Below are positions 1 to 62,513 of a stretch of DNA of 62,513 nucleotides, in pieces; position 1 is the first letter of the stretch, and every line of letters starts with the position of its first letter. Source of the stretch: Bacteroidota bacterium (GTDB lineage: Bacteria > Bacteroidota > Bacteroidia > Chitinophagales > Saprospiraceae); assembly GCA_963169325.1 (NCBI GenBank), contig CAUJEY010000338.1, positions 1 through 62,513 on the forward strand, in the 5' to 3' direction. A program made the position numbers and the translations under genes. The notes under the pieces were generated by a model. The model saw only the letters and a list, made by a program, of their open reading frames with translations, was not told the DNA's origin and searched no databases.

Positions 1-85
1 TGACGGTTGACGGTGTCACGGGCCGTCTACCGTCCACCGTCTACCGTCTACCGTCCACCGTCAACCGTCCACCGTCTACCGTATC
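1..85. repeat. ACGGTNG heptamer array, partly inverted
   Basis: Degenerate 7-bp words of the form ACGGTNG/CNACCGT. The first ~20 bases carry the words in one orientation and the rest in the other, so the left part can pair with the right part. The array runs into the 3' end of the neighbouring minus-strand gene and provides its TAG stop at 76-78. The same word family recurs at 39117-39150, 53608-53722 and 62431-62489. Confidence 0.85.
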
Positions 86-486
86 ATTACTCCCTTGCGG
101 GCAAGGAGCGGGATTTCGGTGAAATGAATTTCTTCCAGGCTGCCGGGGACGAATACGTATTTTTTATCGTACAAATAATTGTGAAAGGAAAAACTGATCC
201 AGTATTCGTTTGCCAGCCGCAGTACGGATATCGGCACCGGTTCAATTTTTACGGCGCTCATGGGCTCAATTTTTTCCCAAAAATACCGTAGCGTTGTGGT
301 GCGGCGCTGCTCGCCGTCCAATTCCCCGTAGCCGGCCGAGTTGACAATTACGGAGTAGATCGGCTCTGCTTTCAGGTTGATCAGGTAAGTATCCCAAAAG
401 TCCTCGTGATCCTCTTCGTGTTCCATTCGTGGCACCACGGCCACCACTAAGTCTTCTACTTTTCGGATAGGAATGTCTTTCTTCAT
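76..486 (-). CDS. Conserved-looking hypothetical protein, 136 aa
   Basis: I do not recognise a family. The product is a soluble, mixed alpha/beta-looking protein without signal peptide or membrane segment. It has an acidic His/Glu/Asp patch at about residues 23-32 and an aromatic-rich second half. The ATG at 486 is followed directly by a lysine-rich start (MKKDIP). It lies on the same strand as and 13 nt downstream of lipB, so the two are probably cotranscribed. The last codons, Met-Ile-Arg-stop, read into the ACGGTNG word array, which therefore defines the C terminus; the ancestral protein may have ended differently. Real-gene confidence is good because codon use matches the neighbours and the frame is open over its whole length; function is unknown. 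Confidence 0.65.
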   Translation of the reverse strand: MKKDIPIRKVEDLVVAVVPRMEHEEDHEDFWDTYLINLKAEPIYSVIVNSAGYGELDGEQRRTTTLRYFWEKIEPMSAVKIEPVPISVLRLANEYWISFSFHNYLYDKKYVFVPGSLEEIHFTEIPLLARKGVMIR

Positions 487-499
487 TGTGTTTAAAAAT

Positions 500-1273
500 T
501 TAAAAGAGCGCTAATTCACATTCAAATACGTCGCAAAAATGCTTTTTCAGGCGCGCTCCAACTTCCTGTGTGTCCACCGGATGTCCCAGTTCACGTGCCA
601 GTGAGGTAACCGTTTTATCCGGATCGGCGATTCCGCATGGTACAATATAATCAAAATATTTCAGGTCGGTATTTATATTAAAAGCAAATCCATGCAGGGT
701 CACCCAGCGGCTGAGGTGTACGCCGATTGCACAAATTTTCCGGTATTTTTGGTCAAACAAGGCATCCATTTTGCCGGGTGCCGGAATACTTTCCGGGGTA
801 GGGTAGGGCAGTCCCGATGAGGCAGGAGGCAGCCAAACCCCGGTATAATCTTTTATCCGGCAGCTTTCAAGGCCGTAATCGGCCAATGTACGGATAATCA
901 CCTCTTCGATATTGCGTACATACCGGTGTACATCGGTAAAAAAACACTCCAGGTCCAGAATCGGGTAGCCGACAATTTGCCCCGGGCCGTGATAAGTAAT
1001 GTCGCCACCGCGATTAATCGGGTAATATTCAATGCCGCGTTCGGTCAGTTCCGTTTCATTGAGCAAAAGATTATTCATCGAGCCGCTTTTGCCCAGGGTA
1101 TACACCGGCGGATGCTCCACTACTAAAAAATAATGATCTTGTGGAAATGATCCTGCGGGTAAAGTCCTGTTATTGAGTTTATTATCCACCAATGCCCGGT
1201 GCAGAGACGTTTGATAGTCCCATGCCTCCCGGTAACCGAGGTGACCTAAATCCTGGAAACGAACAACTTGCAT
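500..1273 (-). CDS. lipB: Octanoyl-[acyl-carrier-protein]-protein transferase LipB
   Basis: LipB moves the octanoyl group from octanoyl-ACP to the lipoyl domains of 2-oxoacid dehydrogenases and GcvH, the first step of lipoate assembly in the cytoplasm. The family signature is clear: RGGDITYHGPGQ at residues 88-99, KICAIGVH starting at Lys179 (the catalytic Lys position), and VPCG with Cys213 as the expected acyl-thioester cysteine. I start at the ATG at 1273, giving 257 aa and a typical MQVVRFQDLG beginning. The longer open frame to 1372 adds 33 residues that do not resemble the family. The segment around residues 150-170 (proline/serine-rich) is a small insertion between the core motifs. It is divergent from pyrG, with 144 bp between the starts. 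Confidence 0.95.
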   Translation of the reverse strand: MQVVRFQDLGHLGYREAWDYQTSLHRALVDNKLNNRTLPAGSFPQDHYFLVVEHPPVYTLGKSGSMNNLLLNETELTERGIEYYPINRGGDITYHGPGQIVGYPILDLECFFTDVHRYVRNIEEVIIRTLADYGLESCRIKDYTGVWLPPASSGLPYPTPESIPAPGKMDALFDQKYRKICAIGVHLSRWVTLHGFAFNINTDLKYFDYIVPCGIADPDKTVTSLARELGHPVDTQEVGARLKKHFCDVFECELALF

Positions 1274-1360
1274 GGCGGTAAAACAGGTATCGGCCCGGCT
1301 TGTTGACAGGAAAGTGCCGGAAAAAGAATGGCACAAAATTAAAAACTCTGGCAAGCATAG

Positions 1361-3019
<1,659 letters not shown>

Positions 3020-3035
3020 CCAAATGAATAACATG

Positions 3036-3043
3036 TACTTTTG
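3036..3043 (+). promoter_or_regulatory. -7 element upstream of the coiled-coil gene
   Basis: TACTTTTG, exact TAnnTTTG match, 31 nt before the ATG at 3075. It separates this gene transcriptionally from pyrG. Confidence 0.4.
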
Positions 3044-3074
3044 CATTGTCCTTTGACCATCAATTTCGCAAAAC

Positions 3075-3740
3075 ATGTCTACTTTTCTTCGCAAAGCAAT
3101 CGGCTTATTCATTGAGCTCGACGAAGCCCAAGCCGATCAGGCATCCGCATCGGGCGCCCGGTCGGCGGCAGAACAAACGACTGTAAAACAGCCGGCTGCT
3201 CCTGCCAATCAGCCCATATCGCAGGCGGAATTATCCAAATTTGAAAAACACTTCGATCAATTGTTCGAGCAAACCAATTTGCCCGGACCCGACTATTTTG
3301 AGTTTTGGAAAACGATGGAAACACTCGAAGCCCATATTCCGGAAGAAAAAGCGCGTATAAAGGCTGTCTTTGCTTCGTTAAAAATTCAGGGACTGACTAA
3401 AGTGAACCTGATCGATACGGCGACAAAATACAGAGATGCCGTTTTGCTGGACAAAGCCAACTTCGAGTCCGCAGTACAAAGTAAATCGGAGTCGGAAATT
3501 TCCGGACGGGAGGCTTCCATCCAAAAGATGGAAACAGAACGGGAAGATAAGCGACAAACGATCGAAAAATTGCAGCGTGAAATTGAAGAATCCGCCGCAA
3601 AAATTGCTTCTTTGCAGCAGGAGATCGCCGCAGAACGGGAGAAGATCGATAATGCGCAACGGGGATACCTGGCAGCCTGCAATGCAATGGTTTCGAAAAT
3701 TGAAAATGATATTCAGCAATTTCAGCAAATTATAGAATAA
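3075..3740 (+). CDS. Coiled-coil protein, 221 aa, function unknown
   Basis: Cytoplasmic, no signal peptide or membrane helix. Residues 1-50 are low-complexity (Ala/Gln/Pro-rich linker). Residues ~52-130 look like a compact helical domain. Residues ~134-205 form a continuous Glu/Lys/Arg/Gln heptad-patterned coiled coil. The helical-bundle-then-coiled-coil design recalls proteins that partner with PspA/TelA-type membrane-stress systems, but I see no diagnostic motif and do not assign a function. It is followed after 45 bp by a lipoprotein on the same strand, and the two may share a transcript ending at the hairpin at 4268-4305. Confidence 0.75.
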   Translation: MSTFLRKAIGLFIELDEAQADQASASGARSAAEQTTVKQPAAPANQPISQAELSKFEKHFDQLFEQTNLPGPDYFEFWKTMETLEAHIPEEKARIKAVFASLKIQGLTKVNLIDTATKYRDAVLLDKANFESAVQSKSESEISGREASIQKMETEREDKRQTIEKLQREIEESAAKIASLQQEIAAEREKIDNAQRGYLAACNAMVSKIENDIQQFQQIIE

Positions 3741-3785
3741 TCGCTCCCTGAATCTTTTTTTTCACACTTAATAACATTTTTTGCT

Positions 3786-4211
3786 ATGCAAAAACCGTTG
3801 ATTCCCGCACTTTTTTTACTGGCCCTTCTGTCCTTCGGATGTGGCAAATCAACTGATTCCCCGGACAATGCTACGGCTTGGGTGGTCACTTTTTTCAACG
3901 ACAAAGTTGATAAGGACGACGATACCGCCCTTTTTACCGGCTACTCTTTCGACCTGAACGCCGACAATTCCATGGTGATTTATTTGCCCGGCGGCAGCAC
4001 CAAAGCGGCTAAATGGCGGCTTGAAAACAACGACACTCAACTGGTTATTGTGATGGACGATGCTGACATGTTCGCACCGGTCGATGGCCTGGTAGGGCAA
4101 TGGGATGTTCAGGAGTACACGGCCACAAGTATAAAACTGACGGCTAGCACTACGATTGGTACAGTGCCGAACCCAAATCAGGGCGAAAAAGTGGAATTGA
4201 AAAAACAATGA
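3786..4211 (+). CDS. Putative lipoprotein, 141 aa
   Basis: A type II signal peptide is visible: basic MQKP start, hydrophobic core, and lipobox LSFGC with Cys19. The mature part is a small, mostly beta protein with a TAKWRLENNDTQLVIV-like segment followed by GQWDVQEYTATSIKLTAS. This resembles lipocalin-like lipoproteins common in Bacteroidota, in which a W-(R/Y)-L strand pair recurs. The assignment to that fold is an inference. It ends 57 bp before a strong inverted repeat shared with the convergent rpoD gene. A second lipoprotein of similar architecture lies at 45086-45499. Confidence 0.8.
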   Translation: MQKPLIPALFLLALLSFGCGKSTDSPDNATAWVVTFFNDKVDKDDDTALFTGYSFDLNADNSMVIYLPGGSTKAAKWRLENNDTQLVIVMDDADMFAPVDGLVGQWDVQEYTATSIKLTASTTIGTVPNPNQGEKVELKKQ

Positions 4212-4267
4212 GGTTTGTGGTGAGGAAAGTTGAGGCGATATAAGGATTTGAGATCATACCTAAAACA

Positions 4268-4305
4268 AACGGGCTGACTCCAGATATAACTGGAATCAGC
4301 CCGTT
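4268..4305. terminator. Bidirectional terminator hairpin between lipoprotein gene and rpoD
   Basis: 15-bp arms AACGGGCTGACTCCA (4268-4282) and TGGAATCAGCCCGTT (4291-4305) with an 8-nt loop and one G-T pair. A-rich sequence lies on the left and TTTTCAT on the right. It sits between convergent genes and fits a shared intrinsic terminator. Confidence 0.8.
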
Positions 4306-4327
4306 TTCATAAAAAGGCAATAATTAA

Positions 4328-5197
4328 TTAAGCACCCAAATATCCTTTCAATAATTTGCTCCGGCTGGTAGCCCGCAACTTATTGATGGCTTTGTCTTTA
4401 ATCTGACGCACCCGTTCGCGGGTAAGCCCAAATTTTTCGCCGATATCTTCCAGCGACATGGGGTGCTCCACGCCGATGCCGAAGTACAGTTTGATCACGT
4501 CGCACTGACGATCGGTGAGCGTGCTCAGGGAGCGTTCGATTTCCCGGCGCAGCGAGTCGGCATAGTCCAGGTGCTGGTCGGTGCCGGGCATGGAACTGTT
4601 TTCCAGTACGTCGAGCAACGAGTTGTCTTCACCTTCCACAAAGGGCGCATCCATCGAAACGTGGCGGGCGGCCACGCCAAGCGTGGTTTCCACTTCGTCG
4701 GAGGTGATTTCCAGCAGTTCGGCAAGTTCCTCCGGACTGGGTTCGCGCTCGAAAGTTTGTTCCAGTTCTGAGAAGGCTTTGTTGATTTTATTCAGGGAGC
4801 CCACTTTGTTCAGCGGAAGGCGAACGATACGGCTTTGTTCAGCAAGAGCCTGCAGGATGGATTGCCGAATCCACCACACGGCATAAGAAATGAATTTAAA
4901 ACCGCGGGTTTCGTCGAAGCGCTGTGCGGCTTTGATGAGGCCGAGGTTGCCTTCATTGATAAGGTCGGAAAGGCTAAGGCCCTGATTTTGATATTGTTTA
5001 GCAACAGAAACGACGAAGCGCAGGTTGGCTTTGGTCAGTTTTTCAAGGGCAATCTGGTCGCCTTGTTTGATGCGCTTGGCAAGATCTACTTCTTCTTCAG
5101 GGGTAAGGAGGTCCACTTTACCAATTTCCTGCAAATACTTTTCAAGAGACTGGCTCTCGCGATTGGTAATGGACTTCGTAATTTTTAATTGCCTCAT
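4328..5197 (-). CDS. rpoD: Primary RNA polymerase sigma factor (RpoD/SigA type)
   Basis: The housekeeping sigma factor that directs core polymerase to the TTTG/TAnnTTTG promoters seen in this window. At 289 aa it is the short Bacteroidota form that lacks region 1.1. Region 1.2 starts at [16 protein letters not shown]. Regions 2.1-2.4 include LIQEGN-like [14 protein letters not shown] and [17 protein letters not shown]. Region 3 holds [16 protein letters not shown]. Region 4.2 is the helix-turn-helix [19 protein letters not shown] near the C terminus. The gene is monocistronic, with a promoter at 5227-5259 and the terminator at 4268-4305. Confidence 0.97.
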
Positions 5198-5226
5198 GTA
5201 AGAACTATATGTTAAAATTTCGGCCG

Positions 5227-5259
5227 CAAAGGTACAACATCCAAGACGCCGAAGTCAAG
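5227..5259 (-). promoter_or_regulatory. Promoter of rpoD
   Basis: On the minus strand CTTG, a 21-nt spacer, then TACCTTTG. The -7 element is exact and the -33 differs from TTTG by one base. It lies 30-62 nt upstream of the rpoD ATG. Confidence 0.6.
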
Positions 5260-5359
5260 AAATTTGTCAGGAATCGTTGAAACAGCCGGAATATTTTTAA
5301 AAATTATTGTTTAGCGCCTTTTTAAACGCCTGGAATTTAATTTTGTTTAGCGGGGTAAA

Positions 5360-5400
5360 TATTTGTGCGTTGAAAAATAAAATTTTTCAACGCACAAATA
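5360..5400. repeat. 18-bp perfect inverted repeat
   Basis: Arms at 5360-5377 and 5383-5400 (TATTTGTGCGTTGAAAAA and its exact reverse complement) flank a 5-nt loop. It lies in the 289-bp gene-free stretch between the deiminase gene end (5487) and the rpoD start (5197), both minus strand. It probably terminates read-through toward rpoD, but its perfect symmetry would work in both directions. Confidence 0.8.
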
Positions 5401-5446
5401 CGCCGTATTATACGACTGCCTGGCTGAAAAGTCACGCTAACGTAAT

Positions 5447-5475
5447 TCACCGGGTGACTCAAAGTCGCCCGGTGA
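5447..5475 (-). terminator. Stem-loop downstream of the deiminase gene
   Basis: 12-bp arms TCACCGGGTGAC / GTCGCCCGGTGA with one mismatch and a 5-nt loop, 12 nt after the stop codon of the minus-strand gene. No clear T-tract follows, so it may be a 3' stabilising hairpin rather than a full intrinsic terminator. Confidence 0.5.
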
Positions 5476-5486
5476 CTATGCCGTTC

Positions 5487-7319
5487 CTACCGGATAATAA
5501 TTCGTTGCGTCGATATCCGGCCGCCGGAACGCAGTTCGATAAAGTAGGCGCCGGACTGGAACCGCGCGGCATCGAAATAATAGCGCGAAGAGCCGGCAGG
5601 TATTTTACCGTCAAATATTTGATGTACGGCCTGGCCCAGGGTATTGTACACCGTAATTGTTCCCGAAACGGTCCGGTCACTGTGTACCGGCACGCAAGTG
5701 ACCGCAGCGGCGGGATTAGGGAATACTGGCTGGAGTTGAGTGCTGAGCGGTGTGTAGGTGGACACAATCTCCGGTTCCACATAAAATTTCCACCATCCCT
5801 TTGGTGCGGGCATCGGCCTGACACGGGTTCTTTGGCCGCCGTCGGCTTTTGCCTCAATATAGTAGTACACATACTGCCCGCCATTTTGGCGGGGAATATA
5901 ACCTGCCCAGATATTGGCCGTATCGCCCGGGCTGTACGGCGCCATATCCACAAATTGCCAGGCCGCCATCGTGTCGGTGGTATACCATACCCGGCCGCCG
6001 TCAATGCCTTTTCGGTGTTGCAGCAGGGCATGCACCGGATAATTTTGAGGCTCTGAGTCGGTTTGGACGACATCGCGAAGCGGCTGATGTACGATACGAA
6101 GCGGATCGGATACGCCGATTTCTTTCGTGATGCAGTGAATCGCGCCGTCTAAGGTGATGAGGTCGTTGGAGTTGATGCCCACTACGTTGTACCCGGGAAG
6201 GGCTTCTTGCCAAACGCGCAGCGCCGTGGTGTCATACTTCTCTTCATACACTGGAAGCAGCACGGTTTTATTGACAAATACGGCATTAACATACGTCCGG
6301 TAGGACCCGCCGTTATCCGGGTACACATTACCGAAATCGGGGGGCATATCAATCCGGATCACTTTATAAGGGGTGCCGAAGGCGGACAGGTGGTTGTCCA
6401 GGAGATAAGCCAGGTTAGCTTCGATTTGCGGCCCGTCGGCTACATTGTCCGGATATTTCCCCAGCAGGATGGTTTCTTCATCCAGCAGTTTGATATGCAT
6501 GTCGATGTGGTGAATGCAGTCGTAGGCCAACTCGTCGAACTTGATATAACGTTTTATGCCTAAAAACTGCTCCATAACACCGTCGATGCTGGATTCAGAA
6601 TGGTTAGTCGTTCCGTAAATATCGTTGGTATTGCCGCATTCGCCGTTTTTGGACTGGTCGTTGTTCCGGAATACCAATTTGGACGAAAAGCCGGTGCTCA
6701 GGCCGTCCGACATAAAGTTTCCGCCGGTGTTCACCAGGTCGAACGGCGCAGCGGTTGTTGAATAAACTGGAACATCAAGGTGTTCGCCAAGCCTGACAGG
6801 AATAACATCATCGAATGGCCGTTGCCGGTTGTAAATCCAGTCCACGAGGTAAAGGGAGTCAACATCGTTGGCGTACACCGCATTCGGGCCGTAGTCCCTG
6901 ATCCATATTGAGTTGCTGGGGGCGAGTAAAAATTCAACATTTGAAGAAATATCGACATCATTGTCGGTCAGGTAGGTTTTAGCGCCGTCGAGGATGGTCT
7001 GTGTACCGCAGGAAATAATGACCCGGCATTCTTCTCGGGCGGCCCGTACGATTTCAGTTAATATATTCCGTCGGGCATTGGAGGTGGCGTTCCAGGAAAT
7101 GGCGAGCGCCTCCAGTTCCTCCCATTCGGCCATAGCCCGGACAGGGACGCCCGGCGGAGTGGTAAAACCGGACAAGGTGGCCGGCGCAGGTGGCCGTTGT
7201 GCGTAGTATTCTATTTCCTCCTGGGTAGCATACCGGGGCAATTGTATATCTGATTGAGCAAAAAGGCCGCTTGACGGCAACAGCAGTACGAGGAGCGAAA
7301 GGCGTAAATTGTGGACCAT
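5487..7319 (-). CDS. Secreted peptidyl-arginine/agmatine deiminase family protein with T9SS sorting domain
   Basis: PAD_porph-family enzyme, hydrolysing a guanidino group to a ureido group (protein arginine to citrulline, or agmatine to carbamoylputrescine). 610 aa from the ATG at 7319, which gives a clean signal peptide ending LFAQ at residue 22; the longer open frame to 7358 would bury it. Catalytic motifs: IWIRDYGP at 138-145, NTGGNF, HIDMHIK, and the nucleophile Cys396 in AIHCITKEIG. The last ~80 residues form a T9SS type A sorting domain (FPNPAAA, YNTLGQ, SGAYFIEL, QRIIIR). A folded linker lies between. The protein is therefore exported to the surface or medium, where peptide or protein arginine is the likely substrate. 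It is preceded by its own intergenic region and the terminator of the upstream Crp-family gene. Confidence 0.88.
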   Translation of the reverse strand: MVHNLRLSLLVLLLPSSGLFAQSDIQLPRYATQEEIEYYAQRPPAPATLSGFTTPPGVPVRAMAEWEELEALAISWNATSNARRNILTEIVRAAREECRVIISCGTQTILDGAKTYLTDNDVDISSNVEFLLAPSNSIWIRDYGPNAVYANDVDSLYLVDWIYNRQRPFDDVIPVRLGEHLDVPVYSTTAAPFDLVNTGGNFMSDGLSTGFSSKLVFRNNDQSKNGECGNTNDIYGTTNHSESSIDGVMEQFLGIKRYIKFDELAYDCIHHIDMHIKLLDEETILLGKYPDNVADGPQIEANLAYLLDNHLSAFGTPYKVIRIDMPPDFGNVYPDNGGSYRTYVNAVFVNKTVLLPVYEEKYDTTALRVWQEALPGYNVVGINSNDLITLDGAIHCITKEIGVSDPLRIVHQPLRDVVQTDSEPQNYPVHALLQHRKGIDGGRVWYTTDTMAAWQFVDMAPYSPGDTANIWAGYIPRQNGGQYVYYYIEAKADGGQRTRVRPMPAPKGWWKFYVEPEIVSTYTPLSTQLQPVFPNPAAAVTCVPVHSDRTVSGTITVYNTLGQAVHQIFDGKIPAGSSRYYFDAARFQSGAYFIELRSGGRISTQRIIIR

Positions 7320-7418
7320 ATTTTCTGCATTGTATTTATTCCGGTCAAATTTCAGCATTTTATGCTTCTTCGGCCGGAATATTTGCGTTGGGTTTTGTCG
7401 TATATCTTATATAGGTAT

Positions 7419-7451
7419 AAAAAACAAGGCGGCGTGCCATTGCACGCCGCC
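7419..7451 (-). terminator. Intrinsic terminator of the Crp/Fnr-family gene
   Basis: Minus-strand hairpin with 10-bp arms GGCGGCGTGC / GCACGCCGCC (7428-7451) and a 4-nt loop, followed by TTGTTTTTT. It lies 50 nt past the stop codon at 7501. Confidence 0.8.
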
Positions 7452-7500
7452 CGAACAAAACCCATTCTATCGTATGAAGCAAAACTGTTAACCAGTCGAA

Positions 7501-8187
7501 TCAACTTGCCATCGGCAAGGCGTTTAAATCCCGGAAAAGGATTTTTTTGCGGTTGAAATATAAAACATTGGAGCGTTTGAGTTGATTGAGGACGGCGGTT
7601 ACCATCTGGCGGCTGGTGCCGGTCAGATCGGCAATATCCTGGTGGGTCATATTGTGTTTGACCAAAGTTTCAAACCCGATACGTTTTCCCTGCTCGAGGC
7701 CCATTTGATGTAAAAATTCGAGAATGCGGCTTTTGGAATCTTTCAATACCACTTTTTCCAGCTGATTTTCCGTGTAGCGCAAGCGTTCGCCCAAAAAATG
7801 TAACAGCGATTGTGCAAAGGCAAAATTGCGTTTCATTACCGCCAGCAAGGCTTGGACCTCTATTTCAATGACTTCTGCCACGTCTTCCATAGAATAAGCA
7901 AAATCGCGTCGCTGCGGCTCGCCGGTCAGGCAAGACTCACCAAACAGACTTCCGGGACGGACTACATATTTAATGATGTCCTTCTTTTCGGCATGAACCG
8001 CTACCTTCACGGTTCCTTTCAGGAGATAAAATACTTTGTTGGCCGATTGGCCCGGTTTGTAGATCACCTGGTGTTTCGAAAAGGTTTGAACAGAAGCGGT
8101 TTGTTTCAACAGCACATGTTCCTCCGGCGTCAAGACCGCAAAAAGCGGGTGGTTATCAAAAAGTGGCATAGTAATTTTTGTGTTCAT
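7501..8187 (-). CDS. Crp/Fnr-family transcriptional regulator
   Basis: 228 aa. Residues ~10-125 form a cyclic-nucleotide-binding-like beta-roll (LKGTVKV, PGSLFGESCLTGE). A long dimerisation helix occupies ~126-150. Residues ~155-225 form a winged helix with recognition helix around DIADLTGTSRQMVTAVLNQLK. The FGESCLTGE loop keeps the GE pair of the phosphate-binding cassette, but the usual RxAT/S that contacts cAMP reads RRDFAY, so cAMP binding is uncertain. There is no FNR-type Cys cluster. A dyad AACGTG-N5-CACGTT lies 28 bp upstream of the start and is a candidate autoregulatory operator. It is divergent from the ECF sigma gene. Confidence 0.9.
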   Translation of the reverse strand: MNTKITMPLFDNHPLFAVLTPEEHVLLKQTASVQTFSKHQVIYKPGQSANKVFYLLKGTVKVAVHAEKKDIIKYVVRPGSLFGESCLTGEPQRRDFAYSMEDVAEVIEIEVQALLAVMKRNFAFAQSLLHFLGERLRYTENQLEKVVLKDSKSRILEFLHQMGLEQGKRIGFETLVKHNMTHQDIADLTGTSRQMVTAVLNQLKRSNVLYFNRKKILFRDLNALPMAS

Positions 8188-8214
8188 ACTTTGAGCAAGA
8201 GCGAGTAGTAATTG

Positions 8215-8231
8215 AACGTGTCGGTCACGTT
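8215..8231. promoter_or_regulatory. Candidate Crp/Fnr-type operator dyad
   Basis: AACGTG-tcggt-CACGTT, perfect 6-bp arms, in the 285-bp divergent region between the Crp-family regulator and the ECF sigma gene. Its position close to the regulator start suggests autoregulation. Apart from this dyad the interval holds only AT-rich sequence with no further recognised signal. Confidence 0.4.
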
Positions 8232-8472
8232 ATTTGGAAGAAAGACACAACCAGGCTTCAAATCCCCTACGTAACGGGCAAAATATTTTTTTATGAAAGG
8301 ATCGCCGGCAGATAAGGGGGCGGCAGGAAAGGCAAGTATTTAAAGATTATATTTTATAAAGACCGATTAATTTTTTGCTTTTATTTGGAAACGGCACTTG
8401 AAATATTTTTGAAACAAAATAATAATTTTTTGATCGTCAACTAAAGAAATTTGACCCATCGATTTTTCGGGC

Positions 8473-9078
8473 ATGGAATTGACACCAAACATAGCGGAAC
8501 AACAATGGCTGACGGGGCTACGAAACGACGATGAATCGGCGTTGCGGGCTATTTTTGACCGGCATTACCCGCTCTTGCTTGGTGATATCTACCGGCTGAT
8601 TCCGGACGAAGACACCTGTAAAGACCTGGCCCAGGAAGTGTTTGTTGAGCTTTGGCGTAAACGGGCCGAATTGGATATACATACCTCTTTAAGGGCTTAC
8701 TTGCGCCGCGCTGCGATCAACAGGGCCCTGAACCACATAAAAGCCAATAAACGTATCGTACTGGAAGAACCGGAAGACAAGCACTACACCCCGTACGATA
8801 CTGCCAATGAAATCCAGGCGAAAAGCCGCCAGGAGGATCTCGAGCAAGCACTTGCTGACGCCATCGAACGGTTGCCGGAAAAGTGCCGTCAGGTGTTTAC
8901 CCTGAGCCGCTTCGAACATTTGTCGCACCGTGAAATCGCCGAACAACTCGGTATTTCAGTCAAAACTATTGAAAATCAAATCACTAAAGCCATGCGCATG
9001 CTGCGGGAGGCACTACTCAAATATTCCGATTTGTCGCCGGTAATCATTTTAGCGCTAAAAGTCTGCTGGCCGGGATAG
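8473..9078 (+). CDS. ECF sigma-70 factor (FecI-like)
   Basis: 201 aa, regions 2 and 4 only. Region 2 spans ~14-80 (RAIFDRHYPLLLGDIY, DLAQEVFVELW). Region 4 spans ~130-185 (AIERLPEKCRQVFTLSRFEHLSHREIA, with HTH LGISVKTIENQITKAM). It is the first gene of a FecIRA-type cassette, followed after 92 bp by fecR-like and then a TonB receptor with STN domain. In this family the sigma is released by a receptor-to-FecR signal and transcribes the receptor unit. The ATG at 8473 gives the normal N terminus. Confidence 0.93.
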   Translation: MELTPNIAEQQWLTGLRNDDESALRAIFDRHYPLLLGDIYRLIPDEDTCKDLAQEVFVELWRKRAELDIHTSLRAYLRRAAINRALNHIKANKRIVLEEPEDKHYTPYDTANEIQAKSRQEDLEQALADAIERLPEKCRQVFTLSRFEHLSHREIAEQLGISVKTIENQITKAMRMLREALLKYSDLSPVIILALKVCWPG

Positions 9079-9170
9079 GGGGATTTGCAACCGCCATTGT
9101 CTTTAGGGAAACTGTTTTTATACCGCCCGGAAATTCCGACTTGCCCTGGAATACCTGAAAATGCAAAATC

Positions 9171-10175
9171 ATGCAAGAAAACGACTACATTTTATTGCTG
9201 CACAAACAATTTACCGGCGACATCGACGCGCGGGAATCGCAAGTGTTGGAAGCGTGGGTAAACGAATCGCCCGGGCATGCAGAACTTGCAGCGCAGTACC
9301 TGCTGATATGGAATAAATCGGTTGACCGTCCCCGGGAATTTGCCCTCGATATGGATGCCGAATTTCGCGACCTGAAGCAACGGATCGCCCGGGAGGACGC
9401 CCCGCGCGCCAAAACGGTTTCCATCGGTTACCGTTTGTTGCGTATTGCTGCAGCACTGACGCTTTTATTGGCGGCTGTTTGGGGCTACCGGCAATTTATT
9501 GCAGCCCCGGTTGAAACAATGGTGGTATCTGCCGGTAAACTGGAAAAACGTCAAATCGACTTGCCGGACGGCACGCGGGTATGGCTGCGCCAAAATGGAA
9601 CGCTGGAATATCCGGCAACTTTCAGCGGCAACTACCGGCAGGTTAAATTGAACGGAGAGGCGTATTTCGAGGTGACACACCGGGCGAATCAACCCTTCCA
9701 GGTACAAATACCCGGTAATGGGTTGGTAGAAGTGCTGGGCACTGAATTCGACGTGAAATCATTTGCCGGTGAACCGGAGGCAATCGTACTGGTGCGCAGT
9801 GGAAAAGTGCGGTTTTCGCCGGATGGGATGAAAAAAGGCCCCGCGCTTGGCGCCGGTGAAAAAGCCGTGTACAACCGGCAATCTGCAAAAATAAACAGTT
9901 CTACGGTTTCTACTTTTAACGACCTGGCCTGGCATTCCGGTGGGTTGGAGTTTGTCCGCACGCCGTTAAAAGAGGTTGTCGCCGATTTGGAAAAATATTA
10001 CCTGGTAAAAATTGATATACGCAATCCTGCGCTTTTAACTTGTAAACACACTTCTCCGCTGACGAATCAGCCGGTTGAACAAGTACTGAGCGCACTTTCT
10101 GTGAGTTACGGTTTGACCGTCTCCAATCCAGCGCCTGGGCATTTTATCTTGTCGGGGGGCGCAGGCTGCAAGTAA
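9171..10175 (+). CDS. FecR-family anti-sigma factor
   Basis: 334 aa, inner-membrane signal transducer. The cytoplasmic N-terminal sigma-binding domain is residues 1-~85, with one transmembrane helix at ~87-105 (LLRIAAALTLLLAAVWGY). The periplasmic FecR domain is at ~110-205 (LPDGTRVWLRQNGTLEYP, VKLNGEAYFEV, VEVLGTEFDVKSF). The C-terminal DUF4974-like domain at ~255-330 (FVRTPLKEVVADLEKYY) has a secretin/STN-like fold. It lies between the ECF sigma and the TonB receptor whose STN domain is the expected partner. Gaps of ~92 and ~129 bp flank it; no obvious terminator interrupts the unit. Confidence 0.93.
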   Translation: MQENDYILLLHKQFTGDIDARESQVLEAWVNESPGHAELAAQYLLIWNKSVDRPREFALDMDAEFRDLKQRIAREDAPRAKTVSIGYRLLRIAAALTLLLAAVWGYRQFIAAPVETMVVSAGKLEKRQIDLPDGTRVWLRQNGTLEYPATFSGNYRQVKLNGEAYFEVTHRANQPFQVQIPGNGLVEVLGTEFDVKSFAGEPEAIVLVRSGKVRFSPDGMKKGPALGAGEKAVYNRQSAKINSSTVSTFNDLAWHSGGLEFVRTPLKEVVADLEKYYLVKIDIRNPALLTCKHTSPLTNQPVEQVLSALSVSYGLTVSNPAPGHFILSGGAGCK

Positions 10176-10304
10176 GTATCTTGTTGCATCATTTTTTGAT
10201 GGTTTAAGTTTGCCGGAATGGATGGCGCATTCTGCGGTTTCCCGTTTATTTGCCGCTCTTTTTCGCTGCGATCGCCTTAACTTGCGCCCGTTCACGATTT
10301 ATAC

Positions 10305-12959
10305 ATGGCGATTCGCGTACTGGTATTCTGTTGGGTATGGGTAGTTTGGGCCTTTAGCCCTGTTTTAGCACAAAATCCACTGGCACAACCTGTGGATTTT
10401 ACGTGTTCCTATTGCCTGCCTGCCGATGCTTTGGTACAGCTCAGCCGTCAAACCGGGCAAAACATCGTGTTTAACGACCAGTTTTTTCAAAATTGCCCAC
10501 CAATCACGATTGCAGCCCGCCGCAAATCGCTGGAATCAGTACTCGATGAGATTACCTCCTGCGCCCCGGTGTCGTATCGTTTGCAGGATGGCCAAATTGT
10601 ATTTTTCCGGAAAATTCCCAAGTTTACGCTCAGTGGATACGTCAAAGACGCTGAAACCGGCGAACGCCTGATCGGAGCGAGTATCCGGGTCGTTTCAGGA
10701 AAAAGTTTGGGCGCCATCGCCAATGAGTTCGGCTTTTTTAGCCTGACACTCGACGAAGGCCAGTATAAAATTGTAACATCTTACATTGGTTATCGGTCCG
10801 AATCGAGAGAGATAGACCTGGACGGCAATCGTGTGGTCAGTCTCAGTTTGCGACCCAGCGGCGCATTGCCGGAGGTCGTGGTCATGGCGCCCGGACGGGG
10901 AGATCAACCTGCCGGCAGCCCTGAAAAACGACAGGAATTGCCGCTCTCCACCATGTATGACATTTCTATGCCCGGCGGCGAAGCCGACCTGATGCGGCTG
11001 GCCGCACTCCAGGCCGGCGTCCAAACCGGCGTGGACGGCCTGGGCGGTTTGCATGTGCGCGGCGGCAATGCCGATCAAAACCTGATCTTGCTGGACGACG
11101 TGCCGGTGTATAATCCGAGCCATGCACTGGGTTTATTTTCGGTTTTTAACCCCTCAACAGTGAATAATGCCCGCTTGTGGAAGGGCGATTTTCCGGCGCG
11201 TTACGGTGGCAGAGCATCGTCGGTGCTCGATATCCGTACCCGCGACGGTCATCTGCGGGAATATCACGCCGATATTTCCGCCGGATTATTTGCCGCCTCC
11301 GCTACGATTGAAGGGCCTGTTGTCCGGGATACGAGCTCTTTTCTGGTGAGCGGCCGCACCACTTATTTCGGCCCATGGATCAATTTTTTCAGTAAACGGG
11401 ACAACTTGCTCACCTTCTCCGGCGACAATCTGGCTTACCGGTTTTACGATGTTAACCTGAAGTGGAACTATAGTTTTTCGCCGAAAAACAGGCTATACTT
11501 TAGTTTTTACCAGGGAGGAGATGAATTTCAAAATCAGTTCGTCCAGCGTTTTGATGATCCGGAGGGGCTCATCACCGACCAGTATGGCCTGGGCTCCGAA
11601 TGGGGTAATTCAATTGCCGCCTTGCGCTGGAATCATTTACTCCGGCCCAATTTATTTACCAACACCACGCTGCGGTTTAGCCGCTTTTTTTATCAGAGCC
11701 AACTGACCTTTGTATCTACCTTCCTCAACACGACGGGCAGGGAAAACTTGTTGGCTAATTACGGGCAATTTTATCAGACGCTTATACAGGACTGGTCGGG
11801 CAAAACGGATTTCAGTTATTACCCGACCGAGCGCCTGATCTTGCGGTGGGGTATTTCGTACACCTTGCATACTTTTCAGCCGGGCGCCTTGTCGGTCAAC
11901 TTTTTAGTGCCGGGGCAGTCGCCGCTGACGGTGGACTCTTTGTCCAAAGTACTCCTGAACAACGAACGTTTGGGCGCCGATGAAGCGGAATTTTATGCCG
12001 CATCCGATTGGCAATTTTGGAAACACTGGCATTTGGAAGCCGGATTAAATTTTTCAGCCTTCCAAATCCGAAATACCCGGAATGGCGCTTTATTGCCCCG
12101 CGTCCGGCTGTTGCGCAGTGGAAAACAAGGCTGGAGCCAATGGGCCGGCTATCACCGGTCAGCCCAATTTCTGCATCAGATTGGCACGTTCAATATCAGC
12201 CTGCCCTTCGAATTGTGGGTTCCGTCTACGGCCAAAGTGCCTTCTGAACTGGCCTGGCAGGTTTCTTCCGGCTTTGGTTGGCAACGTAATGGCTGGCGAT
12301 TCAGCGCGGAAGGCTACTATAAACGGCTGCAACGGGTACTAACTTTTCTGTCTTCCAACACGGCGCTGTTTGCCGGCGGCGCGGAAGATGCCAGTGGGTG
12401 GGAAGACCGGATTGCGGTTGGTCACGGTACCGGTTATGGGGTAGAATTGCTGCTGGAAAAAGCGACTAAACCCGTTACTGTCACGCTCACGTATGCTTTG
12501 TCTAAAGCGGAACGGCAGTTTCCGGACCTGAATTCGGGGCGCCCGTTTCCTTTTCGATTCGACCGGCGGCACGACCTGAAAATCGTGGTACTGCAGCGCC
12601 TGACGCGTTGGTTGGATGCCAGTGCCGTATGGGCTTTTGCTACAGGAAATCCTATTACCCTGGCCGGGGTGAAATTTCAACACCACACGCCAAACGGCGA
12701 CATCGAACGAACCGTCTTTGCCTATACAGAGGTGAATGGTTACCGGCTTCCGGCCTATCACCGCCTGGATTTGGCATTAAATGTGCATTTCAACGTCGGC
12801 CAGGCGCAACACGCGATCCAGTTGGGAGCGTATAATGCGTACAATCGGTCTAATCCATTTTTTTTGTATGTAGATAGCGGAAGTGGATCAAATGCCCGGG
12901 CAATACAATATACTTTATTGCCTTTGCTGCCGGCATTCCGGTATGAAGTGAAGTTTTAG
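10305..12959 (+). CDS. TonB-dependent receptor with STN and carboxypeptidase-regulatory-like domains
   Basis: 884 aa outer-membrane receptor of the signalling (FecA-like) class. The signal peptide ends at about residue 22 (SPVLAQ). The STN domain, ~30-105 (ADALVQLSRQTGQNIVFND, QIVFFRK), contacts FecR-type proteins. A CarboxypepD_reg-like beta-sandwich follows at ~107-185 (LSGYVKDAETGERLIGASI). The plug is at ~220-320 (GLGGLHVRGGNADQNLILLDD, PVYNPSHALG, YGGRASSVLDI), then a ~560-residue beta-barrel. The substrate is not readable from sequence. The DUF4249 lipoprotein 46 bp downstream is a frequent partner of this receptor type, so iron-chelate or another small-ligand import is plausible but unproven. 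Confidence 0.93.
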   Translation: MAIRVLVFCWVWVVWAFSPVLAQNPLAQPVDFTCSYCLPADALVQLSRQTGQNIVFNDQFFQNCPPITIAARRKSLESVLDEITSCAPVSYRLQDGQIVFFRKIPKFTLSGYVKDAETGERLIGASIRVVSGKSLGAIANEFGFFSLTLDEGQYKIVTSYIGYRSESREIDLDGNRVVSLSLRPSGALPEVVVMAPGRGDQPAGSPEKRQELPLSTMYDISMPGGEADLMRLAALQAGVQTGVDGLGGLHVRGGNADQNLILLDDVPVYNPSHALGLFSVFNPSTVNNARLWKGDFPARYGGRASSVLDIRTRDGHLREYHADISAGLFAASATIEGPVVRDTSSFLVSGRTTYFGPWINFFSKRDNLLTFSGDNLAYRFYDVNLKWNYSFSPKNRLYFSFYQGGDEFQNQFVQRFDDPEGLITDQYGLGSEWGNSIAALRWNHLLRPNLFTNTTLRFSRFFYQSQLTFVSTFLNTTGRENLLANYGQFYQTLIQDWSGKTDFSYYPTERLILRWGISYTLHTFQPGALSVNFLVPGQSPLTVDSLSKVLLNNERLGADEAEFYAASDWQFWKHWHLEAGLNFSAFQIRNTRNGALLPRVRLLRSGKQGWSQWAGYHRSAQFLHQIGTFNISLPFELWVPSTAKVPSELAWQVSSGFGWQRNGWRFSAEGYYKRLQRVLTFLSSNTALFAGGAEDASGWEDRIAVGHGTGYGVELLLEKATKPVTVTLTYALSKAERQFPDLNSGRPFPFRFDRRHDLKIVVLQRLTRWLDASAVWAFATGNPITLAGVKFQHHTPNGDIERTVFAYTEVNGYRLPAYHRLDLALNVHFNVGQAQHAIQLGAYNAYNRSNPFFLYVDSGSGSNARAIQYTLLPLLPAFRYEVKF

Positions 12960-13005
12960 TTATGCGTGATCCTTTTAATATGGAATATCCAGTTTTACCC
13001 GATTT

Positions 13006-13953
13006 ATGCGCACAAAATACGCGATACTGTTATTAGTGGGGTTGGTTCTTTTTGCCGTCCGTTGTGTCCGGGAAGTGGATATTGATCTCCCGGAGCAGCC
13101 GGTGCGTATTGTTGCGCTGAGCCATTTCACCCCCGGGCAACCGTTTCGGGTGGAGGTGTCGCTCAGTCAGCCCCTGACAGCGGCTGGGGACCCCACGATT
13201 CCTTTCAGCGCCGATGTGGCGATTGCCCTGGAAGGGAAATTTTTGGATAAATTATTCCGGGTTTCCGACGATGGGCCACGTATTTATTGGGAAAGCCGCG
13301 ACTTGGTAGCGCCAGAATCCGCCTATTTATTGTCGGTGCGTATTGCCGGGATTGAATCCGTGCAAGCGTTGAGTTATGCGCCGAATCCGGTGCTGCTCGA
13401 CCGCGTACAGATTGATACCGGAAATATACGATTGATTGATCTGGCAGACGGTAAGGTGGCTATGCGTGTTCCCATTAAAGTATATTTGATGGATTTGCCG
13501 GAAGAAAAACGCTATTTCGCCTTTAATTTGGCCCAGGAAGTGGCAACCTATCCGGTGGTAAACGGTGACATCCGGTTGGACTTGCCGCCCGACGAATACA
13601 GCTACGAACCGACCAAGTTTCTGGCCGATGGCCGCACCCTGGCGCTCGTATACGACACGCCGGAAGGTGTGGTGCTGGTGAACGAGAATTTTTGGAGCGA
13701 CGATAACACATTTTTGGCGCTCGATGCACTCATTCCTTTTGATCCCGCCGATCAACGCCCCCGGAATTTGTTTGTGGAATGGCGAACGCTTTCGGAAGAA
13801 TTTTACCGGTATCACCTTTCCGTAGCCCGGCAGGGGAACAATCTTCCGCTGAATGATCCCGATGCCCTGTACAACAATGTGACCGGTGGCTATGGTAATT
13901 TTTCAGGATATTCTTTCGTAACGGACACGATATCCTTGCCTTATCCTTTTTAA
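13006..13953 (+). CDS. DUF4249-type lipoprotein
   Basis: 315 aa. The N-terminal type II signal has a hydrophobic core and a Cys at about residue 20 (LFAVRC). It is followed by the DVDLP-like VDIDLPEQPVRIVALSHFTPGQPFRVEVSLSQPL segment typical of DUF4249 proteins, a beta-rich family found beside FecA-like TonB receptors in Bacteroidota. The C-terminal region (DPDALYNNVTGGYGNFSGYS) is the other recognisable family block. It is probably a surface-exposed or periplasmic accessory of the upstream receptor and is the last gene of the ECF/FecR/receptor unit. The function of the family is not established. Confidence 0.85.
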   Translation: MRTKYAILLLVGLVLFAVRCVREVDIDLPEQPVRIVALSHFTPGQPFRVEVSLSQPLTAAGDPTIPFSADVAIALEGKFLDKLFRVSDDGPRIYWESRDLVAPESAYLLSVRIAGIESVQALSYAPNPVLLDRVQIDTGNIRLIDLADGKVAMRVPIKVYLMDLPEEKRYFAFNLAQEVATYPVVNGDIRLDLPPDEYSYEPTKFLADGRTLALVYDTPEGVVLVNENFWSDDNTFLALDALIPFDPADQRPRNLFVEWRTLSEEFYRYHLSVARQGNNLPLNDPDALYNNVTGGYGNFSGYSFVTDTISLPYPF

Positions 13954-14031
13954 AAGTACGTTTTGGATAAATATTTACATAAGCTACCGAAACTCACTGC
14001 CCTTACAATTTCCCGTCGAAGATTAATTGCC

Positions 14032-14039
14032 TAATTTTG
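14032..14039 (+). promoter_or_regulatory. -7 element of mdh
   Basis: TAATTTTG, exact TAnnTTTG match, implying a ~100-nt 5' leader before the mdh ATG at 14144. No -33 match is seen. Confidence 0.4.
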
Positions 14040-14143
14040 CCCGGTGTAAAACGGGGCGCTGCAAGCCGTTTCTGCTTGTCGAACCGGTTCGCACTAAACT
14101 CCTGATTTCCGACTTCTTTCACCAAATCAAATTGCCTTAACAA

Positions 14144-15079
14144 ATGAGTAAAGTAACCATCGTCGGCGCGGGTAACGTCGGCGCAACCTGCGCCAATGTA
14201 CTGGCACATGAAGACATCTGCAACGAAGTAGTCCTGATCGACATCCAGGGCAATATGGCCAAAGGCAAAGCCCTCGATACCTGGCAACAAGCACCCATAG
14301 ACGGATATTCCACCCGCGTAACCGGCGGCGACGACTATGCCCTGACGGCCAATTCAGACATTGTCATTATCACCGCCGGTATCCCCCGCAAACCGGGTAT
14401 GAGCCGCGATGACCTGATTAGCACAAACGCTAAAATTGTCGTCTCCGTAACCCAAAACATCCTGAAATACACCAAAAATCCGATCATTATCGTCGTCTCC
14501 AACCCGCTCGACGTGATGACTTATGCCTGCTGGAAAGCTTCCGGCCTGAGCGACAAACGGGTGATCGGGATGGCTGGTGTACTCGATACTGCGCGCTACC
14601 GGGCATTCTTAGCCGACGAAATCGGCTGCTCCCCCAAAGATATCCAGGCTGTGCTGATGGGCGGCCACGGCGATACCATGGTACCGCTGCCCCGCTATAC
14701 TACGGTGAGCGGTATTCCGGTGACGGAATTGGTAAAAAAAGACAAACTGGACGCTATCATCGAGCGCACTAAAACGGGCGGCGGCGAATTGGTTAACCTC
14801 ATGGGTACCTCCGCCTGGTATGCGCCGGGCGCCGCTGCCGCACAAATGGCCATTTCTATTTTGAAAAATGAAAACCGGATATACCCTTGTTGTGTTCGGT
14901 TGAATGGGCAATACCAATTGAAGGATATTTTTGTGGGTACTCCGGTGAAACTGGGCCGTAAAGGCATCCATGAAATTATCAAACTGCGCCTGAAAAAAGA
15001 CGAAATGGAACTGCTCCATAAATCCGCCGCAGCCGTAAACGAAGTAGTGGCCGCGCTGGATAAAATGAATCTACTATAA
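14144..15079 (+). CDS. mdh: Malate dehydrogenase (NAD-dependent, LDH-like type)
   Basis: TCA-cycle enzyme converting malate and NAD+ to oxaloacetate and NADH. 311 aa. Rossmann motif VGAGNVGAT at 7-15, acidic Asp at ~33 (LIDIQG) selecting NAD. Substrate arginines Arg82 and Arg88 in IPRKPGMSRDDL, and catalytic His175 in GGHGDTMVPL. Arg at 82 rather than Gln indicates malate rather than lactate specificity. The length and MSKVTIVGAG start are typical of Bacteroidota/Chlorobi MDH. A word-repeat hairpin follows 4 nt after the stop. Confidence 0.97.
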   Translation: MSKVTIVGAGNVGATCANVLAHEDICNEVVLIDIQGNMAKGKALDTWQQAPIDGYSTRVTGGDDYALTANSDIVIITAGIPRKPGMSRDDLISTNAKIVVSVTQNILKYTKNPIIIVVSNPLDVMTYACWKASGLSDKRVIGMAGVLDTARYRAFLADEIGCSPKDIQAVLMGGHGDTMVPLPRYTTVSGIPVTELVKKDKLDAIIERTKTGGGELVNLMGTSAWYAPGAAAAQMAISILKNENRIYPCCVRLNGQYQLKDIFVGTPVKLGRKGIHEIIKLRLKKDEMELLHKSAAAVNEVVAALDKMNLL

Positions 15080-15083
15080 ATTA

Positions 15084-15181
15084 GGTTTGGAGGTTTTGGG
15101 GTTTAGGAGTTTGGAGGTTTTGACGTTTCTGGCAGATGTCCCCTAAACCTCCAAACTCCTAAACCTCCAAACTGCCAAACC
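15084..15181. repeat. GTTTGGAG-type octamer array folding into a hairpin
   Basis: Words GTTTGGAG/GTTTAGGA on the left and their complements on the right. A 21-bp segment at 15100-15120 is perfectly complementary to 15145-15165, with further imperfect pairing outside. It begins ~4 nt after the mdh stop and ends ~18 nt before the next ATG. Confidence 0.9.
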
Positions 15182-15198
15182 CATTAAACCGTATTCTT

Positions 15199-15756
15199 AT
15201 GCCTGAATCATTGTCAGTTATACAGGAGGTCTCGTTCTGGAAAGAAATGGTGACGCAAAATAGCGGCGAATCCCTGACTCAGATTACGGCGCAACAACCC
15301 GTCCTGTTGGTTTTTTTGCGGCATTTCGGTTGTTCTTTTTGCCGGGAGGCCATAGCCGATATCGCCAAACGCCGTAAACGGCTCGAAGCGCAGGGGGTAC
15401 GTATCGTTTTTGTACACATGGCCCCGGACAAAGAGGTGGCGGAAAAGTTTTTCCGAAAATACCGCCTGTTTCCAATCGATCATATTTCGGACCCGGAAAA
15501 ACGGTTCTACCAGGCCTTCGGCTTGGGCCGCGGAACACCGGCCCAACTTTTCGGACTGATGAACTGGATACGGGGATTTCAGGCAGGCGTGGTGGAAGGA
15601 CACGGCTTTGATTATCATAGCGAAGAAATCGGCGACGGATTTCAAATGCCCGGCGTATTTGTGTTGCAAAACGGAACCATTAAACACTCGTTTATCCACC
15701 GGCATGCCTGGGACCGGCCCGATTATGAAGAAATTGTCAGCTGCTGCGATTTGTAA
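15199..15756 (+). CDS. SelL-related thioredoxin-fold redox protein
   Basis: 185 aa, AhpC/TSA-like thioredoxin fold, cytoplasmic (no signal). The active-site CxxC is Cys45-Ser-Phe-Cys48 in RHFGCSFCREA. This is the pattern of SelL-related proteins, in which the first cysteine is selenocysteine in some lineages; here it is an ordinary TGC codon. The cis-Pro region is MPGVFVL at ~148. It probably reduces peroxides or disulfides, but the substrate is unknown. It is followed after 24 bp by a 12-bp perfect hairpin. Confidence 0.82.
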   Translation: MPESLSVIQEVSFWKEMVTQNSGESLTQITAQQPVLLVFLRHFGCSFCREAIADIAKRRKRLEAQGVRIVFVHMAPDKEVAEKFFRKYRLFPIDHISDPEKRFYQAFGLGRGTPAQLFGLMNWIRGFQAGVVEGHGFDYHSEEIGDGFQMPGVFVLQNGTIKHSFIHRHAWDRPDYEEIVSCCDL

Positions 15757-15780
15757 TAAATATTGATTCAAGCAAATAGC

Positions 15781-15812
15781 ATGAGCCGGCCCGAAGTTCA
15801 GGGCCGGCTCAT
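15781..15812 (+). terminator. 12-bp perfect hairpin before the TonB receptor
   Basis: ATGAGCCGGCCC, 8-nt loop GAAGTTCA, GGGCCGGCTCAT. A weak T-containing tail (ATTATTTGTG) follows. It probably ends the upstream redox-gene transcript. It also argues against translation starts upstream of 15832, which would run through the stem. Confidence 0.65.
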
Positions 15813-15831
15813 GGCATTATTTGTGCCCTGT

Positions 15832-17715
15832 ATGATGGATATTAAATACGTTTGGATTGTAACGCTACTGGTATTCTTCGGCAATTATTCTGCGTTGGCA
15901 CAAACCGACACGGCACTGACCCTGCAAACCATCACCATCCGCGATGCTTATTTTCTGAATACCGGTTTTGCCTCCTGGCATGCCGATTCGCTTCCCACGG
16001 CAGGAGCCGGTTCACTGGCAGAACGGTTGCTTTGGGAAAATCCCCTGACGGTTCGGGCAACCGGCCCCGGTACTTTAGCCACCGTTTCGGCGCGCGGAAC
16101 CGGCCCCTCGCATACGCCGGTATTCTGGCAAGGATTGAATTTGCAAAATCCCATGCATGGCGTTGTAGATGTGGCCCTGTTGCCCCTTTGGCCGGGCGAT
16201 GCCGTGGAGGTAAAATACGGGGGCCAAAGTGCCTTTCAAAGCAGCGGCGCGATGGGCGGCGCCGTGTATATCAAACCGGCAGCATGGAGTGAGCACCCCG
16301 GATGGTCGGGCAGCGTCGGCGCGGGCGCCGGCAGTTTTGGCCGTCTGGAAGGGCAGGCCGCTGCCGAATACGCGGGGCAAAACGGAGGCTCGACCATACG
16401 GGCTGCCTGGCAAAAAGCTGAAAATGATTTCCCGTTTCGCAATACGGCCATTATCGGCGCGCCCGAGGTGCGACAACGGAATAATTTTGGCGAAAAATTT
16501 GATTTGCAACAATTTAGTCGGCTGAAAATCAGCGATAAAAATTCCCTTGAAACTTCTATTTGGTATCAAAGGGCTTACCGGGAAATTCCCCCCACCATGA
16601 CCGCCGCACCGACCGATACCTGGCAGCGCGACCATGCGCTGCGGGCAGTAGCCACCTGGAACCAAACGGTTTCCGGCCGTTCTGCGTGGCAACACCGGCT
16701 GGCCTGGCTCGATGAAAGCATCGATTTTTATCTATACGGAACTACAGAAAACAGCCGTTCGCGTACGGCCATTGCCGCCTCCGAATTTTTTACGGCCATT
16801 GGGCCACGATTGACCCTGAAAACCGGGCTCACCGGCTGGTGGCAACAAGCAAAGGCCGACGGTTATGCCGACAGTACGAACTGGTTTCAACAACGGCGGC
16901 TGGCAGGTACCGCCATGGCCGAATACCGTTGGAAAACCGTCCAGGTCAGCGCCTCCGCGCGGCAGGAGTGGGCCGAAAACCAGGCGGCGCCCTTTACCTG
17001 GTCGCTGGGCAGCCATTGGCAACTCCCGCAGCAGTTTGCCCTGCGCGTGCATGTGTCGCGCAACTTCAATCTGCCCACCTTTAACGACCGTTTCTGGCGG
17101 GCTCTCGGCAATCCTGACCTGAAACCGGAGCAAGGGTACAGCGCCGACGCCGGATTAATGTGGAAACGGGGCGGGTTTTCTGCCGAATTCACCACGTTTC
17201 AAATATTACTGGACGACTGGATTCTCTGGCAACCCGGCTCCGACGGATTGTCCCGACCCGGCAATTTGCGCCAGGTGTGGTCGCGTGGAACGGAATCGTC
17301 GGCTTCCTGGCTGTTTGCCGGTCTCGGTAGCCGCTGGAAAATACAAGCCCGGCACCAATTTGTGCGGGCGACCAATACCGCCATTTATTCCGCCAATACC
17401 GGTTCATTGTACAAACAACTGCCCTATACGCCGCACCACAGTGGCAGCATAACGGCACAATGGACGCTCGGCGAATGGTCGGCGTCTTACCTGCATCAAT
17501 GGACAGGCAGCCGGTTTCGCCTGGCAGACAACTCCCTTGAACTACCCGGTTTTCACACGGGAAGTCTTTTGTTTAAATATGACTTGAAATGGCTGAAGCA
17601 GCAAATTTCCCTGCATTTTCGCCTGGAAAATTGCTGGAACAGGGCTTATCAAATACTGGAATATCAACCCATGCCGGGCCGCTCCTGGAGAGGCGGTGTA
17701 CAGTGGGCGTTTTAA
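15832..17715 (+). CDS. TonB-dependent receptor (BtuB-like)
   Basis: 627 aa outer-membrane gated porin. I start at the tandem ATGs at 15832/15835 because the following sequence is a clean signal peptide ending SALAQ; the open frame to 15763 crosses a hairpin. The plug domain is ~30-150 (LAERLLWENPLTVRATGPGTLATVSARGTGPSHTPV split by blocks, HGVVDVALLPLW, VKYGGQSAFQSSGAMGGAVYI). The remaining ~470 residues are barrel strands ending in a C-terminal aromatic (WAF). It lacks the CarboxypepD-like N-terminal domain, so it resembles cobalamin/metal-chelate receptors more than SusC. No cobalamin riboswitch is visible upstream. The next gene starts 25 bp after its stop. Confidence 0.9.
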   Translation: MMDIKYVWIVTLLVFFGNYSALAQTDTALTLQTITIRDAYFLNTGFASWHADSLPTAGAGSLAERLLWENPLTVRATGPGTLATVSARGTGPSHTPVFWQGLNLQNPMHGVVDVALLPLWPGDAVEVKYGGQSAFQSSGAMGGAVYIKPAAWSEHPGWSGSVGAGAGSFGRLEGQAAAEYAGQNGGSTIRAAWQKAENDFPFRNTAIIGAPEVRQRNNFGEKFDLQQFSRLKISDKNSLETSIWYQRAYREIPPTMTAAPTDTWQRDHALRAVATWNQTVSGRSAWQHRLAWLDESIDFYLYGTTENSRSRTAIAASEFFTAIGPRLTLKTGLTGWWQQAKADGYADSTNWFQQRRLAGTAMAEYRWKTVQVSASARQEWAENQAAPFTWSLGSHWQLPQQFALRVHVSRNFNLPTFNDRFWRALGNPDLKPEQGYSADAGLMWKRGGFSAEFTTFQILLDDWILWQPGSDGLSRPGNLRQVWSRGTESSASWLFAGLGSRWKIQARHQFVRATNTAIYSANTGSLYKQLPYTPHHSGSITAQWTLGEWSASYLHQWTGSRFRLADNSLELPGFHTGSLLFKYDLKWLKQQISLHFRLENCWNRAYQILEYQPMPGRSWRGGVQWAF

Positions 17716-17740
17716 ATTGGGTTTAAAAATTGCTCTTAAT

Positions 17741-20137
17741 ATGAAAAAATTGTTTTTCCTTTTTGGCATTTGTTTTTGGTTCCAATCACTGGGGGCACAA
17801 ACTCCGGAAATCTACAGCCGGGTCCGGATTGACCTGCGCGGCCATACAATCGGCGATCTGGCAGCACTCGGCATCGAAACCGATCACGGCCACTACGAGC
17901 CCGGTCGCAGCCTGACGACCGTTTTGGCGGCGACGGAGTTTCAAGTGGTGCAACAAGCCGGGTTTGTGACTGAAATTCTGATTCCCGATCTGAAAAAATG
18001 GTTTTTGGAACAAAAGGACGACATGCCCGCGGCATCGCGCGGCAACGGATGTGATGACGACGCCAAATCGGGTATTGGCGATTGGAAAACGCCTGCGAAT
18101 TATACGGCCGGCTCCATGGGCGGGTATCCCACCTACGGCGAAATGTTGGCCGTGCTGGATGATATGCGCGCCAAATTTCCCAATTTGATCAGCGTCCGGG
18201 CACCGATCAGCGACACGATCCTGACCCATGAGGGTCGCCCGATCTGGTGGGTTAAAATTTCAGATAACCCGGATATGGAAGAGCCGGAGCCGGAAATGTT
18301 GTACGATGCACTGCACCATGCCCGGGAGCCGAACAGCTTGTCGCAGCTGTTGTATTACATGTGGTATTTGCTCGAAAATTATACGCAAGATCCTTCAATT
18401 CACCATTTGCTGGACCATACCGAGTTGTATTTTGTCCCCTGCCTGAATCCTGACGGCTACTTGTACAATGAACAAACCGATCCGCAGGGCGGCGGCCTAT
18501 GGCGCAAAAACCGCCGCGATAACGGCGATGGAACGTTTGGAGTAGACCTCAACCGGAACTACGGGTACCAATGGGGTGTCAACGACCAGGGTTCCTCGCC
18601 CAGCACCGGCGCCCAAACCTATCGCGGCCCGGCGCCGTTCTCCGAGCCGGAAACCCGCATGGTGCGCGATTTTTGCCTGCAACATGATTTCAAATTTGCG
18701 CTGAATTACCACGCGCACGGCAATTTGCTGATCTACCCCTGGGCGTACAGCGATCAGGTTGCAGACCCGGCTTTCCAACGATTAGCCGCACTGTTTATCC
18801 GCGAGAATCAGTACTCCGCCGGCACTTCCATCGAAACCGTCGGTTACCGCGTCAACGGCTCCAGCGACGACTGGATGTTCGGCGGTTCCGATATTTATTC
18901 CTACACCCCGGAAGTAGGTCCTGGTGAATACAGTTTCTGGCCGCCCGCAAGCGCCATTATCGGGCTCAATCAAGCCAATATGTGGCAAAACCTGGCGCCT
19001 GCGTTTTGTTTGCTGCGTTTCGGCGTGCTCGAAGAACGGCCGGCAAGTTCCGGGATCGATCTATCCAAACCCCGGATTTCTTTCCGTCTGCAACGGTTGG
19101 GATTCGAGGACGGGCCGCTGACGGTGTCCCTGCTGCCGCTTACGCCGAATATCATCGGCGTCGGCGCTCCCATAGCATTTAACCTGGATCAGTTTACCGT
19201 TGTCGACAGCGCTTTTACCCTGGCCTTTGCGACCGGTGTGCAGCCGGGCGATACTGCCATATTCGTGTTACAATTAGACAACGGCGTTTTTACACAACGC
19301 GATACCCTGCGTCGCGTGTTGTTAGGGCCGGGCATGCCACTTTTCACCGAAGCGGGCAATGGTCCTTTGCCGGCCTGGTGGGTGAGCGACGGAACCTGGG
19401 GGACCACTACCTCAACCTTCGTTTCGTCGCCATCGAGCATTGCCGAATCGCCGGGCTCCGACTATGCCCCCGAATCATTTAACAGCCTTTTTATGACGGC
19501 TCCGATTGCCATACCGGCTGATGCGAAAACGGCCCGCTTGCGGTTTTGGGCGCGTTGGGCAATTGAGAAAACTTATGACTATGTTGCCGTGTACGCCTCC
19601 GACCCAACCGTTGGGCAGCAACTGCTGTGCGGGCGTTACACGCGTCCGGGCTCCACCTTTCAAATAGAAAACGAACCGGTATTTGATGGATTTCAGGATG
19701 AATGGGTGGAGGAAAGTATGGATTTGAGCGCTTTTATCGGCAAATCGGTTACGCTGCAATTTGATTTGGTATCCGATGGTTTTCAGGAATATGAAGGCTT
19801 CAATTTTGACGATCTGCGGATTGAATATACGGCCCAGGATTATGTTGGAACGGTGTCGGTAGCCCAAGATCAATTTGCCTTGCGGCAAAATCAACCCAAC
19901 CCGGCCGGCGATTTTACCCGCATTTCATGGGAGAACACCGGTGTTTTGCCCGGAACCGCTGCGCTTCGTGTATTTGATGTTTTGGGTAAATTAGTTTTGA
20001 CACAAACGATCGACTGGAATAATCAAACTGAAATTTTATTAGACACCCGTACCTTGGCGCCCGGGTCATACCTGTATTATTTGCAAACGGAGGGCTGGCA
20101 ATCGCCGCCGCGAAAAATGACCATAGTCCGTCGATAA
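17741..20137 (+). CDS. Secreted M14 zinc carboxypeptidase with T9SS sorting domain
   Basis: 798 aa from the ATG at 17741, giving signal peptide MKKLFFLFGICFWFQSLGAQ. The M14 catalytic domain is ~120-430. Zinc ligands are His193 and Glu196 in HHARE and a third His in LNYHAHG. Substrate residues lie in NPDGY, WRKNRR and GVDLNRNYGYQWG. The catalytic Glu is in YTPEVG. A jelly-roll-like domain (~570-710) and a C-terminal type A sorting domain (NQPNPAGD, VFDVLGK, GSYLYYL) follow. It removes C-terminal residues from peptides at the cell surface or outside. It sits 25 bp after the TonB receptor and 1 bp before a membrane-protein gene, so the three are likely one operon. Confidence 0.93.
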   Translation: MKKLFFLFGICFWFQSLGAQTPEIYSRVRIDLRGHTIGDLAALGIETDHGHYEPGRSLTTVLAATEFQVVQQAGFVTEILIPDLKKWFLEQKDDMPAASRGNGCDDDAKSGIGDWKTPANYTAGSMGGYPTYGEMLAVLDDMRAKFPNLISVRAPISDTILTHEGRPIWWVKISDNPDMEEPEPEMLYDALHHAREPNSLSQLLYYMWYLLENYTQDPSIHHLLDHTELYFVPCLNPDGYLYNEQTDPQGGGLWRKNRRDNGDGTFGVDLNRNYGYQWGVNDQGSSPSTGAQTYRGPAPFSEPETRMVRDFCLQHDFKFALNYHAHGNLLIYPWAYSDQVADPAFQRLAALFIRENQYSAGTSIETVGYRVNGSSDDWMFGGSDIYSYTPEVGPGEYSFWPPASAIIGLNQANMWQNLAPAFCLLRFGVLEERPASSGIDLSKPRISFRLQRLGFEDGPLTVSLLPLTPNIIGVGAPIAFNLDQFTVVDSAFTLAFATGVQPGDTAIFVLQLDNGVFTQRDTLRRVLLGPGMPLFTEAGNGPLPAWWVSDGTWGTTTSTFVSSPSSIAESPGSDYAPESFNSLFMTAPIAIPADAKTARLRFWARWAIEKTYDYVAVYASDPTVGQQLLCGRYTRPGSTFQIENEPVFDGFQDEWVEESMDLSAFIGKSVTLQFDLVSDGFQEYEGFNFDDLRIEYTAQDYVGTVSVAQDQFALRQNQPNPAGDFTRISWENTGVLPGTAALRVFDVLGKLVLTQTIDWNNQTEILLDTRTLAPGSYLYYLQTEGWQSPPRKMTIVRR

Positions 20138-20138
20138 T

Positions 20139-21608
20139 ATGAGCCGGAAAATTGAAACAACCCTGTTGGTCGCCATTGGCATTGTGTACTTTGTGTACCT
20201 GTTTTTGCGTGCCTGGTATATTCCCATGACGCAAGATGAAGTGGCTACCTGCTATAACCACGTGCCCCGCGGCGTTTTTGACTTAATGACTTACGAGCGG
20301 GAAGCCGTACCGAACAACCACATCCTGAACACACTCGCCATCAAGTTGCTGGCCGGCGTATTCGGCATGGGGCAAATGGTGGCGCGGATGCCTGCACTGG
20401 CAGGTGGCGCGCTGTATATTATCAGTGCAGCGGCTTTTGTCCGCCTGATTGGAACCAACGGCTGGCTGCGCCTGATCTGGTTTCTGATCTTTTTGGGCAA
20501 TCCTTTCATGGCGGAGTTTTTTGCCCTGGCCCGCGGGTATGGCATTTCCATCGGACTGATGATGGCCGCCATTTATTTTACCTGGCAATATTTGGAAAAT
20601 GCCCGTTTCCGGGATATTACCTGGTCGTTGGTGTTTGCTGGGCTGGCCGTGATGGCCAATTTTACGCTGTTGAATATGTACCTGCCCCTGGCTTTGTTGC
20701 TGCTTTTAGCCATCCTGCAGCAAGAAGCACCCGCAGCAGATCGCCGGAAAGCAACGGGGTTTTTAGTAGCCGGCGTACTTACCCTGGCAGCACTTTGCGC
20801 TTTGCCGGTGTACCGGATGCAGGCCGGCGATGAGTTAATGCCTTGGGGTAGTACCGGCTTTTATCCTGAAACGCTGGCGCCTCTGGTGCGCAGTTCGATC
20901 ATGGATCATCCGTATCTGGACGACCTGACAGTACCGGTGTTGACCAAACTAATCATTGTTTTTTCCCTGATTGCCTGGGCGGTGGCCGTGTGGCGCTGGG
21001 GCAACCGGCGATGGCGGGTAGGGACCGATCCACTTGTATTTGCCGGTTTTCTGCTGGCGGGTACTGTTACGGTAAATCTTTTGCAAAATTTTTTCCTGAA
21101 CGTTCCTTTCCTGAACGCGCGCACGGCGGTTTTTTTGTACCCCATATTCGCGCTGCAGTTGGTTGCGACGGGTGAATTGCTTTGGCGGCAATGGGGTAAA
21201 AGGGCCTTGTTTTTCGTCGTACCGCTTTCCGTATTTACATTGATTAACTTCGATAATAACCGAAACCTTGTCCAATCGTACGAATGGCGCTACGACCGGG
21301 GCACTTTCACGGTGTTGGATTTTATCAAAAAAATTTATGAAGATGAAGGTCGTACAACACCTTTCTCCCTCGATGCCAACTGGCTTCTGCTCAACTCCCT
21401 GCATTTTCACGAAGAATTTGCCCGGCCGCCCTACCGTCAATGGGTAATTACGCCTTCCCAATACCACGGCGACCAACCGCCTAAAGGCGATACCGATTTT
21501 TTTTACACGGCTACGCCGGAAGATATTGAAGCGTTGAAGGATACCTACGAGGCGGTGCTCACTATCGAGCGTGGGAAGTTTGTGCTGATGCGCCGGGTGG
21601 TAAAGTGA
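20139..21608 (+). CDS. Polytopic membrane protein, GT39/ArnT-like glycosyltransferase candidate
   Basis: 489 aa with about 10-11 predicted transmembrane segments and a ~110-residue C-terminal soluble part. The first loop has WYIPMTQDEVATCYNH, an acidic Asp-Glu after TM1 as in GT-C enzymes that use polyprenyl-phosphate sugars. The ELARGYG-like FALARGYGISIGL in the third loop region is also common in this superfamily. Donor and acceptor are not deducible. It starts 1 bp after the carboxypeptidase stop, suggesting translational coupling, and converges with a second GT-C-like gene 6 bp away. Confidence 0.75.
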   Translation: MSRKIETTLLVAIGIVYFVYLFLRAWYIPMTQDEVATCYNHVPRGVFDLMTYEREAVPNNHILNTLAIKLLAGVFGMGQMVARMPALAGGALYIISAAAFVRLIGTNGWLRLIWFLIFLGNPFMAEFFALARGYGISIGLMMAAIYFTWQYLENARFRDITWSLVFAGLAVMANFTLLNMYLPLALLLLLAILQQEAPAADRRKATGFLVAGVLTLAALCALPVYRMQAGDELMPWGSTGFYPETLAPLVRSSIMDHPYLDDLTVPVLTKLIIVFSLIAWAVAVWRWGNRRWRVGTDPLVFAGFLLAGTVTVNLLQNFFLNVPFLNARTAVFLYPIFALQLVATGELLWRQWGKRALFFVVPLSVFTLINFDNNRNLVQSYEWRYDRGTFTVLDFIKKIYEDEGRTTPFSLDANWLLLNSLHFHEEFARPPYRQWVITPSQYHGDQPPKGDTDFFYTATPEDIEALKDTYEAVLTIERGKFVLMRRVVK

Positions 21609-21614
21609 ATACAA

Positions 21615-23111
21615 TCAGCGCGCATATAAATACCATCCCCGGGCGTCGAACACCTTGACCGGGAAAAATTGCCGGTACAAAGGGCTGTACAACGTGGAAT
21701 CGCGCAACGCCAGGTGCGTCAATCCAAAATTGGTTTGGTACTTGTACAGGGTGTCTGCAGTAATCCGGTCGCCAAAATTATAGGCAGTCCAACCCTGTCG
21801 TTGCAAGGCGAACAAAGCAATGTTGGGGGAGGGGTCTTGCGGGCAGAGTACCCTTGCCGATGCCGGAATACCCGCTTCCGCCAGCCGGCCGGCCGGCCAA
21901 AAAGCATCCGGCGCGAGGTTTTGGCTTGTTTCAGGGTGAAATGCCAGGTGCAGACGTTTTGACAGGATATAATGGTTATGCCAAATCCCCACCAGCCAGA
22001 ACAAGCCCAGTGCATAAACGATCCGTTTTTCGGCAAATCGCGGGATAGCCAACCGAAATCCGTTCAGCAGCAACAAGGCCGGGATGGCCAGCAGACAAAT
22101 GAAGTAATAATCGTGTTCGCGCAGCATTCTGAACCAAAGTAATATATACGCCACGCTCCCCAAGGTTGTGAAGGCCATGATTTTTCGGTAAATAAAAGGC
22201 GTCGATTTCCAGTGTTTTAAACTTAATAAAAGCGAGCCCAGGCATGCCAGGTATATGCCTGCCGACGCAAACGCCGGCAGTCCCCACCGCCCGATCATGC
22301 CAAACGTTTCCCGGATAAAAGATAAATCGTAGTTCCAGATCGGCCGGGTGGCGGTCAGAAAATAGGTCGCCTGATGCATTGTATTATACGCTGCTATCCA
22401 CCAGCGAAAGCCAAGTACGATGATGCCCGCCCCGGCTATGATCCAAACCGACCGGCGATTGCTCCAAATTGAAGCGGTTGGCCATTGCTTTTGCCGTTTT
22501 CCTAAAATCCAGGCACTGACCAATGCCAGGGGGATAATCGCCATGCTTAATTTCAACAGAACAGCCAGGGCGCCAAAAACAGCAGCTACACCGAGCCATC
22601 CCAAACTTTGCCGGCGGTCGGCCTGACACAAACAGGCCATCATCATTAAAATGAAGCAAAAACCCGGGGCGTCGGGCAAAAACCCGGGGCCGTAATAGGC
22701 GAGTATGGGCGAGGTTAACAACAAACCCGATCCCAGTGCCGACATGGCAGGGCGTTTGGTGATTTGCAATATCATCCAGCCAAAGGCCCAGCCTCCGGCA
22801 AACAACAGAAGCAGCCCGATCCAGCGCAAAGGGTATGCCGGGAAGTCCCAATACCGGGTAATCAGCCCCGACAACCAATACAGCAGCGGGAGTTCTCCGA
22901 TGGCATGCGTATTGCCGGTATAGAACAAATTACAAATCCGGGGTTCGAAAAAATCCAGGTGCTGTGAATACTGCCAGGCAATGGCGGCGCCATCGGCTTG
23001 TCGCCATTGGTGTATAGCGGCGGGGGGGAGGGTTAACCATACGTTATATTGGTTCACCCAGGCGGTAAAGGCGAAAAGCAGGGCATAGCCGAGGGTGTAA
23101 CGGGAGATCAC
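21615..23111 (-). CDS. Polytopic membrane protein, GT39-like, coupled to the TIR gene
   Basis: 498 aa, about 10-12 transmembrane segments, GT-C-like: an extracytoplasmic first loop with IHQWRQADGAAIAWQYSQ and an ELPLLYWLSG motif resembling the PPL/EP-x-LYY pattern of PMT/ArnT-like enzymes. The start codon is GTG at 23111, inside a GTGA overlap with the stop codon of the TIR gene, so the two are translationally coupled. The soluble C-terminal ~110 residues carry no recognised motif. It is unusual to find such a protein strictly coupled to a TIR protein. The product could be a polyprenyl-sugar transferase or only a structural relative. Confidence 0.75.
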   Translation of the reverse strand: MISRYTLGYALLFAFTAWVNQYNVWLTLPPAAIHQWRQADGAAIAWQYSQHLDFFEPRICNLFYTGNTHAIGELPLLYWLSGLITRYWDFPAYPLRWIGLLLLFAGGWAFGWMILQITKRPAMSALGSGLLLTSPILAYYGPGFLPDAPGFCFILMMMACLCQADRRQSLGWLGVAAVFGALAVLLKLSMAIIPLALVSAWILGKRQKQWPTASIWSNRRSVWIIAGAGIIVLGFRWWIAAYNTMHQATYFLTATRPIWNYDLSFIRETFGMIGRWGLPAFASAGIYLACLGSLLLSLKHWKSTPFIYRKIMAFTTLGSVAYILLWFRMLREHDYYFICLLAIPALLLLNGFRLAIPRFAEKRIVYALGLFWLVGIWHNHYILSKRLHLAFHPETSQNLAPDAFWPAGRLAEAGIPASARVLCPQDPSPNIALFALQRQGWTAYNFGDRITADTLYKYQTNFGLTHLALRDSTLYSPLYRQFFPVKVFDARGWYLYAR

Positions 23112-26100
23112 GGGCGCAGCTCATGTTTTTTTTCTACAGCCCGAAGCACATGCTCCATCCACTGCTCCTTTGTCTCCCGATACATCTGAAATTCAGACAA
23201 TTCCTGCCGGTAGTCGAAGCGGAACAACTGATTTTCGTAGTGATTTTTGCGGGAGGGAAACACCCCGAGCAGGTCTTCGTACCATTTGATGCGGCCGAGC
23301 CCTTCCAGTTCGCGCAGCGGAAGGTCGAGAAAAGCAGCATCGGGGTAAAACAGAAAAATACCTTTCATTTTCCGGATGATATGAATGGTGATTTCCCGTT
23401 CGATCAGCCGGTTTTCGTGTACGTATTCGCTGACTTCCCGCAGGTAGCGGTTTTGCAAATCAGCGTAGCGGCGCCGGGCAATACGTTGTCGCGCTTCCGC
23501 CAGGCGGTACCGTTCCGGCAGCATTTGCGCTAATTGTTCCAAAATTTCTGTGGGAGCAAACGGTAAAGTACTTTCAAAGGACATGGCCTGCCAGACGCCG
23601 GATTCGGCAATGTCGATCCAGCGGAATTTGTGTTCCAAAGTCAATTCATCAAACACAAAATCCAGGTATTCCGGCGCCGTGTGCAGGTCGCGATAATTGT
23701 GCAAAGCCTGCAATAAAAGTGATACCATCGGCTGACGCATCGACTCGTTATCGGATTTTATTATTTCTGAAACGGTGCGGATATGCCGGTAAAACAGGTT
23801 GTGAGCCAATATTTTATAAACATCTTCCTGTGCCATTCCGCTGGGCAATGCCAGCAATTGGCGGAATTCGGCCAGTGCGTCATATCCCAGCCCGGTGCTG
23901 TCGGGCAACGTCGTCAGTTGCGGCGGAAAGAAGCGTATCCATAACAGCAGTCGATTGCCCGTCAGTTCTTGCAGGATACGTTGAAGATATTCGGCCCCGG
24001 TATCCGGATAGGCGAGGTAGGCAATTTTCCAGTTGCGCAGGCATTTGATGATCAGCCTTCGGGCCTCGGTTTCGTGCATGCGCCGGATATCGGTCCATTG
24101 CAGGTTGTCGTGAATGCGCTGGTATTCGGCGTTGGTATCAGCTACAAATTGTAAAAAAACCTCCTGTTTGATATTCGGATGCACCTGGAGCCAGCCGGCT
24201 TGACCGGCGTGGTCGCGTGCAATTTTTTCCACAACTGCCAGGGCGTCAAAGTCGTACCGGGCGCAATCCGGGTGTGTCCGCACGGCGCCGTGGCCATGGA
24301 GGTCGAACCAGCGCATGTCCGCGATAGCCTGCGCCGGAGCGCCGGAAGCGGTTGGCAGCAACAGGCCGGGCAAGAGTTGTTCCATCGCCAGGCGGAGGAA
24401 AGACTCCTCCGGGGAATACTCCTGGTCGCCGAAAATTTTATATCCCAGCAGGGCAGCCTGCACCAGTTCGATCACCGAATCACGCACATCAGTGAATTCG
24501 CGGAAGCGCCGGCGTTCCTCAGCCACCTGTTCTTGCAGCCGCCTGCGTTTGGCTTTCAGGTTAAACAGCAGGTTCTCCCGGAGCTGACGGTTCATCAATA
24601 CGTCATCGTCGTCGGTCGACACGGCTTCCATCATACCCACCACTTCGCGAATTTCACTTTCCAAACCAAAATCCACATGTGAGGCGAAACGGAATTCGTC
24701 GTCGGTAATTTCGACCTGCCGTATATAATCGTATTTGCCGCCATTGCACAATTCATTGACTACCAGCTCCAAAAAACCGCGATAGGGGTGTACTGTACGG
24801 TAAATTTCCATGCCAATCTGGATACAACGGGCAATGGCTGCCCTGTTATCCGGCACTTCTTTTCCGTACCGGCCGGTATGCAGGATATAGTCGTTTTGGT
24901 ACTGGCTGTAGAGGCGAAGCAGGGCGTCGGACAATGCCTCCGCCGTGGCGCGCAGGTTGTATTGGCCGGCTTCCGATGGGCATTTGCCGTGACGCTGATA
25001 GTCGGCAAAACGCCCGGCATACACGATGACATGGTTGAGTTTATAACCGTTTCCATACACGGCATCGTGAATGATCCGGTCGGGTGTTTCCTTCTTCAGG
25101 TAGGTAATCAACAGTAATTCATACAATTGGGCGGATTGCGGGTCGATTTTGGCGCGCACGTGTTCGCAATGGGTGTGTGCGCGGCTGAAACTGCCAATGC
25201 CGATGTCATCCTGAGCCAGCAGCAGATTTCTGCGAAATTCCTGCTGTTGGGTAAGGGTTAAGGTTTCAGGGGCTGCCTGTCCGGCATCGGGTGCGTTCAG
25301 CGATTCGGGGATCAAAATTTCGCCGGACGGCAGAAAAAGTCCTGCCACCTGGTCTGTTGGGGGTTCCACCTTTTCCAGGGCGTAATAGGTACGGGCAAAA
25401 ATATCCGGCCAGGCAACCCGAAACCGGTCTTCGGTGAGCCGACCGATCAGGTGCCCCAAATCCAGCCGGATGGCAGCCACCGTTTTAATAAAAACGTCGA
25501 AACCGAGTTTGTTGCGCTGCGTTTGTTGTCGCCATTCGGCAAAGGCATCTTCGAGTTGAAACACATCGTCGGGCGTTTTCTCGGGGTGCAACAGTTGTTT
25601 TAAAAAGATAAAAACCGGCGCCAGATCGCAGTGTTCCAGCCAAACGAGCAGTCGTTCGCGGACATCTTCAAATGTCAGTACGTACTCGGGTTCATCCGGT
25701 ATGCCGGGGACCAGGGAGCGGTCAAATTGAAACAATACATCCCAAACCAGTTGTGCGCTGCGTTGCAGTTGTATCTCCCGGCTCAGGGAGTAACCTTCAA
25801 CAGGTTGGCCCGGGCTGGGGGCAATCGGAAAGCCGGCCAGCGCCTCCGGAATAGCCGCTCCCCGCGCCAGGACGACAATAATTTGCTGATCCGGACGGCG
25901 TTTTTGCTCTTGCAGGGCTTTTGCCAATTCCCAACGCACATTCGGGGTATCCGTATAATTGGTAGACAGGCATACGATGAACAAATGGCTTTTCTCCAGG
26001 AACGCACCGGCTTCCGTGCGGTATTGTTCTTCCGCCACCACGTCATGGTTCCAGATTTGAAGATTTTGTCCACCAAACGCCTGGAACAAATAGCGCTGCA

Positions 26101-26167
26101 AATCCTGTGCGGTTGCCGCGTCGGATTGATCAAAAGAAATAAAAGCGTAAATAGCTTCGTCGCGCAT
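23108..26167 (-). CDS. Large TIR-domain protein with long helical C-terminal region
   Basis: 1019 aa from the ATG at 26167; an alternative ATG at 26206 would add 13 residues. Residues ~1-135 form a TIR domain. The first strand is [12 protein letters not shown], a BB-loop-like region lies around [15 protein letters not shown], then [13 protein letters not shown], and [10 protein letters not shown], where the Trp-Glu is at the position of the catalytic Glu of NAD-consuming bacterial TIRs. Residues ~165-235 form a short helical module, possibly an effector-associated-domain type. Residues ~310-480 look TPR-like, and the rest is rich in charged helices (including a coiled coil around ~540-570). 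No ATPase, nuclease or membrane domain is seen. Bacterial TIRs commonly act as NADases in antiphage or signalling systems; that role here is inference. Confidence 0.8.
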
Positions 26168-26238
26168 GGTGGGAGTTTGGGGGCAAATTTGCGGAATAAA
26201 TTCCACCGTCCAAAGCCCGGAATAAATTCAGGGCTCCA

Positions 26239-26246
26239 TACCTTTG
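26239..26246 (+). promoter_or_regulatory. -7 element of purL
   Basis: TACCTTTG, exact TAnnTTTG match, 38 nt upstream of the purL ATG in the divergent interval with the TIR gene. Two direct copies of GGAATAAATTC lie just upstream (around 26192 and 26219). Confidence 0.45.
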
Positions 26247-26284
26247 CGCCGCCAACGCTCTCCTCACTAACATACAACTGCAAC

Positions 26285-28516
26285 ATGGTTACAGCGGAAC
26301 CGCTGCCCACGCTTGAAATCGCCCAAAGCCTCGGTCTTACCCCCGACGAGTTTGAAAGAATCAAAGAAATTCTTGGCCGTGCACCCAATTTCACCGAGTT
26401 ATCGGTTTTTTCGGTGATGTGGAGCGAACACTGCTCCTATAAAAATTCAATCCTGCAACTCAAAACCCTGCCCCGCTCCGGCAAACGCCTGCTGGTGGGC
26501 GCCGGCGAGGAAAACGCCGGCCTGGTCGATATCGGCGGCGGATTGGGTTGCGCTTTTAAGATTGAAAGCCATAACCACCCCTCGGCGATCGAGCCCTACC
26601 AGGGCGCTGCCACGGGTGTAGGAGGTATTCACCGGGATATCTTCACCATGGGCGCCCGACCCATTGCTTCGCTCAATTCGCTTCGCTTCGGCAAACCCGA
26701 TAACCCGCGGATGAAACACCTGATTGCCGGCGTGGTAAAAGGTATCGGCGATTATGGCAATTGTTTCGGCGTACCCACGGTGGGTGGCGAGGTATATTTT
26801 TACGATTGTTACCACCACGATATTCTGGTGAACGCGATGTCGGTGGGCATCGTGAAAGCCGGCGAAACGGTGAGCGCCACAGCCGGCGAGCCGGGCAATC
26901 CGGTACTGATTGTCGGTTCCGCTACGGGGAAAGACGGTATTCATGGCGCTACTTTTGCCTCTGCCGACCTGAGCGCCGACAGTCATGAAGACTTGCCTGC
27001 CGTGCAGGTGGGCGACCCGTTTCAGGAAAAACTGCTACTCGAAGCCTCTCTGGAAGCCATTCAAACCGGTGCGATTGTAGGGATGCAGGATATGGGAGCG
27101 GCAGGTATCACTTGCTCCACCTCAGAGATGAGCGCAAAATCCGGCGTGGGTATGCGAATCGATTTGGATCGTGTGCCACAGCGCCAGGCCAATATGAAAG
27201 CCTGGGAAATTCTACTTTCCGAAAGTCAGGAGCGGATGCTCATCGTATGCAAACCGGGCAGGGAAGCAGAGTTAAAAGCCGTATTTGATAAATGGGATTT
27301 GCCCTGTGAGCTGATTGGCGAAACAACACCGGGCGGCCAACTGGAATATTTCTGGCACGGCGAAAAAGTGGCCGAAGTGCCGGCCGATCCGCTCGTTTTG
27401 GGGGGCGGCGCACCGGTATACGTGCGGGAACAAAAGACGCCGGAGTATTTGAAAGAAATAGAAAAATTTGACGCGACGCAGATCGAAGTTCCGGCTGATT
27501 TGCAACATGTAGCGCGAAAAATTTGGGCATCGCCCAATATTGCCTCCAAAAACTGGATTACCCAACAATACGATTCGATGGTGCGAACCGGCACGATGAC
27601 CACCAACCGGCCTTCCGACGCGGCTATTGTATATGTAAAGGGCACACGCAAGGCGCTGGCCCTGACCACGGATTGCAACTCGGCCTATGTTTATGCCGAT
27701 CCGTACAAAGGCGGTATGATCGCCGTCAGTGAAGCGGCCCGCAACATCGTTTGTGCCGGTGGCGAGCCGGTGGCCATCACCAATTGCCTCAACTTTGGGA
27801 ATCCGTACAATCCGGAGGTGTACTACCAGTTTGCCCAGGTTATACGTGGCATGGGCGATGCCTGCCGGAAATTTGAAACCCCCGTGACCGGTGGGAACGT
27901 CAGTTTTTACAATCAGTACACGCACAACGGCAAAGTTATTCCGGTATATCCCACGCCCACGATCGGCATGTTGGGCGTCTTGGATGATTATGACCAGGCC
28001 ATGACGCTGGATTTTAAAAATCCGGGCGATCGGATATATCTGATCGGCGTCAGTCGGGAAGATATCGGTTCCAGCGAATATCTGCGCGAGTTTCATGGCG
28101 TGGAATACAGTACCTGTCCGTATTTTAACCTGGAAGAAGAGTGGCATTTACAGCAGGTAATTGCCAAAGCGATCCGGCAAAAGCTGGTCGAATCCGTGCA
28201 TGATGTATCGGATGGGGGGCTGTTTGTTTCGTTGTTGGAAAGCGCTATGCCAGGCGGACTCGGCTTCTCGGTACAAAGCCTTCCAGGTGTCCGGAAAGAT
28301 GCCTGGTTGTTTGGCGAAGCACAAAGTCGGGTGATTGTCTCGGTGCGGACAGAACATTCGGAGGCCCTGGAGCGTTTTTTGAAATCAGAAAATCAGCCTT
28401 TTGAAAATCTGGGTATGGTTGCCGGTTCTGAAATCATGTTGGACGGGGAGAACTGGGGCGTGGTATCCGATTGGAAAAAAACCTATGATTCGCTTTTATC
28501 TCAAATTATGGAATAA
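26285..28516 (+). CDS. purL: Phosphoribosylformylglycinamidine synthase, small-type PurL
   Basis: Fourth step of purine synthesis: FGAR, glutamine and ATP to FGAM. 743 aa, the small PurL form without a fused glutaminase, so separate PurQ and PurS are required and must be elsewhere. ATP and metal-binding blocks: [14 protein letters not shown] at ~40, [22 protein letters not shown] at ~97 (His and Glu ligands), [10 protein letters not shown], and the second half with [16 protein letters not shown] and [10 protein letters not shown] place the start at 26285. The open frame extends far upstream to 25631, but that part lies antisense inside the TIR gene and has no family resemblance. Confidence 0.96.
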
Positions 28517-28520
28517 TGCT

Positions 28521-28603
28521 GTGGGCCGAATTTTTAATTTGCCCGGCGTATAGGCGAATTTTTAATTCGACCGAAGCCTAGGCGAATTAAAAATTCGCCC
28601 CAC
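28521..28603. repeat. Triplicated palindromic GGCGAATTTTTAATT element
   Basis: Three copies of a ~20-bp word (GGCGAATTTTTAATTCGCC and variants), each itself palindromic, start 4 nt after the purL stop. The outer copies (28521-28543 and 28581-28603) are also complementary to one another with two mismatches. It fills most of the purL to tlpA-like interval and likely folds as a terminator-like structure. Confidence 0.8.
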
Positions 28604-28631
28604 ATCAATAAAAATTTAAAATCAACAAGTA

Positions 28632-29711
28632 ATGAAAAAAATAAAGTTATTTCTGCTGCTCGCACTGCCTTTGTTAACAGTCGCTCCCTCCTGCCAGGAC
28701 GCCGGTAGCGCGCATGCGCTGAAAGGTTCGGTAGCCAACGCGGCAAACCTGCAGGTTTTGCTGGAACAGGTTTTTTTCGATCCGAATTCGGCGCCGGTCG
28801 CTTTTGGTCGCGTTTCCGCTGATGCCTCCGGAAATTTTGTAATTGAGCAAAAAGAGGCATTTCCGGCCGGACTTTATCGGTTGACCATCGGCGCGAAACG
28901 TATGTTTTTTATGTTGGGCGGCGATGAAAAAACCGTGGAGATAAAAGGAAACCTGGAAACCATCGACCGGTTACAAATTGAGGCAACCGGCTCGGAAACC
29001 CTTACCTGCTATGTCAACGTGGTAAAGGAGATGATACAAACAGGTGCGCAATTGACACCGGAAACGGCTAAGGTCCTTGCCCAAAAGGGCTGTAATCCAC
29101 TGATGCGCGCTTTTTTTACCACGCAACTGCTGGGCCAGAATGCCGGGGCATTTATTGATGACTTTAAAGCTGCCGGCCAGGCATTGAGCACTGATATGCC
29201 GGGCTCAAAATACGCCACGGATTTTACCAATATGGTAAGCAGCCTGGAAAAACAACTGCTTCAGCAGCAACAGCCGGCCGGTGGTATACAAGTGGGGCAG
29301 CCTGCACCGGATATCAGTTTGCCCGGCCCGGATGGGAAGTCGCGTTCACTGGCTTCATTGAAAGGAAAGGTTGTTTTGCTTGATTTTTGGGCCAGTTGGT
29401 GCCGCCCTTGCCGTATGGCCAATCCGCATGTCGTAGAGATATACAACAAATACAAAGGCAAAGGTTTCGATGTATTCAGTGTATCGCTCGACCGTCCGGG
29501 CCAGAAAGATGCCTGGGTAGCGGCAATCAAACAAGATGGTTTGGTTTGGGACAGTCACGTCAGCGATCTCCAGTTTTGGAACAGCGCCCCGGCTGCCGTC
29601 TATGGCGTGCGCTCCATTCCGCACACCTTCCTGATCGATCGAAACGGTAATGTGGCGGCGATCAATCCGCGGAATAACCTGGAGCAGGAAATATTGAAAG
29701 TGCTGAATTAA
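28632..29711 (+). CDS. TlpA-like thiol-disulfide oxidoreductase lipoprotein (DUF4369-type N-terminal domain)
   Basis: 359 aa. The lipoprotein signal has Cys21 as the lipid site (TVAPSC). Residues ~27-115 form a beta-rich DUF4369-like domain (LKGSVANAANLQVLLEQV, LYRLTIGAKRMFFML). A helical linker follows at ~120-210, then a thioredoxin/AhpC-TSA domain at ~215-359. Its active site is WCRPC with Cys257 and Cys260, and the cis-Pro is in SIPHTFLI. Periplasmic thiol reductants of this type serve cytochrome maturation or redox homeostasis; the specific client is unknown. Monocistronic, bounded by palindromic elements on both sides. Confidence 0.9.
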   Translation: MKKIKLFLLLALPLLTVAPSCQDAGSAHALKGSVANAANLQVLLEQVFFDPNSAPVAFGRVSADASGNFVIEQKEAFPAGLYRLTIGAKRMFFMLGGDEKTVEIKGNLETIDRLQIEATGSETLTCYVNVVKEMIQTGAQLTPETAKVLAQKGCNPLMRAFFTTQLLGQNAGAFIDDFKAAGQALSTDMPGSKYATDFTNMVSSLEKQLLQQQQPAGGIQVGQPAPDISLPGPDGKSRSLASLKGKVVLLDFWASWCRPCRMANPHVVEIYNKYKGKGFDVFSVSLDRPGQKDAWVAAIKQDGLVWDSHVSDLQFWNSAPAAVYGVRSIPHTFLIDRNGNVAAINPRNNLEQEILKVLN

Positions 29712-29734
29712 GTGATTGAATACATTTATTTGAT

Positions 29735-29811
29735 TTTAAACACATAGGCACATAGGACACATAGACCTTTGATTTTCAAAACTATGTGCACTATGTGCCT
29801 ATGTGTTTAAA
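29735..29811. repeat. CACATAGG octamer array, 30-bp inverted arms
   Basis: Left arm 29735-29764 and right arm 29782-29811 are complementary at about 27 of 30 positions and are built from CACATAGG-type words. It lies between convergent genes, 24 nt after the tlpA-like stop, and can act as a two-way terminator. Confidence 0.9.
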
Positions 29812-29845
29812 TTAAATACGCCGCTAATTATAGAAAAACTGTATT

Positions 29846-30565
29846 TTAAGTCGCTAGCGCAGAAGAGTCAGAAAAACGCACAATCTGCTCATTGAGTTGG
29901 TCCGATTCGATCAGCCCGTCGCGCAGGCGAACGATCCGGTGTGCATGTTGGGCGATATCCTGTTCGTGGGTAACGAGAATCACGGTATTACCCGCTTGGT
30001 GGATCAGTTCGAAGAGCCCCATGATTTCATGCGAGGTTTTGGTGTCCAGGTTTCCCGTAGGTTCGTCGGCCAGGATAATTGCAGGGTCGTTTACCAGTGC
30101 GCGGGCAATGGCGACGCGTTGCCGCTGGCCACCCGATAATTCGTTTGGCCGGTGCATGACCCGATCGCCAAGGCCGACGGATTCGAGGGTTTTCCGGGCT
30201 TTTTCCAAACGTTCTTCTTTTGAAAAACCGGCATAAACGAGGGGAAGCGCTACATTTTCAAGGGCCGACAAACGCGGGAGGAGATTGAAGGTTTGGAAAA
30301 CGAATCCGATTTGTTTGTTGCGCACTTCGGCCAGTTCGCTGTCGTCCATGGTACTCACCTCGATGCCGTTCAGCCAATACTGGCCGTTACTAGGGGAATC
30401 GAGGCAGCCCAGCAGGTTCATCAGCGTGGATTTTCCCGAGCCGGAGGGGCCCATGAGGGCTACATATTCATTTTTTTCAATGTTGACCGTGACATCTTTC
30501 AGCGCTTCCACTTTTTCGGCGCCCATGATATAGGTTTTGTTGAGGTGTTGGATGGAGATAAGCAT
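29846..30565 (-). CDS. ABC transporter ATP-binding protein, LolD/MacB class
   Basis: 239 aa soluble ATPase. Walker [10 protein letters not shown] at ~39-47, Q-loop [13 protein letters not shown] signature [15 protein letters not shown], Walker [13 protein letters not shown], switch His in LVTHEQD. The [20 protein letters not shown] pattern and the Leu-Pro after the Q-loop are typical of LolD, MacB and related lipoprotein or peptide-export ATPases. No permease gene is adjacent, so its membrane partner (FtsX/MacB-type) must lie elsewhere. Its 5' region contains a GGTCATTA word array. Confidence 0.93.
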
Positions 30566-30603
30566 ATAGCGTAGTAATTTGTTTTTGATTGTCTTGATTC
30601 GAT

Positions 30604-30650
30604 GTTAGGTCATTGGGTCATTAGGTCATTGGTCATTAGGTCATTGGGCT
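30604..30650. repeat. GGTCATTA octamer array
   Basis: Six direct copies of (A/G)GGTCATT in 47 bp, between the 59-aa membrane-protein gene and the ABC ATPase gene (both minus strand). It is tandem rather than inverted. GTCATT words recur at 45499-45541, 47924-48020 and 57279-57556. Confidence 0.85.
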
Positions 30651-30665
30651 GGGTTTTCCCGGCCA

Positions 30666-30845
30666 TTATTTTTTTCGCCGAAAAAACAAACCCGTGACGA
30701 CTACGAGCAGGCCAACCAGCATGGTGGCGAATTTTGAAATGATTTCTGGGAACAGCATACTGACTGCCCAGAATAGCCCGCCGGCTACCACCAGGGCGAT
30801 AACGACCCACAGGAGGATTTTCGATGACTTGGTATTTTCTGCCAT
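30666..30845 (-). CDS. Small two-helix membrane protein, 59 aa
   Basis: Read directly from the sequence: ATG at 30845, TAA at 30666-30668, 59 codons. The protein starts MAENTKSSKILLW. It has two hydrophobic segments at ~10-32 and ~37-55 and ends in a basic FFRRKK tail, consistent with a small inner-membrane protein. It begins 9 nt after the gatC stop, so it is very likely cotranscribed with gatC. A different, longer frame over the same bases lacks any protein-like character. Function unknown. Confidence 0.7.
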   Translation of the reverse strand: MAENTKSSKILLWVVIALVVAGGLFWAVSMLFPEIISKFATMLVGLLVVVTGLFFRRKK

Positions 30846-30854
30846 AATCTGATT

Positions 30855-31142
30855 TTACTCAATGATTTTAGGTACGCGAAAAAACTGTCCATCGTGTTTC
30901 GGGGCGTTTTTCAGCGCCTCGGATGGCGTTAATTGGGCGCCGACCACGTCTTCCCGCCATTCTGTTTCTGCCAGGGTAGGGTAGGCGAGGGGTTCCACAC
31001 CCGTAGTGTCAAGTTCCCGAAGTTTGTCGACCATTTCCAATATCCGGGTCAGGTCGCCGGCAAACTGGGCGCGTTCCGTTTCCGTGAGTTGCAGGCGCGC
31101 CAATTTTTCCAGCCGTGAAATAAGTTCTTTATTTACTTGCAT
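30855..31142 (-). CDS. gatC: Asp/Glu-tRNA amidotransferase subunit C
   Basis: 95 aa, stabilising subunit of GatCAB, which amidates Glu-tRNA(Gln) and/or Asp-tRNA(Asn). The family pattern is clear: ISRLEKLARLQLTETE at the N terminus, LTRILEMVDKLRELDTTGVEPL in the middle, and the C-terminal tail REDVVGAQLTPSEALKNAPKHDGQFFRVPKIIE in consecutive blocks. The start codon is ATG at 31142. gatA and gatB are not in the window. It is followed closely by a small membrane-protein gene. Confidence 0.95.
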   Translation of the reverse strand: MQVNKELISRLEKLARLQLTETERAQFAGDLTRILEMVDKLRELDTTGVEPLAYPTLAETEWREDVVGAQLTPSEALKNAPKHDGQFFRVPKIIE

Positions 31143-31254
31143 CGAAAAAGCTTAGAAGTTTGATACTGGTTGTTCGGCAAACGAACATTGGTTGACGAAC
31201 AACGAAACTACGTGCAATGATTTTTCTACCTTCGCACCGCACAAAAGTAAAAGA

Positions 31255-31905
31255 ATGAACGGAACATTACCCTCCGACAAGACGCTAATCAAACACATTG
31301 CCATTGCCGGTAATATCGGCGCCGGCAAAACGACCCTCAGTGAAATGTTAGCCCGGCATTTTGGCTGGGATGTACATTACGAAGACACCGAGAATAACCC
31401 GTATCTGGCCGATTTTTACCTGGATATGAAACGTTGGTCGTTCAACCTTCAGGTTTTTTTCCTGTCCAGCCGGTATCAGCAAATGCTGCGTATCCAACAG
31501 GGCAACCGAACGGTTATTCAGGATCGCACGATTTACGAGGATGCATTCATTTTTGCCCCGAACCTGGCCGATATGGGCCTGATGGAACGCCGCGACTTTG
31601 AAAACTACACCACCTTGTTTCAGTCGATTATCTCACAGATCAAATCGCCGGACCTGATGATCTATCTGCGCGCCAGTATTCCAACGCTGGTAGAGCATAT
31701 CCAAAGCCGCGGACGCGACTACGAAGGTAGTATCAGCATCGAATATCTGAAACGCCTTAACGACCGCTATGAAAACTGGATCAACAACTACCACGACGGC
31801 CGGTTGCTGGTGATTAATGTGGACAATCTTGACTTTCAGAACAGCAAGGAAGACTCCGGCAAGGTACTGGAGATGGTGCAGGCAGAACTGCACGGGCTGT
31901 TTTGA
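31255..31905 (+). CDS. Deoxynucleoside kinase
   Basis: 216 aa from the ATG at 31255; the open frame to 31192 reads through the likely promoter (TACCTTCG at 31227-31234, one mismatch to TAnnTTTG). P-loop GNIGAGKTT at ~19-27. DRTIYEDAFIF carries the DR(S/T)-type substrate motif and acidic residue. RGRDYEGSIS is the arginine-rich LID segment. It phosphorylates deoxynucleosides for dNTP salvage; whether dA/dG or dC/T is preferred cannot be told. Word-like GCGGATT repeats follow the stop. Confidence 0.93.
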   Translation: MNGTLPSDKTLIKHIAIAGNIGAGKTTLSEMLARHFGWDVHYEDTENNPYLADFYLDMKRWSFNLQVFFLSSRYQQMLRIQQGNRTVIQDRTIYEDAFIFAPNLADMGLMERRDFENYTTLFQSIISQIKSPDLMIYLRASIPTLVEHIQSRGRDYEGSISIEYLKRLNDRYENWINNYHDGRLLVINVDNLDFQNSKEDSGKVLEMVQAELHGLF

Positions 31906-31907
31906 AT

Positions 31908-31930
31908 ACGGATTGCGGAATGCGGATTGT
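31908..31930. repeat. GCGGATT heptamer array (short)
   Basis: Three 7-bp words (ACGGATT, GCGGAAT, GCGGATT) begin 2-3 nt after the deoxynucleoside kinase stop codon. It is the shortest member of the word-array class in this window. Confidence 0.65.
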
Positions 31931-31974
31931 CCTGAGCACCCGGGATAGATTTTGGATTACAGTTCAGACCATAT

Positions 31975-32328
31975 ATGAATATTGATTCATTTCGGGAATA
32001 TTGCCTGTCTAAAACAGGCGTCACGGAAGATTTTCCGTTCGACGAAGTGACCCTGTGTTTACGGGTCGGCGGGAAAATTTTTGCCATCACGGGTTTAGAC
32101 AGCGAGACTTTTACTGTAAATTTAAAATGCGAACCCGACTACGCGGTGGAACTCCGGGAACGCTGGCCCGAAGTGCAACCGGGTTGGCACATGAACAAAA
32201 AACACTGGAATACGGTGGATTTTGAAGGTTCCTTAGATGAAAAAATGCTTCGGCACCTGATTGATCACTCGTATGAACAGGTGGCGAAAACATTAAAAAA
32301 AGGAGATCGGGAAGCGTTGGGTATTTAA
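31975..32328 (+). CDS. MmcQ/YjbR-family protein
   Basis: 117 aa, CyaY-like double-wing fold family. Recognisable blocks: LSKTGVTEDFPFDEVTLCLRVGGKIFA in the first third, NLKCEPDYAVELRER, PGWHMNKKHWNTV, and a C-terminal helix LIDHSYEQVAKTL. Members are often called DNA-binding proteins but the biochemical role is unclear. It ends 4 bp before the convergent CDF transporter stop, with no room for a terminator. Confidence 0.9.
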   Translation: MNIDSFREYCLSKTGVTEDFPFDEVTLCLRVGGKIFAITGLDSETFTVNLKCEPDYAVELRERWPEVQPGWHMNKKHWNTVDFEGSLDEKMLRHLIDHSYEQVAKTLKKGDREALGI

Positions 32329-32332
32329 TGCT

Positions 32333-33256
32333 TTAATTCCCGCAATCCTTGCAGTGGCAATTCTCCGACTCATATTCCGTCTCTAAGGTCGCGTGTACAA
32401 TGTGCAGGTGTTCTAATGTATGACGAAATTGGTGTTTGATCCCTGCAACGGCTTCCGGCTTAACCGTATCCGCGAGTACCAAATGCGCCGTCAGTGCATT
32501 TTGTGTGGTACTCATAGCCCATACATGTATGTGGTGAATACCAACAATCCCATTCAAATCAAGGGCTGCCCGGCGCACGGCTTCGGGATCAATCTGCGGA
32601 GGAACCCCATCCAGCGCCAGCCGGAAGCTATCGCGCAACAGTCCCCAGGTACTCCATAAAATAACACCCAGTATAAGGAAACTGATGGCCGGATCGAGCC
32701 ATTGCCAACCGGTGAACTGGATTAAAAGTCCGGCAATCACTACGCCTGCCGATACTGCGGCGTCGGCGGCCAGGTGCAAATAAGCGCCTTTAATGTTCAG
32801 GTCTTGCTCTTTGTTCCGGTGGAACAACCATGCCGAAACCGTATTGACAACAATACCGATACCTGCCACTAATGCCACGGTATAACCCTGGACTGCCGGC
32901 GGCTCCGAAAGCCGTTGTGCCGCTTCGTACCCAATCACACCGACGGCGACCAGCAGTAACAAGGAATTCGCCAGAGATGCCCATATCGTGAATTTGCGAT
33001 AGCCATAAGAATAACGGCCCGAGGGGCGTATGCGCGCCAGCCGAATCGCTAATAACGCAAGCGCCAGGCTGCCTACGTCGCCCAGGTTATGGCCCGCATC
33101 GGTCAGCAGCGCCAACGAGCCGGCGAGAAGTCCGGCCGCGATCTCTACCATCACAAACGCCAGATTCAGCCCGATACCGATCAGAAAGGCGCGGTTGACC
33201 TGTCCGTCGGGGGGCGGGCCGTGGTGATGATGATGATCGCGGTGTGTGTGTGCCAT
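32333..33256 (-). CDS. Cation diffusion facilitator, Zn2+/divalent metal efflux
   Basis: 307 aa CDF antiporter of the CzcD/ZitB type. The N terminus is His-rich (HTHRDHHHHHG). Six transmembrane helices follow, with the HxxxD pair in TM2 (His56-Asp60 of DAGHNLGD) and a second HxxxD in TM5 (HLAAD). This HxxxD/HxxxD arrangement is typical of zinc-selective members. The cytoplasmic C-terminal domain (IHHIHVWAMS) is followed by a Cys/His-rich tail, CHCKDCGN. It is directly downstream of a NicO-like gene, with the whole gap made of a CAAAACT word array. The two probably form a metal-efflux operon. Confidence 0.95.
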   Translation of the reverse strand: MAHTHRDHHHHHGPPPDGQVNRAFLIGIGLNLAFVMVEIAAGLLAGSLALLTDAGHNLGDVGSLALALLAIRLARIRPSGRYSYGYRKFTIWASLANSLLLLVAVGVIGYEAAQRLSEPPAVQGYTVALVAGIGIVVNTVSAWLFHRNKEQDLNIKGAYLHLAADAAVSAGVVIAGLLIQFTGWQWLDPAISFLILGVILWSTWGLLRDSFRLALDGVPPQIDPEAVRRAALDLNGIVGIHHIHVWAMSTTQNALTAHLVLADTVKPEAVAGIKHQFRHTLEHLHIVHATLETEYESENCHCKDCGN

Positions 33257-33257
33257 A

Positions 33258-33290
33258 CCTCAAAACTCAAAACTCAAAACTCAAAACTTG
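33258..33290. repeat. CAAAACT heptamer array filling a gene gap
   Basis: Four tandem CAAAACT units occupy essentially the whole space between the NicO-like gene stop (33291) and the CDF start codon (33256), including where a ribosome-binding site would sit. The same word occurs inside a coding sequence at 36866-36897. Confidence 0.9.
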
Positions 33291-33893
33291 TTAATCTAAC
33301 CAGAACAGCGCCAGACCGGAAAGGATCAGCGTCAGGCCGGTAATGAGTCCTGCATAGTGCTCCCAGGCGTGCCAGTCGAGACGTTGTAAGCCGCTCAGGG
33401 CCAGGCGCATCCATATTAACATGCCGCTTACCGTCACCACGGCGTACAGTAGTGCCAACAATGCGACAAAGCCTGCCCCGTATTGCCCGGCGGCTAAAAA
33501 ATATCCTTCAATTTCGAGACAGGGCGACAGGAACATGGCCAGGGCGAGTGTGCCGACCACGCCCCAGCGGCCAGTTTGCCGTTGCAGGTGAAAGTGGTGA
33601 TGCCGGTAGTGCTGGTACACGTAAAAAGTGCCTAGCGCCAGCAGTAGTGCCGGCGCCAGCCATTGGGTGAATGTTTCCACCCGGTGTGCCAGCAGCCCGC
33701 CAAGCGCTGCCAGAATCCCCCCTGCCAATACGGTGCTCAATACATGTGCCATGCCCGTCAGGAAGGTGATCCAGAGGGTATGACGTTTCGACCAGCCCTC
33801 CTGGCGGCCAATGGCCAGCACCGGAAGCCAGTGGCTGGGGATGAGTGCGTGGAAGATACTTAACAAAAAACTTCCGATTAACAGGGTACTCAT
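33291..33893 (-). CDS. NicO/HupE-like small membrane transporter
   Basis: 200 aa, six hydrophobic segments. Its first helix carries HALIPSHW, comparable to the HAxxPDH motif of NiCoT/RcnA proteins, followed by LTGMAHVLSTVLAG, the second family helix. A His-rich loop (YQHYRHHHFH) at ~93-102 is typical of metal carriers of this superfamily. It probably exports or moves Ni, Co or another divalent metal. The next gene in the transcript is a CDF Zn transporter. The LSPCLEIEGYF segment with Cys-Glu in a helix is also seen in sulfite/heavy-metal exporter-like relatives, so the exact subfamily is open. Confidence 0.75.
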   Translation of the reverse strand: MSTLLIGSFLLSIFHALIPSHWLPVLAIGRQEGWSKRHTLWITFLTGMAHVLSTVLAGGILAALGGLLAHRVETFTQWLAPALLLALGTFYVYQHYRHHHFHLQRQTGRWGVVGTLALAMFLSPCLEIEGYFLAAGQYGAGFVALLALLYAVVTVSGMLIWMRLALSGLQRLDWHAWEHYAGLITGLTLILSGLALFWLD

Positions 33894-33906
33894 GCCGGCT
33901 TCGGGT

Positions 33907-34218
33907 TTAGATGCTGTCGTGTTTTACTTGCAATTTGGCTAACAATTCCGTTGAAACCGGGTTGGCATATACGCCATAAGCATCTACCAACACACCTTTC
34001 AAACCGTCTTTGCCTTCAATGGCATATAATACTGAACTGTCGTCCGGATTAGTGGAACCTTCAAAACGATACACTTCAACGATCTCAAAATCGTCGGGAT
34101 GCAACTGCAATTGCAAGCGGCCGCATTCAATACAATTTTCTTTCAGGTTGAAATCATTTGTAAATCCTCGCCGGCGTAAATCGTCAATAGCCTCTACAAG
34201 GCTGGCAAATTTCTTCAT
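33907..34218 (-). CDS. Small conserved Bacteroidota protein, 103 aa
   Basis: The ATG at 34218 gives MKKFASLVEAIDDLRRRGFT; the longer frame to 34362 is unsupported. Features are FNLKENCIECGRLQLQLHPDDFEIVEVYRFEG with a CxxC pair (Cys39, Cys42 region), SNPDDSSVLYAIE and a C-terminal VDAYGVYANPVS block. I recall such proteins widely labelled phosphoribosylpyrophosphate synthetase in Bacteroidota, but no PRPP-synthase motif (PRPP loop or flexible loop) is visible at this size, so I do not use that name. Function unknown. It lies 13 bp upstream of the NicO-like gene on the same strand. Confidence 0.8.
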   Translation of the reverse strand: MKKFASLVEAIDDLRRRGFTNDFNLKENCIECGRLQLQLHPDDFEIVEVYRFEGSTNPDDSSVLYAIEGKDGLKGVLVDAYGVYANPVSTELLAKLQVKHDSI

Positions 34219-34276
34219 ACACTTAAATTTAGGGTGCAAGCTACAGGAAATATAAAAAATCGGGTGAGGGAACATG

Positions 34277-34307
34277 CTTGCCCGAGCGCTACAGGGTAAT
34301 ACTTTTG
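34277..34307 (+). promoter_or_regulatory. Promoter of the Ca/Na exchanger gene
   Basis: CTTG (34277-34280), 19-nt spacer, TACTTTTG (34300-34307). The -7 is exact and the -33 has one mismatch; the spacing is ideal. It lies 84 nt upstream of the ATG at 34392. Confidence 0.6.
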
Positions 34308-34391
34308 TAAAATTCGGGGAATTGCCGGACTTTCGGCCCTTCATCTCAGCATCCGGCTTCAAAACGATTGCCGAAAAATCAATTCCGGCGT

Positions 34392-35357
34392 ATGCTCACG
34401 CAATTCTTGTTGATCGCTCTTGGTGTTTTATTGGTTTCTTTTGGTGCGCGATGGGTGGTCGATGGGGCTTCGTCATTGGCCAAACGCCTGAATATTTCGG
34501 ATTTGGTAATCGGCCTCACCGTTGTCGCCTTTGGCACATCAGCCCCTGAATTGGTCGTATCGGTAGTCGCTGCCCGAAACGGAACCGCTGAAGTGGCACT
34601 CGGTAATGTCATTGGCAGTAATATCGTCAATATCTGCGTTATTTTGGGCATCACGGCTATTTTAAGCCCGCTTCATATTCAGCGAAACACCGTTTGGAAA
34701 GAAATACCGCTCAGTTTGCTGGGCGTTATTGTGGCATTTTTGCTAGCCGGTGACGTGTTTTTGGATGGCACAGCAGAGGCCGTTATTTCCCGCTCCGATG
34801 GCACGGTGCTGCTCTGCTTTTTTGCTATTTACCTATATTATATGTACGAAGTAGCCCGGCAGAGCCCGGCATTTGCAGCCGGGAAACTTGAATCATCGCC
34901 CAAGCCTGTATGGATCGCCATATTGCTCACCGTTGCGGGGCTGACCGGATTAGTATTCGGTGGCCAGTTTATCGTGGATGCCGCCGTAGCCGTGGCACGT
35001 GGCTTCGGCGTCAGTGAAGCGGTTATCGGCCTGACATTGGTGTCTATCGGTACTTCCATTCCGGAATTGGCTACCTCCATCGTGGCGGCTATGCGTGGCA
35101 AGGCCGATCTTGCGGTGGGTAATATCGTCGGGTCCAACATATTCAATGTCTTCCTCATCCTGGGTGTAAGTGCCACGGTGGCGCCCTTGCCGGTCGGCAA
35201 TATTTCCGTGGTCGATTTTGGGGTATGTATTTTGGCTACGCTGATGATGTTTATCGGTTGCCTTGTTTTCACTCCGAGGGTATTATACCGAATGGAAGGT
35301 GCCGCTATGTTGCTGTTGTATTTCGTTTACATGGGTTGGCTGCTGAGCGGGATTTAA
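34392..35357 (+). CDS. Calcium/sodium antiporter (CaCA, YrbG-like)
   Basis: 321 aa, 10 transmembrane helices in two inverted halves. Each half carries the alpha-repeat ion-coordinating motif: GTSAPELVVSVVAA with GNVIGSNIVNICVILG in the first, and SIGTSIPELATSIVAA with GNIVGSNIFNVFLILG in the second. It exchanges Ca2+ (or K+) for Na+ across the inner membrane. I chose ATG 34392 (MLTQFLLIALG) because family proteins start at the first helix; 34368 would add eight polar residues. It converges with the dioxygenase gene 3 bp away. Confidence 0.95.
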   Translation: MLTQFLLIALGVLLVSFGARWVVDGASSLAKRLNISDLVIGLTVVAFGTSAPELVVSVVAARNGTAEVALGNVIGSNIVNICVILGITAILSPLHIQRNTVWKEIPLSLLGVIVAFLLAGDVFLDGTAEAVISRSDGTVLLCFFAIYLYYMYEVARQSPAFAAGKLESSPKPVWIAILLTVAGLTGLVFGGQFIVDAAVAVARGFGVSEAVIGLTLVSIGTSIPELATSIVAAMRGKADLAVGNIVGSNIFNVFLILGVSATVAPLPVGNISVVDFGVCILATLMMFIGCLVFTPRVLYRMEGAAMLLLYFVYMGWLLSGI

Positions 35358-35360
35358 CGC

Positions 35361-36233
35361 TTATCCAATTTGAACAGAAGTCATGGCAATGGAGCCCATG
35401 ACGGTTTTATCATTAAAAAACCGGACAGAATCTTTTTCTTCCTTTAAACCCAACACGTAAAGCAACGGCAAATAATGCTCCGGTGTAGGGATGGCCAGGG
35501 CGGCCGGCTTGCCCAAAGCGGTGTAATTGATGAGGGGCTGATGGTCGCCTTTTTCGATGAGCGACTTGAAGGTCGTATTGGCTTCCTCCGCCCAATCGTA
35601 TTTGTCGCCGGGATTTTGCCAGTTCAGCATGCGCAGATTGTGTACCATGTTCCCGCTGCCTATAATGAGGATGCCTTTTTTTCGCAATTCTCCGAGTTCC
35701 CGGGCCAGTTCGTAGTGCCATCGAGCATCTTTGTAGTGATCCAGGCTCATTTGGATCATGGGTATATCGGCATTGGGGTACATCCGTTTTACCACAGACC
35801 AGGAGCCATGGTCGAAGCCCCACTCATAGTCCAATCCGACCTCCGTTTTTTTGATTAAACCGGCCGTTTGTTTGGCCAGTTCCGGGCTGCCTGGCGCAGG
35901 ATACTGTACGGCGTGCAACTCCGGTGGAAATCCGCCGAAATCGTGGATGGTCTTCGGTTTTTCCATAGCGGTCACGTAGGTGCCACGCGTTTCCCAGTGT
36001 GCTGAAACGCAAAGAATTGCCTTGGGTTTGGGTAAATTTTTCGTCAGAGACTGCCAGCCCAGCGTAAACTCATTGTCTTCCAGAGCATTCATCGGGCTGC
36101 CATGGCCCATAAAAAGCGCCGGCATTTTATTTTCCTGGGGCTCAAGTCCATCGCTGAATTGTTTCAACGAACGCAGCGAAGTGAGGGCGAATAGTCCGAG
36201 CATGGATTTTTTGATAAAATCTGAACGTTGCAT
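35361..36233 (-). CDS. 4,5-DOPA extradiol dioxygenase family protein (YgiD-like)
   Basis: 290 aa, class III extradiol ring-cleavage dioxygenase fold. Motifs: ALFMGHGSPMNALED near residue 40 (metal His), CVSAHWETRGTYVTA at ~75 (second His and substrate region), DYEWGFDHGSWSVVKRMYP at ~137, GSGNMVHNLRML at ~193, PTPEHYLPLLYVLG at ~250. The first ~35 residues (MQRSDFIKKSMLGLFALTSL) are an N-terminal extension resembling a Tat-less export or anchor sequence, common in Bacteroidota copies. The physiological substrate of these proteins is generally unknown; the name is by family. Confidence 0.88.
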   Translation of the reverse strand: MQRSDFIKKSMLGLFALTSLRSLKQFSDGLEPQENKMPALFMGHGSPMNALEDNEFTLGWQSLTKNLPKPKAILCVSAHWETRGTYVTAMEKPKTIHDFGGFPPELHAVQYPAPGSPELAKQTAGLIKKTEVGLDYEWGFDHGSWSVVKRMYPNADIPMIQMSLDHYKDARWHYELARELGELRKKGILIIGSGNMVHNLRMLNWQNPGDKYDWAEEANTTFKSLIEKGDHQPLINYTALGKPAALAIPTPEHYLPLLYVLGLKEEKDSVRFFNDKTVMGSIAMTSVQIG

Positions 36234-36314
36234 AATTAAAACAAGTCTATTTCTTTTTCGGCTTTTTTCTGCCGGTATAACTGCTGTAATCCGGCAAAAT
36301 AACCTTTCATTAGT

Positions 36315-37463
36315 TCAAACGATTTTTTCTATTTCATAAATGGAGTTGACTTTTCCGGCAAAAAGGCAGTAAAATCGGGGATTGTTGCTCAGTTGCGCAA
36401 TTTCGGTCGGCCGGCCATCATCGATGTAGTTTGCTTTCAACTTCGATTTTATGGTAAAATAGGAAAACAGGTGTTCGAATTGCACCGCATCGGAAAAATA
36501 TTGCTGCATCTGTTGCAGCATTTTATAGGCATTGCTGGCAGGGCGGCGGGGGCATTCGGTGCAAATACCCGGCGCTTCCGGCGTACAGCGCAGGTCTTCG
36601 GGTGTCTGACAATCGAAACGGGGCAGGTTGTCGTACGATATTTTATGGTGCGTATAAGCTACCGAAGATAAAGAGAGTAACCCGCTCAGGCCATAAGGCA
36701 TGATGGAACCGAAAGGGCCGTCCATGACGGTCAGGCCCATGTTCCGGAACTGTCGCGAGGTAATAAAGGCGATTTCTGAAATTTCGTGTGTCAAATCCAG
36801 CTGGCCTACTCCAAAAAGGCAGTTAACCGCATTGGTGGCGGAATAGGTGGCGTTGATAACTATTTGAGTTTTGAGTTTTGAGTTTTGAGTTTTGAGGGCT
36901 GCGTCGGAAATTTTATATTCAATAGTCCAATCAGCCCCTTCTGGATTGGCCGCGAGTAGTTGAACGGGCTTCAATACACGAATACCGGGGTGATTTTCAA
37001 CCCGTTGTGTGTAGTGTTCGCGCAATAGAACGGGATCGAAGGAATACTCTTCCGTCAGGTAGAGAGCCTCCATGCGGTTAAAATTGAACAGTGGATGTTC
37101 GGTAATACGTTCACACCGGATTTGCAGGTGCCGGCAAAATCGTTCGAATTGCTCCGCGTCGGTGAAAGAGCCGAAGCGGTCAATCGCGTAGTATTTTTCA
37201 AAAGAAAAATGGACGAACTGCCGGTGCTCGGCAGTAAAACGCTCTTTGTGTTCGTCGCTCAGGGCCGCCGTCGCAATACTGCGCGGGTAATGGTAGCCAC
37301 CATGCAGCCGGGCCTGGTTGACCAACGATGCTTTTTGAAACAAACGGGATTCTTTTTCCAAAAGGGCCACCCGCCGGCCTTGTCCGGCCAGGTATAGCGC
37401 TGCATAACAGCCAAATATGCCTCCTCCAATAACGACAGCGTCGAAATATTCCGGTTTTATCAT
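36315..37463 (-). CDS. FAD-dependent oxidoreductase with an in-frame word-repeat insertion
   Basis: 382 aa, DAO/GlpO-like flavoprotein. The N-terminal GxGxxG dinucleotide fold VIGGGIFGCYAALYLAGQG lies at ~11-29, followed by VALLEKESRLFQKAS. QARLHGGYHYPRS is typical of a subgroup found in polysaccharide and antibiotic clusters. Around residues 190-203, where relatives go straight from a strand to VINATYS, the protein reads SDAALKTQNSKLKTQIVINATYS; the ALKTQNSKLKTQ part is encoded by tandem CAAAACT words identical to the intergenic array at 33258-33290. Its start overlaps the stop of the aldo-keto reductase by 4 bp. It is probably part of a surface glycan or metabolite modification operon. Confidence 0.85.
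   Translation of the reverse strand: MIKPEYFDAVVIGGGIFGCYAALYLAGQGRRVALLEKESRLFQKASLVNQARLHGGYHYPRSIATAALSDEHKERFTAEHRQFVHFSFEKYYAIDRFGSFTDAEQFERFCRHLQIRCERITEHPLFNFNRMEALYLTEEYSFDPVLLREHYTQRVENHPGIRVLKPVQLLAANPEGADWTIEYKISDAALKTQNSKLKTQIVINATYSATNAVNCLFGVGQLDLTHEISEIAFITSRQFRNMGLTVMDGPFGSIMPYGLSGLLSLSSVAYTHHKISYDNLPRFDCQTPEDLRCTPEAPGICTECPRRPASNAYKMLQQMQQYFSDAVQFEHLFSYFTIKSKLKANYIDDGRPTEIAQLSNNPRFYCLFAGKVNSIYEIEKIV
36866..36897. repeat. CAAAACT heptamer array inside a coding sequence
   Basis: Four-plus tandem GAGTTTT (complement CAAAACT) units within the FAD oxidoreductase gene, read without frameshift as a Lys/Thr/Gln/Ser/Leu-rich insert. The word is the same as at 33258-33290. Confidence 0.9.
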
Positions 37464-38395
37464 TTTTCCAATTTGTTCAGCGCCTTCCAGATATCGCTGT
37501 AATCATATATCTCCAGATTTCGCCAGAAATCAAGGGTTTCCTTTAACTGTGCGACCGACCGCAAGCCTAAAACAATCCCATGCACGGCTGGATGGAGTCC
37601 TGCAAAAATTAACCCCAGGTGGTTCATCGTCCGGACGGGGGGGCGAACGAAAGCCAGGTTCCAATCGGGTATTTTTTTGCGAATTTGCTCCAGGGTGACA
37701 ACAACATTTTCCGGGTTGCCACCGCGGGCGAGATAGGTGCTACCGGCAGGGTAGGGGCCTTCCAATTTTAAACCGCCGGCATTAATGCCATATCCAAAAA
37801 AGCGGTGGAGTGGCGTGCTTCCCCCGGAATCGGCAGAAAAAAGGGGCGCGTATCGCGGAAGGTCCGTGTGCAGGATATTGTGTTTTCCTTCTACATCGAA
37901 TGTCAAACCGAGTTCGCGGTTTGCGGCGGCATATACTTCAGGATATTTTATCCCGGACAAACCAGGCCGCACGTTTAACGTTTGCTGTACTGTGGCGAGC
38001 GCTTCCAATGACCTATGCACTTCGACAACGTCCGACCGGTTGTCCCAATGGAGCATAATACCATGCAGGTTTTCACCGAAAACACGTTTGTATTCCTCTG
38101 ACATCATCAGGATAAACGAAGGCGACGAGTTGATGTCCGGGGTGCGCAAGTTGTCCAAAGCGCCGATCTTCATGTTAATTTTCAAGTCCCTGATCCCATG
38201 CGTCCGGATGTACTCAAGCAGAATGTGTTCCGATGCCCGGAAATCTGCCGGGTTTTTGTTGATCGGGTAGTTGGTAGCGGCGTCGATGTGGCGAAATCCT
38301 GCTGCCAGCCAGGCGTCCATTAGATGGAAAGCCTCTTCGCGCGAAACCGTCCAGCCCCATTGGGCCGTGCCGAGCATTAGTGTTTTTGTTTCCAT
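37460..38395 (-). CDS. Aldo/keto reductase family protein
   Basis: 311 aa TIM-barrel of the AKR superfamily. N-terminal MLGTAQWGW, GFRHIDAATNYP (catalytic Asp/Tyr region), strand with INMKIGAL in place of the usual TK motif, and HWDNRSD at the position of the catalytic His loop. C-terminal GLRSVAQLKETLDFW matches the NADPH-binding G-x-R/S-x3-Q block. The catalytic tetrad is thus only partly standard. It is the middle gene of the GT2/AKR/FAD-oxidoreductase operon, starting 1 nt after the GT2 stop and overlapping the next gene by 4 bp. It is likely to act on a sugar or sugar-derived aldehyde. Confidence 0.85.
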   Translation of the reverse strand: METKTLMLGTAQWGWTVSREEAFHLMDAWLAAGFRHIDAATNYPINKNPADFRASEHILLEYIRTHGIRDLKINMKIGALDNLRTPDINSSPSFILMMSEEYKRVFGENLHGIMLHWDNRSDVVEVHRSLEALATVQQTLNVRPGLSGIKYPEVYAAANRELGLTFDVEGKHNILHTDLPRYAPLFSADSGGSTPLHRFFGYGINAGGLKLEGPYPAGSTYLARGGNPENVVVTLEQIRKKIPDWNLAFVRPPVRTMNHLGLIFAGLHPAVHGIVLGLRSVAQLKETLDFWRNLEIYDYSDIWKALNKLEK

Positions 38396-38396
38396 T

Positions 38397-39116
38397 TTAC
38401 GGTTTTCGTTTTTTCAAAATCGCCATTGCTTTTAAATACTGGCGGGCCAGCGGACCAATTTTAACTTTGCTACCGGAAGTATCGTCGGTCCATTTGACCG
38501 GCAACTCACAGATATTCAACCCTTTCCATTCGGCTACGGAGAGCAGTTCCGTGCTGAAAAACCACCCGTTGCTGATGGCGCCGCCATCCATAAGCGGGCG
38601 CACAAATTCGCGTTTTAACCATTTGAAGCCGCACATGCCGTCCGAGAACCGGGTGCCCAAATAAGTTTTTAAAATAAAATTGAATACCCGGGAAGTGATC
38701 TCCCGTTTCAGCGTTCGGCCGATTACTCTCGACTTCGGGTGCAGCCGGGTGCCGTACACCAGATCGTATCCCTCTGTGCCGAGGGCATTGTACGCTTGTA
38801 TAAAATGCTGCAAATCAGTGGCTAAGTCAAGGTCCATATAGCCTACTATATCAGCCTTGCTTTGCCCCCAGGATGTTTTTAATGCCAGGCCTACACCGCG
38901 TTCCGGCACCCTTACCAGGTACACTTCGGGCAATTCATCCATCAGCGCTTCCGCTATATGCGGCGTTTGGTCGGCGCTCCCATTGTCGGCAATTACAATA
39001 TGCCACTGCTCTCCCCGGTCGGGGAAATGCCGGCAAAGAAAATCATGCAGGATACGGATTTGGCGATCCAGGGTTTCCTCCTCATTCAATACGGGAATGG
39101 TAATCTCGAAGGTCAT
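38397..39116 (-). CDS. Glycosyltransferase family 2
   Basis: 239 aa GT-A fold. MTFEITIPVLNEEETLD at the N terminus, ADNGSADQTP nucleotide motif, YMDLDLATDLQHF containing the DxD metal site, and YGTRLHPKSRVIGR followed by SDGMCGFKW, close to dolichyl/polyprenyl-phosphate mannose- or glucose-synthase-like enzymes. There are no transmembrane helices after the catalytic domain. It is the first gene of a tight three-gene operon. An ACGGTNG word array abuts the start codon with only 1-2 nt between, so no ordinary ribosome-binding site is possible upstream. Confidence 0.92.
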   Translation of the reverse strand: MTFEITIPVLNEEETLDRQIRILHDFLCRHFPDRGEQWHIVIADNGSADQTPHIAEALMDELPEVYLVRVPERGVGLALKTSWGQSKADIVGYMDLDLATDLQHFIQAYNALGTEGYDLVYGTRLHPKSRVIGRTLKREITSRVFNFILKTYLGTRFSDGMCGFKWLKREFVRPLMDGGAISNGWFFSTELLSVAEWKGLNICELPVKWTDDTSGSKVKIGPLARQYLKAMAILKKRKP

Positions 39117-39150
39117 AGACGGTGGACGGTAGACGGTGGACGGTGGACGG
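39117..39150. repeat. ACGGTGG/ACGGTAG heptamer array at a start codon
   Basis: About four tandem words directly upstream of the GT2 ATG (minus strand). It is the only array of this class in the window that sits at the 5' rather than the 3' end of a gene. Confidence 0.85.
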
Positions 39151-39230
39151 GGGCGAATTTATGGATAGTTTGAAGATGGTAAGATTAAAACCGTTCGGCC
39201 CTACGCCATATTTGCGTTAAAAAATTTGTA

Positions 39231-39305
39231 AATGAATTTATTCGGGGGGGGCTCAAATTGAGTTTTTCTAAAAATTCAATTTGAGACACCCAGAATAAAT
39301 TCATT
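39231..39305. repeat. Long interrupted inverted repeat
   Basis: Outer arms AATGAATTTATTC (39231-39243) and GAATAAATTCATT (39293-39305) are perfect. Inner arms CTCAAATTGA (39252-39261) and TCAATTTGAG (39276-39285) are perfect. A G-run faces a shorter C-run between them. It lies in the 367-bp stretch between the divergent GT2 and small-membrane-protein genes. Confidence 0.85.
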
Positions 39306-39416
39306 CCCCTGCTAAAACAATTAATCCTTGCTTTTGCCTTACTTTGTCCGAAATTCCCGGATTGTTGACGACGATTTTGTGATACCCGGTACTTTGTCCT
39401 TCATTTTTGACCCTTG

Positions 39417-39446
39417 TTTGATGCAGGCCACTTTTCGATATCCTTG
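39417..39446 (+). promoter_or_regulatory. Promoter of the small membrane protein/PspA-like unit
   Basis: TTTG (39417-39420), 18-nt spacer, TATCCTTG (39439-39446; one mismatch to TAnnTTTG), 37 nt before the ATG at 39484. Confidence 0.5.
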
Positions 39447-39483
39447 CATTATTTTTCAAGTCTTAATTACAAAACATCTAAAA

Positions 39484-39678
39484 ATGAACGATTTAATTAA
39501 AAACCCGATCATTGCTTTTATTGCAGGCTTGCTTATTTTATGGCTGGCTTTCAAAGCATTAAATATTGTGTTGGGCATGTTCTGGATTTTTGTCCTGGCA
39601 TTCATCATTTTATATTTTGTAAACGACCGTTTTCGCCGGGCCGTCCGGATGTTTCTCGGAAGTATTTTCAAGCAGTAA
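39484..39678 (+). CDS. Small two-helix membrane protein, 64 aa
   Basis: Starts at ATG 39484 (MNDLIKNPIIAF); the frame to 39328 would include the promoter and is rejected. Two hydrophobic helices (~9-27 and ~29-47) are separated by a short turn and followed by a basic tail NDRFRRAVRMFLGSIFKQ that looks amphipathic. It is 62 bp upstream of the PspA-like gene on the same strand. No family recognised; possibly a membrane-stress accessory by position. Confidence 0.7.
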   Translation: MNDLIKNPIIAFIAGLLILWLAFKALNIVLGMFWIFVLAFIILYFVNDRFRRAVRMFLGSIFKQ

Positions 39679-39740
39679 ATTTTCCGGGATAACCGCATAT
39701 TTGCACTTTGTTTTCACGCGTAAAACACCATTTTTGATAT

Positions 39741-40775
39741 ATGAGCAATGATTTGCAGCCGTTAAAACCCAAAGGTTTCTGGGAGCGCCCTGAAGGGGTA
39801 GCCGGTGGTTTGTTTATGGCCGCCTTCGTTCTGGGCGGCGGATACCTATTATATAAGGCGTTACCCACCCTGATCAGTCTGGCGGAAAACACCTTGTACC
39901 TTGCCGGTATGCTTGCCGCATTGGCCGGCGTCGTTTACGTGGTACTCGACCCGAAGATGCGTAATTTAGTGTGGTACATGTACAAATCGGTGATGCGCTG
40001 GCTCACCGGATTGTTCGTTCAGCTCGACCCGATAGGTATCTTAAAAAGTTATATTGAGGAGCTGAAGGATAACCTGGGATCGATGAACACCCAAATCAGC
40101 CGGCTGAAGGGCCAGATGTATAAATTGTCGGAAATGATCCGGACGAACCAACGGGAAATTCAGACGAACCTGGGTATTGCCAGCAAGGCAAAAGAAACCG
40201 GGAAAGAAGCCATTATGGTGCTCAAAGCGCGCAAAGCCGGCCGTTTGCAGGAATCCAACATGAAATTGGAAGACCTGTACAAACGGATGGAGGTGTTGTA
40301 CAGGGTATTGACCAAAATGTACGAAAATTCCGAGATCATGCTCGAAGACCTGTCAGACCAAGTCGTCGTAAAAGAACAGGAATATAAAGCCATCAAAGCG
40401 AGCCATTCGGCGATCCGCTCGGCCATGAACATTCTGAGCGGTAACAGCGATAAGAAATATATGTACGATATGGCCCTGGAGGCCATGGCAGAAGATGTCG
40501 GGCAAAAGGTGGGCGAAATGGAACGTTTTATGGATATGTCCAAAAACTTCATGGAGTCGATCGACCTGCAAAACGGCGTTTTTGAAGAGGAGGGCCTGGA
40601 TATGTTGGAAAAATGGGAGAAAGAAGGCGTTTCCTTCCTGTTGGGCAAAGACAAGGCGAGCATTATCGCCAAAGCCAACAACCCTAAAGAGGTATTGGAT
40701 CTGAATGCCCCCGCCAAAGCGCCCGTCCGCCAGGAGCGCAGCGGTAATCAGTACGATTCGTTTTTTGATTCTTAA
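39741..40775 (+). CDS. Membrane-anchored PspA/ESCRT-III-like coiled-coil protein
   Basis: 344 aa. Two transmembrane helices at ~20-42 and ~48-68. A basic amphipathic stretch (WYMYKSVMRWLTGLFVQ) follows, then DPIGILKSYIEELKDNLGSMNTQISRLKGQMYKL starting near residue 96. That pattern (DP, then a long helix with E-x2-L-x-D-L-x-x, then a Q/K-rich coiled coil) resembles helix 1-2 of PspA/Vipp1. A coiled coil continues to ~250 and the C-terminal ~60 residues are low-complexity. If the resemblance is real, this is a membrane-tethered relative of a normally peripheral membrane-remodelling protein. The family call is inference from pattern only. A Bax-inhibitor-1 gene follows. Confidence 0.7.
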   Translation: MSNDLQPLKPKGFWERPEGVAGGLFMAAFVLGGGYLLYKALPTLISLAENTLYLAGMLAALAGVVYVVLDPKMRNLVWYMYKSVMRWLTGLFVQLDPIGILKSYIEELKDNLGSMNTQISRLKGQMYKLSEMIRTNQREIQTNLGIASKAKETGKEAIMVLKARKAGRLQESNMKLEDLYKRMEVLYRVLTKMYENSEIMLEDLSDQVVVKEQEYKAIKASHSAIRSAMNILSGNSDKKYMYDMALEAMAEDVGQKVGEMERFMDMSKNFMESIDLQNGVFEEEGLDMLEKWEKEGVSFLLGKDKASIIAKANNPKEVLDLNAPAKAPVRQERSGNQYDSFFDS

Positions 40776-40785
40776 TTTTTGGAGG

Positions 40786-40888
40786 TGTTTTAGTGTTTGG
40801 GTGTTTTAGTGTTTTAGTCTGAGCAAAACACAAAAACACCCAAACACCCAAACACCCAAACACAAAAACACCCAAACACAAAAACACT
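40786..40888. repeat. AAACACCC octamer array with 23-bp hairpin
   Basis: Left words GTGTTTGG/GTGTTTTA, right words AAACACCC/AAACACAA. Segments 40793-40815 and 40825-40847 pair at 22 of 23 positions with a 9-nt loop; the right side continues with further direct copies to 40888. It occupies the whole gap between the PspA-like gene and the Bax-inhibitor gene. Confidence 0.9.
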
Positions 40889-40898
40889 TTCCCATTAT

Positions 40899-41594
40899 AT
40901 GAACAACCTGATTTTGGACGCCGAACAAATCCGGCGCGAACAAGTCACTTTTATTGCCAAAGTATATGCCTGGATGTGCGGGGCTTTGGCGCTCACAGCG
41001 ATAACGGCGCTGATCACCGCATCGTCGCCCGCCATTCTGGAGCTGATTTTTGGTAACAAGATTTTATTCTACGGCTTGATTATCGCCGAGTTAGGCTTGG
41101 TTTGGTACCTGTCTTCCGCCATACAGCGCCTGAGCGCTGCTGCAGCAACCGGCTGGTTTTTATTTTATTCTTTTTTGAACGGGCTTACGCTTTCGGTCAT
41201 TTTTGTACTCTACACCACGGCCTCGATAGCCGGCACGTTTTTCGTGACGGCCGCTACCTTCGGCGCCATGAGTTTGTACGGGTACTATACCAAACGCGAC
41301 CTGACCAAATGGGGCAGCCTGCTGATGATGGCCCTGATCGGCCTGATCCTGGCATCGGTAGTCAATATGTTCTTTAATAACCCAATCCTCTACTGGATCA
41401 CGACCTACGCGGGTATCCTTATTTTCGTGGGTCTGGTGGCCTACGATACGCAGAAGATTAAAGACATGAATATCATCGGCAACGAAGGCACGGAAGAGGA
41501 TCACAAAGAGGCGATCATGGGCTCTTTGGCCCTATACCTCGATTTTATCAATCTCTTCCTGTATATGCTTCGCCTGTTAGGCAACCGCAAATGA
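40899..41594 (+). CDS. Bax inhibitor-1/YccA (TMBIM) family membrane protein
   Basis: 231 aa, seven transmembrane helices. N-terminal FIAKVYAWMCGALALTAITA is the conserved first helix, GYYTKRDLTKWGSLLMMALIG the central one, and the C-terminal FVGLVAYDTQKIKDM-(x)-ALYLDFINLFLYMLRLLG is diagnostic with its paired Asp residues. Bacterial members act as pH-sensitive Ca2+ leak channels or modulate membrane proteases. It follows the PspA-like gene and an array hairpin on the same strand, and abuts the convergent helical-repeat gene with no gap. Confidence 0.95.
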   Translation: MNNLILDAEQIRREQVTFIAKVYAWMCGALALTAITALITASSPAILELIFGNKILFYGLIIAELGLVWYLSSAIQRLSAAAATGWFLFYSFLNGLTLSVIFVLYTTASIAGTFFVTAATFGAMSLYGYYTKRDLTKWGSLLMMALIGLILASVVNMFFNNPILYWITTYAGILIFVGLVAYDTQKIKDMNIIGNEGTEEDHKEAIMGSLALYLDFINLFLYMLRLLGNRK

Positions 41595-43103
41595 TCAACG
41601 CTTCGACAACATCTCCCACAAATCCTCGTACGGGATAATTTCCACAGCGAAATTTTGCCCGGCCATTTGTGGGGGAAGTTGTTTGAGTTGTTCCCTTTCT
41701 TTTTCCATTTTCCGCAGTGCCCGATCGCCATCGAAGGATTTTTTGGCCAATGCCAGCAGCATCCGGAGGAATATAGCGCTGCGGCGGTTTGTGTCGTTGT
41801 CTAAGTACCGTTTCCGGTATTTTTCTAAGGATTCCACCGATTGGCCGAACTCCTCTTCATAAGCGCCGGTTACAATGCTCACCATGATCGGAAGCAGGAT
41901 ACGCGGTATATTCATACCTGATTTTTCCTTGTCCATGACCTCGAAGTCGTTCTGAAATTTGACCGGGCGGAAGAATCCGGCGACCTCTTCCACGTTTTTT
42001 GGCTGGAGTTTCCCCAAGAGAGCCAGCAAATGCAGATACCCGCCGCAGAGGGTCCAGAGTTCCCGGTAACTACCGTTCAGGAGATTAAAACGGGTATGCT
42101 GTACGGCTTTGGCATAAATGTCAAGGGCATCCTGGTATCGATGGCTGTATATACGATTGTAAAACTGTAGTTCCATGACCCGGAACCAGTTAAAGCCGCC
42201 TTCTTCCACCAGACTGAAACAGTAAAGCGCCGTTTTGTCGTCGGCTTCAAACTGGCGTAACTGCGTCAGGCAACCCAGTTTTTGGATGGCAAAGGAGAGT
42301 AGGGCGCCGCCATTGGAATTCTTCCGAGCCTGGAGAATTTGTAAGGCCTCATCACAGATTTCAACAGATTTTTTGCAATCATTTGCCGACAAAAATTTGA
42401 TTACTCCAACATGATAGGTGTGTAAATAAAATTGAACAGTATCTACGCTGGGCGCTTTGGGGAGCAGTTCTTCAAAATATTGGTTGGCCAGGTTATGTAC
42501 CTCTTCATTTGTAGACCGGCCATTGATATAATGATGGATAAGATTTTCCTGGTAATCGAAGGCTTTAAACTCTAAATAACGTTTCTCCTCATATATCCGA
42601 TGTAATTCACTGAATTTTTCATGGTTAGAGGAGTCGCCCGGAGTTCGTGCAAATTGCGAGCGTAATTGACGGCAGATATCTGCAATTAGTTCGGTGAATT
42701 CGAACTTGATGGCCTGTTCCAGTACCTGCTGTAGTAAATAAACGCTCGATTGATGTGCCTCCCTGGTCCTTAAAATGAATGCGGCAGCATAATCCCGGTA
42801 ACAATGGTATTGGGCTTTGCTGCGCTCGTTAAACATCGGCTGCTGCACATCGATGAAGAAAGCGGTATTGATTAATTGACGCATCAACTTGTTGCGGAGC
42901 TTCCGGTAGTTTGGGTCCTTCTCGTTTGTCCCAAAAAAAAACTTGGCGGCTTCTTCATCCGACGTAAACCGCTCTTTACTGATGCCTTCGTACAATTCTT
43001 CCGTTCGGCTGCCCTCCTGGTCTGAGTTGCCCAACACCTCGATTTGTTTTACCTTATTTCGGGTAATGATTCGGACCAGGTCTTTTAAAACGTCAAATTC
43101 CAT
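41595..43103 (-). CDS. Large helical-repeat (TPR-like) protein, 502 aa, function unknown
   Basis: All-helical cytoplasmic protein without recognised catalytic motif. Paired amphipathic helices recur through residues ~90-400 (for example around YLLQQVLEQAIKFEF, YQDALDIYAKAVQHTRF), consistent with a TPR/SEL1-like solenoid. The N-terminal ~75 residues (MEFDVLKDLVRIITRNKVKQIEVLG) form a separate charged module, possibly for protein-protein contact. A CRISPR-repeat-like element lies 47-90 bp upstream of its start codon. I recall similar uncharacterised helical proteins as an expanded paralogous set in Saprospiria, but cannot check this here. Confidence 0.75.
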   Translation of the reverse strand: MEFDVLKDLVRIITRNKVKQIEVLGNSDQEGSRTEELYEGISKERFTSDEEAAKFFFGTNEKDPNYRKLRNKLMRQLINTAFFIDVQQPMFNERSKAQYHCYRDYAAAFILRTREAHQSSVYLLQQVLEQAIKFEFTELIADICRQLRSQFARTPGDSSNHEKFSELHRIYEEKRYLEFKAFDYQENLIHHYINGRSTNEEVHNLANQYFEELLPKAPSVDTVQFYLHTYHVGVIKFLSANDCKKSVEICDEALQILQARKNSNGGALLSFAIQKLGCLTQLRQFEADDKTALYCFSLVEEGGFNWFRVMELQFYNRIYSHRYQDALDIYAKAVQHTRFNLLNGSYRELWTLCGGYLHLLALLGKLQPKNVEEVAGFFRPVKFQNDFEVMDKEKSGMNIPRILLPIMVSIVTGAYEEEFGQSVESLEKYRKRYLDNDTNRRSAIFLRMLLALAKKSFDGDRALRKMEKEREQLKQLPPQMAGQNFAVEIIPYEDLWEMLSKR

Positions 43104-43139
43104 TTTCGGCCATTTTTAGCGCTTTGGCAATAACATAAG

Positions 43140-43193
43140 GTGTTCTAACAATCTGCATGGATTGAATTTTGTGTTTTTGTCCTGTTTTTAAGG
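43140..43193 (+). other. CRISPR-repeat-like element, copy 1
   Basis: GTGTTCTAAC (43140-43149) runs directly into the palindromic core AATCTGCATGGATTGAA (43150-43166), then a 7-nt variable part, then TTTTTGTCCTGTTTTTAAGG (43174-43193). It is the shorter of two copies: it lacks the CTTC present in copy 2, so its stem is less complete, and it lacks the terminal AC of ATTGAAAC. Confidence 0.6.
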
Positions 43194-43519
43194 CAGAAAA
43201 GAATTGAATTTTGCCCTATCAATTAATGAAATAAGCAGATGAGTTCTTTTAAGTAGAAAGATTGGTGCGGTTCAGGTTCCACCTAAAATTGAGGGATCGT
43301 TAATTCAGTCTGGTAATTAATCTCAAAAATAAAATCAAATTTCCAAACGGATGCGTAAAGCCTGAGTTTTTATAAAGCCTAGTTTTCAGTCTTGATAGGT
43401 ATAAGAATTCGTTGCAAATTTTTAAAATATAAAATAAAGATCAAATATTTAAAAATGTAACAGATAATTATTTATATTATTTTCGCAATGGCTTATGAAT
43501 GCGAGCCTGTTTACAGATG

Positions 43520-43553
43520 ACTTTTCCTGCAATCATGAGGAGGCAGGAAAAGT
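43520..43553 (+). ncRNA. Perfect 11-bp hairpin upstream of CRISPR-like copy 2
   Basis: ACTTTTCCTGC (43520-43530) and its exact complement GCAGGAAAAGT (43543-43553) with a 12-nt loop. The right arm runs without gap into the CRISPR-like repeat, so the two would be adjacent structures in one RNA. An AT-rich block at 43420-43485 could hold a promoter. Whether it is transcribed is unknown. Confidence 0.4.
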
Positions 43554-43609
43554 GTTTTAACCTTCAATCTGCATGGATTGAAACGGAGATTTTTGTCCTT
43601 TTTTTAAGG
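43552..43609 (+). CRISPR. Solitary CRISPR-repeat-like sequence, copy 2
   Basis: A 33-nt unit at 43552-43584 begins GTGTTTTAACC, contains the palindrome TTCAATC-TGCATG-GATTGAA without the extra base in the stem, and ends ATTGAAAC. This is the 3' end typical of repeats cleaved by Cas6 to leave an 8-nt 5' handle. A 20-nt tail TTTTTGTCCTTTTTTTAAGG matches that of copy 1 with one mismatch. There is no spacer-repeat periodicity, so it is not an array; it may be an array remnant or a repeat-like regulatory RNA. cas6 begins 674 bp downstream on the same strand. Confidence 0.5.
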
Positions 43610-43664
43610 TGGATGTGGCCGGACTTTTGACCCAGATTTTCTGACAAACAAAAGTTTCCGCACC

Positions 43665-43817
43665 ATGCCTTACATCTTCTTTATCCTCGGCCTCCTCTTT
43701 GCAAACCTGAACACTCAAACGCCAATCCAAAAGCAAGATACACGAACAACCACAAATGATCGTTCAAATTCCGGAGATGACCGTGATTATATTATCACAG
43801 AATTGGAAACACCCTAA
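43665..43817 (+). CDS. Putative 50-aa exported peptide
   Basis: ATG 43665 to TAA 43815-43817. The N terminus MPYIFFILGLLFANLNTQ is a short hydrophobic signal-like segment. The remainder is polar, rich in Thr/Asn/Asp (QDTRTTTNDRSNSGDDRD), and ends DYIITELETP. The gene is too short for confident coding statistics. It lies inside the 1.18-kb gap between the helical-repeat gene and cas6, 55 bp after the CRISPR-like copy 2. Function unknown; it could also be a chance ORF. Confidence 0.4.
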   Translation: MPYIFFILGLLFANLNTQTPIQKQDTRTTTNDRSNSGDDRDYIITELETP

Positions 43818-44161
43818 CCATTTATATTAGCCGTTAAAAGTTGTTTTATATAAACCTTTTGCCCTGAAAACGCTAAAAATATACCCTTTTGCCCCCGCCT
43901 AAGGTCAATCGCTTTTTTTAATCTTTGGTGGCCGGTATTCTCGTATAATCTCTTGGATACCGTGCACTTAACACGCTGAATTCTTGCCGGGCTTTCCCGT
44001 GCCAACGAAGGAAATTACTTTGCATGCCGATTTATTGCGCGTCGGCAAACTGCTGTACAGAGGGATGTTCGTGCCAAGCGGACTTGTCAGAGATCGAGTG
44101 GCACACATAGCAGAGCAAAGGAAACCTTCAACCGGCCGGGAGAGCCTTTTTTATTTTTTTT
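43818..44161. other. Gene-free stretch upstream of cas6
   Basis: 344 bp without a convincing gene. Both strands have only short frames. It contains several CTTTTGCCC-like motifs and a weak stem GCCGA-N11-TCGGC around 44029. I see no tRNA, no repeat periodicity and no transposon end. Confidence 0.5.
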
Positions 44162-44191
44162 CTTGCCAGTTTTAACTTTTGCGTACTTTTC
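44162..44191 (+). promoter_or_regulatory. Candidate promoter of cas6
   Basis: CTTG (44162-44165), 18-nt spacer, TACTTTTC (44184-44191). Each element has one mismatch to the Bacteroidota consensus. It lies 29 nt before the leader ORF at 44221. Confidence 0.4.
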
Positions 44192-44220
44192 GCGGTGAAA
44201 AGACGATCTTAGGGGAAAAC

Positions 44221-44280
44221 ATGGAACCAAAGCAGTATTTCGTCAGAACCCTTAATCTTTTCTTTAATCATAACCAATAA
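44221..44280 (+). CDS. Leader ORF of 19 codons directly before cas6
   Basis: ATG 44221, TAA 44278-44280, encoding MEPKQYFVRTLNLFFNHNQ. Its stop is followed by CT and then the cas6 ATG at 44283, so ribosomes finishing the short ORF could re-initiate on cas6. No hairpin separates the two. It may be a translational-coupling leader or a chance frame. Confidence 0.4.
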   Translation: MEPKQYFVRTLNLFFNHNQ

Positions 44281-44282
44281 CT

Positions 44283-45074
44283 ATGCGCATCCAGTTTAGT
44301 CTTTCTTGTCAGAAGGGCGCCATTATTCCAATTAACTACCAATCAGAAATATCCAACTGGATATTTTCCGTGCTCGCTAATGCCGGAGCGGAGCTGTCCG
44401 CGTGGGTACAGCAGCGGGGGTTTGACCTCAATACCCGCAATTTCAAACATTTTTCGTTCAGTTCGCTGGCCATTTACCCCTATGAAATGGACCAGGTGAA
44501 ACAGGAGTTCAAACTGATGGGAAATCAGGTAAAACTGAGTGTGTCGTTTTACATCGATCCCGCATTCGAACAACAAATTGTACACCTATTCCGGCAATTA
44601 CCGCTCACACTTGGCACTGTTGAGGGCCGCCCGGCACAATTCGAGGTGAAACATTGGCAGATTATGCCACGACCGAATTTTAAAGACACCATGCAGTTCA
44701 AGGCGGTGTCGCCCATTTCAATTACTTCGGTTGAAGAGGGTAAAGCCGCCAATTTGTACCTGTTGCCGGATAACGAAGCGTACGATATCAGTTTTTTCAA
44801 CCATGCCGTTCGCCGGTTCAAAGGTGCCATGCAATATAAGTCGCTGGCCGCACTTAAAATGCTCGACCCGGCGTTTCCAATGCAATATAGGTTGCTGGGC
44901 CAAGCCAAATCCCGGCTGATTCACCTGAAGCCTAACCCGGACGGCATTACGCAGCTTCGGGGTTTTGTCTTCGAGTTTGAAGTCAGCATGCCCATACCGC
45001 TAATGGAATATTGCTACTATGCCGGATTTGGTGAGTTTCCCCATTTGGGATTTGGATTTGCGGAGATCAAGTAA
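44283..45074 (+). CDS. cas6: CRISPR-associated endoribonuclease Cas6 (orphan)
   Basis: 263 aa, tandem RAMP/ferredoxin-like RNase that cuts CRISPR transcripts within the repeat. N-terminal IPINYQSEISNWIFSVL matches the Cas6 start pattern, RNFKHFSFSSLAI holds a His and the FxFSxL block, and the C terminus carries the diagnostic glycine-rich loop GFGEFPHLGFGFAEI near residues 248-262. No cas1, cas2, cas10, cas7, cas5 or array is in the window, so it either serves an array elsewhere or has another RNA target. The two CRISPR-repeat-like elements upstream are the nearest candidates. A lipoprotein gene follows after 11 bp. Confidence 0.93.
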   Translation: MRIQFSLSCQKGAIIPINYQSEISNWIFSVLANAGAELSAWVQQRGFDLNTRNFKHFSFSSLAIYPYEMDQVKQEFKLMGNQVKLSVSFYIDPAFEQQIVHLFRQLPLTLGTVEGRPAQFEVKHWQIMPRPNFKDTMQFKAVSPISITSVEEGKAANLYLLPDNEAYDISFFNHAVRRFKGAMQYKSLAALKMLDPAFPMQYRLLGQAKSRLIHLKPNPDGITQLRGFVFEFEVSMPIPLMEYCYYAGFGEFPHLGFGFAEIK

Positions 45075-45085
45075 ATCATATTGAG

Positions 45086-45499
45086 ATGTTTGCACGCCTC
45101 ACTGTCTTTACCCTGACGTGTTTTTCCTTTACTTTACTTGTTTTGTCCTGCGATGATGAAACGAAGAGTAATAACCTTGCCCTGATCGGACGCTGGGAGA
45201 TCGTGCAGGGGTTTCGGAACCAAAGACAGACCGAAACCCTGAGCGGTACTTATTTCCGGTTCGGTGATGATGGTAAAATGATAACCAACCTACCCATCGG
45301 CCCGGAAGAACCCATGGATTACACGGTGAGTCATAATGAAATCCGGCAAAAAAGCACGCCTCCTATTAAGTATATCATCCAAAGTTTGAGTGATTCTACG
45401 CTGGTACTCGACCTCGAATTGCGGGGTATGCAATTCGAAATGCATTTCCAACGCGCGGAAGCATCTCCGCTGCCGGAGCCGGTTCAAGATACGCTTTAG
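45086..45499 (+). CDS. Putative lipocalin-like lipoprotein, 137 aa
   Basis: Type II signal with lipobox LVLSC (Cys22). The mature part begins IGRWEIVQG after a short linker and continues with YFRFGDDGKMITN, PMDYTVSHNEIRQ and STLVLDLELRG: alternating strands like the lipocalin-like DUF4923/DUF5004-type proteins of Bacteroidota. It is 11 bp after cas6 and may be cotranscribed, but a functional link is doubtful. The TAG stop at 45497-45499 is immediately followed by GCGTCATT words. Confidence 0.78.
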   Translation: MFARLTVFTLTCFSFTLLVLSCDDETKSNNLALIGRWEIVQGFRNQRQTETLSGTYFRFGDDGKMITNLPIGPEEPMDYTVSHNEIRQKSTPPIKYIIQSLSDSTLVLDLELRGMQFEMHFQRAEASPLPEPVQDTL

Positions 45500-45541
45500 G
45501 CGTCATTAGAAACGTCATTGGGCGTCATTTGGGCATTGGTG
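45499..45541. repeat. GTCATT word array (short)
   Basis: Four GTCATT/GGCATT words (GCGTCATTAG, AACGTCATTG, GGCGTCATTT, GGGCATTGG) start at the last base of the lipoprotein stop codon and run to the end of the thiolase gene (convergent). Confidence 0.8.
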
Positions 45542-45543
45542 GG

Positions 45544-46749
45544 TCAGGTACGCTCCAACACCACGGCATACCCTTGTCCTACTCCGATACACATGGTGCA
45601 TAGCGCATAACGCCCGTTCGTATGGTGCAATTCGCGTGCAGCGGTCAGGATCAGCCGGGCGCCCGACATGCCCAGGGGGTGTCCCAATGCAATAGCGCCG
45701 CCATTCGGGTTGAGTCGCGGATCGTCGTCGGCCAGGTCGAGTTGGCGGGTACAGGCGAGTACTTGGGCGGCGAACGCTTCGTTCAGTTCAATGACGGAAA
45801 TATCTTCCATTCGCAGGCCTGCCTTGGCCAACGCATTGCGAGAAGCCTGTACCGGCCCGATGCCCATAATCCGGGGCTCCACACCTACCACGGCCGAACT
45901 CACCATCCGGGCTAACGGTTTCAATTGGTGTTGCTCCATGCCTGTTTCCGATGCAATGAGCAAGGCGGCGGCGCCGTCGTTCAGGCCGGATGCATTGCCG
46001 GCTGTCACGGTCCCTTCCTTTTTGAAAGCCGGTTTAAGTTTGGCTAAAACCTCCAGAGAGGTATCCGGTTTGATAAACTCATCCTGTGCTACCAGAACGG
46101 TCTCGTTTTTGGGTCGTGGTGTCGGGACCGGGATGATTTCTTCGTTCAGCCGTCCGGTACTCCGGGCCCGGGCAGCCTTTTGCTGGCTCCACAGGGCAAA
46201 TTTATCCTGATCCTCCCGGCTGATCCGGTATAGATCCGCCAGGTTTTCCGCGGTTTGTCCCATAGCCTCGGTTCCGTATAAATCCTGCATGCGCGGGTTG
46301 ATGAATCGCCAGCCGAAACTGGAATCGAACATCTGGGCGTCCGTGCCGAAGGGTTTTGCCGATTTGCTTAGTACATAAGGCGCTCTGGTCATGTGTTCCA
46401 CGCCGCCGGCAAGGAAGATGTCGCCATCGCCCGCCTGAACGGCCCGGCCGGCATGCACGACCGCAGCCATCCCACTGGCGCAAAGACGGTTGACGGTTTC
46501 GCCTGGAACCGACCAAGGCAGGCCTGCCAATAACAAAGCCATTCGGGCGACGTTTCGGTTGTCTTCACCGGCCTGGTTGGCGCATCCAAGAATGACGTCG
46601 GCAATGGCCGCCGGATCGAGCGCAGGGTGCCGTTCCAGGAGTTTCTGTAAAACATGTGCTGCCAGGTCGTCGGTACGCACCGGCGACAGGCTGCCGCCAA
46701 AGCTGCCGATCGGCGTTCGCACGCCATCGATGATAAATATATCTTTCAA
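45544..46749 (-). CDS. Acetyl-CoA acyltransferase (thiolase)
   Basis: 401 aa. Condenses or thiolytically cleaves 3-ketoacyl-CoA, in beta-oxidation or related pathways. The active-site Cys90 is in NRLCASGMAAV, the His is in GGAIALGHPLGMSGAR and the second Cys in CTMCIGVGQG. NEAFAAQ is also present. I take the TTG at 46749, giving MKDIFIIDGVRTPIG, the standard thiolase start. The upstream ATG (46797) lies before an exact TACCTTTG promoter element at 46784-46791 and would be outside the transcript. It is divergent from the cysE leader region. Confidence 0.93.
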   Translation of the reverse strand: MKDIFIIDGVRTPIGSFGGSLSPVRTDDLAAHVLQKLLERHPALDPAAIADVILGCANQAGEDNRNVARMALLLAGLPWSVPGETVNRLCASGMAAVVHAGRAVQAGDGDIFLAGGVEHMTRAPYVLSKSAKPFGTDAQMFDSSFGWRFINPRMQDLYGTEAMGQTAENLADLYRISREDQDKFALWSQQKAARARSTGRLNEEIIPVPTPRPKNETVLVAQDEFIKPDTSLEVLAKLKPAFKKEGTVTAGNASGLNDGAAALLIASETGMEQHQLKPLARMVSSAVVGVEPRIMGIGPVQASRNALAKAGLRMEDISVIELNEAFAAQVLACTRQLDLADDDPRLNPNGGAIALGHPLGMSGARLILTAARELHHTNGRYALCTMCIGVGQGYAVVLERT

Positions 46750-46783
46750 GTGTACAATCAGTGTGGTTATTATAATAGGTGTG

Positions 46784-46791
46784 CAAAGGTA
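46784..46791 (-). promoter_or_regulatory. -7 element of the thiolase gene
   Basis: TACCTTTG on the minus strand, 35 nt upstream of the TTG start and downstream of the alternative ATG, which decides the start choice. Confidence 0.5.
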
Positions 46792-46861
46792 CCTCAACCC
46801 GGAGATTGAACGATCTTTTATCCGGGTTTGCTGTGATTTTACCGTTAAAAAACAAATCCGG

Positions 46862-46893
46862 TTTGGTTTTTGTTAAGGACGGGTATATGTTTG
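46862..46893 (+). promoter_or_regulatory. Promoter of the cysE leader
   Basis: TTTG (46862-46865), 20-nt spacer, TATGTTTG (46886-46893). Both elements match the Bacteroidota consensus exactly, with normal spacing. Start of transcription is expected near 46900, about 10 nt before the leader ATG. Confidence 0.7.
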
Positions 46894-46910
46894 CAGTCAA
46901 AGAAAAGATA

Positions 46911-47000
46911 ATGAACAGGTCAATTGCTCCGGTTAATGCATGTTGTTGCTGTTGTTCCTCCGTTACGGGGCGAGCGTGCAACTACTGTAGGGCAAAATAA
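46911..47000 (+). CDS. Cysteine-rich leader peptide upstream of cysE
   Basis: 29 codons, ATG 46911 to TAA 46998-47000, encoding MNRSIAPVNACCCCCSSVT followed by GRACNYCRAK. Seven of 29 residues are Cys, five of them consecutive (TGT TGT TGC TGT TGT, 46941-46955). It sits between a consensus promoter and an intrinsic terminator just before cysE, the layout of a transcription attenuator. Low Cys-tRNA would stall the ribosome on the Cys run and change leader folding. Poly-Cys leader ORFs are known cysteine attenuators in mycobacteria; I know of no Bacteroidota case. The peptide could alternatively bind metal, but its position favours regulation. Confidence 0.75.
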   Translation: MNRSIAPVNACCCCCSSVTGRACNYCRAK

Positions 47001-47018
47001 TACTAGTAAAATTATTTT
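46994..47018 (+). promoter_or_regulatory. Short AT hairpin overlapping the leader stop codon
   Basis: AAAATAAT (46994-47001) and ATTATTTT (47011-47018) around a 9-nt loop, overlapping the TAA of the Cys leader ORF. It could be an alternative or pause structure ahead of the terminator. I do not see an obvious long antiterminator pairing. Confidence 0.35.
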
Positions 47019-47032
47019 CTCCATAGTTGAAA

Positions 47033-47071
47033 ACACCCTTTCCCGGCGATCCGGGAAAGGGTGTTTTTTTT
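47033..47071 (+). terminator. Intrinsic terminator/attenuator before cysE
   Basis: 14-bp perfect stem ACACCCTTTCCCGG (47033-47046) / CCGGGAAAGGGTGT (47051-47064), 4-nt loop, eight T residues (47064-47071). It begins 32 nt after the leader stop codon and ends 13 nt before the cysE ATG. Confidence 0.93.
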
Positions 47072-47084
47072 AATTCTGTCTGAT

Positions 47085-47915
47085 ATGAAATCCAGTTTGG
47101 AACATTTTTTTACGCAACTCGACAGCGACCGGGTACGCTTTACCACCTTAGTTCCGCCCAAATCGGAAGCGCATGAACTGGCCGATGAATTGGTTAATTT
47201 TTTGTTTCCGGTTCATTGCCACCATCCCCGGCCGGCAAAAGTACAATACGCCGTGTTGAGCGATGATCTGGAGCAATTGTTGCGCCCGCTCCTGCACGAT
47301 AAAAATGGCGCTGCCGCCAAACTTGCCCAAGCGTTTTTCTCCCGGTTGCCGGCGGTGCGGGTAGCATTGCTCGAAGACGCCGAGGCCATTTTGCAATTCG
47401 ACCCGGCCGCCACCTGCATAGAGGAGGTGATTGCTACTTACCCGGGTTTTTATGCCATTTCAATCTACCGGATTGCGCATGAGCTCCACCATTTGGGCGC
47501 TCCTTTGTTGCCCCGGGTTTTTTCCGAATATGTACATGGAAAAACGGGCATCGATATTCATCCGGCGGCATCCATCGGACACTCCTTTTTTATAGATCAC
47601 GGTACCGGTGTGGTCATCGGCGCTACGGCGGTTATTGGGAATAATGTAAAAATTTATCAGGGCGTCACCTTGGGCGCCCTTCAGGTGGATAAATCGCTGG
47701 CCAACGTAAAACGCCACCCGACCATCGAAAACAATTGTATCCTGTATGCCAATAGTACCATTCTGGGCGGCAAAACGGTCATCGGGCATGATTCGGTGAT
47801 TGGCGGTAACTCCTGGGTGACAGCCAGTGTACCCCCGAATTCCATCGTATTGCACCAGCCGCAAGTAAAAGTGCGTACGAAAATGGTGGAGGAGCCATGG
47901 AATTTCGTCATTTAA
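47085..47915 (+). CDS. cysE: Serine O-acetyltransferase
   Basis: 276 aa. Makes O-acetylserine from serine and acetyl-CoA, the first committed step of cysteine synthesis. A helical N-terminal domain (1-~130) is followed by a left-handed beta-helix of hexapeptide repeats (GIDIHPAASIGHSFFIDH, GVVIGATAVIGNNVKIYQ, GKTVIGHDSVIGG). Catalytic His residues lie in HELHHLG and DHGTG. I use ATG 47085, since the frame upstream begins in the terminator. Long N-terminal domain and length resemble the EpsC/SAT type. It is controlled by the Cys leader and terminator upstream, and cysK follows. Confidence 0.95.
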   Translation: MKSSLEHFFTQLDSDRVRFTTLVPPKSEAHELADELVNFLFPVHCHHPRPAKVQYAVLSDDLEQLLRPLLHDKNGAAAKLAQAFFSRLPAVRVALLEDAEAILQFDPAATCIEEVIATYPGFYAISIYRIAHELHHLGAPLLPRVFSEYVHGKTGIDIHPAASIGHSFFIDHGTGVVIGATAVIGNNVKIYQGVTLGALQVDKSLANVKRHPTIENNCILYANSTILGGKTVIGHDSVIGGNSWVTASVPPNSIVLHQPQVKVRTKMVEEPWNFVI

Positions 47916-47923
47916 ATTGGTCA

Positions 47924-48020
47924 TTGGTCGTCATTGATCGTCATTAGTCATTGATCGTCATTGGTCATTGATCGTCATTAGTCATTGATCGTCATTAGTC
48001 ATTGATCGTCATTAGTCATT
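47924..48020. repeat. GTCATTGATC word array between cysE and cysK
   Basis: About ten tandem GTCATTGATC/GTCATTAGTC/GTCATTGGTC words, beginning a few bases after the cysE stop, which itself reads GTCATTTAA. They occupy most of the 144-bp cysE-cysK gap. Direct, not inverted. Confidence 0.9.
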
Positions 48021-48059
48021 AAATTTCATTTATAAATCAATTTACAATCGTTTGGGAAC

Positions 48060-49007
48060 ATGAAAGCGAACAACATTTTAGACACCATCGGCAATACGCC
48101 GCACGTCCGGATCAACCGGTTATTTGGCCATACGCATGAAGTTTGGATCAAACTGGAGCGCTCCAACCCCGGTGGCAGCATTAAAGACCGGATTGCCTTG
48201 TCCATGATAGAAGAAGCCGAGCGCAAAGGCGAATTACAGCCGGGTAGCATCATTGTGGAACCCACCAGTGGAAACACCGGTATCGGGCTGGCTATGGTTG
48301 CAGCGGTGAAAGGGTATAAACTTATACTGGTTATGCCCGAAAGTATGTCGGTAGAGCGCCGGCGTCTGATGGCGGCTTATGGCGCTCAATTTGACCTGAC
48401 GCCCCGGGAAAAAGGTATGAAAGGCGCTATTGAGCGGGCGCAGGAGCTGTTGCGTGAAATTCCCAATGCGTGGATGCCGCAACAGTTTGAAAATGAGGCA
48501 AATATTGCCATTCACCGGCGCACTACGGCCCAGGAAATACTGGCCGATTTCCCGGAGGGTATCGACTACCTGATCACGGGCGTTGGCACGGGCGGTCATA
48601 TTTCAGCAGTGGGTGCGGTACTGAAGGAAAAATTTCCGCAACTCAAGGTTTTCGCCGTGGAGCCTGCGCTCAGCCCAGTCATTGCAGGCGGCAACCCCGG
48701 ACCGCATCCAATCCAGGGTATTGGCGCCGGTTTTATACCGAAAAACCTGCATACTGACGTGCTTGACGGGGTGATCGCCGTTTCGAAAGAGGAGGCTTTT
48801 GAATTTGCAAAAAGGGCGGCACTGGAGGAGGGGATTTTTGGCGGTATCAGTTCCGGCGCCACGTTGGCCGCTATTGCCCAAAAACTGCCGGAAATGCCCG
48901 CAGGCGCCCGGGTTTTAGGGTTCAATTATGATACCGGTGAGCGATATTTGTCCATCGAAGGATTGTATGAGTGGGAAAGTTTGCATGGGGCGGCATTTAC
49001 CGTCTAA
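48060..49007 (+). CDS. cysK: Cysteine synthase (O-acetylserine sulfhydrylase)
   Basis: 315 aa PLP enzyme converting O-acetylserine and sulfide to cysteine, the step after CysE. The PLP Lys is Lys42 in [25 protein letters not shown] binds substrate, [12 protein letters not shown] anchors the PLP phosphate, and [10 protein letters not shown] is the C-terminal PLP-N1 site. Length and motifs favour CysK over cystathionine synthase. It follows cysE after the GTCATT array and probably belongs to the same attenuated transcript. Confidence 0.95.
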
Positions 49008-49033
49008 ACAACAAAGACATTGGATGAAAGGGT

Positions 49034-49180
49034 AGGGTGTTTCAAAGGCGGGGTAAATGTGCCTCTATTTTTGGTTTCTTAGTTACCGGAATTTACCCTA
49101 ATCCGGATGTAATCCCTTACAGGACAGGTCTGTAAGCATAGGGTGTGTCAAACGCCAGGGGCGATATGCCTCTATTTTTG
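49034..49180 (+). repeat. Direct duplication of a 40-bp segment
   Basis: AGGGTGTTTCAAAGGC...GCCTCTATTTTTG at 49034-49073 and a variant at 49140-49180. The second copy is the left end of the large inverted repeat at 49168-49359. Confidence 0.7.
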
Positions 49181-49359
49181 AACGGAATCTTCCTAAAACC
49201 GCGTGTCATGCTGGAAGCATCTGCTTAAACTTAAAACTCATTTTTTCATTAAAAACGGACAAATGTGTCCCGGTTCAACGCAAAATGGTGGTTATCGCTT
49301 GGCCAGATGCTTTCAGCATGACACGCGGTTTTAGGAAGATTCCGTTCAAAAATAGAGGC
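49168..49359. repeat. 56-bp near-perfect inverted repeat (192-bp element)
   Basis: Arms 49168-49223 and 49304-49359 match at 55 of 56 positions and enclose 80 bp without coding potential. Each arm starts at GCCTCTATTTTTG. It fills much of the 535-bp gap after cysK. It could be a MITE-like non-autonomous element or a remnant. No transposase is nearby and no clear target-site duplication was found. Confidence 0.9.
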
Positions 49360-49388
49360 ACCCGGTCCAACAAATCACCGGTACAATG

Positions 49389-49396
49389 TATCTTTG
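49389..49396 (+). promoter_or_regulatory. -7 element upstream of the haloperoxidase gene
   Basis: TATCTTTG, exact TAnnTTTG match, 30 bp past the inverted repeat. It would give a ~140-nt leader to the gene at 49543. Confidence 0.3.
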
Positions 49397-49542
49397 ACGC
49401 TGGAATTGCGTTCATTAAATTTATTTTGCTTAAAAGTGTAAATAAATTTTAATATTTAAAACGCTGTTTTATTTAATCCGACAGGTAATTTGGCATATCA
49501 TTTGACGAATTCCTGACAACATTTACTTATCTCAACATCTTT

Positions 49543-50976
49543 ATGAAAAGATTCTACCTATTCAGAAATTTATTTCTGACGGCTGTCTTCAGTGCATTTT
49601 TCTTTCAATCCTGCCGGGAATACCAGGTGGAGCAGCCCGTTGCATTAGTCAAGTCCTTTGACAATAAAGTTTACTTAGAGTGGAACGATGTCTTCCTGCA
49701 AATTGACCGGTACGCCGTCGGCTACCGCCCGGGGCCGGTGCCGCATGCACTGGGATATCTTGGGTTTGCCGCCTATGAAGCCGTGGTGCCGGGTATGCCA
49801 CAGTATAACTCCATGGCGAATTTGTATTCCGGCTTGTCTATTCCGAAGTTTGATGAAGATAAGGAATACTACTGGCCGGCAGTCGTCAATGAAGTATACG
49901 CTTACCTCATGAAGCGGTTCTTTTTCCACATGGAAAATGAATATGCGCAGGAGTTTGCCAAAATTGAACAGACCCGGATTCGGCTCCACAACGAATATGC
50001 TTCGAAAACCACGCCGGAGATTTTGGAAAGGTCCGAAGCCCGCGGCGTGGAAGTTGCCCGCGCGGTGTATGACTGGGAACGTTCGGACGAAGCGGCGCAC
50101 AATGCTTTTTTGAACCCGCAGCCGCCTTATAATGCTCCCCAAGGCCCGGGCTTCTGGGAGCCGACCATCCCTGATTTTGTTCAGGCATTGTTTCCTTTTT
50201 GGGGTCAGGTGCGCACCTTCGCCCTGCCAGAAGAAGAACAACTGGCCCGCCCCCCGATACCTTACAGCGAAAACCCGCAGTCCCTGTTTTTTTCTCAAGC
50301 CTTCGAGGCATACAGCACGGTTAAAAATATTAAAGACGGCGGCCCCGGCGCTTTTGAGCAGCGCTGGCTGGGCGAGTTTTGGAGCGACGATATTCTGGGC
50401 TTAACCTTCTCGCCTCCTGCCCGGCTGATCGCTGTGGCCAACCAGGTAGTGGAAGCCGAAAAAATGAACCTCGAAGAAGCCGCTGAATGTTATGCCAAAA
50501 TGGGCATGGCGCTCAATGACGTCAGTGTGGCAATCTGGCAGTCCAAATATGTGTACAACCTGGAACGTCCGGTGTCTTATATCCGGCGCGTGATGTCGCA
50601 ATATTATCCGGATGCAGCCAACTGGACGACTCTGCTGAACAATCCGGTCTCGGGCCACCAGGGTATCACGCCGGCATTTCCGGCCTATCCTTCCGGTCAT
50701 TCGGGTTTTGGGGGCGCCGGCGGCAAAATTTTGTCTTCATTCTTCGAATTTAACTCGAAACATCCGGGCACCTACACGTTTACCGATAAATGCCATATTT
50801 ACCGCAGCGAATTTATCGGCACGCCCCGTACGCTCAGTTCATTCAAAGACCTGGCATACGAAGACGCGTATTCCCGCATTCCGCTTGGCGTCCATTTTCG
50901 TATGGATTGTGACGAAGGCGTGCGTCTTGGTGAAATTGCGGCCCAACGGGTGCTGGAACTGCCCTGGAAGAAATAA
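49543..50976 (+). CDS. Vanadium-dependent haloperoxidase/PAP2-family lipoprotein
   Basis: 477 aa. Lipoprotein signal with FFQSC (Cys24). The helical C-terminal half carries the vanadate/phosphate pocket: KYVYNLERPVSYIR (Lys and Arg), PAFPAYPSGHSGFGG (Ser, Gly, His), and SRIPLGVHFRMDCDEGVRLG (Arg and His). These enzymes oxidise halides with H2O2 or act as phosphatases; sequence alone does not choose between them. The N-terminal half (DNKVYLEWNDVFLQIDR) is that of the Bacteroidota VCPO-like group. Being surface- or periplasm-anchored it would act on extracellular substrates. Monocistronic, ended by a long word-array hairpin. Confidence 0.9.
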   Translation: MKRFYLFRNLFLTAVFSAFFFQSCREYQVEQPVALVKSFDNKVYLEWNDVFLQIDRYAVGYRPGPVPHALGYLGFAAYEAVVPGMPQYNSMANLYSGLSIPKFDEDKEYYWPAVVNEVYAYLMKRFFFHMENEYAQEFAKIEQTRIRLHNEYASKTTPEILERSEARGVEVARAVYDWERSDEAAHNAFLNPQPPYNAPQGPGFWEPTIPDFVQALFPFWGQVRTFALPEEEQLARPPIPYSENPQSLFFSQAFEAYSTVKNIKDGGPGAFEQRWLGEFWSDDILGLTFSPPARLIAVANQVVEAEKMNLEEAAECYAKMGMALNDVSVAIWQSKYVYNLERPVSYIRRVMSQYYPDAANWTTLLNNPVSGHQGITPAFPAYPSGHSGFGGAGGKILSSFFEFNSKHPGTYTFTDKCHIYRSEFIGTPRTLSSFKDLAYEDAYSRIPLGVHFRMDCDEGVRLGEIAAQRVLELPWKK

Positions 50977-50980
50977 ATTT

Positions 50981-51125
50981 TGGGGGTTTGGGGGTTTGGG
51001 GGTTTATAGGTTTGACGGTTTCTGGTTAGAAAGTTCGAGGGTTTCTGGTCGCAAGTGGCAGCCAGAAACCCTCGAACTTTCTAACCAGAAACCTTCAAAC
51101 CTCCAAACCTCCAAACCCCCGAACC
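50981..51125. repeat. GTTTGGGG word array with a 32-bp perfect stem
   Basis: 51017-51048 is exactly complementary to 51062-51093 (loop 13 nt). Outside this, GGGTTTGG words on the left face CCAAACCT words on the right, extending the stem imperfectly to about 60 bp. Located between convergent genes, 4 nt after the haloperoxidase stop. Confidence 0.93.
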
Positions 51126-51130
51126 TTTTT

Positions 51131-51673
51131 TTAGTTGTTTTCCCGGTACTCCTCCCAGCTCGTCTCTTTGTATTTTTCTTCGGCGGCGAATTTGAGTTCT
51201 TTCAACATATCGGGTGCCTCTTTGTATCCTGGCGAAACCATGATCCGTTCAAATTTTTCATTGAGGTAGACCATGGAAGGGTAGCCCATTTTCCCGTCCA
51301 GCAGGGCATAGGCGAGTGCGTGTACGCCGCGACCGTTTCCGCTGTCGACGTATTTGAAGGATTCTCCGTTAAATTTTATTTCGGCTTTCTGTTCCGCATC
51401 GAGTTTGACCGGGTAGTAATTTGCGGCCATGTAAGCGGACACTTTTTCGTCGGAAAAAGTAGATTTATCCATTCGTTTGCACCAGCCGCACCAATCGGTG
51501 TACACGTCTACAAACATCTTTTTAGGCTTGGTTTTATTCAATTCTACCGCTTCTTCCCAGGTGTACCATTTTAACGCGGCCTTGGGGGCGGATGGTTGAT
51601 CTGCGAATCGAAAAGCGGCCAGGACGAAGATCGCCGATGCCGCGAAGAGAAACGGAAGCATAACATTTTTCAT
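51131..51673 (-). CDS. Exported thioredoxin-family protein
   Basis: 180 aa. Cleavable or anchoring signal at ~1-24, then a thioredoxin fold with active site WCGWCK (Cys62, Cys65) preceded by FVDVYTD. The cis-Pro is in MGYPSMVYL at ~131. WCGWCK is typical of DUF255/thioredoxin-7-like periplasmic proteins (DsbD-gamma-like reductants). It probably reduces periplasmic disulfides; no dsbD-like partner is adjacent. It is downstream of and on the same strand as the RMD1-family gene, but 109 bp away. Confidence 0.9.
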   Translation of the reverse strand: MKNVMLPFLFAASAIFVLAAFRFADQPSAPKAALKWYTWEEAVELNKTKPKKMFVDVYTDWCGWCKRMDKSTFSDEKVSAYMAANYYPVKLDAEQKAEIKFNGESFKYVDSGNGRGVHALAYALLDGKMGYPSMVYLNEKFERIMVSPGYKEAPDMLKELKFAAEEKYKETSWEEYRENN

Positions 51674-51782
51674 AAGCTTAATTTACACCGTTATTTAGTT
51701 GGAAAAATTCTCCATGCAGGAGGGTGATAAAACGCACCTCAAAGGTAAAAACACCTTTTGCCGCCGTCCCGTTAAAGTTTTA

Positions 51783-52559
51783 CTAAAAAATTTTCGACAA
51801 AAACAGATCGAGCACCTCGATACAGATCAGGATGATGATGATCCATTCGAGTTTGCTGCTTTCCCGGTGCAGGTAGAGTTCGCGAAAGATGGAGAGATTG
51901 TCTTCGATGATTTTAAAGGTATATTCGATTTCTTTGAAACGAGTGGGCAGCTCGAAGGTACGGGAAAGGCCCCGGTGGACGCGGTCGAGGTATTCTTCTT
52001 CCCAGGTAGGGTCGGGACCGTCGAAAATATAAAGATTTTCCACCACTTTGTTTTTGCTGTTCAGGGTGCGGCCGATGAAGCGCAGCATGTTGACGCGGCT
52101 GATCCGGATATTCCCTTCGGTTTCCATTTGGTTGGTAAAGCCCCGGATTTCGCTGAGCAGCGATTGCGCGCGTTGCGCGTAGTAGTCCATGGCTACCGAC
52201 TGGGCGAGGTTGAGCATGGCTATTTTAATGACATCATCGGTGAGTTTTGGCGCGCTAAGGCTGCCGAAATGGAAGGTAAGTTGTTCGCCTTCCTTTTCCA
52301 TAATCTCGAAATCATCCTGTATTTTCTCCGGAAGCGGGTTGATACTGAATTGCTGGAGCAACATTAAATTTTTGCTTACATCCACGTCGGGCATATTGGC
52401 AAACACGACAACGCCATAGTCGAAAGCATAAAAAAAAGAAGTTTCATCTGCGCGGTAAAACAATTCGGAGGGGTTTTCCTGCAATAAGGTAGCGGCATAC
52501 GCTTCTTTGATGGATTTGAGCGCCAATTGCTCTGCAAGGTGAAAGGCCGTTATTTTCAT
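51783..52559 (-). CDS. RMD1/DUF155-family protein with C-terminal membrane anchor
   Basis: 258 aa from ATG 52559 (MKITAFHLAEQ); the frame to 52595 is rejected. Family blocks: FYAFDYGVVVFANM, DVIKIAMLNLAQSVAMDYYAQRAQ at ~115-140, SRVNMLRFIGRTLNSKNKVVENLYIFDGPD, and a helix EIEYTFKIIEDNLSIFRELYLHR before a hydrophobic tail WIIIILICIEVLDLFL. The eukaryotic relatives (yeast Rmd1, mitochondrial RMND1) are needed for meiotic division or mitochondrial translation. The bacterial function is not known. Confidence 0.88.
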   Translation of the reverse strand: MKITAFHLAEQLALKSIKEAYAATLLQENPSELFYRADETSFFYAFDYGVVVFANMPDVDVSKNLMLLQQFSINPLPEKIQDDFEIMEKEGEQLTFHFGSLSAPKLTDDVIKIAMLNLAQSVAMDYYAQRAQSLLSEIRGFTNQMETEGNIRISRVNMLRFIGRTLNSKNKVVENLYIFDGPDPTWEEEYLDRVHRGLSRTFELPTRFKEIEYTFKIIEDNLSIFRELYLHRESSKLEWIIIILICIEVLDLFLSKIF

Positions 52560-52694
52560 ACGAACATAAAACCGGTAGCCGGTGTTTTGTTTCAATTATT
52601 TCCAAATGTATGGCGCCCGGTGTTAATTTTTCTGCCAACCCGGTGTAAAGTTGCACACTTGCGACATTGAATTCATCACTTTCGACATTTCAAC

Positions 52695-52702
52695 TACCTT
52701 TG
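52695..52702 (+). promoter_or_regulatory. -7 element of the BASS transporter gene
   Basis: TACCTTTG, exact match, 22 nt before the TTG start at 52725. It supports that non-ATG start, since the next ATG is far inside the first helix. Confidence 0.45.
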
Positions 52703-52724
52703 GCACAAACAAACAACCACAATT

Positions 52725-53630
52725 TTGGCCCCTACGCAAGTTGTTGACCTCGCAGTCAGTACCGTATTAGGATTGATCATGTTTGGCATAGGGTTGTCGC
52801 TCACGGCGGGCGATTTTACCCGGATAATTCGTTATCCCAAAGCGCTTCTTTCTGCCTTGGGTGCGCAGATGCTGGGTTTGCCCATTCTTGCCTTTCTCAT
52901 CAACCTGATAGTTCCCTTGCCGGCCGAATTAAAGGTAGGATTCATCATTTTGGCTGCCAGCCCGGGGGGCGCTACTTCGGGTTTTCTGACCTATTTATGG
53001 CGCGGGAATGTAGCCTTATCGCTCTCAATTACGTCGATAAACAGTTTTCTCACCTTGTTTTCCATTCCGCTTGTCGTGAACCTCGGTTTGCGCGTTTTTA
53101 TGGGCCGGGAAACGGATTTGCACCTGCCGTTTTGGGAAACTGTTCAGCATATCTTTTTTATCACCATTATTCCGGCTTCCATCGGCGTGTATGTCCGGCA
53201 TCGTTTCCCCATTTTTGCCGATAAAATCCGTATTCCGGCCAAATATGTAATGTTGGTGTTCCTGGCCATCGTTTTTTTGATCAAAATGTTTGCCGGGGAA
53301 AGTCATGGCGGCGCAGGGCTGACACTGGAAGATTTTATTCGAATTTCACCTGTGGCGTTGATCCAAAACGCGGCATGTTTGCTCTTCGGCTACTTTTTTA
53401 TGTACTATATGGGGCTTACCCACCCGTCGCGACTCACGGCTGCCATGGAAAGCGGCGTTCAAAATACCACGCTCGCTTTTTTGATTGCCAGTAATATGCT
53501 CGGTATGCAGGAAATGGTAAAACCAGCATTGGTTTACTCCCTGTACTCGTTCTGGACGGCTTGTTTGTTTGCCTATTTTTCCAACAAGGTGAACGGAAAT
53601 CCGGTAGATGGGGTGGACGGTAGACGGTAG
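52725..53630 (+). CDS. Bile acid:sodium symporter (BASS) family transporter
   Basis: 301 aa, nine to ten transmembrane helices. FGIGLSLTAGDF in the first pair, VGFIILAASPGGATSGFLTYLWRGNVALS (Na+-site helix crossing, with the PGG motif) and ESGVQNTTLAF in the second repeat are diagnostic. Substrates in bacteria include organic anions, pantoate and pyruvate; not deducible here. Start codon TTG at 52725, placed by the upstream promoter. The last residues (NPVDGVDGRR-stop) are encoded by the beginning of the ACGGTNG array, which also provides the TAG stop. Confidence 0.92.
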   Translation: MAPTQVVDLAVSTVLGLIMFGIGLSLTAGDFTRIIRYPKALLSALGAQMLGLPILAFLINLIVPLPAELKVGFIILAASPGGATSGFLTYLWRGNVALSLSITSINSFLTLFSIPLVVNLGLRVFMGRETDLHLPFWETVQHIFFITIIPASIGVYVRHRFPIFADKIRIPAKYVMLVFLAIVFLIKMFAGESHGGAGLTLEDFIRISPVALIQNAACLLFGYFFMYYMGLTHPSRLTAAMESGVQNTTLAFLIASNMLGMQEMVKPALVYSLYSFWTACLFAYFSNKVNGNPVDGVDGRR

Positions 53631-53722
53631 ACGGTGGGCGGTAGACGGTAGACGGTGGACGGTAGACGGTGGACGGTAGACGGTAGACGGTGGACGGTGG
53701 ACGGTAAACGGTAGACGGTGTA
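53608..53722. repeat. ACGGTAG/ACGGTGG heptamer array
   Basis: About 15 tandem 7-bp words, all in one orientation, starting inside the last codons of the BASS transporter and ending ~20 nt before the thioesterase start codon. It is the cleanest heptameric array in the window. Confidence 0.95.
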
Positions 53723-53741
53723 AATCACTAAATAAGATAAA

Positions 53742-54170
53742 ATGCTTTGGAAACATCCGGCGACAGTTGAAGGAATTAATGCCCTGAGCGCCCACTCCAT
53801 GTCGGCCGAACTGGGTATCGTATTCACCGAAATCGGTGATGATTATGTGGCAGCCACCATGCCGGTAAACGCCAAAACCGTGCAGCCGTACCGGATTTTG
53901 CATGGCGGCGCTAATGTGGTGCTGGCAGAAACATTGGGTAGCATTGCCAGTACACTCTGTATCGAAGACCCCACCGCGCAAACCGGGGTTGGATTGGAAA
54001 TAAATGCCAATCACCTTAAAAGTGTCCGCGAGGGTGGCATGGTCACCGGCGTTTGCCGGCCGGTTCGGGTGGGCCGGCAGATTCATGTGTGGCAAATCGA
54101 GATACGGGATGAAAGCGGGGATTTGTCGTGCATTAGCCGACTCACCGTGGCGATTGTGAACAGAAGATGA
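53742..54170 (+). CDS. Hotdog-fold acyl-CoA thioesterase (PaaI/MenI-like)
   Basis: 142 aa, single hotdog domain. Conserved ILHGGANVVLAETLGSIAS at ~50-69 carries the HGG and downstream acidic residue of PaaI/YbdB/MenI enzymes. GLEINANHLKSVREG is the following substrate-loop strand. It hydrolyses aryl- or acyl-CoA; DHNA-CoA (menaquinone path) is possible, but no men genes are nearby. It begins after the ACGGTNG array and ends ahead of a new promoter at 54194. Confidence 0.9.
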   Translation: MLWKHPATVEGINALSAHSMSAELGIVFTEIGDDYVAATMPVNAKTVQPYRILHGGANVVLAETLGSIASTLCIEDPTAQTGVGLEINANHLKSVREGGMVTGVCRPVRVGRQIHVWQIEIRDESGDLSCISRLTVAIVNRR

Positions 54171-54193
54171 CGCTCAACTGTCTTGGGTTGTAT

Positions 54194-54201
54194 TACTTTT
54201 G
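54194..54201 (+). promoter_or_regulatory. -7 element of the choice-of-anchor-B gene
   Basis: TACTTTTG, exact match, 79 nt before the ATG at 54280. It supports the later start rather than the in-frame ATG at 54199. Confidence 0.45.
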
Positions 54202-54279
54202 CCCCCCCTATATTTATCGAATGTTGCGATATTCAACGTTCTGCTTTTTACTTACCAACCTTTTTCCTTGCTGATTTTC

Positions 54280-56649
54280 ATGAAAAAACTGCTTCAATCG
54301 GCCGTGCTTGCCTTTGTGTTGGCCCTGGCTCTCCCGCTTCATGCCCAAGACTACCACATTCAACTGCGGGCCACGCTCGATTACCCGGGTCAAACCTTGT
54401 CTAATATTTGTGGCTATGCCCAAAATGGGCAGGAATTTGCTTTAGTTGGCGCCTCCAAAGGGTTGTCCATCGTTGATGTAACCAATCCGGAAAATATTTA
54501 TGAGATTGTACAAATTCCCGGACCGAACAACCGCTGGCGGGAAATTAAAACCTACGGCCATTATGCTTACGTGACGACAGAAGGCGGCGGCGGCGTACAA
54601 ATCGTAGACCTGAGCGGATTACCCGGCTCAAATTTGACCTACCATAGTTATACGGATAGCGGTCAGTTGAATAATATTCACGCCTTGCATATCGACATCA
54701 CTAAAGGCATACTGTACACCTACGGCGGTAACCAGACAGTCGCGTTGGCGCACGATCTGAATCAGGACCCGTACAACCCGGTTTATCTGGGCAGGTTCGA
54801 TCAACTCGGTTATGTACACGACGGCTACGCAGACAACGACACCTTGTACGCCTGCCATATTAACTCCGGTATCATGTCCATCGTCGATATGAGCGATAAA
54901 AGCAATCCGGTCTTGCTGGGCTCCATAGAGACGCCGGGTAAATTCACGCACAATTCCTGGCTGCTCGACGACCATCAACATATTCTAACCACCGACGAAG
55001 AATTTCCTTCATTCGTAACTGCCTACGACGTCAGCGACCCGGGCGATATCCGTGAACTGGATCGCATTGCCCGCGATGAGGGTATGCAATCGATCGGTCA
55101 TAATACGCATGTGCTGAACGACTGGGCGATCACCTCCTGGTACACCGACGGCCTGACGATCGTGGACGCGCACCGCCCCATCAATCTGATCCAGGTGGCG
55201 CGTTTCGATACCTGGGCTGCCGACGGCAAGTTCGATGGTTGTTGGGGCGTTTATCCGTTCCTGCCCTCGGGCAATATCGTGGCTTCCAATATTCCGATTT
55301 TCCAGAACCCGGGAGCCGGCGCCGGGCGTTTATTCGTGCTGTCGCCCACATACCTCCGCGCTTGTTATCTGGAAGGACAAATTGTAGATGGTTGTACCGG
55401 TCAGGCGCTCATCGGCGCCGATATCAAGATCAACCACACCGATCCACTGAATTTTACCCAATCTGATAATACCGGCATTTATCGCACCGGCCAACCTACA
55501 CCGGGCAATTTTACCGCAACGATCAGTAAAGCGGGTTATTTGTCCCAAACAATCAATATTTCGCTGAAAACAGCGGAAGTTACTGAACTGAACGTGACGC
55601 TGGAGCCGTCAGCGGCGTTCAACGTAGCGGCGGTTGTGATGGATATGCAGGGCGGGACGCCGTTGGCCAATACCGATATCGCACTGAATGGCGATGTGCA
55701 GTCGTATAATCTCAAAACGGATGCCTTCGGAAAGGTGGATATTTCGTGTATGCCGGGCGGCAATTACCGCGCGGGCGCCTGGGGCTATAAGGTGGCCAAT
55801 GTGGTGGTAAACGCCGATGGTACGCTTTCGATCCCGTTAGCGCCTGGCTATTACGACGATTTTGAACTGGATTTAGGCTGGAGCACCACGGCCACCGCTT
55901 CTGCCGGACTTTGGGAACGCGGCACACCGGTAGGCACGATATTTAATAATGTGGTAAGCAATCCCGATTTAGATATCGATTCCGATGCGGGCAGTGAATG
56001 TTATATTACAGGTAATGCCGGTGGAGGCGCCGGCACTGATGATATAGACAATGGCAGTGTTACCCTGTCCAGCCCGGCGATGCAATTGGCCCAATATGCC
56101 GACGCGGTGCTGAATTTTTGGTACTGGTTTTTTAATGACGGCGGCTCGGGCAACCCTAACGATAAATTTACGGTACGCCTTTCCAATGGCCAACAAACGG
56201 CCATCGTGTTTGCCGACAGCCTGTCGCAAAGCCAGTGGCGCTACTCCGGGGAAATTCATCTGCGGGATTTTTTGCCCTTGACCGATAATATGCGGGTGGA
56301 ATTTATCGCAATCGATCAAAATCCCGGCCATTTGGTGGAGGCCGGCGTGGATGTATTTACCGTGACGCCGGGCGCGGTTGCGACTATCGAGCCGGACCCA
56401 AATGCGCAACTTTTCCTGACCCCGAATCCGTCTGTTTCTGAATTTCAAGTGAATTACAACTGGCCGGACAGGAACAACGTGAGTCTTGAAGTACGCAATT
56501 TGCTGGGTCAGGTGGTGAATAGCCAACAACTGAATGCCAGTGCGGGTACTACCCGTTTTGGCAACACCCTGCCCGCCGGTGTTTACCTGGTTACGTTACG
56601 GTCGGAGGACCGGCAAAGTGTGATTGTCAAGGCGGTGAAACAAAACTAA
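54280..56649 (+). CDS. Secreted choice-of-anchor-B (LVIVD-repeat) protein with T9SS sorting domain
   Basis: 789 aa. Signal peptide MKKLLQSAVLAFVLALALPLHAQ. Residues ~25-380 form a beta-propeller-like region of LVIVD-type repeats (GLSIVDVTNPENI, GVQIVDLSGLPG, IMSIVDMSDKSNPV, GLTIVDAHRP), as in choice-of-anchor-B proteins. A CarboxypepD_reg-like domain follows at ~390-465 (LEGQIVDGCTGQALIGADI), then a second beta-sandwich repeat. A jelly-roll-like domain lies at ~550-700, and a type A T9SS signal ends the protein (TPNPSVSEF, VRNLLGQ, GVYLVTLRS). Probably a cell-surface adhesion or scaffold protein; no catalytic motif is seen. nth starts 2 bp after the stop. Confidence 0.9.
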   Translation: MKKLLQSAVLAFVLALALPLHAQDYHIQLRATLDYPGQTLSNICGYAQNGQEFALVGASKGLSIVDVTNPENIYEIVQIPGPNNRWREIKTYGHYAYVTTEGGGGVQIVDLSGLPGSNLTYHSYTDSGQLNNIHALHIDITKGILYTYGGNQTVALAHDLNQDPYNPVYLGRFDQLGYVHDGYADNDTLYACHINSGIMSIVDMSDKSNPVLLGSIETPGKFTHNSWLLDDHQHILTTDEEFPSFVTAYDVSDPGDIRELDRIARDEGMQSIGHNTHVLNDWAITSWYTDGLTIVDAHRPINLIQVARFDTWAADGKFDGCWGVYPFLPSGNIVASNIPIFQNPGAGAGRLFVLSPTYLRACYLEGQIVDGCTGQALIGADIKINHTDPLNFTQSDNTGIYRTGQPTPGNFTATISKAGYLSQTINISLKTAEVTELNVTLEPSAAFNVAAVVMDMQGGTPLANTDIALNGDVQSYNLKTDAFGKVDISCMPGGNYRAGAWGYKVANVVVNADGTLSIPLAPGYYDDFELDLGWSTTATASAGLWERGTPVGTIFNNVVSNPDLDIDSDAGSECYITGNAGGGAGTDDIDNGSVTLSSPAMQLAQYADAVLNFWYWFFNDGGSGNPNDKFTVRLSNGQQTAIVFADSLSQSQWRYSGEIHLRDFLPLTDNMRVEFIAIDQNPGHLVEAGVDVFTVTPGAVATIEPDPNAQLFLTPNPSVSEFQVNYNWPDRNNVSLEVRNLLGQVVNSQQLNASAGTTRFGNTLPAGVYLVTLRSEDRQSVIVKAVKQN

Positions 56650-56651
56650 AA

Positions 56652-57278
56652 ATGACGCCAAAACGTAAAGCGAAGGAAATCGCCAAAATTTTGGACCAAC
56701 TTTACCCTGAAACACCTATTCCGCTCCAACACGAGGATGCGTACACGCTCCTCGTTGCAGTGGTTTTGTCGGCTCAATGTACCGACGTACGGGTAAACCA
56801 GATTACGCCTTTGCTTTTTGCGCGGGCCGATAATCCGCAGGACATGATTAAACTTTCGGTAGAAGAAATCCGGGAGATCATCATGCCCTGCGGGCTGTCG
56901 CCGGCTAAATCGAAGGCTATTTGGGGCCTTTCAAAAATTTTGGTGGAAAAATACAACGGCCAGGTACCGCAATCTTTTGAGGAGTTGGAGGCATTGCCGG
57001 GAGTGGGCCATAAAACCGCTTCCGTCGTTATGTCGCAGGCCTTCGGTGTGCCGGCCTTTCCGGTTGATACCCATATTCATCGCCTGGCCGCGCGTTGGGG
57101 CCTGAGTGACGGGAAAAACGTGGAAAGAACGGAACGCGACCTGAAAGCATTATTTCCGGAAGATACCTGGAACAAATTGCATTTGCAAATCATCTATTTC
57201 GGGCGGGAGTATTGCCCGGCGCGTGGGCACGTCAAGGAAAAGTGTCCGATTTGTTCGGTGTATGGGGAGGGGGAGTAG
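56652..57278 (+). CDS. nth: Endonuclease III-type DNA glycosylase with incomplete Fe-S motif
   Basis: 208 aa. Excises oxidised pyrimidines and nicks the AP site. Helix-hairpin-helix LPGVGHKTASVVM with catalytic Lys121, and catalytic Asp139 in FPVDTHIHR, are intact. The C-terminal [4Fe-4S] loop is not: E. coli Nth has C-x6-C-x2-C-x5-C, whereas here only Cys188, Cys198 and Cys201 remain and the protein ends seven residues later. The cluster is therefore probably absent or altered. The gene starts 2 bp after the choice-of-anchor-B gene. A GTCATTGGGC array begins at its stop codon. Confidence 0.93.
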   Translation: MTPKRKAKEIAKILDQLYPETPIPLQHEDAYTLLVAVVLSAQCTDVRVNQITPLLFARADNPQDMIKLSVEEIREIIMPCGLSPAKSKAIWGLSKILVEKYNGQVPQSFEELEALPGVGHKTASVVMSQAFGVPAFPVDTHIHRLAARWGLSDGKNVERTERDLKALFPEDTWNKLHLQIIYFGREYCPARGHVKEKCPICSVYGEGE

Positions 57279-57556
57279 GCGTCATTGTTCGTCATTAGGC
57301 GTCATTGTTCGTCATTAATCGTCATTGGGCGTCATTAATTGTCATTGGGCGTCATTAATCGTCATTGGGCGTCATTAATCGTCATTGGGCGACCACGTGG
57401 GTCGCCCATACTGAAATTGTCAATTGGTTCGTGTAGGGGCGACCCTCGTGGTCGCCCAATGACATCCAATGACGTAATGACGTCCCAATAACGCCCCAAT
57501 AACGCCCAATGACATAATGACGCCCAATGACGATTAATGACGCCCAATGACGTCTT
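57279..57556. repeat. GTCATTGGGC decamer array forming a ~280-nt hairpin
   Basis: The left half is built from GTCATTGGGC/GTCATTAATC/GTCATTGTTC 10-bp words, and the right half from their complements (GCCCAATGAC, GATTAATGAC). In the middle lie GGGCGACCACGTGGGTCGCC and GGGGCGACCCTCGTGGTCGC, each palindromic. It spans the whole gap between convergent nth and the coiled-coil membrane gene, and starts directly after the nth TAG. Confidence 0.93.
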
Positions 57557-58067
57557 ACTCCCCTTCACATCTCCGCTTCGCTGCTCCCACCATTTTTCGC
57601 GCAAACTCGATCTCCGGCTGGATCAGTTTGTTTTCCGGCAGGTTTTGGTTTTGCAACAGGTTTTTTTCCACCTCTTCAAAACGGCCCTCGCTGATGGCTA
57701 ATTCATACCGGAACTGGTTGGCGTCGCGAAACCTGGTAAATGAAGCGGTATGGTCATCTTTTGGGCGAATCAGCAGATACAAAATACATAACACCAGTGC
57801 GCTGAGAAAGCCGCCGAACCCGAAAAGTGCCATTGCCTTTAAGCCGAACCCGCCTTTTTGTACCCGCAGCCGTTCGTAGTCCAGTTGGAGTTGGTGCCGG
57901 TCTTCGTGCAGGCGTTTGGCTAATTGCCGTTCGGCAAAAAGATCGTCGGCATATTGCTGACGCAGTTTTTCAATTTCTTGCGCGTACTTTTGCGCTTTAT
58001 TTTCGGCTTCCCGCAATGCTGCTTCCAGTGCAGAAATACGTGCCTCGTAGGTCGGATTTGTTTCCAT
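57555..58067 (-). CDS. Coiled-coil membrane protein, 170 aa
   Basis: Start ATG 58067 (METNPTYEARIS). Residues ~6-80 form a heptad-patterned coiled coil rich in Glu/Gln/Lys. One transmembrane helix lies at ~93-115 (ALFGFGGFLSALVLCILYLLI), and ~50 residues follow on the other side. No catalytic motif and no family recognised. Divergent from bshB1 with only 15 bp between start codons, so the two share a compact promoter region. Confidence 0.75.
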   Translation of the reverse strand: METNPTYEARISALEAALREAENKAQKYAQEIEKLRQQYADDLFAERQLAKRLHEDRHQLQLDYERLRVQKGGFGLKAMALFGFGGFLSALVLCILYLLIRPKDDHTASFTRFRDANQFRYELAISEGRFEEVEKNLLQNQNLPENKLIQPEIEFARKMVGAAKRRCEGE

Positions 58068-58082
58068 TTGGCAAAAATAACG

Positions 58083-58805
58083 ATGAAAACAGACATTCTC
58101 GCAATTGGTATTCATCCGGACGACGTAGAGTTGAGCGCTTCCGGTACTTTACTCCGGCATGCGGCCATGGGGCGGTCCTTCGGTTTACTCGATCTTAGCC
58201 TTGGCGAACTCGGCACCCGGGGCACGCCAGAGATGCGCACGCGTGAAGCAATGGAGGCTGCTTCGATACTTGGAGCGGCTTTTCGTATGCAGCTGGATCT
58301 CCCGGATGGCCTGTTTGCCTGGTCTCCCGAAAATTTGAATAAAATCATTCGAGCCATCCGAACCTACCAGCCCGATATTGTATTGTGCAATGCCCCGGAC
58401 GATCGCCACCCCGACCACGGCCGTTCGGCCAGATTGGTGGCGGATGCCTGTTTTTATGCCGGATTGCCCAAAATCGAAACCGCAGGGCCGGACGGCAAGC
58501 TCCAAGCACCCTGGCGACCTAAAACCGTTTACCACTACATTCAGGACAAACAATTGACGCCCGATTTTGTGGTGGATATCACGCCCTGGTTCGATCAAAA
58601 AATGAAGGCAATTCTCGCTTTTCGCTCCCAATTTTATGATGAAGAACACCCCGGCGGCCCGCAAACCCCTATTTCCGGTAAAGAGTTCCTCGATTTCATG
58701 GAAGCCAAGGCACGGGTATTCGGACGCCCGGCCCAGGTCAAATACGCAGAAGGGTTCATCTGCGCGCGTACACCGGGTGTCGGGAATTTGTTTGACTTAA
58801 TTTAA
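58083..58805 (+). CDS. bshB1: Bacillithiol biosynthesis deacetylase BshB1
   Basis: 240 aa LmbE-like zinc deacetylase. Converts GlcNAc-malate to GlcN-malate in bacillithiol synthesis. AIGIHPDDVELSASGT gives the HPDD zinc/catalytic motif at residues 11-14; NAPDDRHPDHGRSARL gives the later His ligand; SLGELGTRGTPEMRTREA is the substrate loop. I start at ATG 58083; the frame to 57924 is antisense to the neighbouring gene. bshA and bshC are not in the window. It implies that this organism uses bacillithiol as a low-molecular-weight thiol. Confidence 0.94.
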   Translation: MKTDILAIGIHPDDVELSASGTLLRHAAMGRSFGLLDLSLGELGTRGTPEMRTREAMEAASILGAAFRMQLDLPDGLFAWSPENLNKIIRAIRTYQPDIVLCNAPDDRHPDHGRSARLVADACFYAGLPKIETAGPDGKLQAPWRPKTVYHYIQDKQLTPDFVVDITPWFDQKMKAILAFRSQFYDEEHPGGPQTPISGKEFLDFMEAKARVFGRPAQVKYAEGFICARTPGVGNLFDLI

Positions 58806-58821
58806 GACGTTTGAGAAGCGC

Positions 58822-61251
58822 TTATTTAGTTTCCACGGAGATTTCCGTTGTCATGCCCTCTCCGGAAGCGATAATACGAACTTTCCCTTTTTCTCCTTCC
58901 TTTGTCCGTAAAATCAGCATAGCCTTGCCATAAAACGCCTGAACACGATCCGATTGAAATGGCGCGAGCGAACGCGGGTTGCCGTTGTCGACGCCGGCAA
59001 TTTCGCCAGGACCGTCCACTTTGAATTGGATCGTATTATCTGCCAGCGGGCATAGATTTCCCGCTTGGTCCAGTATTTCGACGGTCACAAAACACAAATC
59101 CGAACCATCCGCCTGGAGGTTGTTACGGTCCGGGGTCAAACGAATCTGGGCGGCGGGGCCGGCCGTTTTTACGAAAGCCTCCCCGATGGATTTGCCGTTT
59201 TTATAGGCCACTGCCCGCAGGGTACCCGGAGCATAGAGCACATCCGGCCACATCAGCCGGTAATGTTCTACCGCGTTATCAGCAGCCGGTTTTTTGCACT
59301 GTTTGCCCAATGATTTTCCATTGAGAAACAACTCGGCACAGTCGCCATTGGTGTACACGAACACCGGCAGGGGTTTTCCTTCCTGGCCGGCCCAGTTCCA
59401 GTGCGGCAGCATATGCACCGTCGTTTCTTCCGGTTTCCAAACGCTTTTGTACAGGTAATAACGGTCTTTGGGAATACCTGCCAGGTCTACGATGCCGAAA
59501 TAGGAACTCCGGGGCAGTTCTTCCTTCTTAAAACCGCTTTCCTGGATGGCAAAATCGCCGTAGGGCGTAGGCTCGCCCAGATAATCAAAGCCCGTCCACA
59601 CAAATTCGCCGGCCACGAAGGGGTCTTCCTGCTGCCAGCGGAAGTCGTCTTCCGGCACTTCGGCCCACCAGGGCGCATTCAGGTCGTAAGAACTGATTTG
59701 TAAAGAGCGGGTAAAATCGGTCTTTCTTGCAGGCAGCGGCAGTTCGTAAAACCCGCGGGTACTCACGGTGGAAGCCGATTCAGTGATGATAACAGCCTTT
59801 TGTGGCGCCAATTCGCGGGCCAGGGCGTAGCGCCGGCCGTAGTTATACGAAAGTACATCGTAATAATCGAAATGGCGCATGGCCGCGGCATCCTTATTGT
59901 CGCAAACCAACGTCACCGGCCGGCTGGGGTCGTATTTCCGGAACGCTGCGACAACAGCCTGCAATTTTTCAAAACCGCCGTTCACGTTGCCCTGCACGTC
60001 GCCGATTTCATTGCCGGCGCTCCAAAGAAAAATGCAGGGATGGTTGCGGTCGCGCTCCACAAAGTTTCGCGTCTGGCGTTCTGCGAAGGCATTGAAACTC
60101 GTATTGGGTAAAACGCCCGCTTTAGCGTCGTATTTGTCAAATAATTCATTGATAACCAGTAGGCCCATCCGGTCGCAAAGGTCGAGCAGTTCGGGCGCCG
60201 GCACGTTGTGGCTGGTGCGGATAGCGTTGCAGCCCATACGTTGCATGATCTCCAGTTGCCGTTCCATGGCCCGGGTGTTGAACGCCGCGCCCAATGCACC
60301 GAAGTCGTGGTGCAGGTTTACCCCGTTTAGTTGAACCCGTTTGCCGTTCAGCAAAAAACCGTTGTTGGCGGTAAACTGAATGGTGCGAACGCCAAAGGTG
60401 GAATAGTACGCATCGCAAACGACGCCGTTTTTGCGCAGCACCGTTTTTATGGTGTACAGTGCGGGTTGTTCCGGCGACCAGAGTTTGGGATTCGGAAGCG
60501 TTAATAATTGCTCGTAAACATGTGATTCTCCCGTTTTTACCGGGCAAGCCACCGAATCCGACGCCAGCGTTTGGCCATTGGCGTCGAGAATCAACTGTTG
60601 AACACTTACTTTCTCTTCCTGTCCGGCTCGGTTATGCACCGTTGTCCGGATATGTACGGAAGCCTGTTGGGGCAAAATTTCCGGTGTCGTAATTTGGGTT
60701 CCCCAAATACCGGTATGTACTGGATCAGTTACTACTAACTGCACCTTGCGGTAAATTCCGGCGCCCGGATACCAGCGGCTGTCGTGCTGACGGGTATCAA
60801 CATAAACGGCCAACAGGTTTGGCAATCCGGGCTGGAGCAATTCCGTGATATCGAGGTAAAAGGAGTTGTAACCATAGTCCCAGGTGCCTGCCAATTTACC
60901 ATTCACGTATACGCGCGGAAAAGCCATAACACCGTCGAATACGGCATAAACCCGTTTTCCTGTCCAGGAGGTTTCTGCCTGAAAGGACTTCCGGTACCAG
61001 CCTTCGCCTTTCCAGGGGAGTTTGCCGGTTTCGCCCGACAAGGCGGGATCGAAAGGCCCGGCGATAGCCCAGTCGTGCGGCAGGCGGACGGATTGCCAGC
61101 CGGTATCATCGAGCCAGGGCGCCGAAGCCGCCGGGGGATTGCCTTTGGCGAATTTCCAGTTTTTGTTAAGATCAATGGTTTGGCGGGATTGGGAAAAAGA
61201 TTGGACGCTGATCAGGGTCGTCAAAAGCAGGAGAAACGTCAATTTGTTCAT
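58822..61251 (-). CDS. Glycoside hydrolase family 2 (beta-galactosidase-like)
   Basis: 809 aa with signal peptide MNKLTFLLLLTTLISVQSFSQ; ATG 61251 is chosen since upstream residues would precede the signal. The GH2 sugar-binding domain is ~22-175 (LPHDWAIAGPFDP, GVMAFPRVYVNGK, YNSFYLDIT), followed by the immunoglobulin-like domain (~180-290) and TIM barrel (~295-590). The acid/base is Glu415 in WSAGNEIGD and the nucleophile Glu491 in ITESAS. C-terminal DUF4982- and Ig-like domains follow. It is periplasmic or secreted and removes non-reducing beta-linked sugars; galactose versus glucuronic acid or others is unresolved. It is a lone glycosidase, not in a PUL. Confidence 0.93.
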   Translation of the reverse strand: MNKLTFLLLLTTLISVQSFSQSRQTIDLNKNWKFAKGNPPAASAPWLDDTGWQSVRLPHDWAIAGPFDPALSGETGKLPWKGEGWYRKSFQAETSWTGKRVYAVFDGVMAFPRVYVNGKLAGTWDYGYNSFYLDITELLQPGLPNLLAVYVDTRQHDSRWYPGAGIYRKVQLVVTDPVHTGIWGTQITTPEILPQQASVHIRTTVHNRAGQEEKVSVQQLILDANGQTLASDSVACPVKTGESHVYEQLLTLPNPKLWSPEQPALYTIKTVLRKNGVVCDAYYSTFGVRTIQFTANNGFLLNGKRVQLNGVNLHHDFGALGAAFNTRAMERQLEIMQRMGCNAIRTSHNVPAPELLDLCDRMGLLVINELFDKYDAKAGVLPNTSFNAFAERQTRNFVERDRNHPCIFLWSAGNEIGDVQGNVNGGFEKLQAVVAAFRKYDPSRPVTLVCDNKDAAAMRHFDYYDVLSYNYGRRYALARELAPQKAVIITESASTVSTRGFYELPLPARKTDFTRSLQISSYDLNAPWWAEVPEDDFRWQQEDPFVAGEFVWTGFDYLGEPTPYGDFAIQESGFKKEELPRSSYFGIVDLAGIPKDRYYLYKSVWKPEETTVHMLPHWNWAGQEGKPLPVFVYTNGDCAELFLNGKSLGKQCKKPAADNAVEHYRLMWPDVLYAPGTLRAVAYKNGKSIGEAFVKTAGPAAQIRLTPDRNNLQADGSDLCFVTVEILDQAGNLCPLADNTIQFKVDGPGEIAGVDNGNPRSLAPFQSDRVQAFYGKAMLILRTKEGEKGKVRIIASGEGMTTEISVETK

Positions 61252-61276
61252 GGCAACAAAGTAAAGGCGATCGCAG

Positions 61277-61284
61277 TACATTTG
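61277..61284 (+). promoter_or_regulatory. -7 element of purK, possibly giving a leaderless mRNA
   Basis: TACATTTG, exact TAnnTTTG match, only 4 nt before the purK ATG at 61289. If used, transcription would begin at or very near the start codon. No TTTG -33 at the normal distance. Confidence 0.4.
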
Positions 61285-61288
61285 CAGC

Positions 61289-62422
61289 ATGTTTGACACC
61301 AACAAAAAAATCGGCATTCTCGGCGGCGGGCAATTGGGAAAAATGTTGTGCCTTGCCGCGGCCAACTGGGATTTTAAAACCTATATCCTCGATGCTTCGC
61401 CCGACTATCCGGCGGGAGCCGTTTGTACAGGCTTCACGACCGGCGACTTCAGGCATTACGACGATGTATTGGCTTTTGGAAAAGACATGGACGTGATCAC
61501 CATCGAGATCGAACACGTGAATACCGATGCCTTGCGCGCACTGGAACAAGCCGGGAAAACGGTACACCCTTCGCCACGCGCGCTGGACATTATTAAAGAC
61601 AAAGGGCTGCAAAAGGAATTCTACAGGGAAAACGACATTCCCACGACGAAATTTGAATTGTTTGAAGACGAAAAATCTTTGCTGGCTGCCGTTAAACAGG
61701 GCGACTGGACTTTACCGCTGGTACAAAAAACGCGTACGGCCGGGTATGATGGTCGCGGCGTTGCTGTGCTAAGGACTCCCGGGGATCTGCAAACCAAATT
61801 ACTTTCGGGGCCTTGCCTTGCAGAGGAAATGGCGCCTATCCAGGCTGAATTGGCCGTTATTGTTGCCCGCAATGCGCAAGATGACGTGACCGTGTTTCCA
61901 CCGGTGGAGATGGATGTTCATCCGGAGGCGAATCTGGTGGAATTCCTGCTGTGTCCGGCTCGGGTACCGGCTTTGGTTTTGGCCGAAGCGGAAGCGCTGG
62001 CAGAACGGGTGATCCGAACCTTCGATATTTGCGGTTTGCTGGCCGTGGAAATGTTTCTGACTACGGATGGCCGGTTGCTGGTAAATGAAGTGGCGCCCCG
62101 GCCGCACAACAGCGGCCACCATACGATTGACAGTGCTCAAACCAGCCAATTTCAACAACATTTGCGGGCAATATGTAACCTGCCATTGGGCTCCGCTGCG
62201 CAAAAGATGCCGGCTGTGATGGTTAATTTATTGGGCGAACCCGGGCATAAAGGCCCGGCGCATTATGCCGGAGCGGAGGCTTGCCTGGCTATCGAAGGTG
62301 TACATTTGCATTTATACGGAAAAGCCATGACGGCGCCGTTCCGAAAGATGGGGCACGTTACTGTCACAGCGGAAACGCTGGAGGCCGCCTTGAAAAAAGC
62401 ACATTTTGTAAAAAACAATTAA
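61289..62422 (+). CDS. purK: 5-(carboxyamino)imidazole ribonucleotide synthase
   Basis: 377 aa ATP-grasp enzyme that makes N5-CAIR from AIR, bicarbonate and ATP in purine synthesis; PurE then isomerises the product. N-terminal KIGILGGGQLGKMLCLAA, ATP-grasp blocks KTRTAGYDGRGVAVL and CLAEEMAPIQAELAVIVAR, then VEMFLTTDGRLLVNEVAPRPHNSGHHTID with metal-binding acidic residues and the terminal YGKAMTAPFRKMGHVTV. Divergent from the GH2 gene with 37 bp between starts. Typical length. Confidence 0.97.
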   Translation: MFDTNKKIGILGGGQLGKMLCLAAANWDFKTYILDASPDYPAGAVCTGFTTGDFRHYDDVLAFGKDMDVITIEIEHVNTDALRALEQAGKTVHPSPRALDIIKDKGLQKEFYRENDIPTTKFELFEDEKSLLAAVKQGDWTLPLVQKTRTAGYDGRGVAVLRTPGDLQTKLLSGPCLAEEMAPIQAELAVIVARNAQDDVTVFPPVEMDVHPEANLVEFLLCPARVPALVLAEAEALAERVIRTFDICGLLAVEMFLTTDGRLLVNEVAPRPHNSGHHTIDSAQTSQFQQHLRAICNLPLGSAAQKMPAVMVNLLGEPGHKGPAHYAGAEACLAIEGVHLHLYGKAMTAPFRKMGHVTVTAETLEAALKKAHFVKNN

Positions 62423-62430
62423 AAAGTCCA

Positions 62431-62489
62431 GACGGAGGACGGTAGACGGTATACGGTGGACGGTGCACCGCGCAGCCCCGTGCACCGTC
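62431..62489. repeat. ACGGTNG heptamer array with hairpin
   Basis: Words GACGGAG, GACGGTA and GACGGTG run from 8 nt after the purK stop. GACGGTGCAC (62459-62468) pairs exactly with GTGCACCGTC (62480-62489). The window ends shortly after it with no further feature. Confidence 0.85.
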
Positions 62490-62513
62490 AAACCACAAAC
62501 GTCCCCCCTCCAC

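Follow-up and report, generated by a model that had tools for sequence, protein, structure and literature searches.

A probable cysteine-responsive attenuator upstream of cysE in a Bacteroidota genome and related poly-cysteine leaders before cysE and cysH

The window, a 62,513-nt stretch of Bacteroidota DNA, contains a short open reading frame (ORF) with a run of cysteine codons, followed by an intrinsic terminator, upstream of cysE and cysK. Very probably, transcription of cysE-cysK is attenuated here through the ribosome, with charged tRNA-Cys as the signal; the initial annotation of the sequence had proposed a cysteine-responsive attenuator. Our computations established the anatomy of the locus, the recurrence of this layout in relatives whose peptides are largely unrelated, and an excess of leader-terminator pairing across the set of such leaders; the recurrence and the pairing both support the attenuator reading. 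Ribosome-mediated attenuators of the trp, his, and ilv type combine a leader ORF that carries codons for the end-product with protector, antiterminator, and terminator structures. The arrangement in the window is like these systems in its end-product codons, its predicted alternative protector, antiterminator, and terminator pairings, and the biosynthetic gene downstream. Unlike them, it would sense cysteine, and it has a Bacteroidota host and a Bacteroidota-type promoter.

The leader ORF (46911-47000, plus strand) has 29 codons and encodes MNRSIAPVNACCCCCSSVTGRACNYCRAK. Leader codons 11-15 (46941-46955, plus strand; TGT TGT TGC TGT TGT) form the run of five cysteines, and two more cysteine codons follow as codons 23 (46977-46979) and 26 (46986-46988), confirming the leader as first annotated. 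Downstream of the leader, an intrinsic terminator (47030-47071, plus strand) consists of a 17-bp stem (47030-47046 paired with 47051-47067), a 4-nt loop, and a run of eight T (47064-47071), with a hairpin energy computed as -28.8 kcal/mol and, in the genome-wide scan, as -24.9 kcal/mol. The eight Ts had been described before, while the stem is longer than the 14 bp then given. The T-run ends at 47071, leaving a 13-nt gap before the cysE ATG at 47085, and cysK is the next gene. Profile matches agree with this gene order and reveal that the genes 3′ of the leader make cysteine: cysE (47085-47915, plus strand) encodes serine O-acetyltransferase (best NCBIfam model TIGR01172, E 7.6e-48, below the curated cut-off), and cysK (48060-49007, plus strand) encodes cysteine synthase A (TIGR01139, 404 bits, cut-off 351). 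A terminator scan of the cysE-cysK gap (47920-48020 area) gave none, and cysK would be co-transcribed with cysE.

The region 46899-47075 folds more stably than expected (z = -5.1), with none of 200 shuffles equally good. In the window, Rfam gave no match at the gathering score to a riboswitch, a T-box, or any other family, and the six sub-threshold matches at 46700-47300 were all taken as chance. The window leader peptide matched no Pfam or NCBIfam model. A thiolase gene (45544-46797, minus strand), divergent from cysE, lies 5′ of the leader region. A minus-strand frame of 138 aa (46565-46981) overlaps the leader's Cys run and is probably spurious because it also overlaps this gene.

The initial annotation had placed a consensus promoter in front of the leader. 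One is present, and its type is that of Bacteroidota rather than sigma70: TTTG (46862-46865), a 20-nt spacer, and TATGTTTG (46886-46893) lie on the plus strand, a TTTG/TAnnTTTG pair that we take to be the Bacteroidota -33/-7 promoter consensus. A sigma70 scan listed nothing at 46862-46893. Judged by the promoter motif only, transcription is predicted to start about 11-13 nt 5′ of the leader ATG. TAnnTTTG occurs within 60 nt 5′ of 15 of 24 leaders, compared with a mean of 1.4 and a maximum of 5 in 200 mononucleotide shuffles.

Folding predicted the alternative structures that an attenuator would need. In the minimum-energy fold without a ribosome, a protector hairpin is predicted at 46938-46988 (plus strand), in which nucleotides of the Cys codons (46942-46943, 46945-46949, and 46953-46955) pair with 46974-46985. 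This partner of the Cys codons is the region that is predicted to form the antiterminator otherwise. In the stalled-ribosome fold, the predicted antiterminator has its 5′ strand at 46961-46978 and its 3′ strand at 47034-47048, which overlaps the terminator in its 5′ arm and loop. A hairpin with a AAAATAAT/ATTATTTT core (46984-47027) is nested between the two strands, all on the plus strand.

In the mechanism we propose, transcription would begin near 46898-46900, and the leader peptide would be translated. With ample Cys-tRNA, the ribosome would reach the stop codon at 46998, making 46961-46978 unavailable to the terminator arm, and the hairpin at 47030-47067 would then stop transcription before cysE. 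With scarce Cys-tRNA, the ribosome would stall on the Cys run (46941-46955); 46961-46978, left uncovered, could then pair with the terminator's 5′ arm, and RNA polymerase would read on into cysE and cysK. Since the terminator far exceeds the antiterminator in strength and wins at equilibrium even in the stalled state (-45.2 kcal/mol versus -23.3 kcal/mol without the 3′ arm), antitermination would have to be kinetic.

An alternative fold to the terminator, which the initial annotation had suggested looking for, is above chance in a set of 24 leader-terminator pairs described below, and the signal from the window by itself is moderate. The window duplex between leader and terminator arm has an energy of -14.5 kcal/mol and ranks fifth of 24, which is not significant against shuffles (p = 0.19), while pairing of the arm in the stalled state is 0.67, compared with 0.35 in shuffles (p = 0.03). 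Taken alone, the window antiterminator is plausible. The argument for the predicted structure is carried by the 24-pair set and by a second leader in the same genome.

This second leader (MNITAQNYMCTCCCCCPRTPKGTLDRYT) lies 5′ of cysH on another contig (G000:C332, locus L166). The gene encodes phosphoadenylyl-sulfate reductase (NF002537, above cut-off). The terminator after the leader has 17 bp and an energy of about -31.2 kcal/mol, and the segment right after the Cys codons forms a duplex of -25.5 kcal/mol with the 5′ arm of the terminator (p = 0.002, 1000 shuffles).

We determined how often such runs occur in the 8.07-Mb genome. Four consecutive TGY codons were found at 123 sites (79+44) and the reversed pattern at 102 (60+42); the bare motif is not enriched and is uninformative as evidence. 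Five consecutive TGY codons gave 26+3 matches versus 7+6 for the reversed pattern, but 17 of the 29 belong to one repeat cluster on contig C162, and the 29 fall at 12 genomic places. Only two of the 12, those at cysE and cysH, have a short ORF with an ATG start and, within 250 nt after it, a strong hairpin and T-run. The remaining 10 overlap stop-to-stop frames of at least 166 codons in another frame or on the other strand. A leader-like match with hairpins (G000:C22, L042) was rejected, as it lies inside a 448-aa frame. The Cys run is thus beyond chance by its context and not as a DNA motif alone.

The layout recurs 5′ of cysE or cysH under seven family labels (f1, f2, f5, f22, f50, f55, and f68), and the relatives are mostly Bacteroidota. 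The check on conservation in relatives, proposed earlier, comes out in favor of the attenuator, with the limit that within the same family the leader is present at two of 55 cysE loci, the window and L081. These 55 loci come from 100 genomes, 55 of which had a cysE match; L063 has no upstream region and L022 only 130 nt. At L081, from another genus, the leader MKMKQSLIIENNRICCCSCCKTTDVR is followed by a terminator whose T-run ends 8 nt 5′ of cysE, and the leader-arm duplex is significant (p = 0.001). Downstream lie a gene for a cysteine synthase, for which CysM is the best model at a score just under cut-off, and then a PF01507 gene. The only same-genus genome searched (G040) had no cysE match at E<=1e-30.

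Leaders were also found beyond the family. A class-wide draw of 295 genomes gave cysE matches in 48 (52 places), and 49 of the 51 places beyond the window's were read, one of them repeating a family locus; leaders were present at L105, L109, L113, L118, L119, and L121. In the neighboring family f2, where 71 of 147 genomes had a cysE match (75 places), 10 of 30 places had leaders (L136-L144 and L154, with L136 the same as L113), a biased sample consisting of the 30 places nearest to the CysE of L113. Among loci of named genomes, 10 of the best 80 matches listed have a leader, eight of them with a terminator by scan. These are from Runella sp. HJF.20 (L269), Runella sp. CRIBMP (L272), Larkinella rosea (L271), Flavobacterium luminosum (L288), Bacteroidales bacterium UBA4814 (L274), and metagenome-assembled genomes (L267, L270, L277, L281, and L285); L270, L272, L281, and L285 repeat or nearly repeat other loci. 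In the Runella-type loci L109, L272, and L269, an ATG aligns by eye with a GTG start.

In two f2 genomes in which cysE is inside an operon, the leader sits further upstream. At L378, cysH-cysD-cysN-cysE-cysK are found with a uroporphyrinogen-III methyltransferase gene, and MLYLHFKLIKCCCSCLE is just 5′ of cysH (L364). In genome G209, the leader is 5′ of cysH (L355). A comparison of how often cysE stands at the front of its operon (five of 132 loci dropped) supports nothing: the first version of the test, with 0 of 17 leader-bearing cysE genes versus 52 of 110 others, is partly circular because the leader itself fills the space, and when measured from the leader start, the counts are four of 17 versus 52 of 110 (p = 0.11).

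Using fixed criteria, we scored 130 cysE upstream regions (<=300 nt), having left out L022 and L063 from 132 because their upstream regions are short. A short ORF with CCC was present in 13 of the 130, compared with one of 130 on the antisense strand, a mean of 0.45 and a maximum of 2 in 20 rounds of shuffling, and none of 86 regions 900-1200 nt upstream. A second criterion, four Cys in eight residues, gave 13 versus one antisense and 0.35 shuffled. These controls bear on the possibility that chance alone produced the ORF and that the hairpin is an ordinary constitutive or insulating terminator. That possibility would fit the lack of enrichment of TGY x4 and the many cysE relatives in the family, most of them, that are without the layout. 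We consider it very unlikely, given the recurrence 5′ of cysE and cysH in many genera, the antisense and shuffle controls, and the second copy in the same genome. The neighboring gene at 45544-46797 also points away from cysE, which leaves no evident transcript from upstream for the hairpin to end.

To look for relatives that have the terminator and lack the Cys run, we scanned 103 cysE loci loosely, and 13 showed a hairpin-plus-T near cysE with no Cys leader. Of five read by eye, those at L010, L026, L087, and L096 follow the stop codon of the preceding gene, and that at L029 does not. In the stretch about 80-140 nt 5′ of cysE at L029, four Gln codons lie in a short ORF (MTVNFQQQQNI) that runs into a strong terminator, which may be chance. 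ORFs from loose scans were discarded by eye for a TTG or GTG start, their distance, few Cys, or a position inside a longer frame (L004, L019, L025, L026, L062, L085, L086, L104, L171, L177, L211, L235, L236, L299, L309, L325, L339, and L359). The discarded ORF at L235 (MSVSLIKNQCVFISGGSCICCLYIMD, 70 nt 5′ of cysH) may be a true leader.

The peptides encoded before cysE have 10-29 residues and little in common beyond the Cys run. Pfam and NCBIfam searches of leader peptides, one with eight peptides and one with five, gave no family match at the curated cut-off. The Cys-rich peptide of L355 hit a bacteriocin model (E = 0.11), far under the cut-off, and this hit was taken as composition. As some relatives have up to seven consecutive Cys, the peptide might itself be functional, for example as a small metal- or sulfur-binding protein sited before cysE for co-expression. 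We regard this as very unlikely: the peptides vary from 10 to about 40 residues and share little sequence outside the Cys run, those scanned match no family at the cut-off used, and the terminator would separate expression of such a peptide from that of cysE.

For each leader-terminator pair, we calculated the best duplex between the terminator's 5′ arm and the leader segment that begins 15 nt past the start of the Cys run and extends as far as the terminator. Across 24 pairs, the mean with the leader's own arm was -12.3 kcal/mol versus -9.15 kcal/mol (sd 0.48) for permuted arms, a difference reached in 0 of 20000 permutations. Fifteen hand-chosen representatives (the weak L137, L277, and L214b are among those not included) gave -14.0 versus -9.97 kcal/mol (sd 0.70; 0 of 20000 permutations). 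Fisher combination gave p = 1.6e-12 for the first 17 pairs and p = 0.003 for seven added later; p-values over the set are optimistic, since visual inspection or a simple scan served to choose the terminators and a number of the f2 leaders are related to one another. The terminators of the 24 pairs lie 23-47 nt past the leader stop, most with a matching antiterminator. L277 and L137 (p about 0.7 for both) showed no antiterminator; the terminator of L137 had been marked by eye. 

The 24 pairs are a selection. Three Cys leaders 5′ of cysE for which the scan found no terminator (L119, L154, and L270) are outside the set, as are L364, whose leader is near the cysH start and has a hairpin, and seven cysH leaders with no clear terminator. 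L272, L281, and L285, near letter-for-letter repeats of L109, L142, and L138, were also left out, and L136 is L113.

Partition functions were calculated for the transcript at the point where RNA polymerase has made the terminator's 5′ arm and loop. The mean probability that the arm pairs with the leader was 0.80 when the ribosome was stalled on the Cys run and fell to 0.24 once it had reached the stop codon; in a transcript free of ribosomes it was 0.60. The drop at the stop codon arises partly because less RNA is free. Shuffled leaders gave 0.48 in the stalled state, and the real leader exceeded its shuffle mean in 24 of 24 cases, L277 narrowly (0.48 versus 0.46).

Leaders before cysH showed two architectures, one with a terminator after the leader, as at L166, and one with no clear terminator. 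At L214 (G016:C56), two complete units of poly-Cys leader and terminator lie in tandem 5′ of cysH. In seven other cysH leaders (L170, L197, and L198 (family f1), L352, L355, L368, and L372), the Cys codons close the ORF or stop just short of its end, and no clear intrinsic terminator follows. The Cys run in these seven reaches CCCCCCC directly before the stop. For L352, a GTG start was assigned by eye, which lengthens the leader. In L368 and L372, from one genus, the pattern is kept and the sequence changed (MNQITHRHSSIAPNGLMCCCCCCC and MTHIKQHHSFIKSAGMMCCFCCCC). Leaders were present at five of the 44 cysH-type loci of family f1 that were read, out of a longer list of places; the upstream sequence at L219, L230, and L234 is shorter than 330 nt. 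In the class-wide draw, which for cysH excludes the window's genome, five of the 29 nearest loci (56 places) have a leader (L352, L355, L364, L368, and L372). Of 30 PF01507 loci, the 26 other than L166 and L168-L170 were mostly CysD-length matches with no convincing leader.

The seven terminator-poor leaders raise the alternative that the poly-Cys ORF acts through Rho or translational coupling, with the hairpin secondary. In the 70 nt past the leader stop, C exceeds G in six of the seven, which would fit Rho but is weak evidence. Rho has also been suggested for actinobacterial Cys leaders without clear terminators (PMC1262725). For the window, this alternative is unlikely, as in all 24 pairs, the window's included, a terminator lies 23-47 nt past the leader stop, in most cases with an antiterminator, and even in the second set L198 (a weak hairpin of -9.0) and L352 (a hairpin 4 nt before five T) may have one.

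Four of the seven terminator-poor leaders have a SAM riboswitch (RF00162, 68.8-85.2 bits) 5′ of the leader. By Rfam, these are at L170 1052-1152, L198 1186-1283 (minus strand), L352 1093-1183, and L355 2500-2643 (minus strand). In an Rfam scan of 73 cysH-type loci, SAM riboswitches were found at four of 10 with a poly-Cys leader and none of 63 without (p about 2e-4, computed by hand on loci fetched with differing flanks). A tentative model, which we hold to be possible though somewhat short of probable, is that Bacteroidota steer sulfate assimilation and cysteine synthesis through two forms of poly-Cys leader 5′ of cysE or cysH. One form would be trp-like, with an intrinsic terminator and sometimes in tandem; the other would have a C-terminal run of up to seven Cys and no clear terminator, would possibly be Rho-dependent, and could follow a SAM riboswitch, such that one leader RNA would read both SAM and Cys-tRNA before cysH. 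Such combinations of SAM riboswitch and poly-Cys leader would be two-input RNA switches for one pathway.

Cysteine attenuators as a kind are already known or predicted elsewhere, in Actinobacteria and for cysS in Rhodobacterales. Mycobacterial poly-Cys ORFs are reportedly the subject of a 2020 study by Canestrari et al., leaderless according to its title. Two papers cite this study (PMC13236596; PMC9094748), and the former gives ilvB1 as a case of ribosome-mediated attenuation. Like the mycobacterial and actinobacterial leaders, those described here have a Cys-codon run in a short ORF 5′ of sulfur assimilation genes. Actinobacterial Cys-codon leaders are without clear terminators (PMC1262725), whereas the window has an intrinsic terminator (47030-47071) and a predicted antiterminator. 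The actinobacterial leaders more closely resemble the cysH leaders with no clear terminator.

The uORFC-8-2 motif 5′ of cysS in Rhodobacterales is a predicted Cys-codon leader followed by an intrinsic terminator, at which stalling is proposed to permit read-through (PMC8632094). Our leaders share this order of Cys-codon leader and intrinsic terminator. By contrast, uORFC-8-2 has two tandem Cys codons, a conserved structure, and an occurrence before cysS in alphaproteobacteria only, whereas here runs of 2-7 Cys occur in peptides that are not conserved, 5′ of cysE or cysH. The window leader, upstream of cysE and with relatives mostly in Bacteroidota, was not assigned to this motif.

Within the same phylum, the accessible portions of three papers describe putative amino-acid attenuators in Flavobacterium psychrophilum (PMC9723704), long 5′ UTRs of Bacteroides thetaiotaomicron that contain short ORFs (PMC7366714), and the Bacteroid-trp motif as cis-regulatory in Bacteroidetes (PMC2864571). 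Together these portions suggest leader-peptide attenuation in the phylum and name no cysteine leader. We found no description of a Bacteroidota cysteine attenuator in the open-access literature searched.

The interest of these leaders lies in their wide occurrence and in the combination of SAM riboswitches with poly-Cys leaders. To our knowledge, little is understood of how Bacteroidota control sulfur assimilation. If our reading is true, a leader-peptide attenuator would explain sulfur control without a dedicated regulator and would be findable from sequence alone. As the leaders recur and change fast, they offer many natural variants of one switch, in which the rules for the choice between terminator and antiterminator are testable.

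We also recorded several features near the leaders and their genes. A conserved sequence, TAGTCYACTA, overlaps the -7 element just 5′ of the leader in seven distinct loci (L113, which is L136, and L137, L138, L139, L140, L142, and L143), with a weaker form in L141, and looks like a putative regulator binding site. TAGTCYAC is absent from both strands of the window, and one more match, at L146, is located elsewhere. In the window, a 17-bp unit (GTCATTGATCGTCATTA) is repeated 5.4 times in tandem at 47930-48020, in the gap between cysE and cysK. An inverted repeat with 95-nt arms that are 81% complementary, separated by a 4-nt loop, lies 3′ of cysK at 49167-49360.
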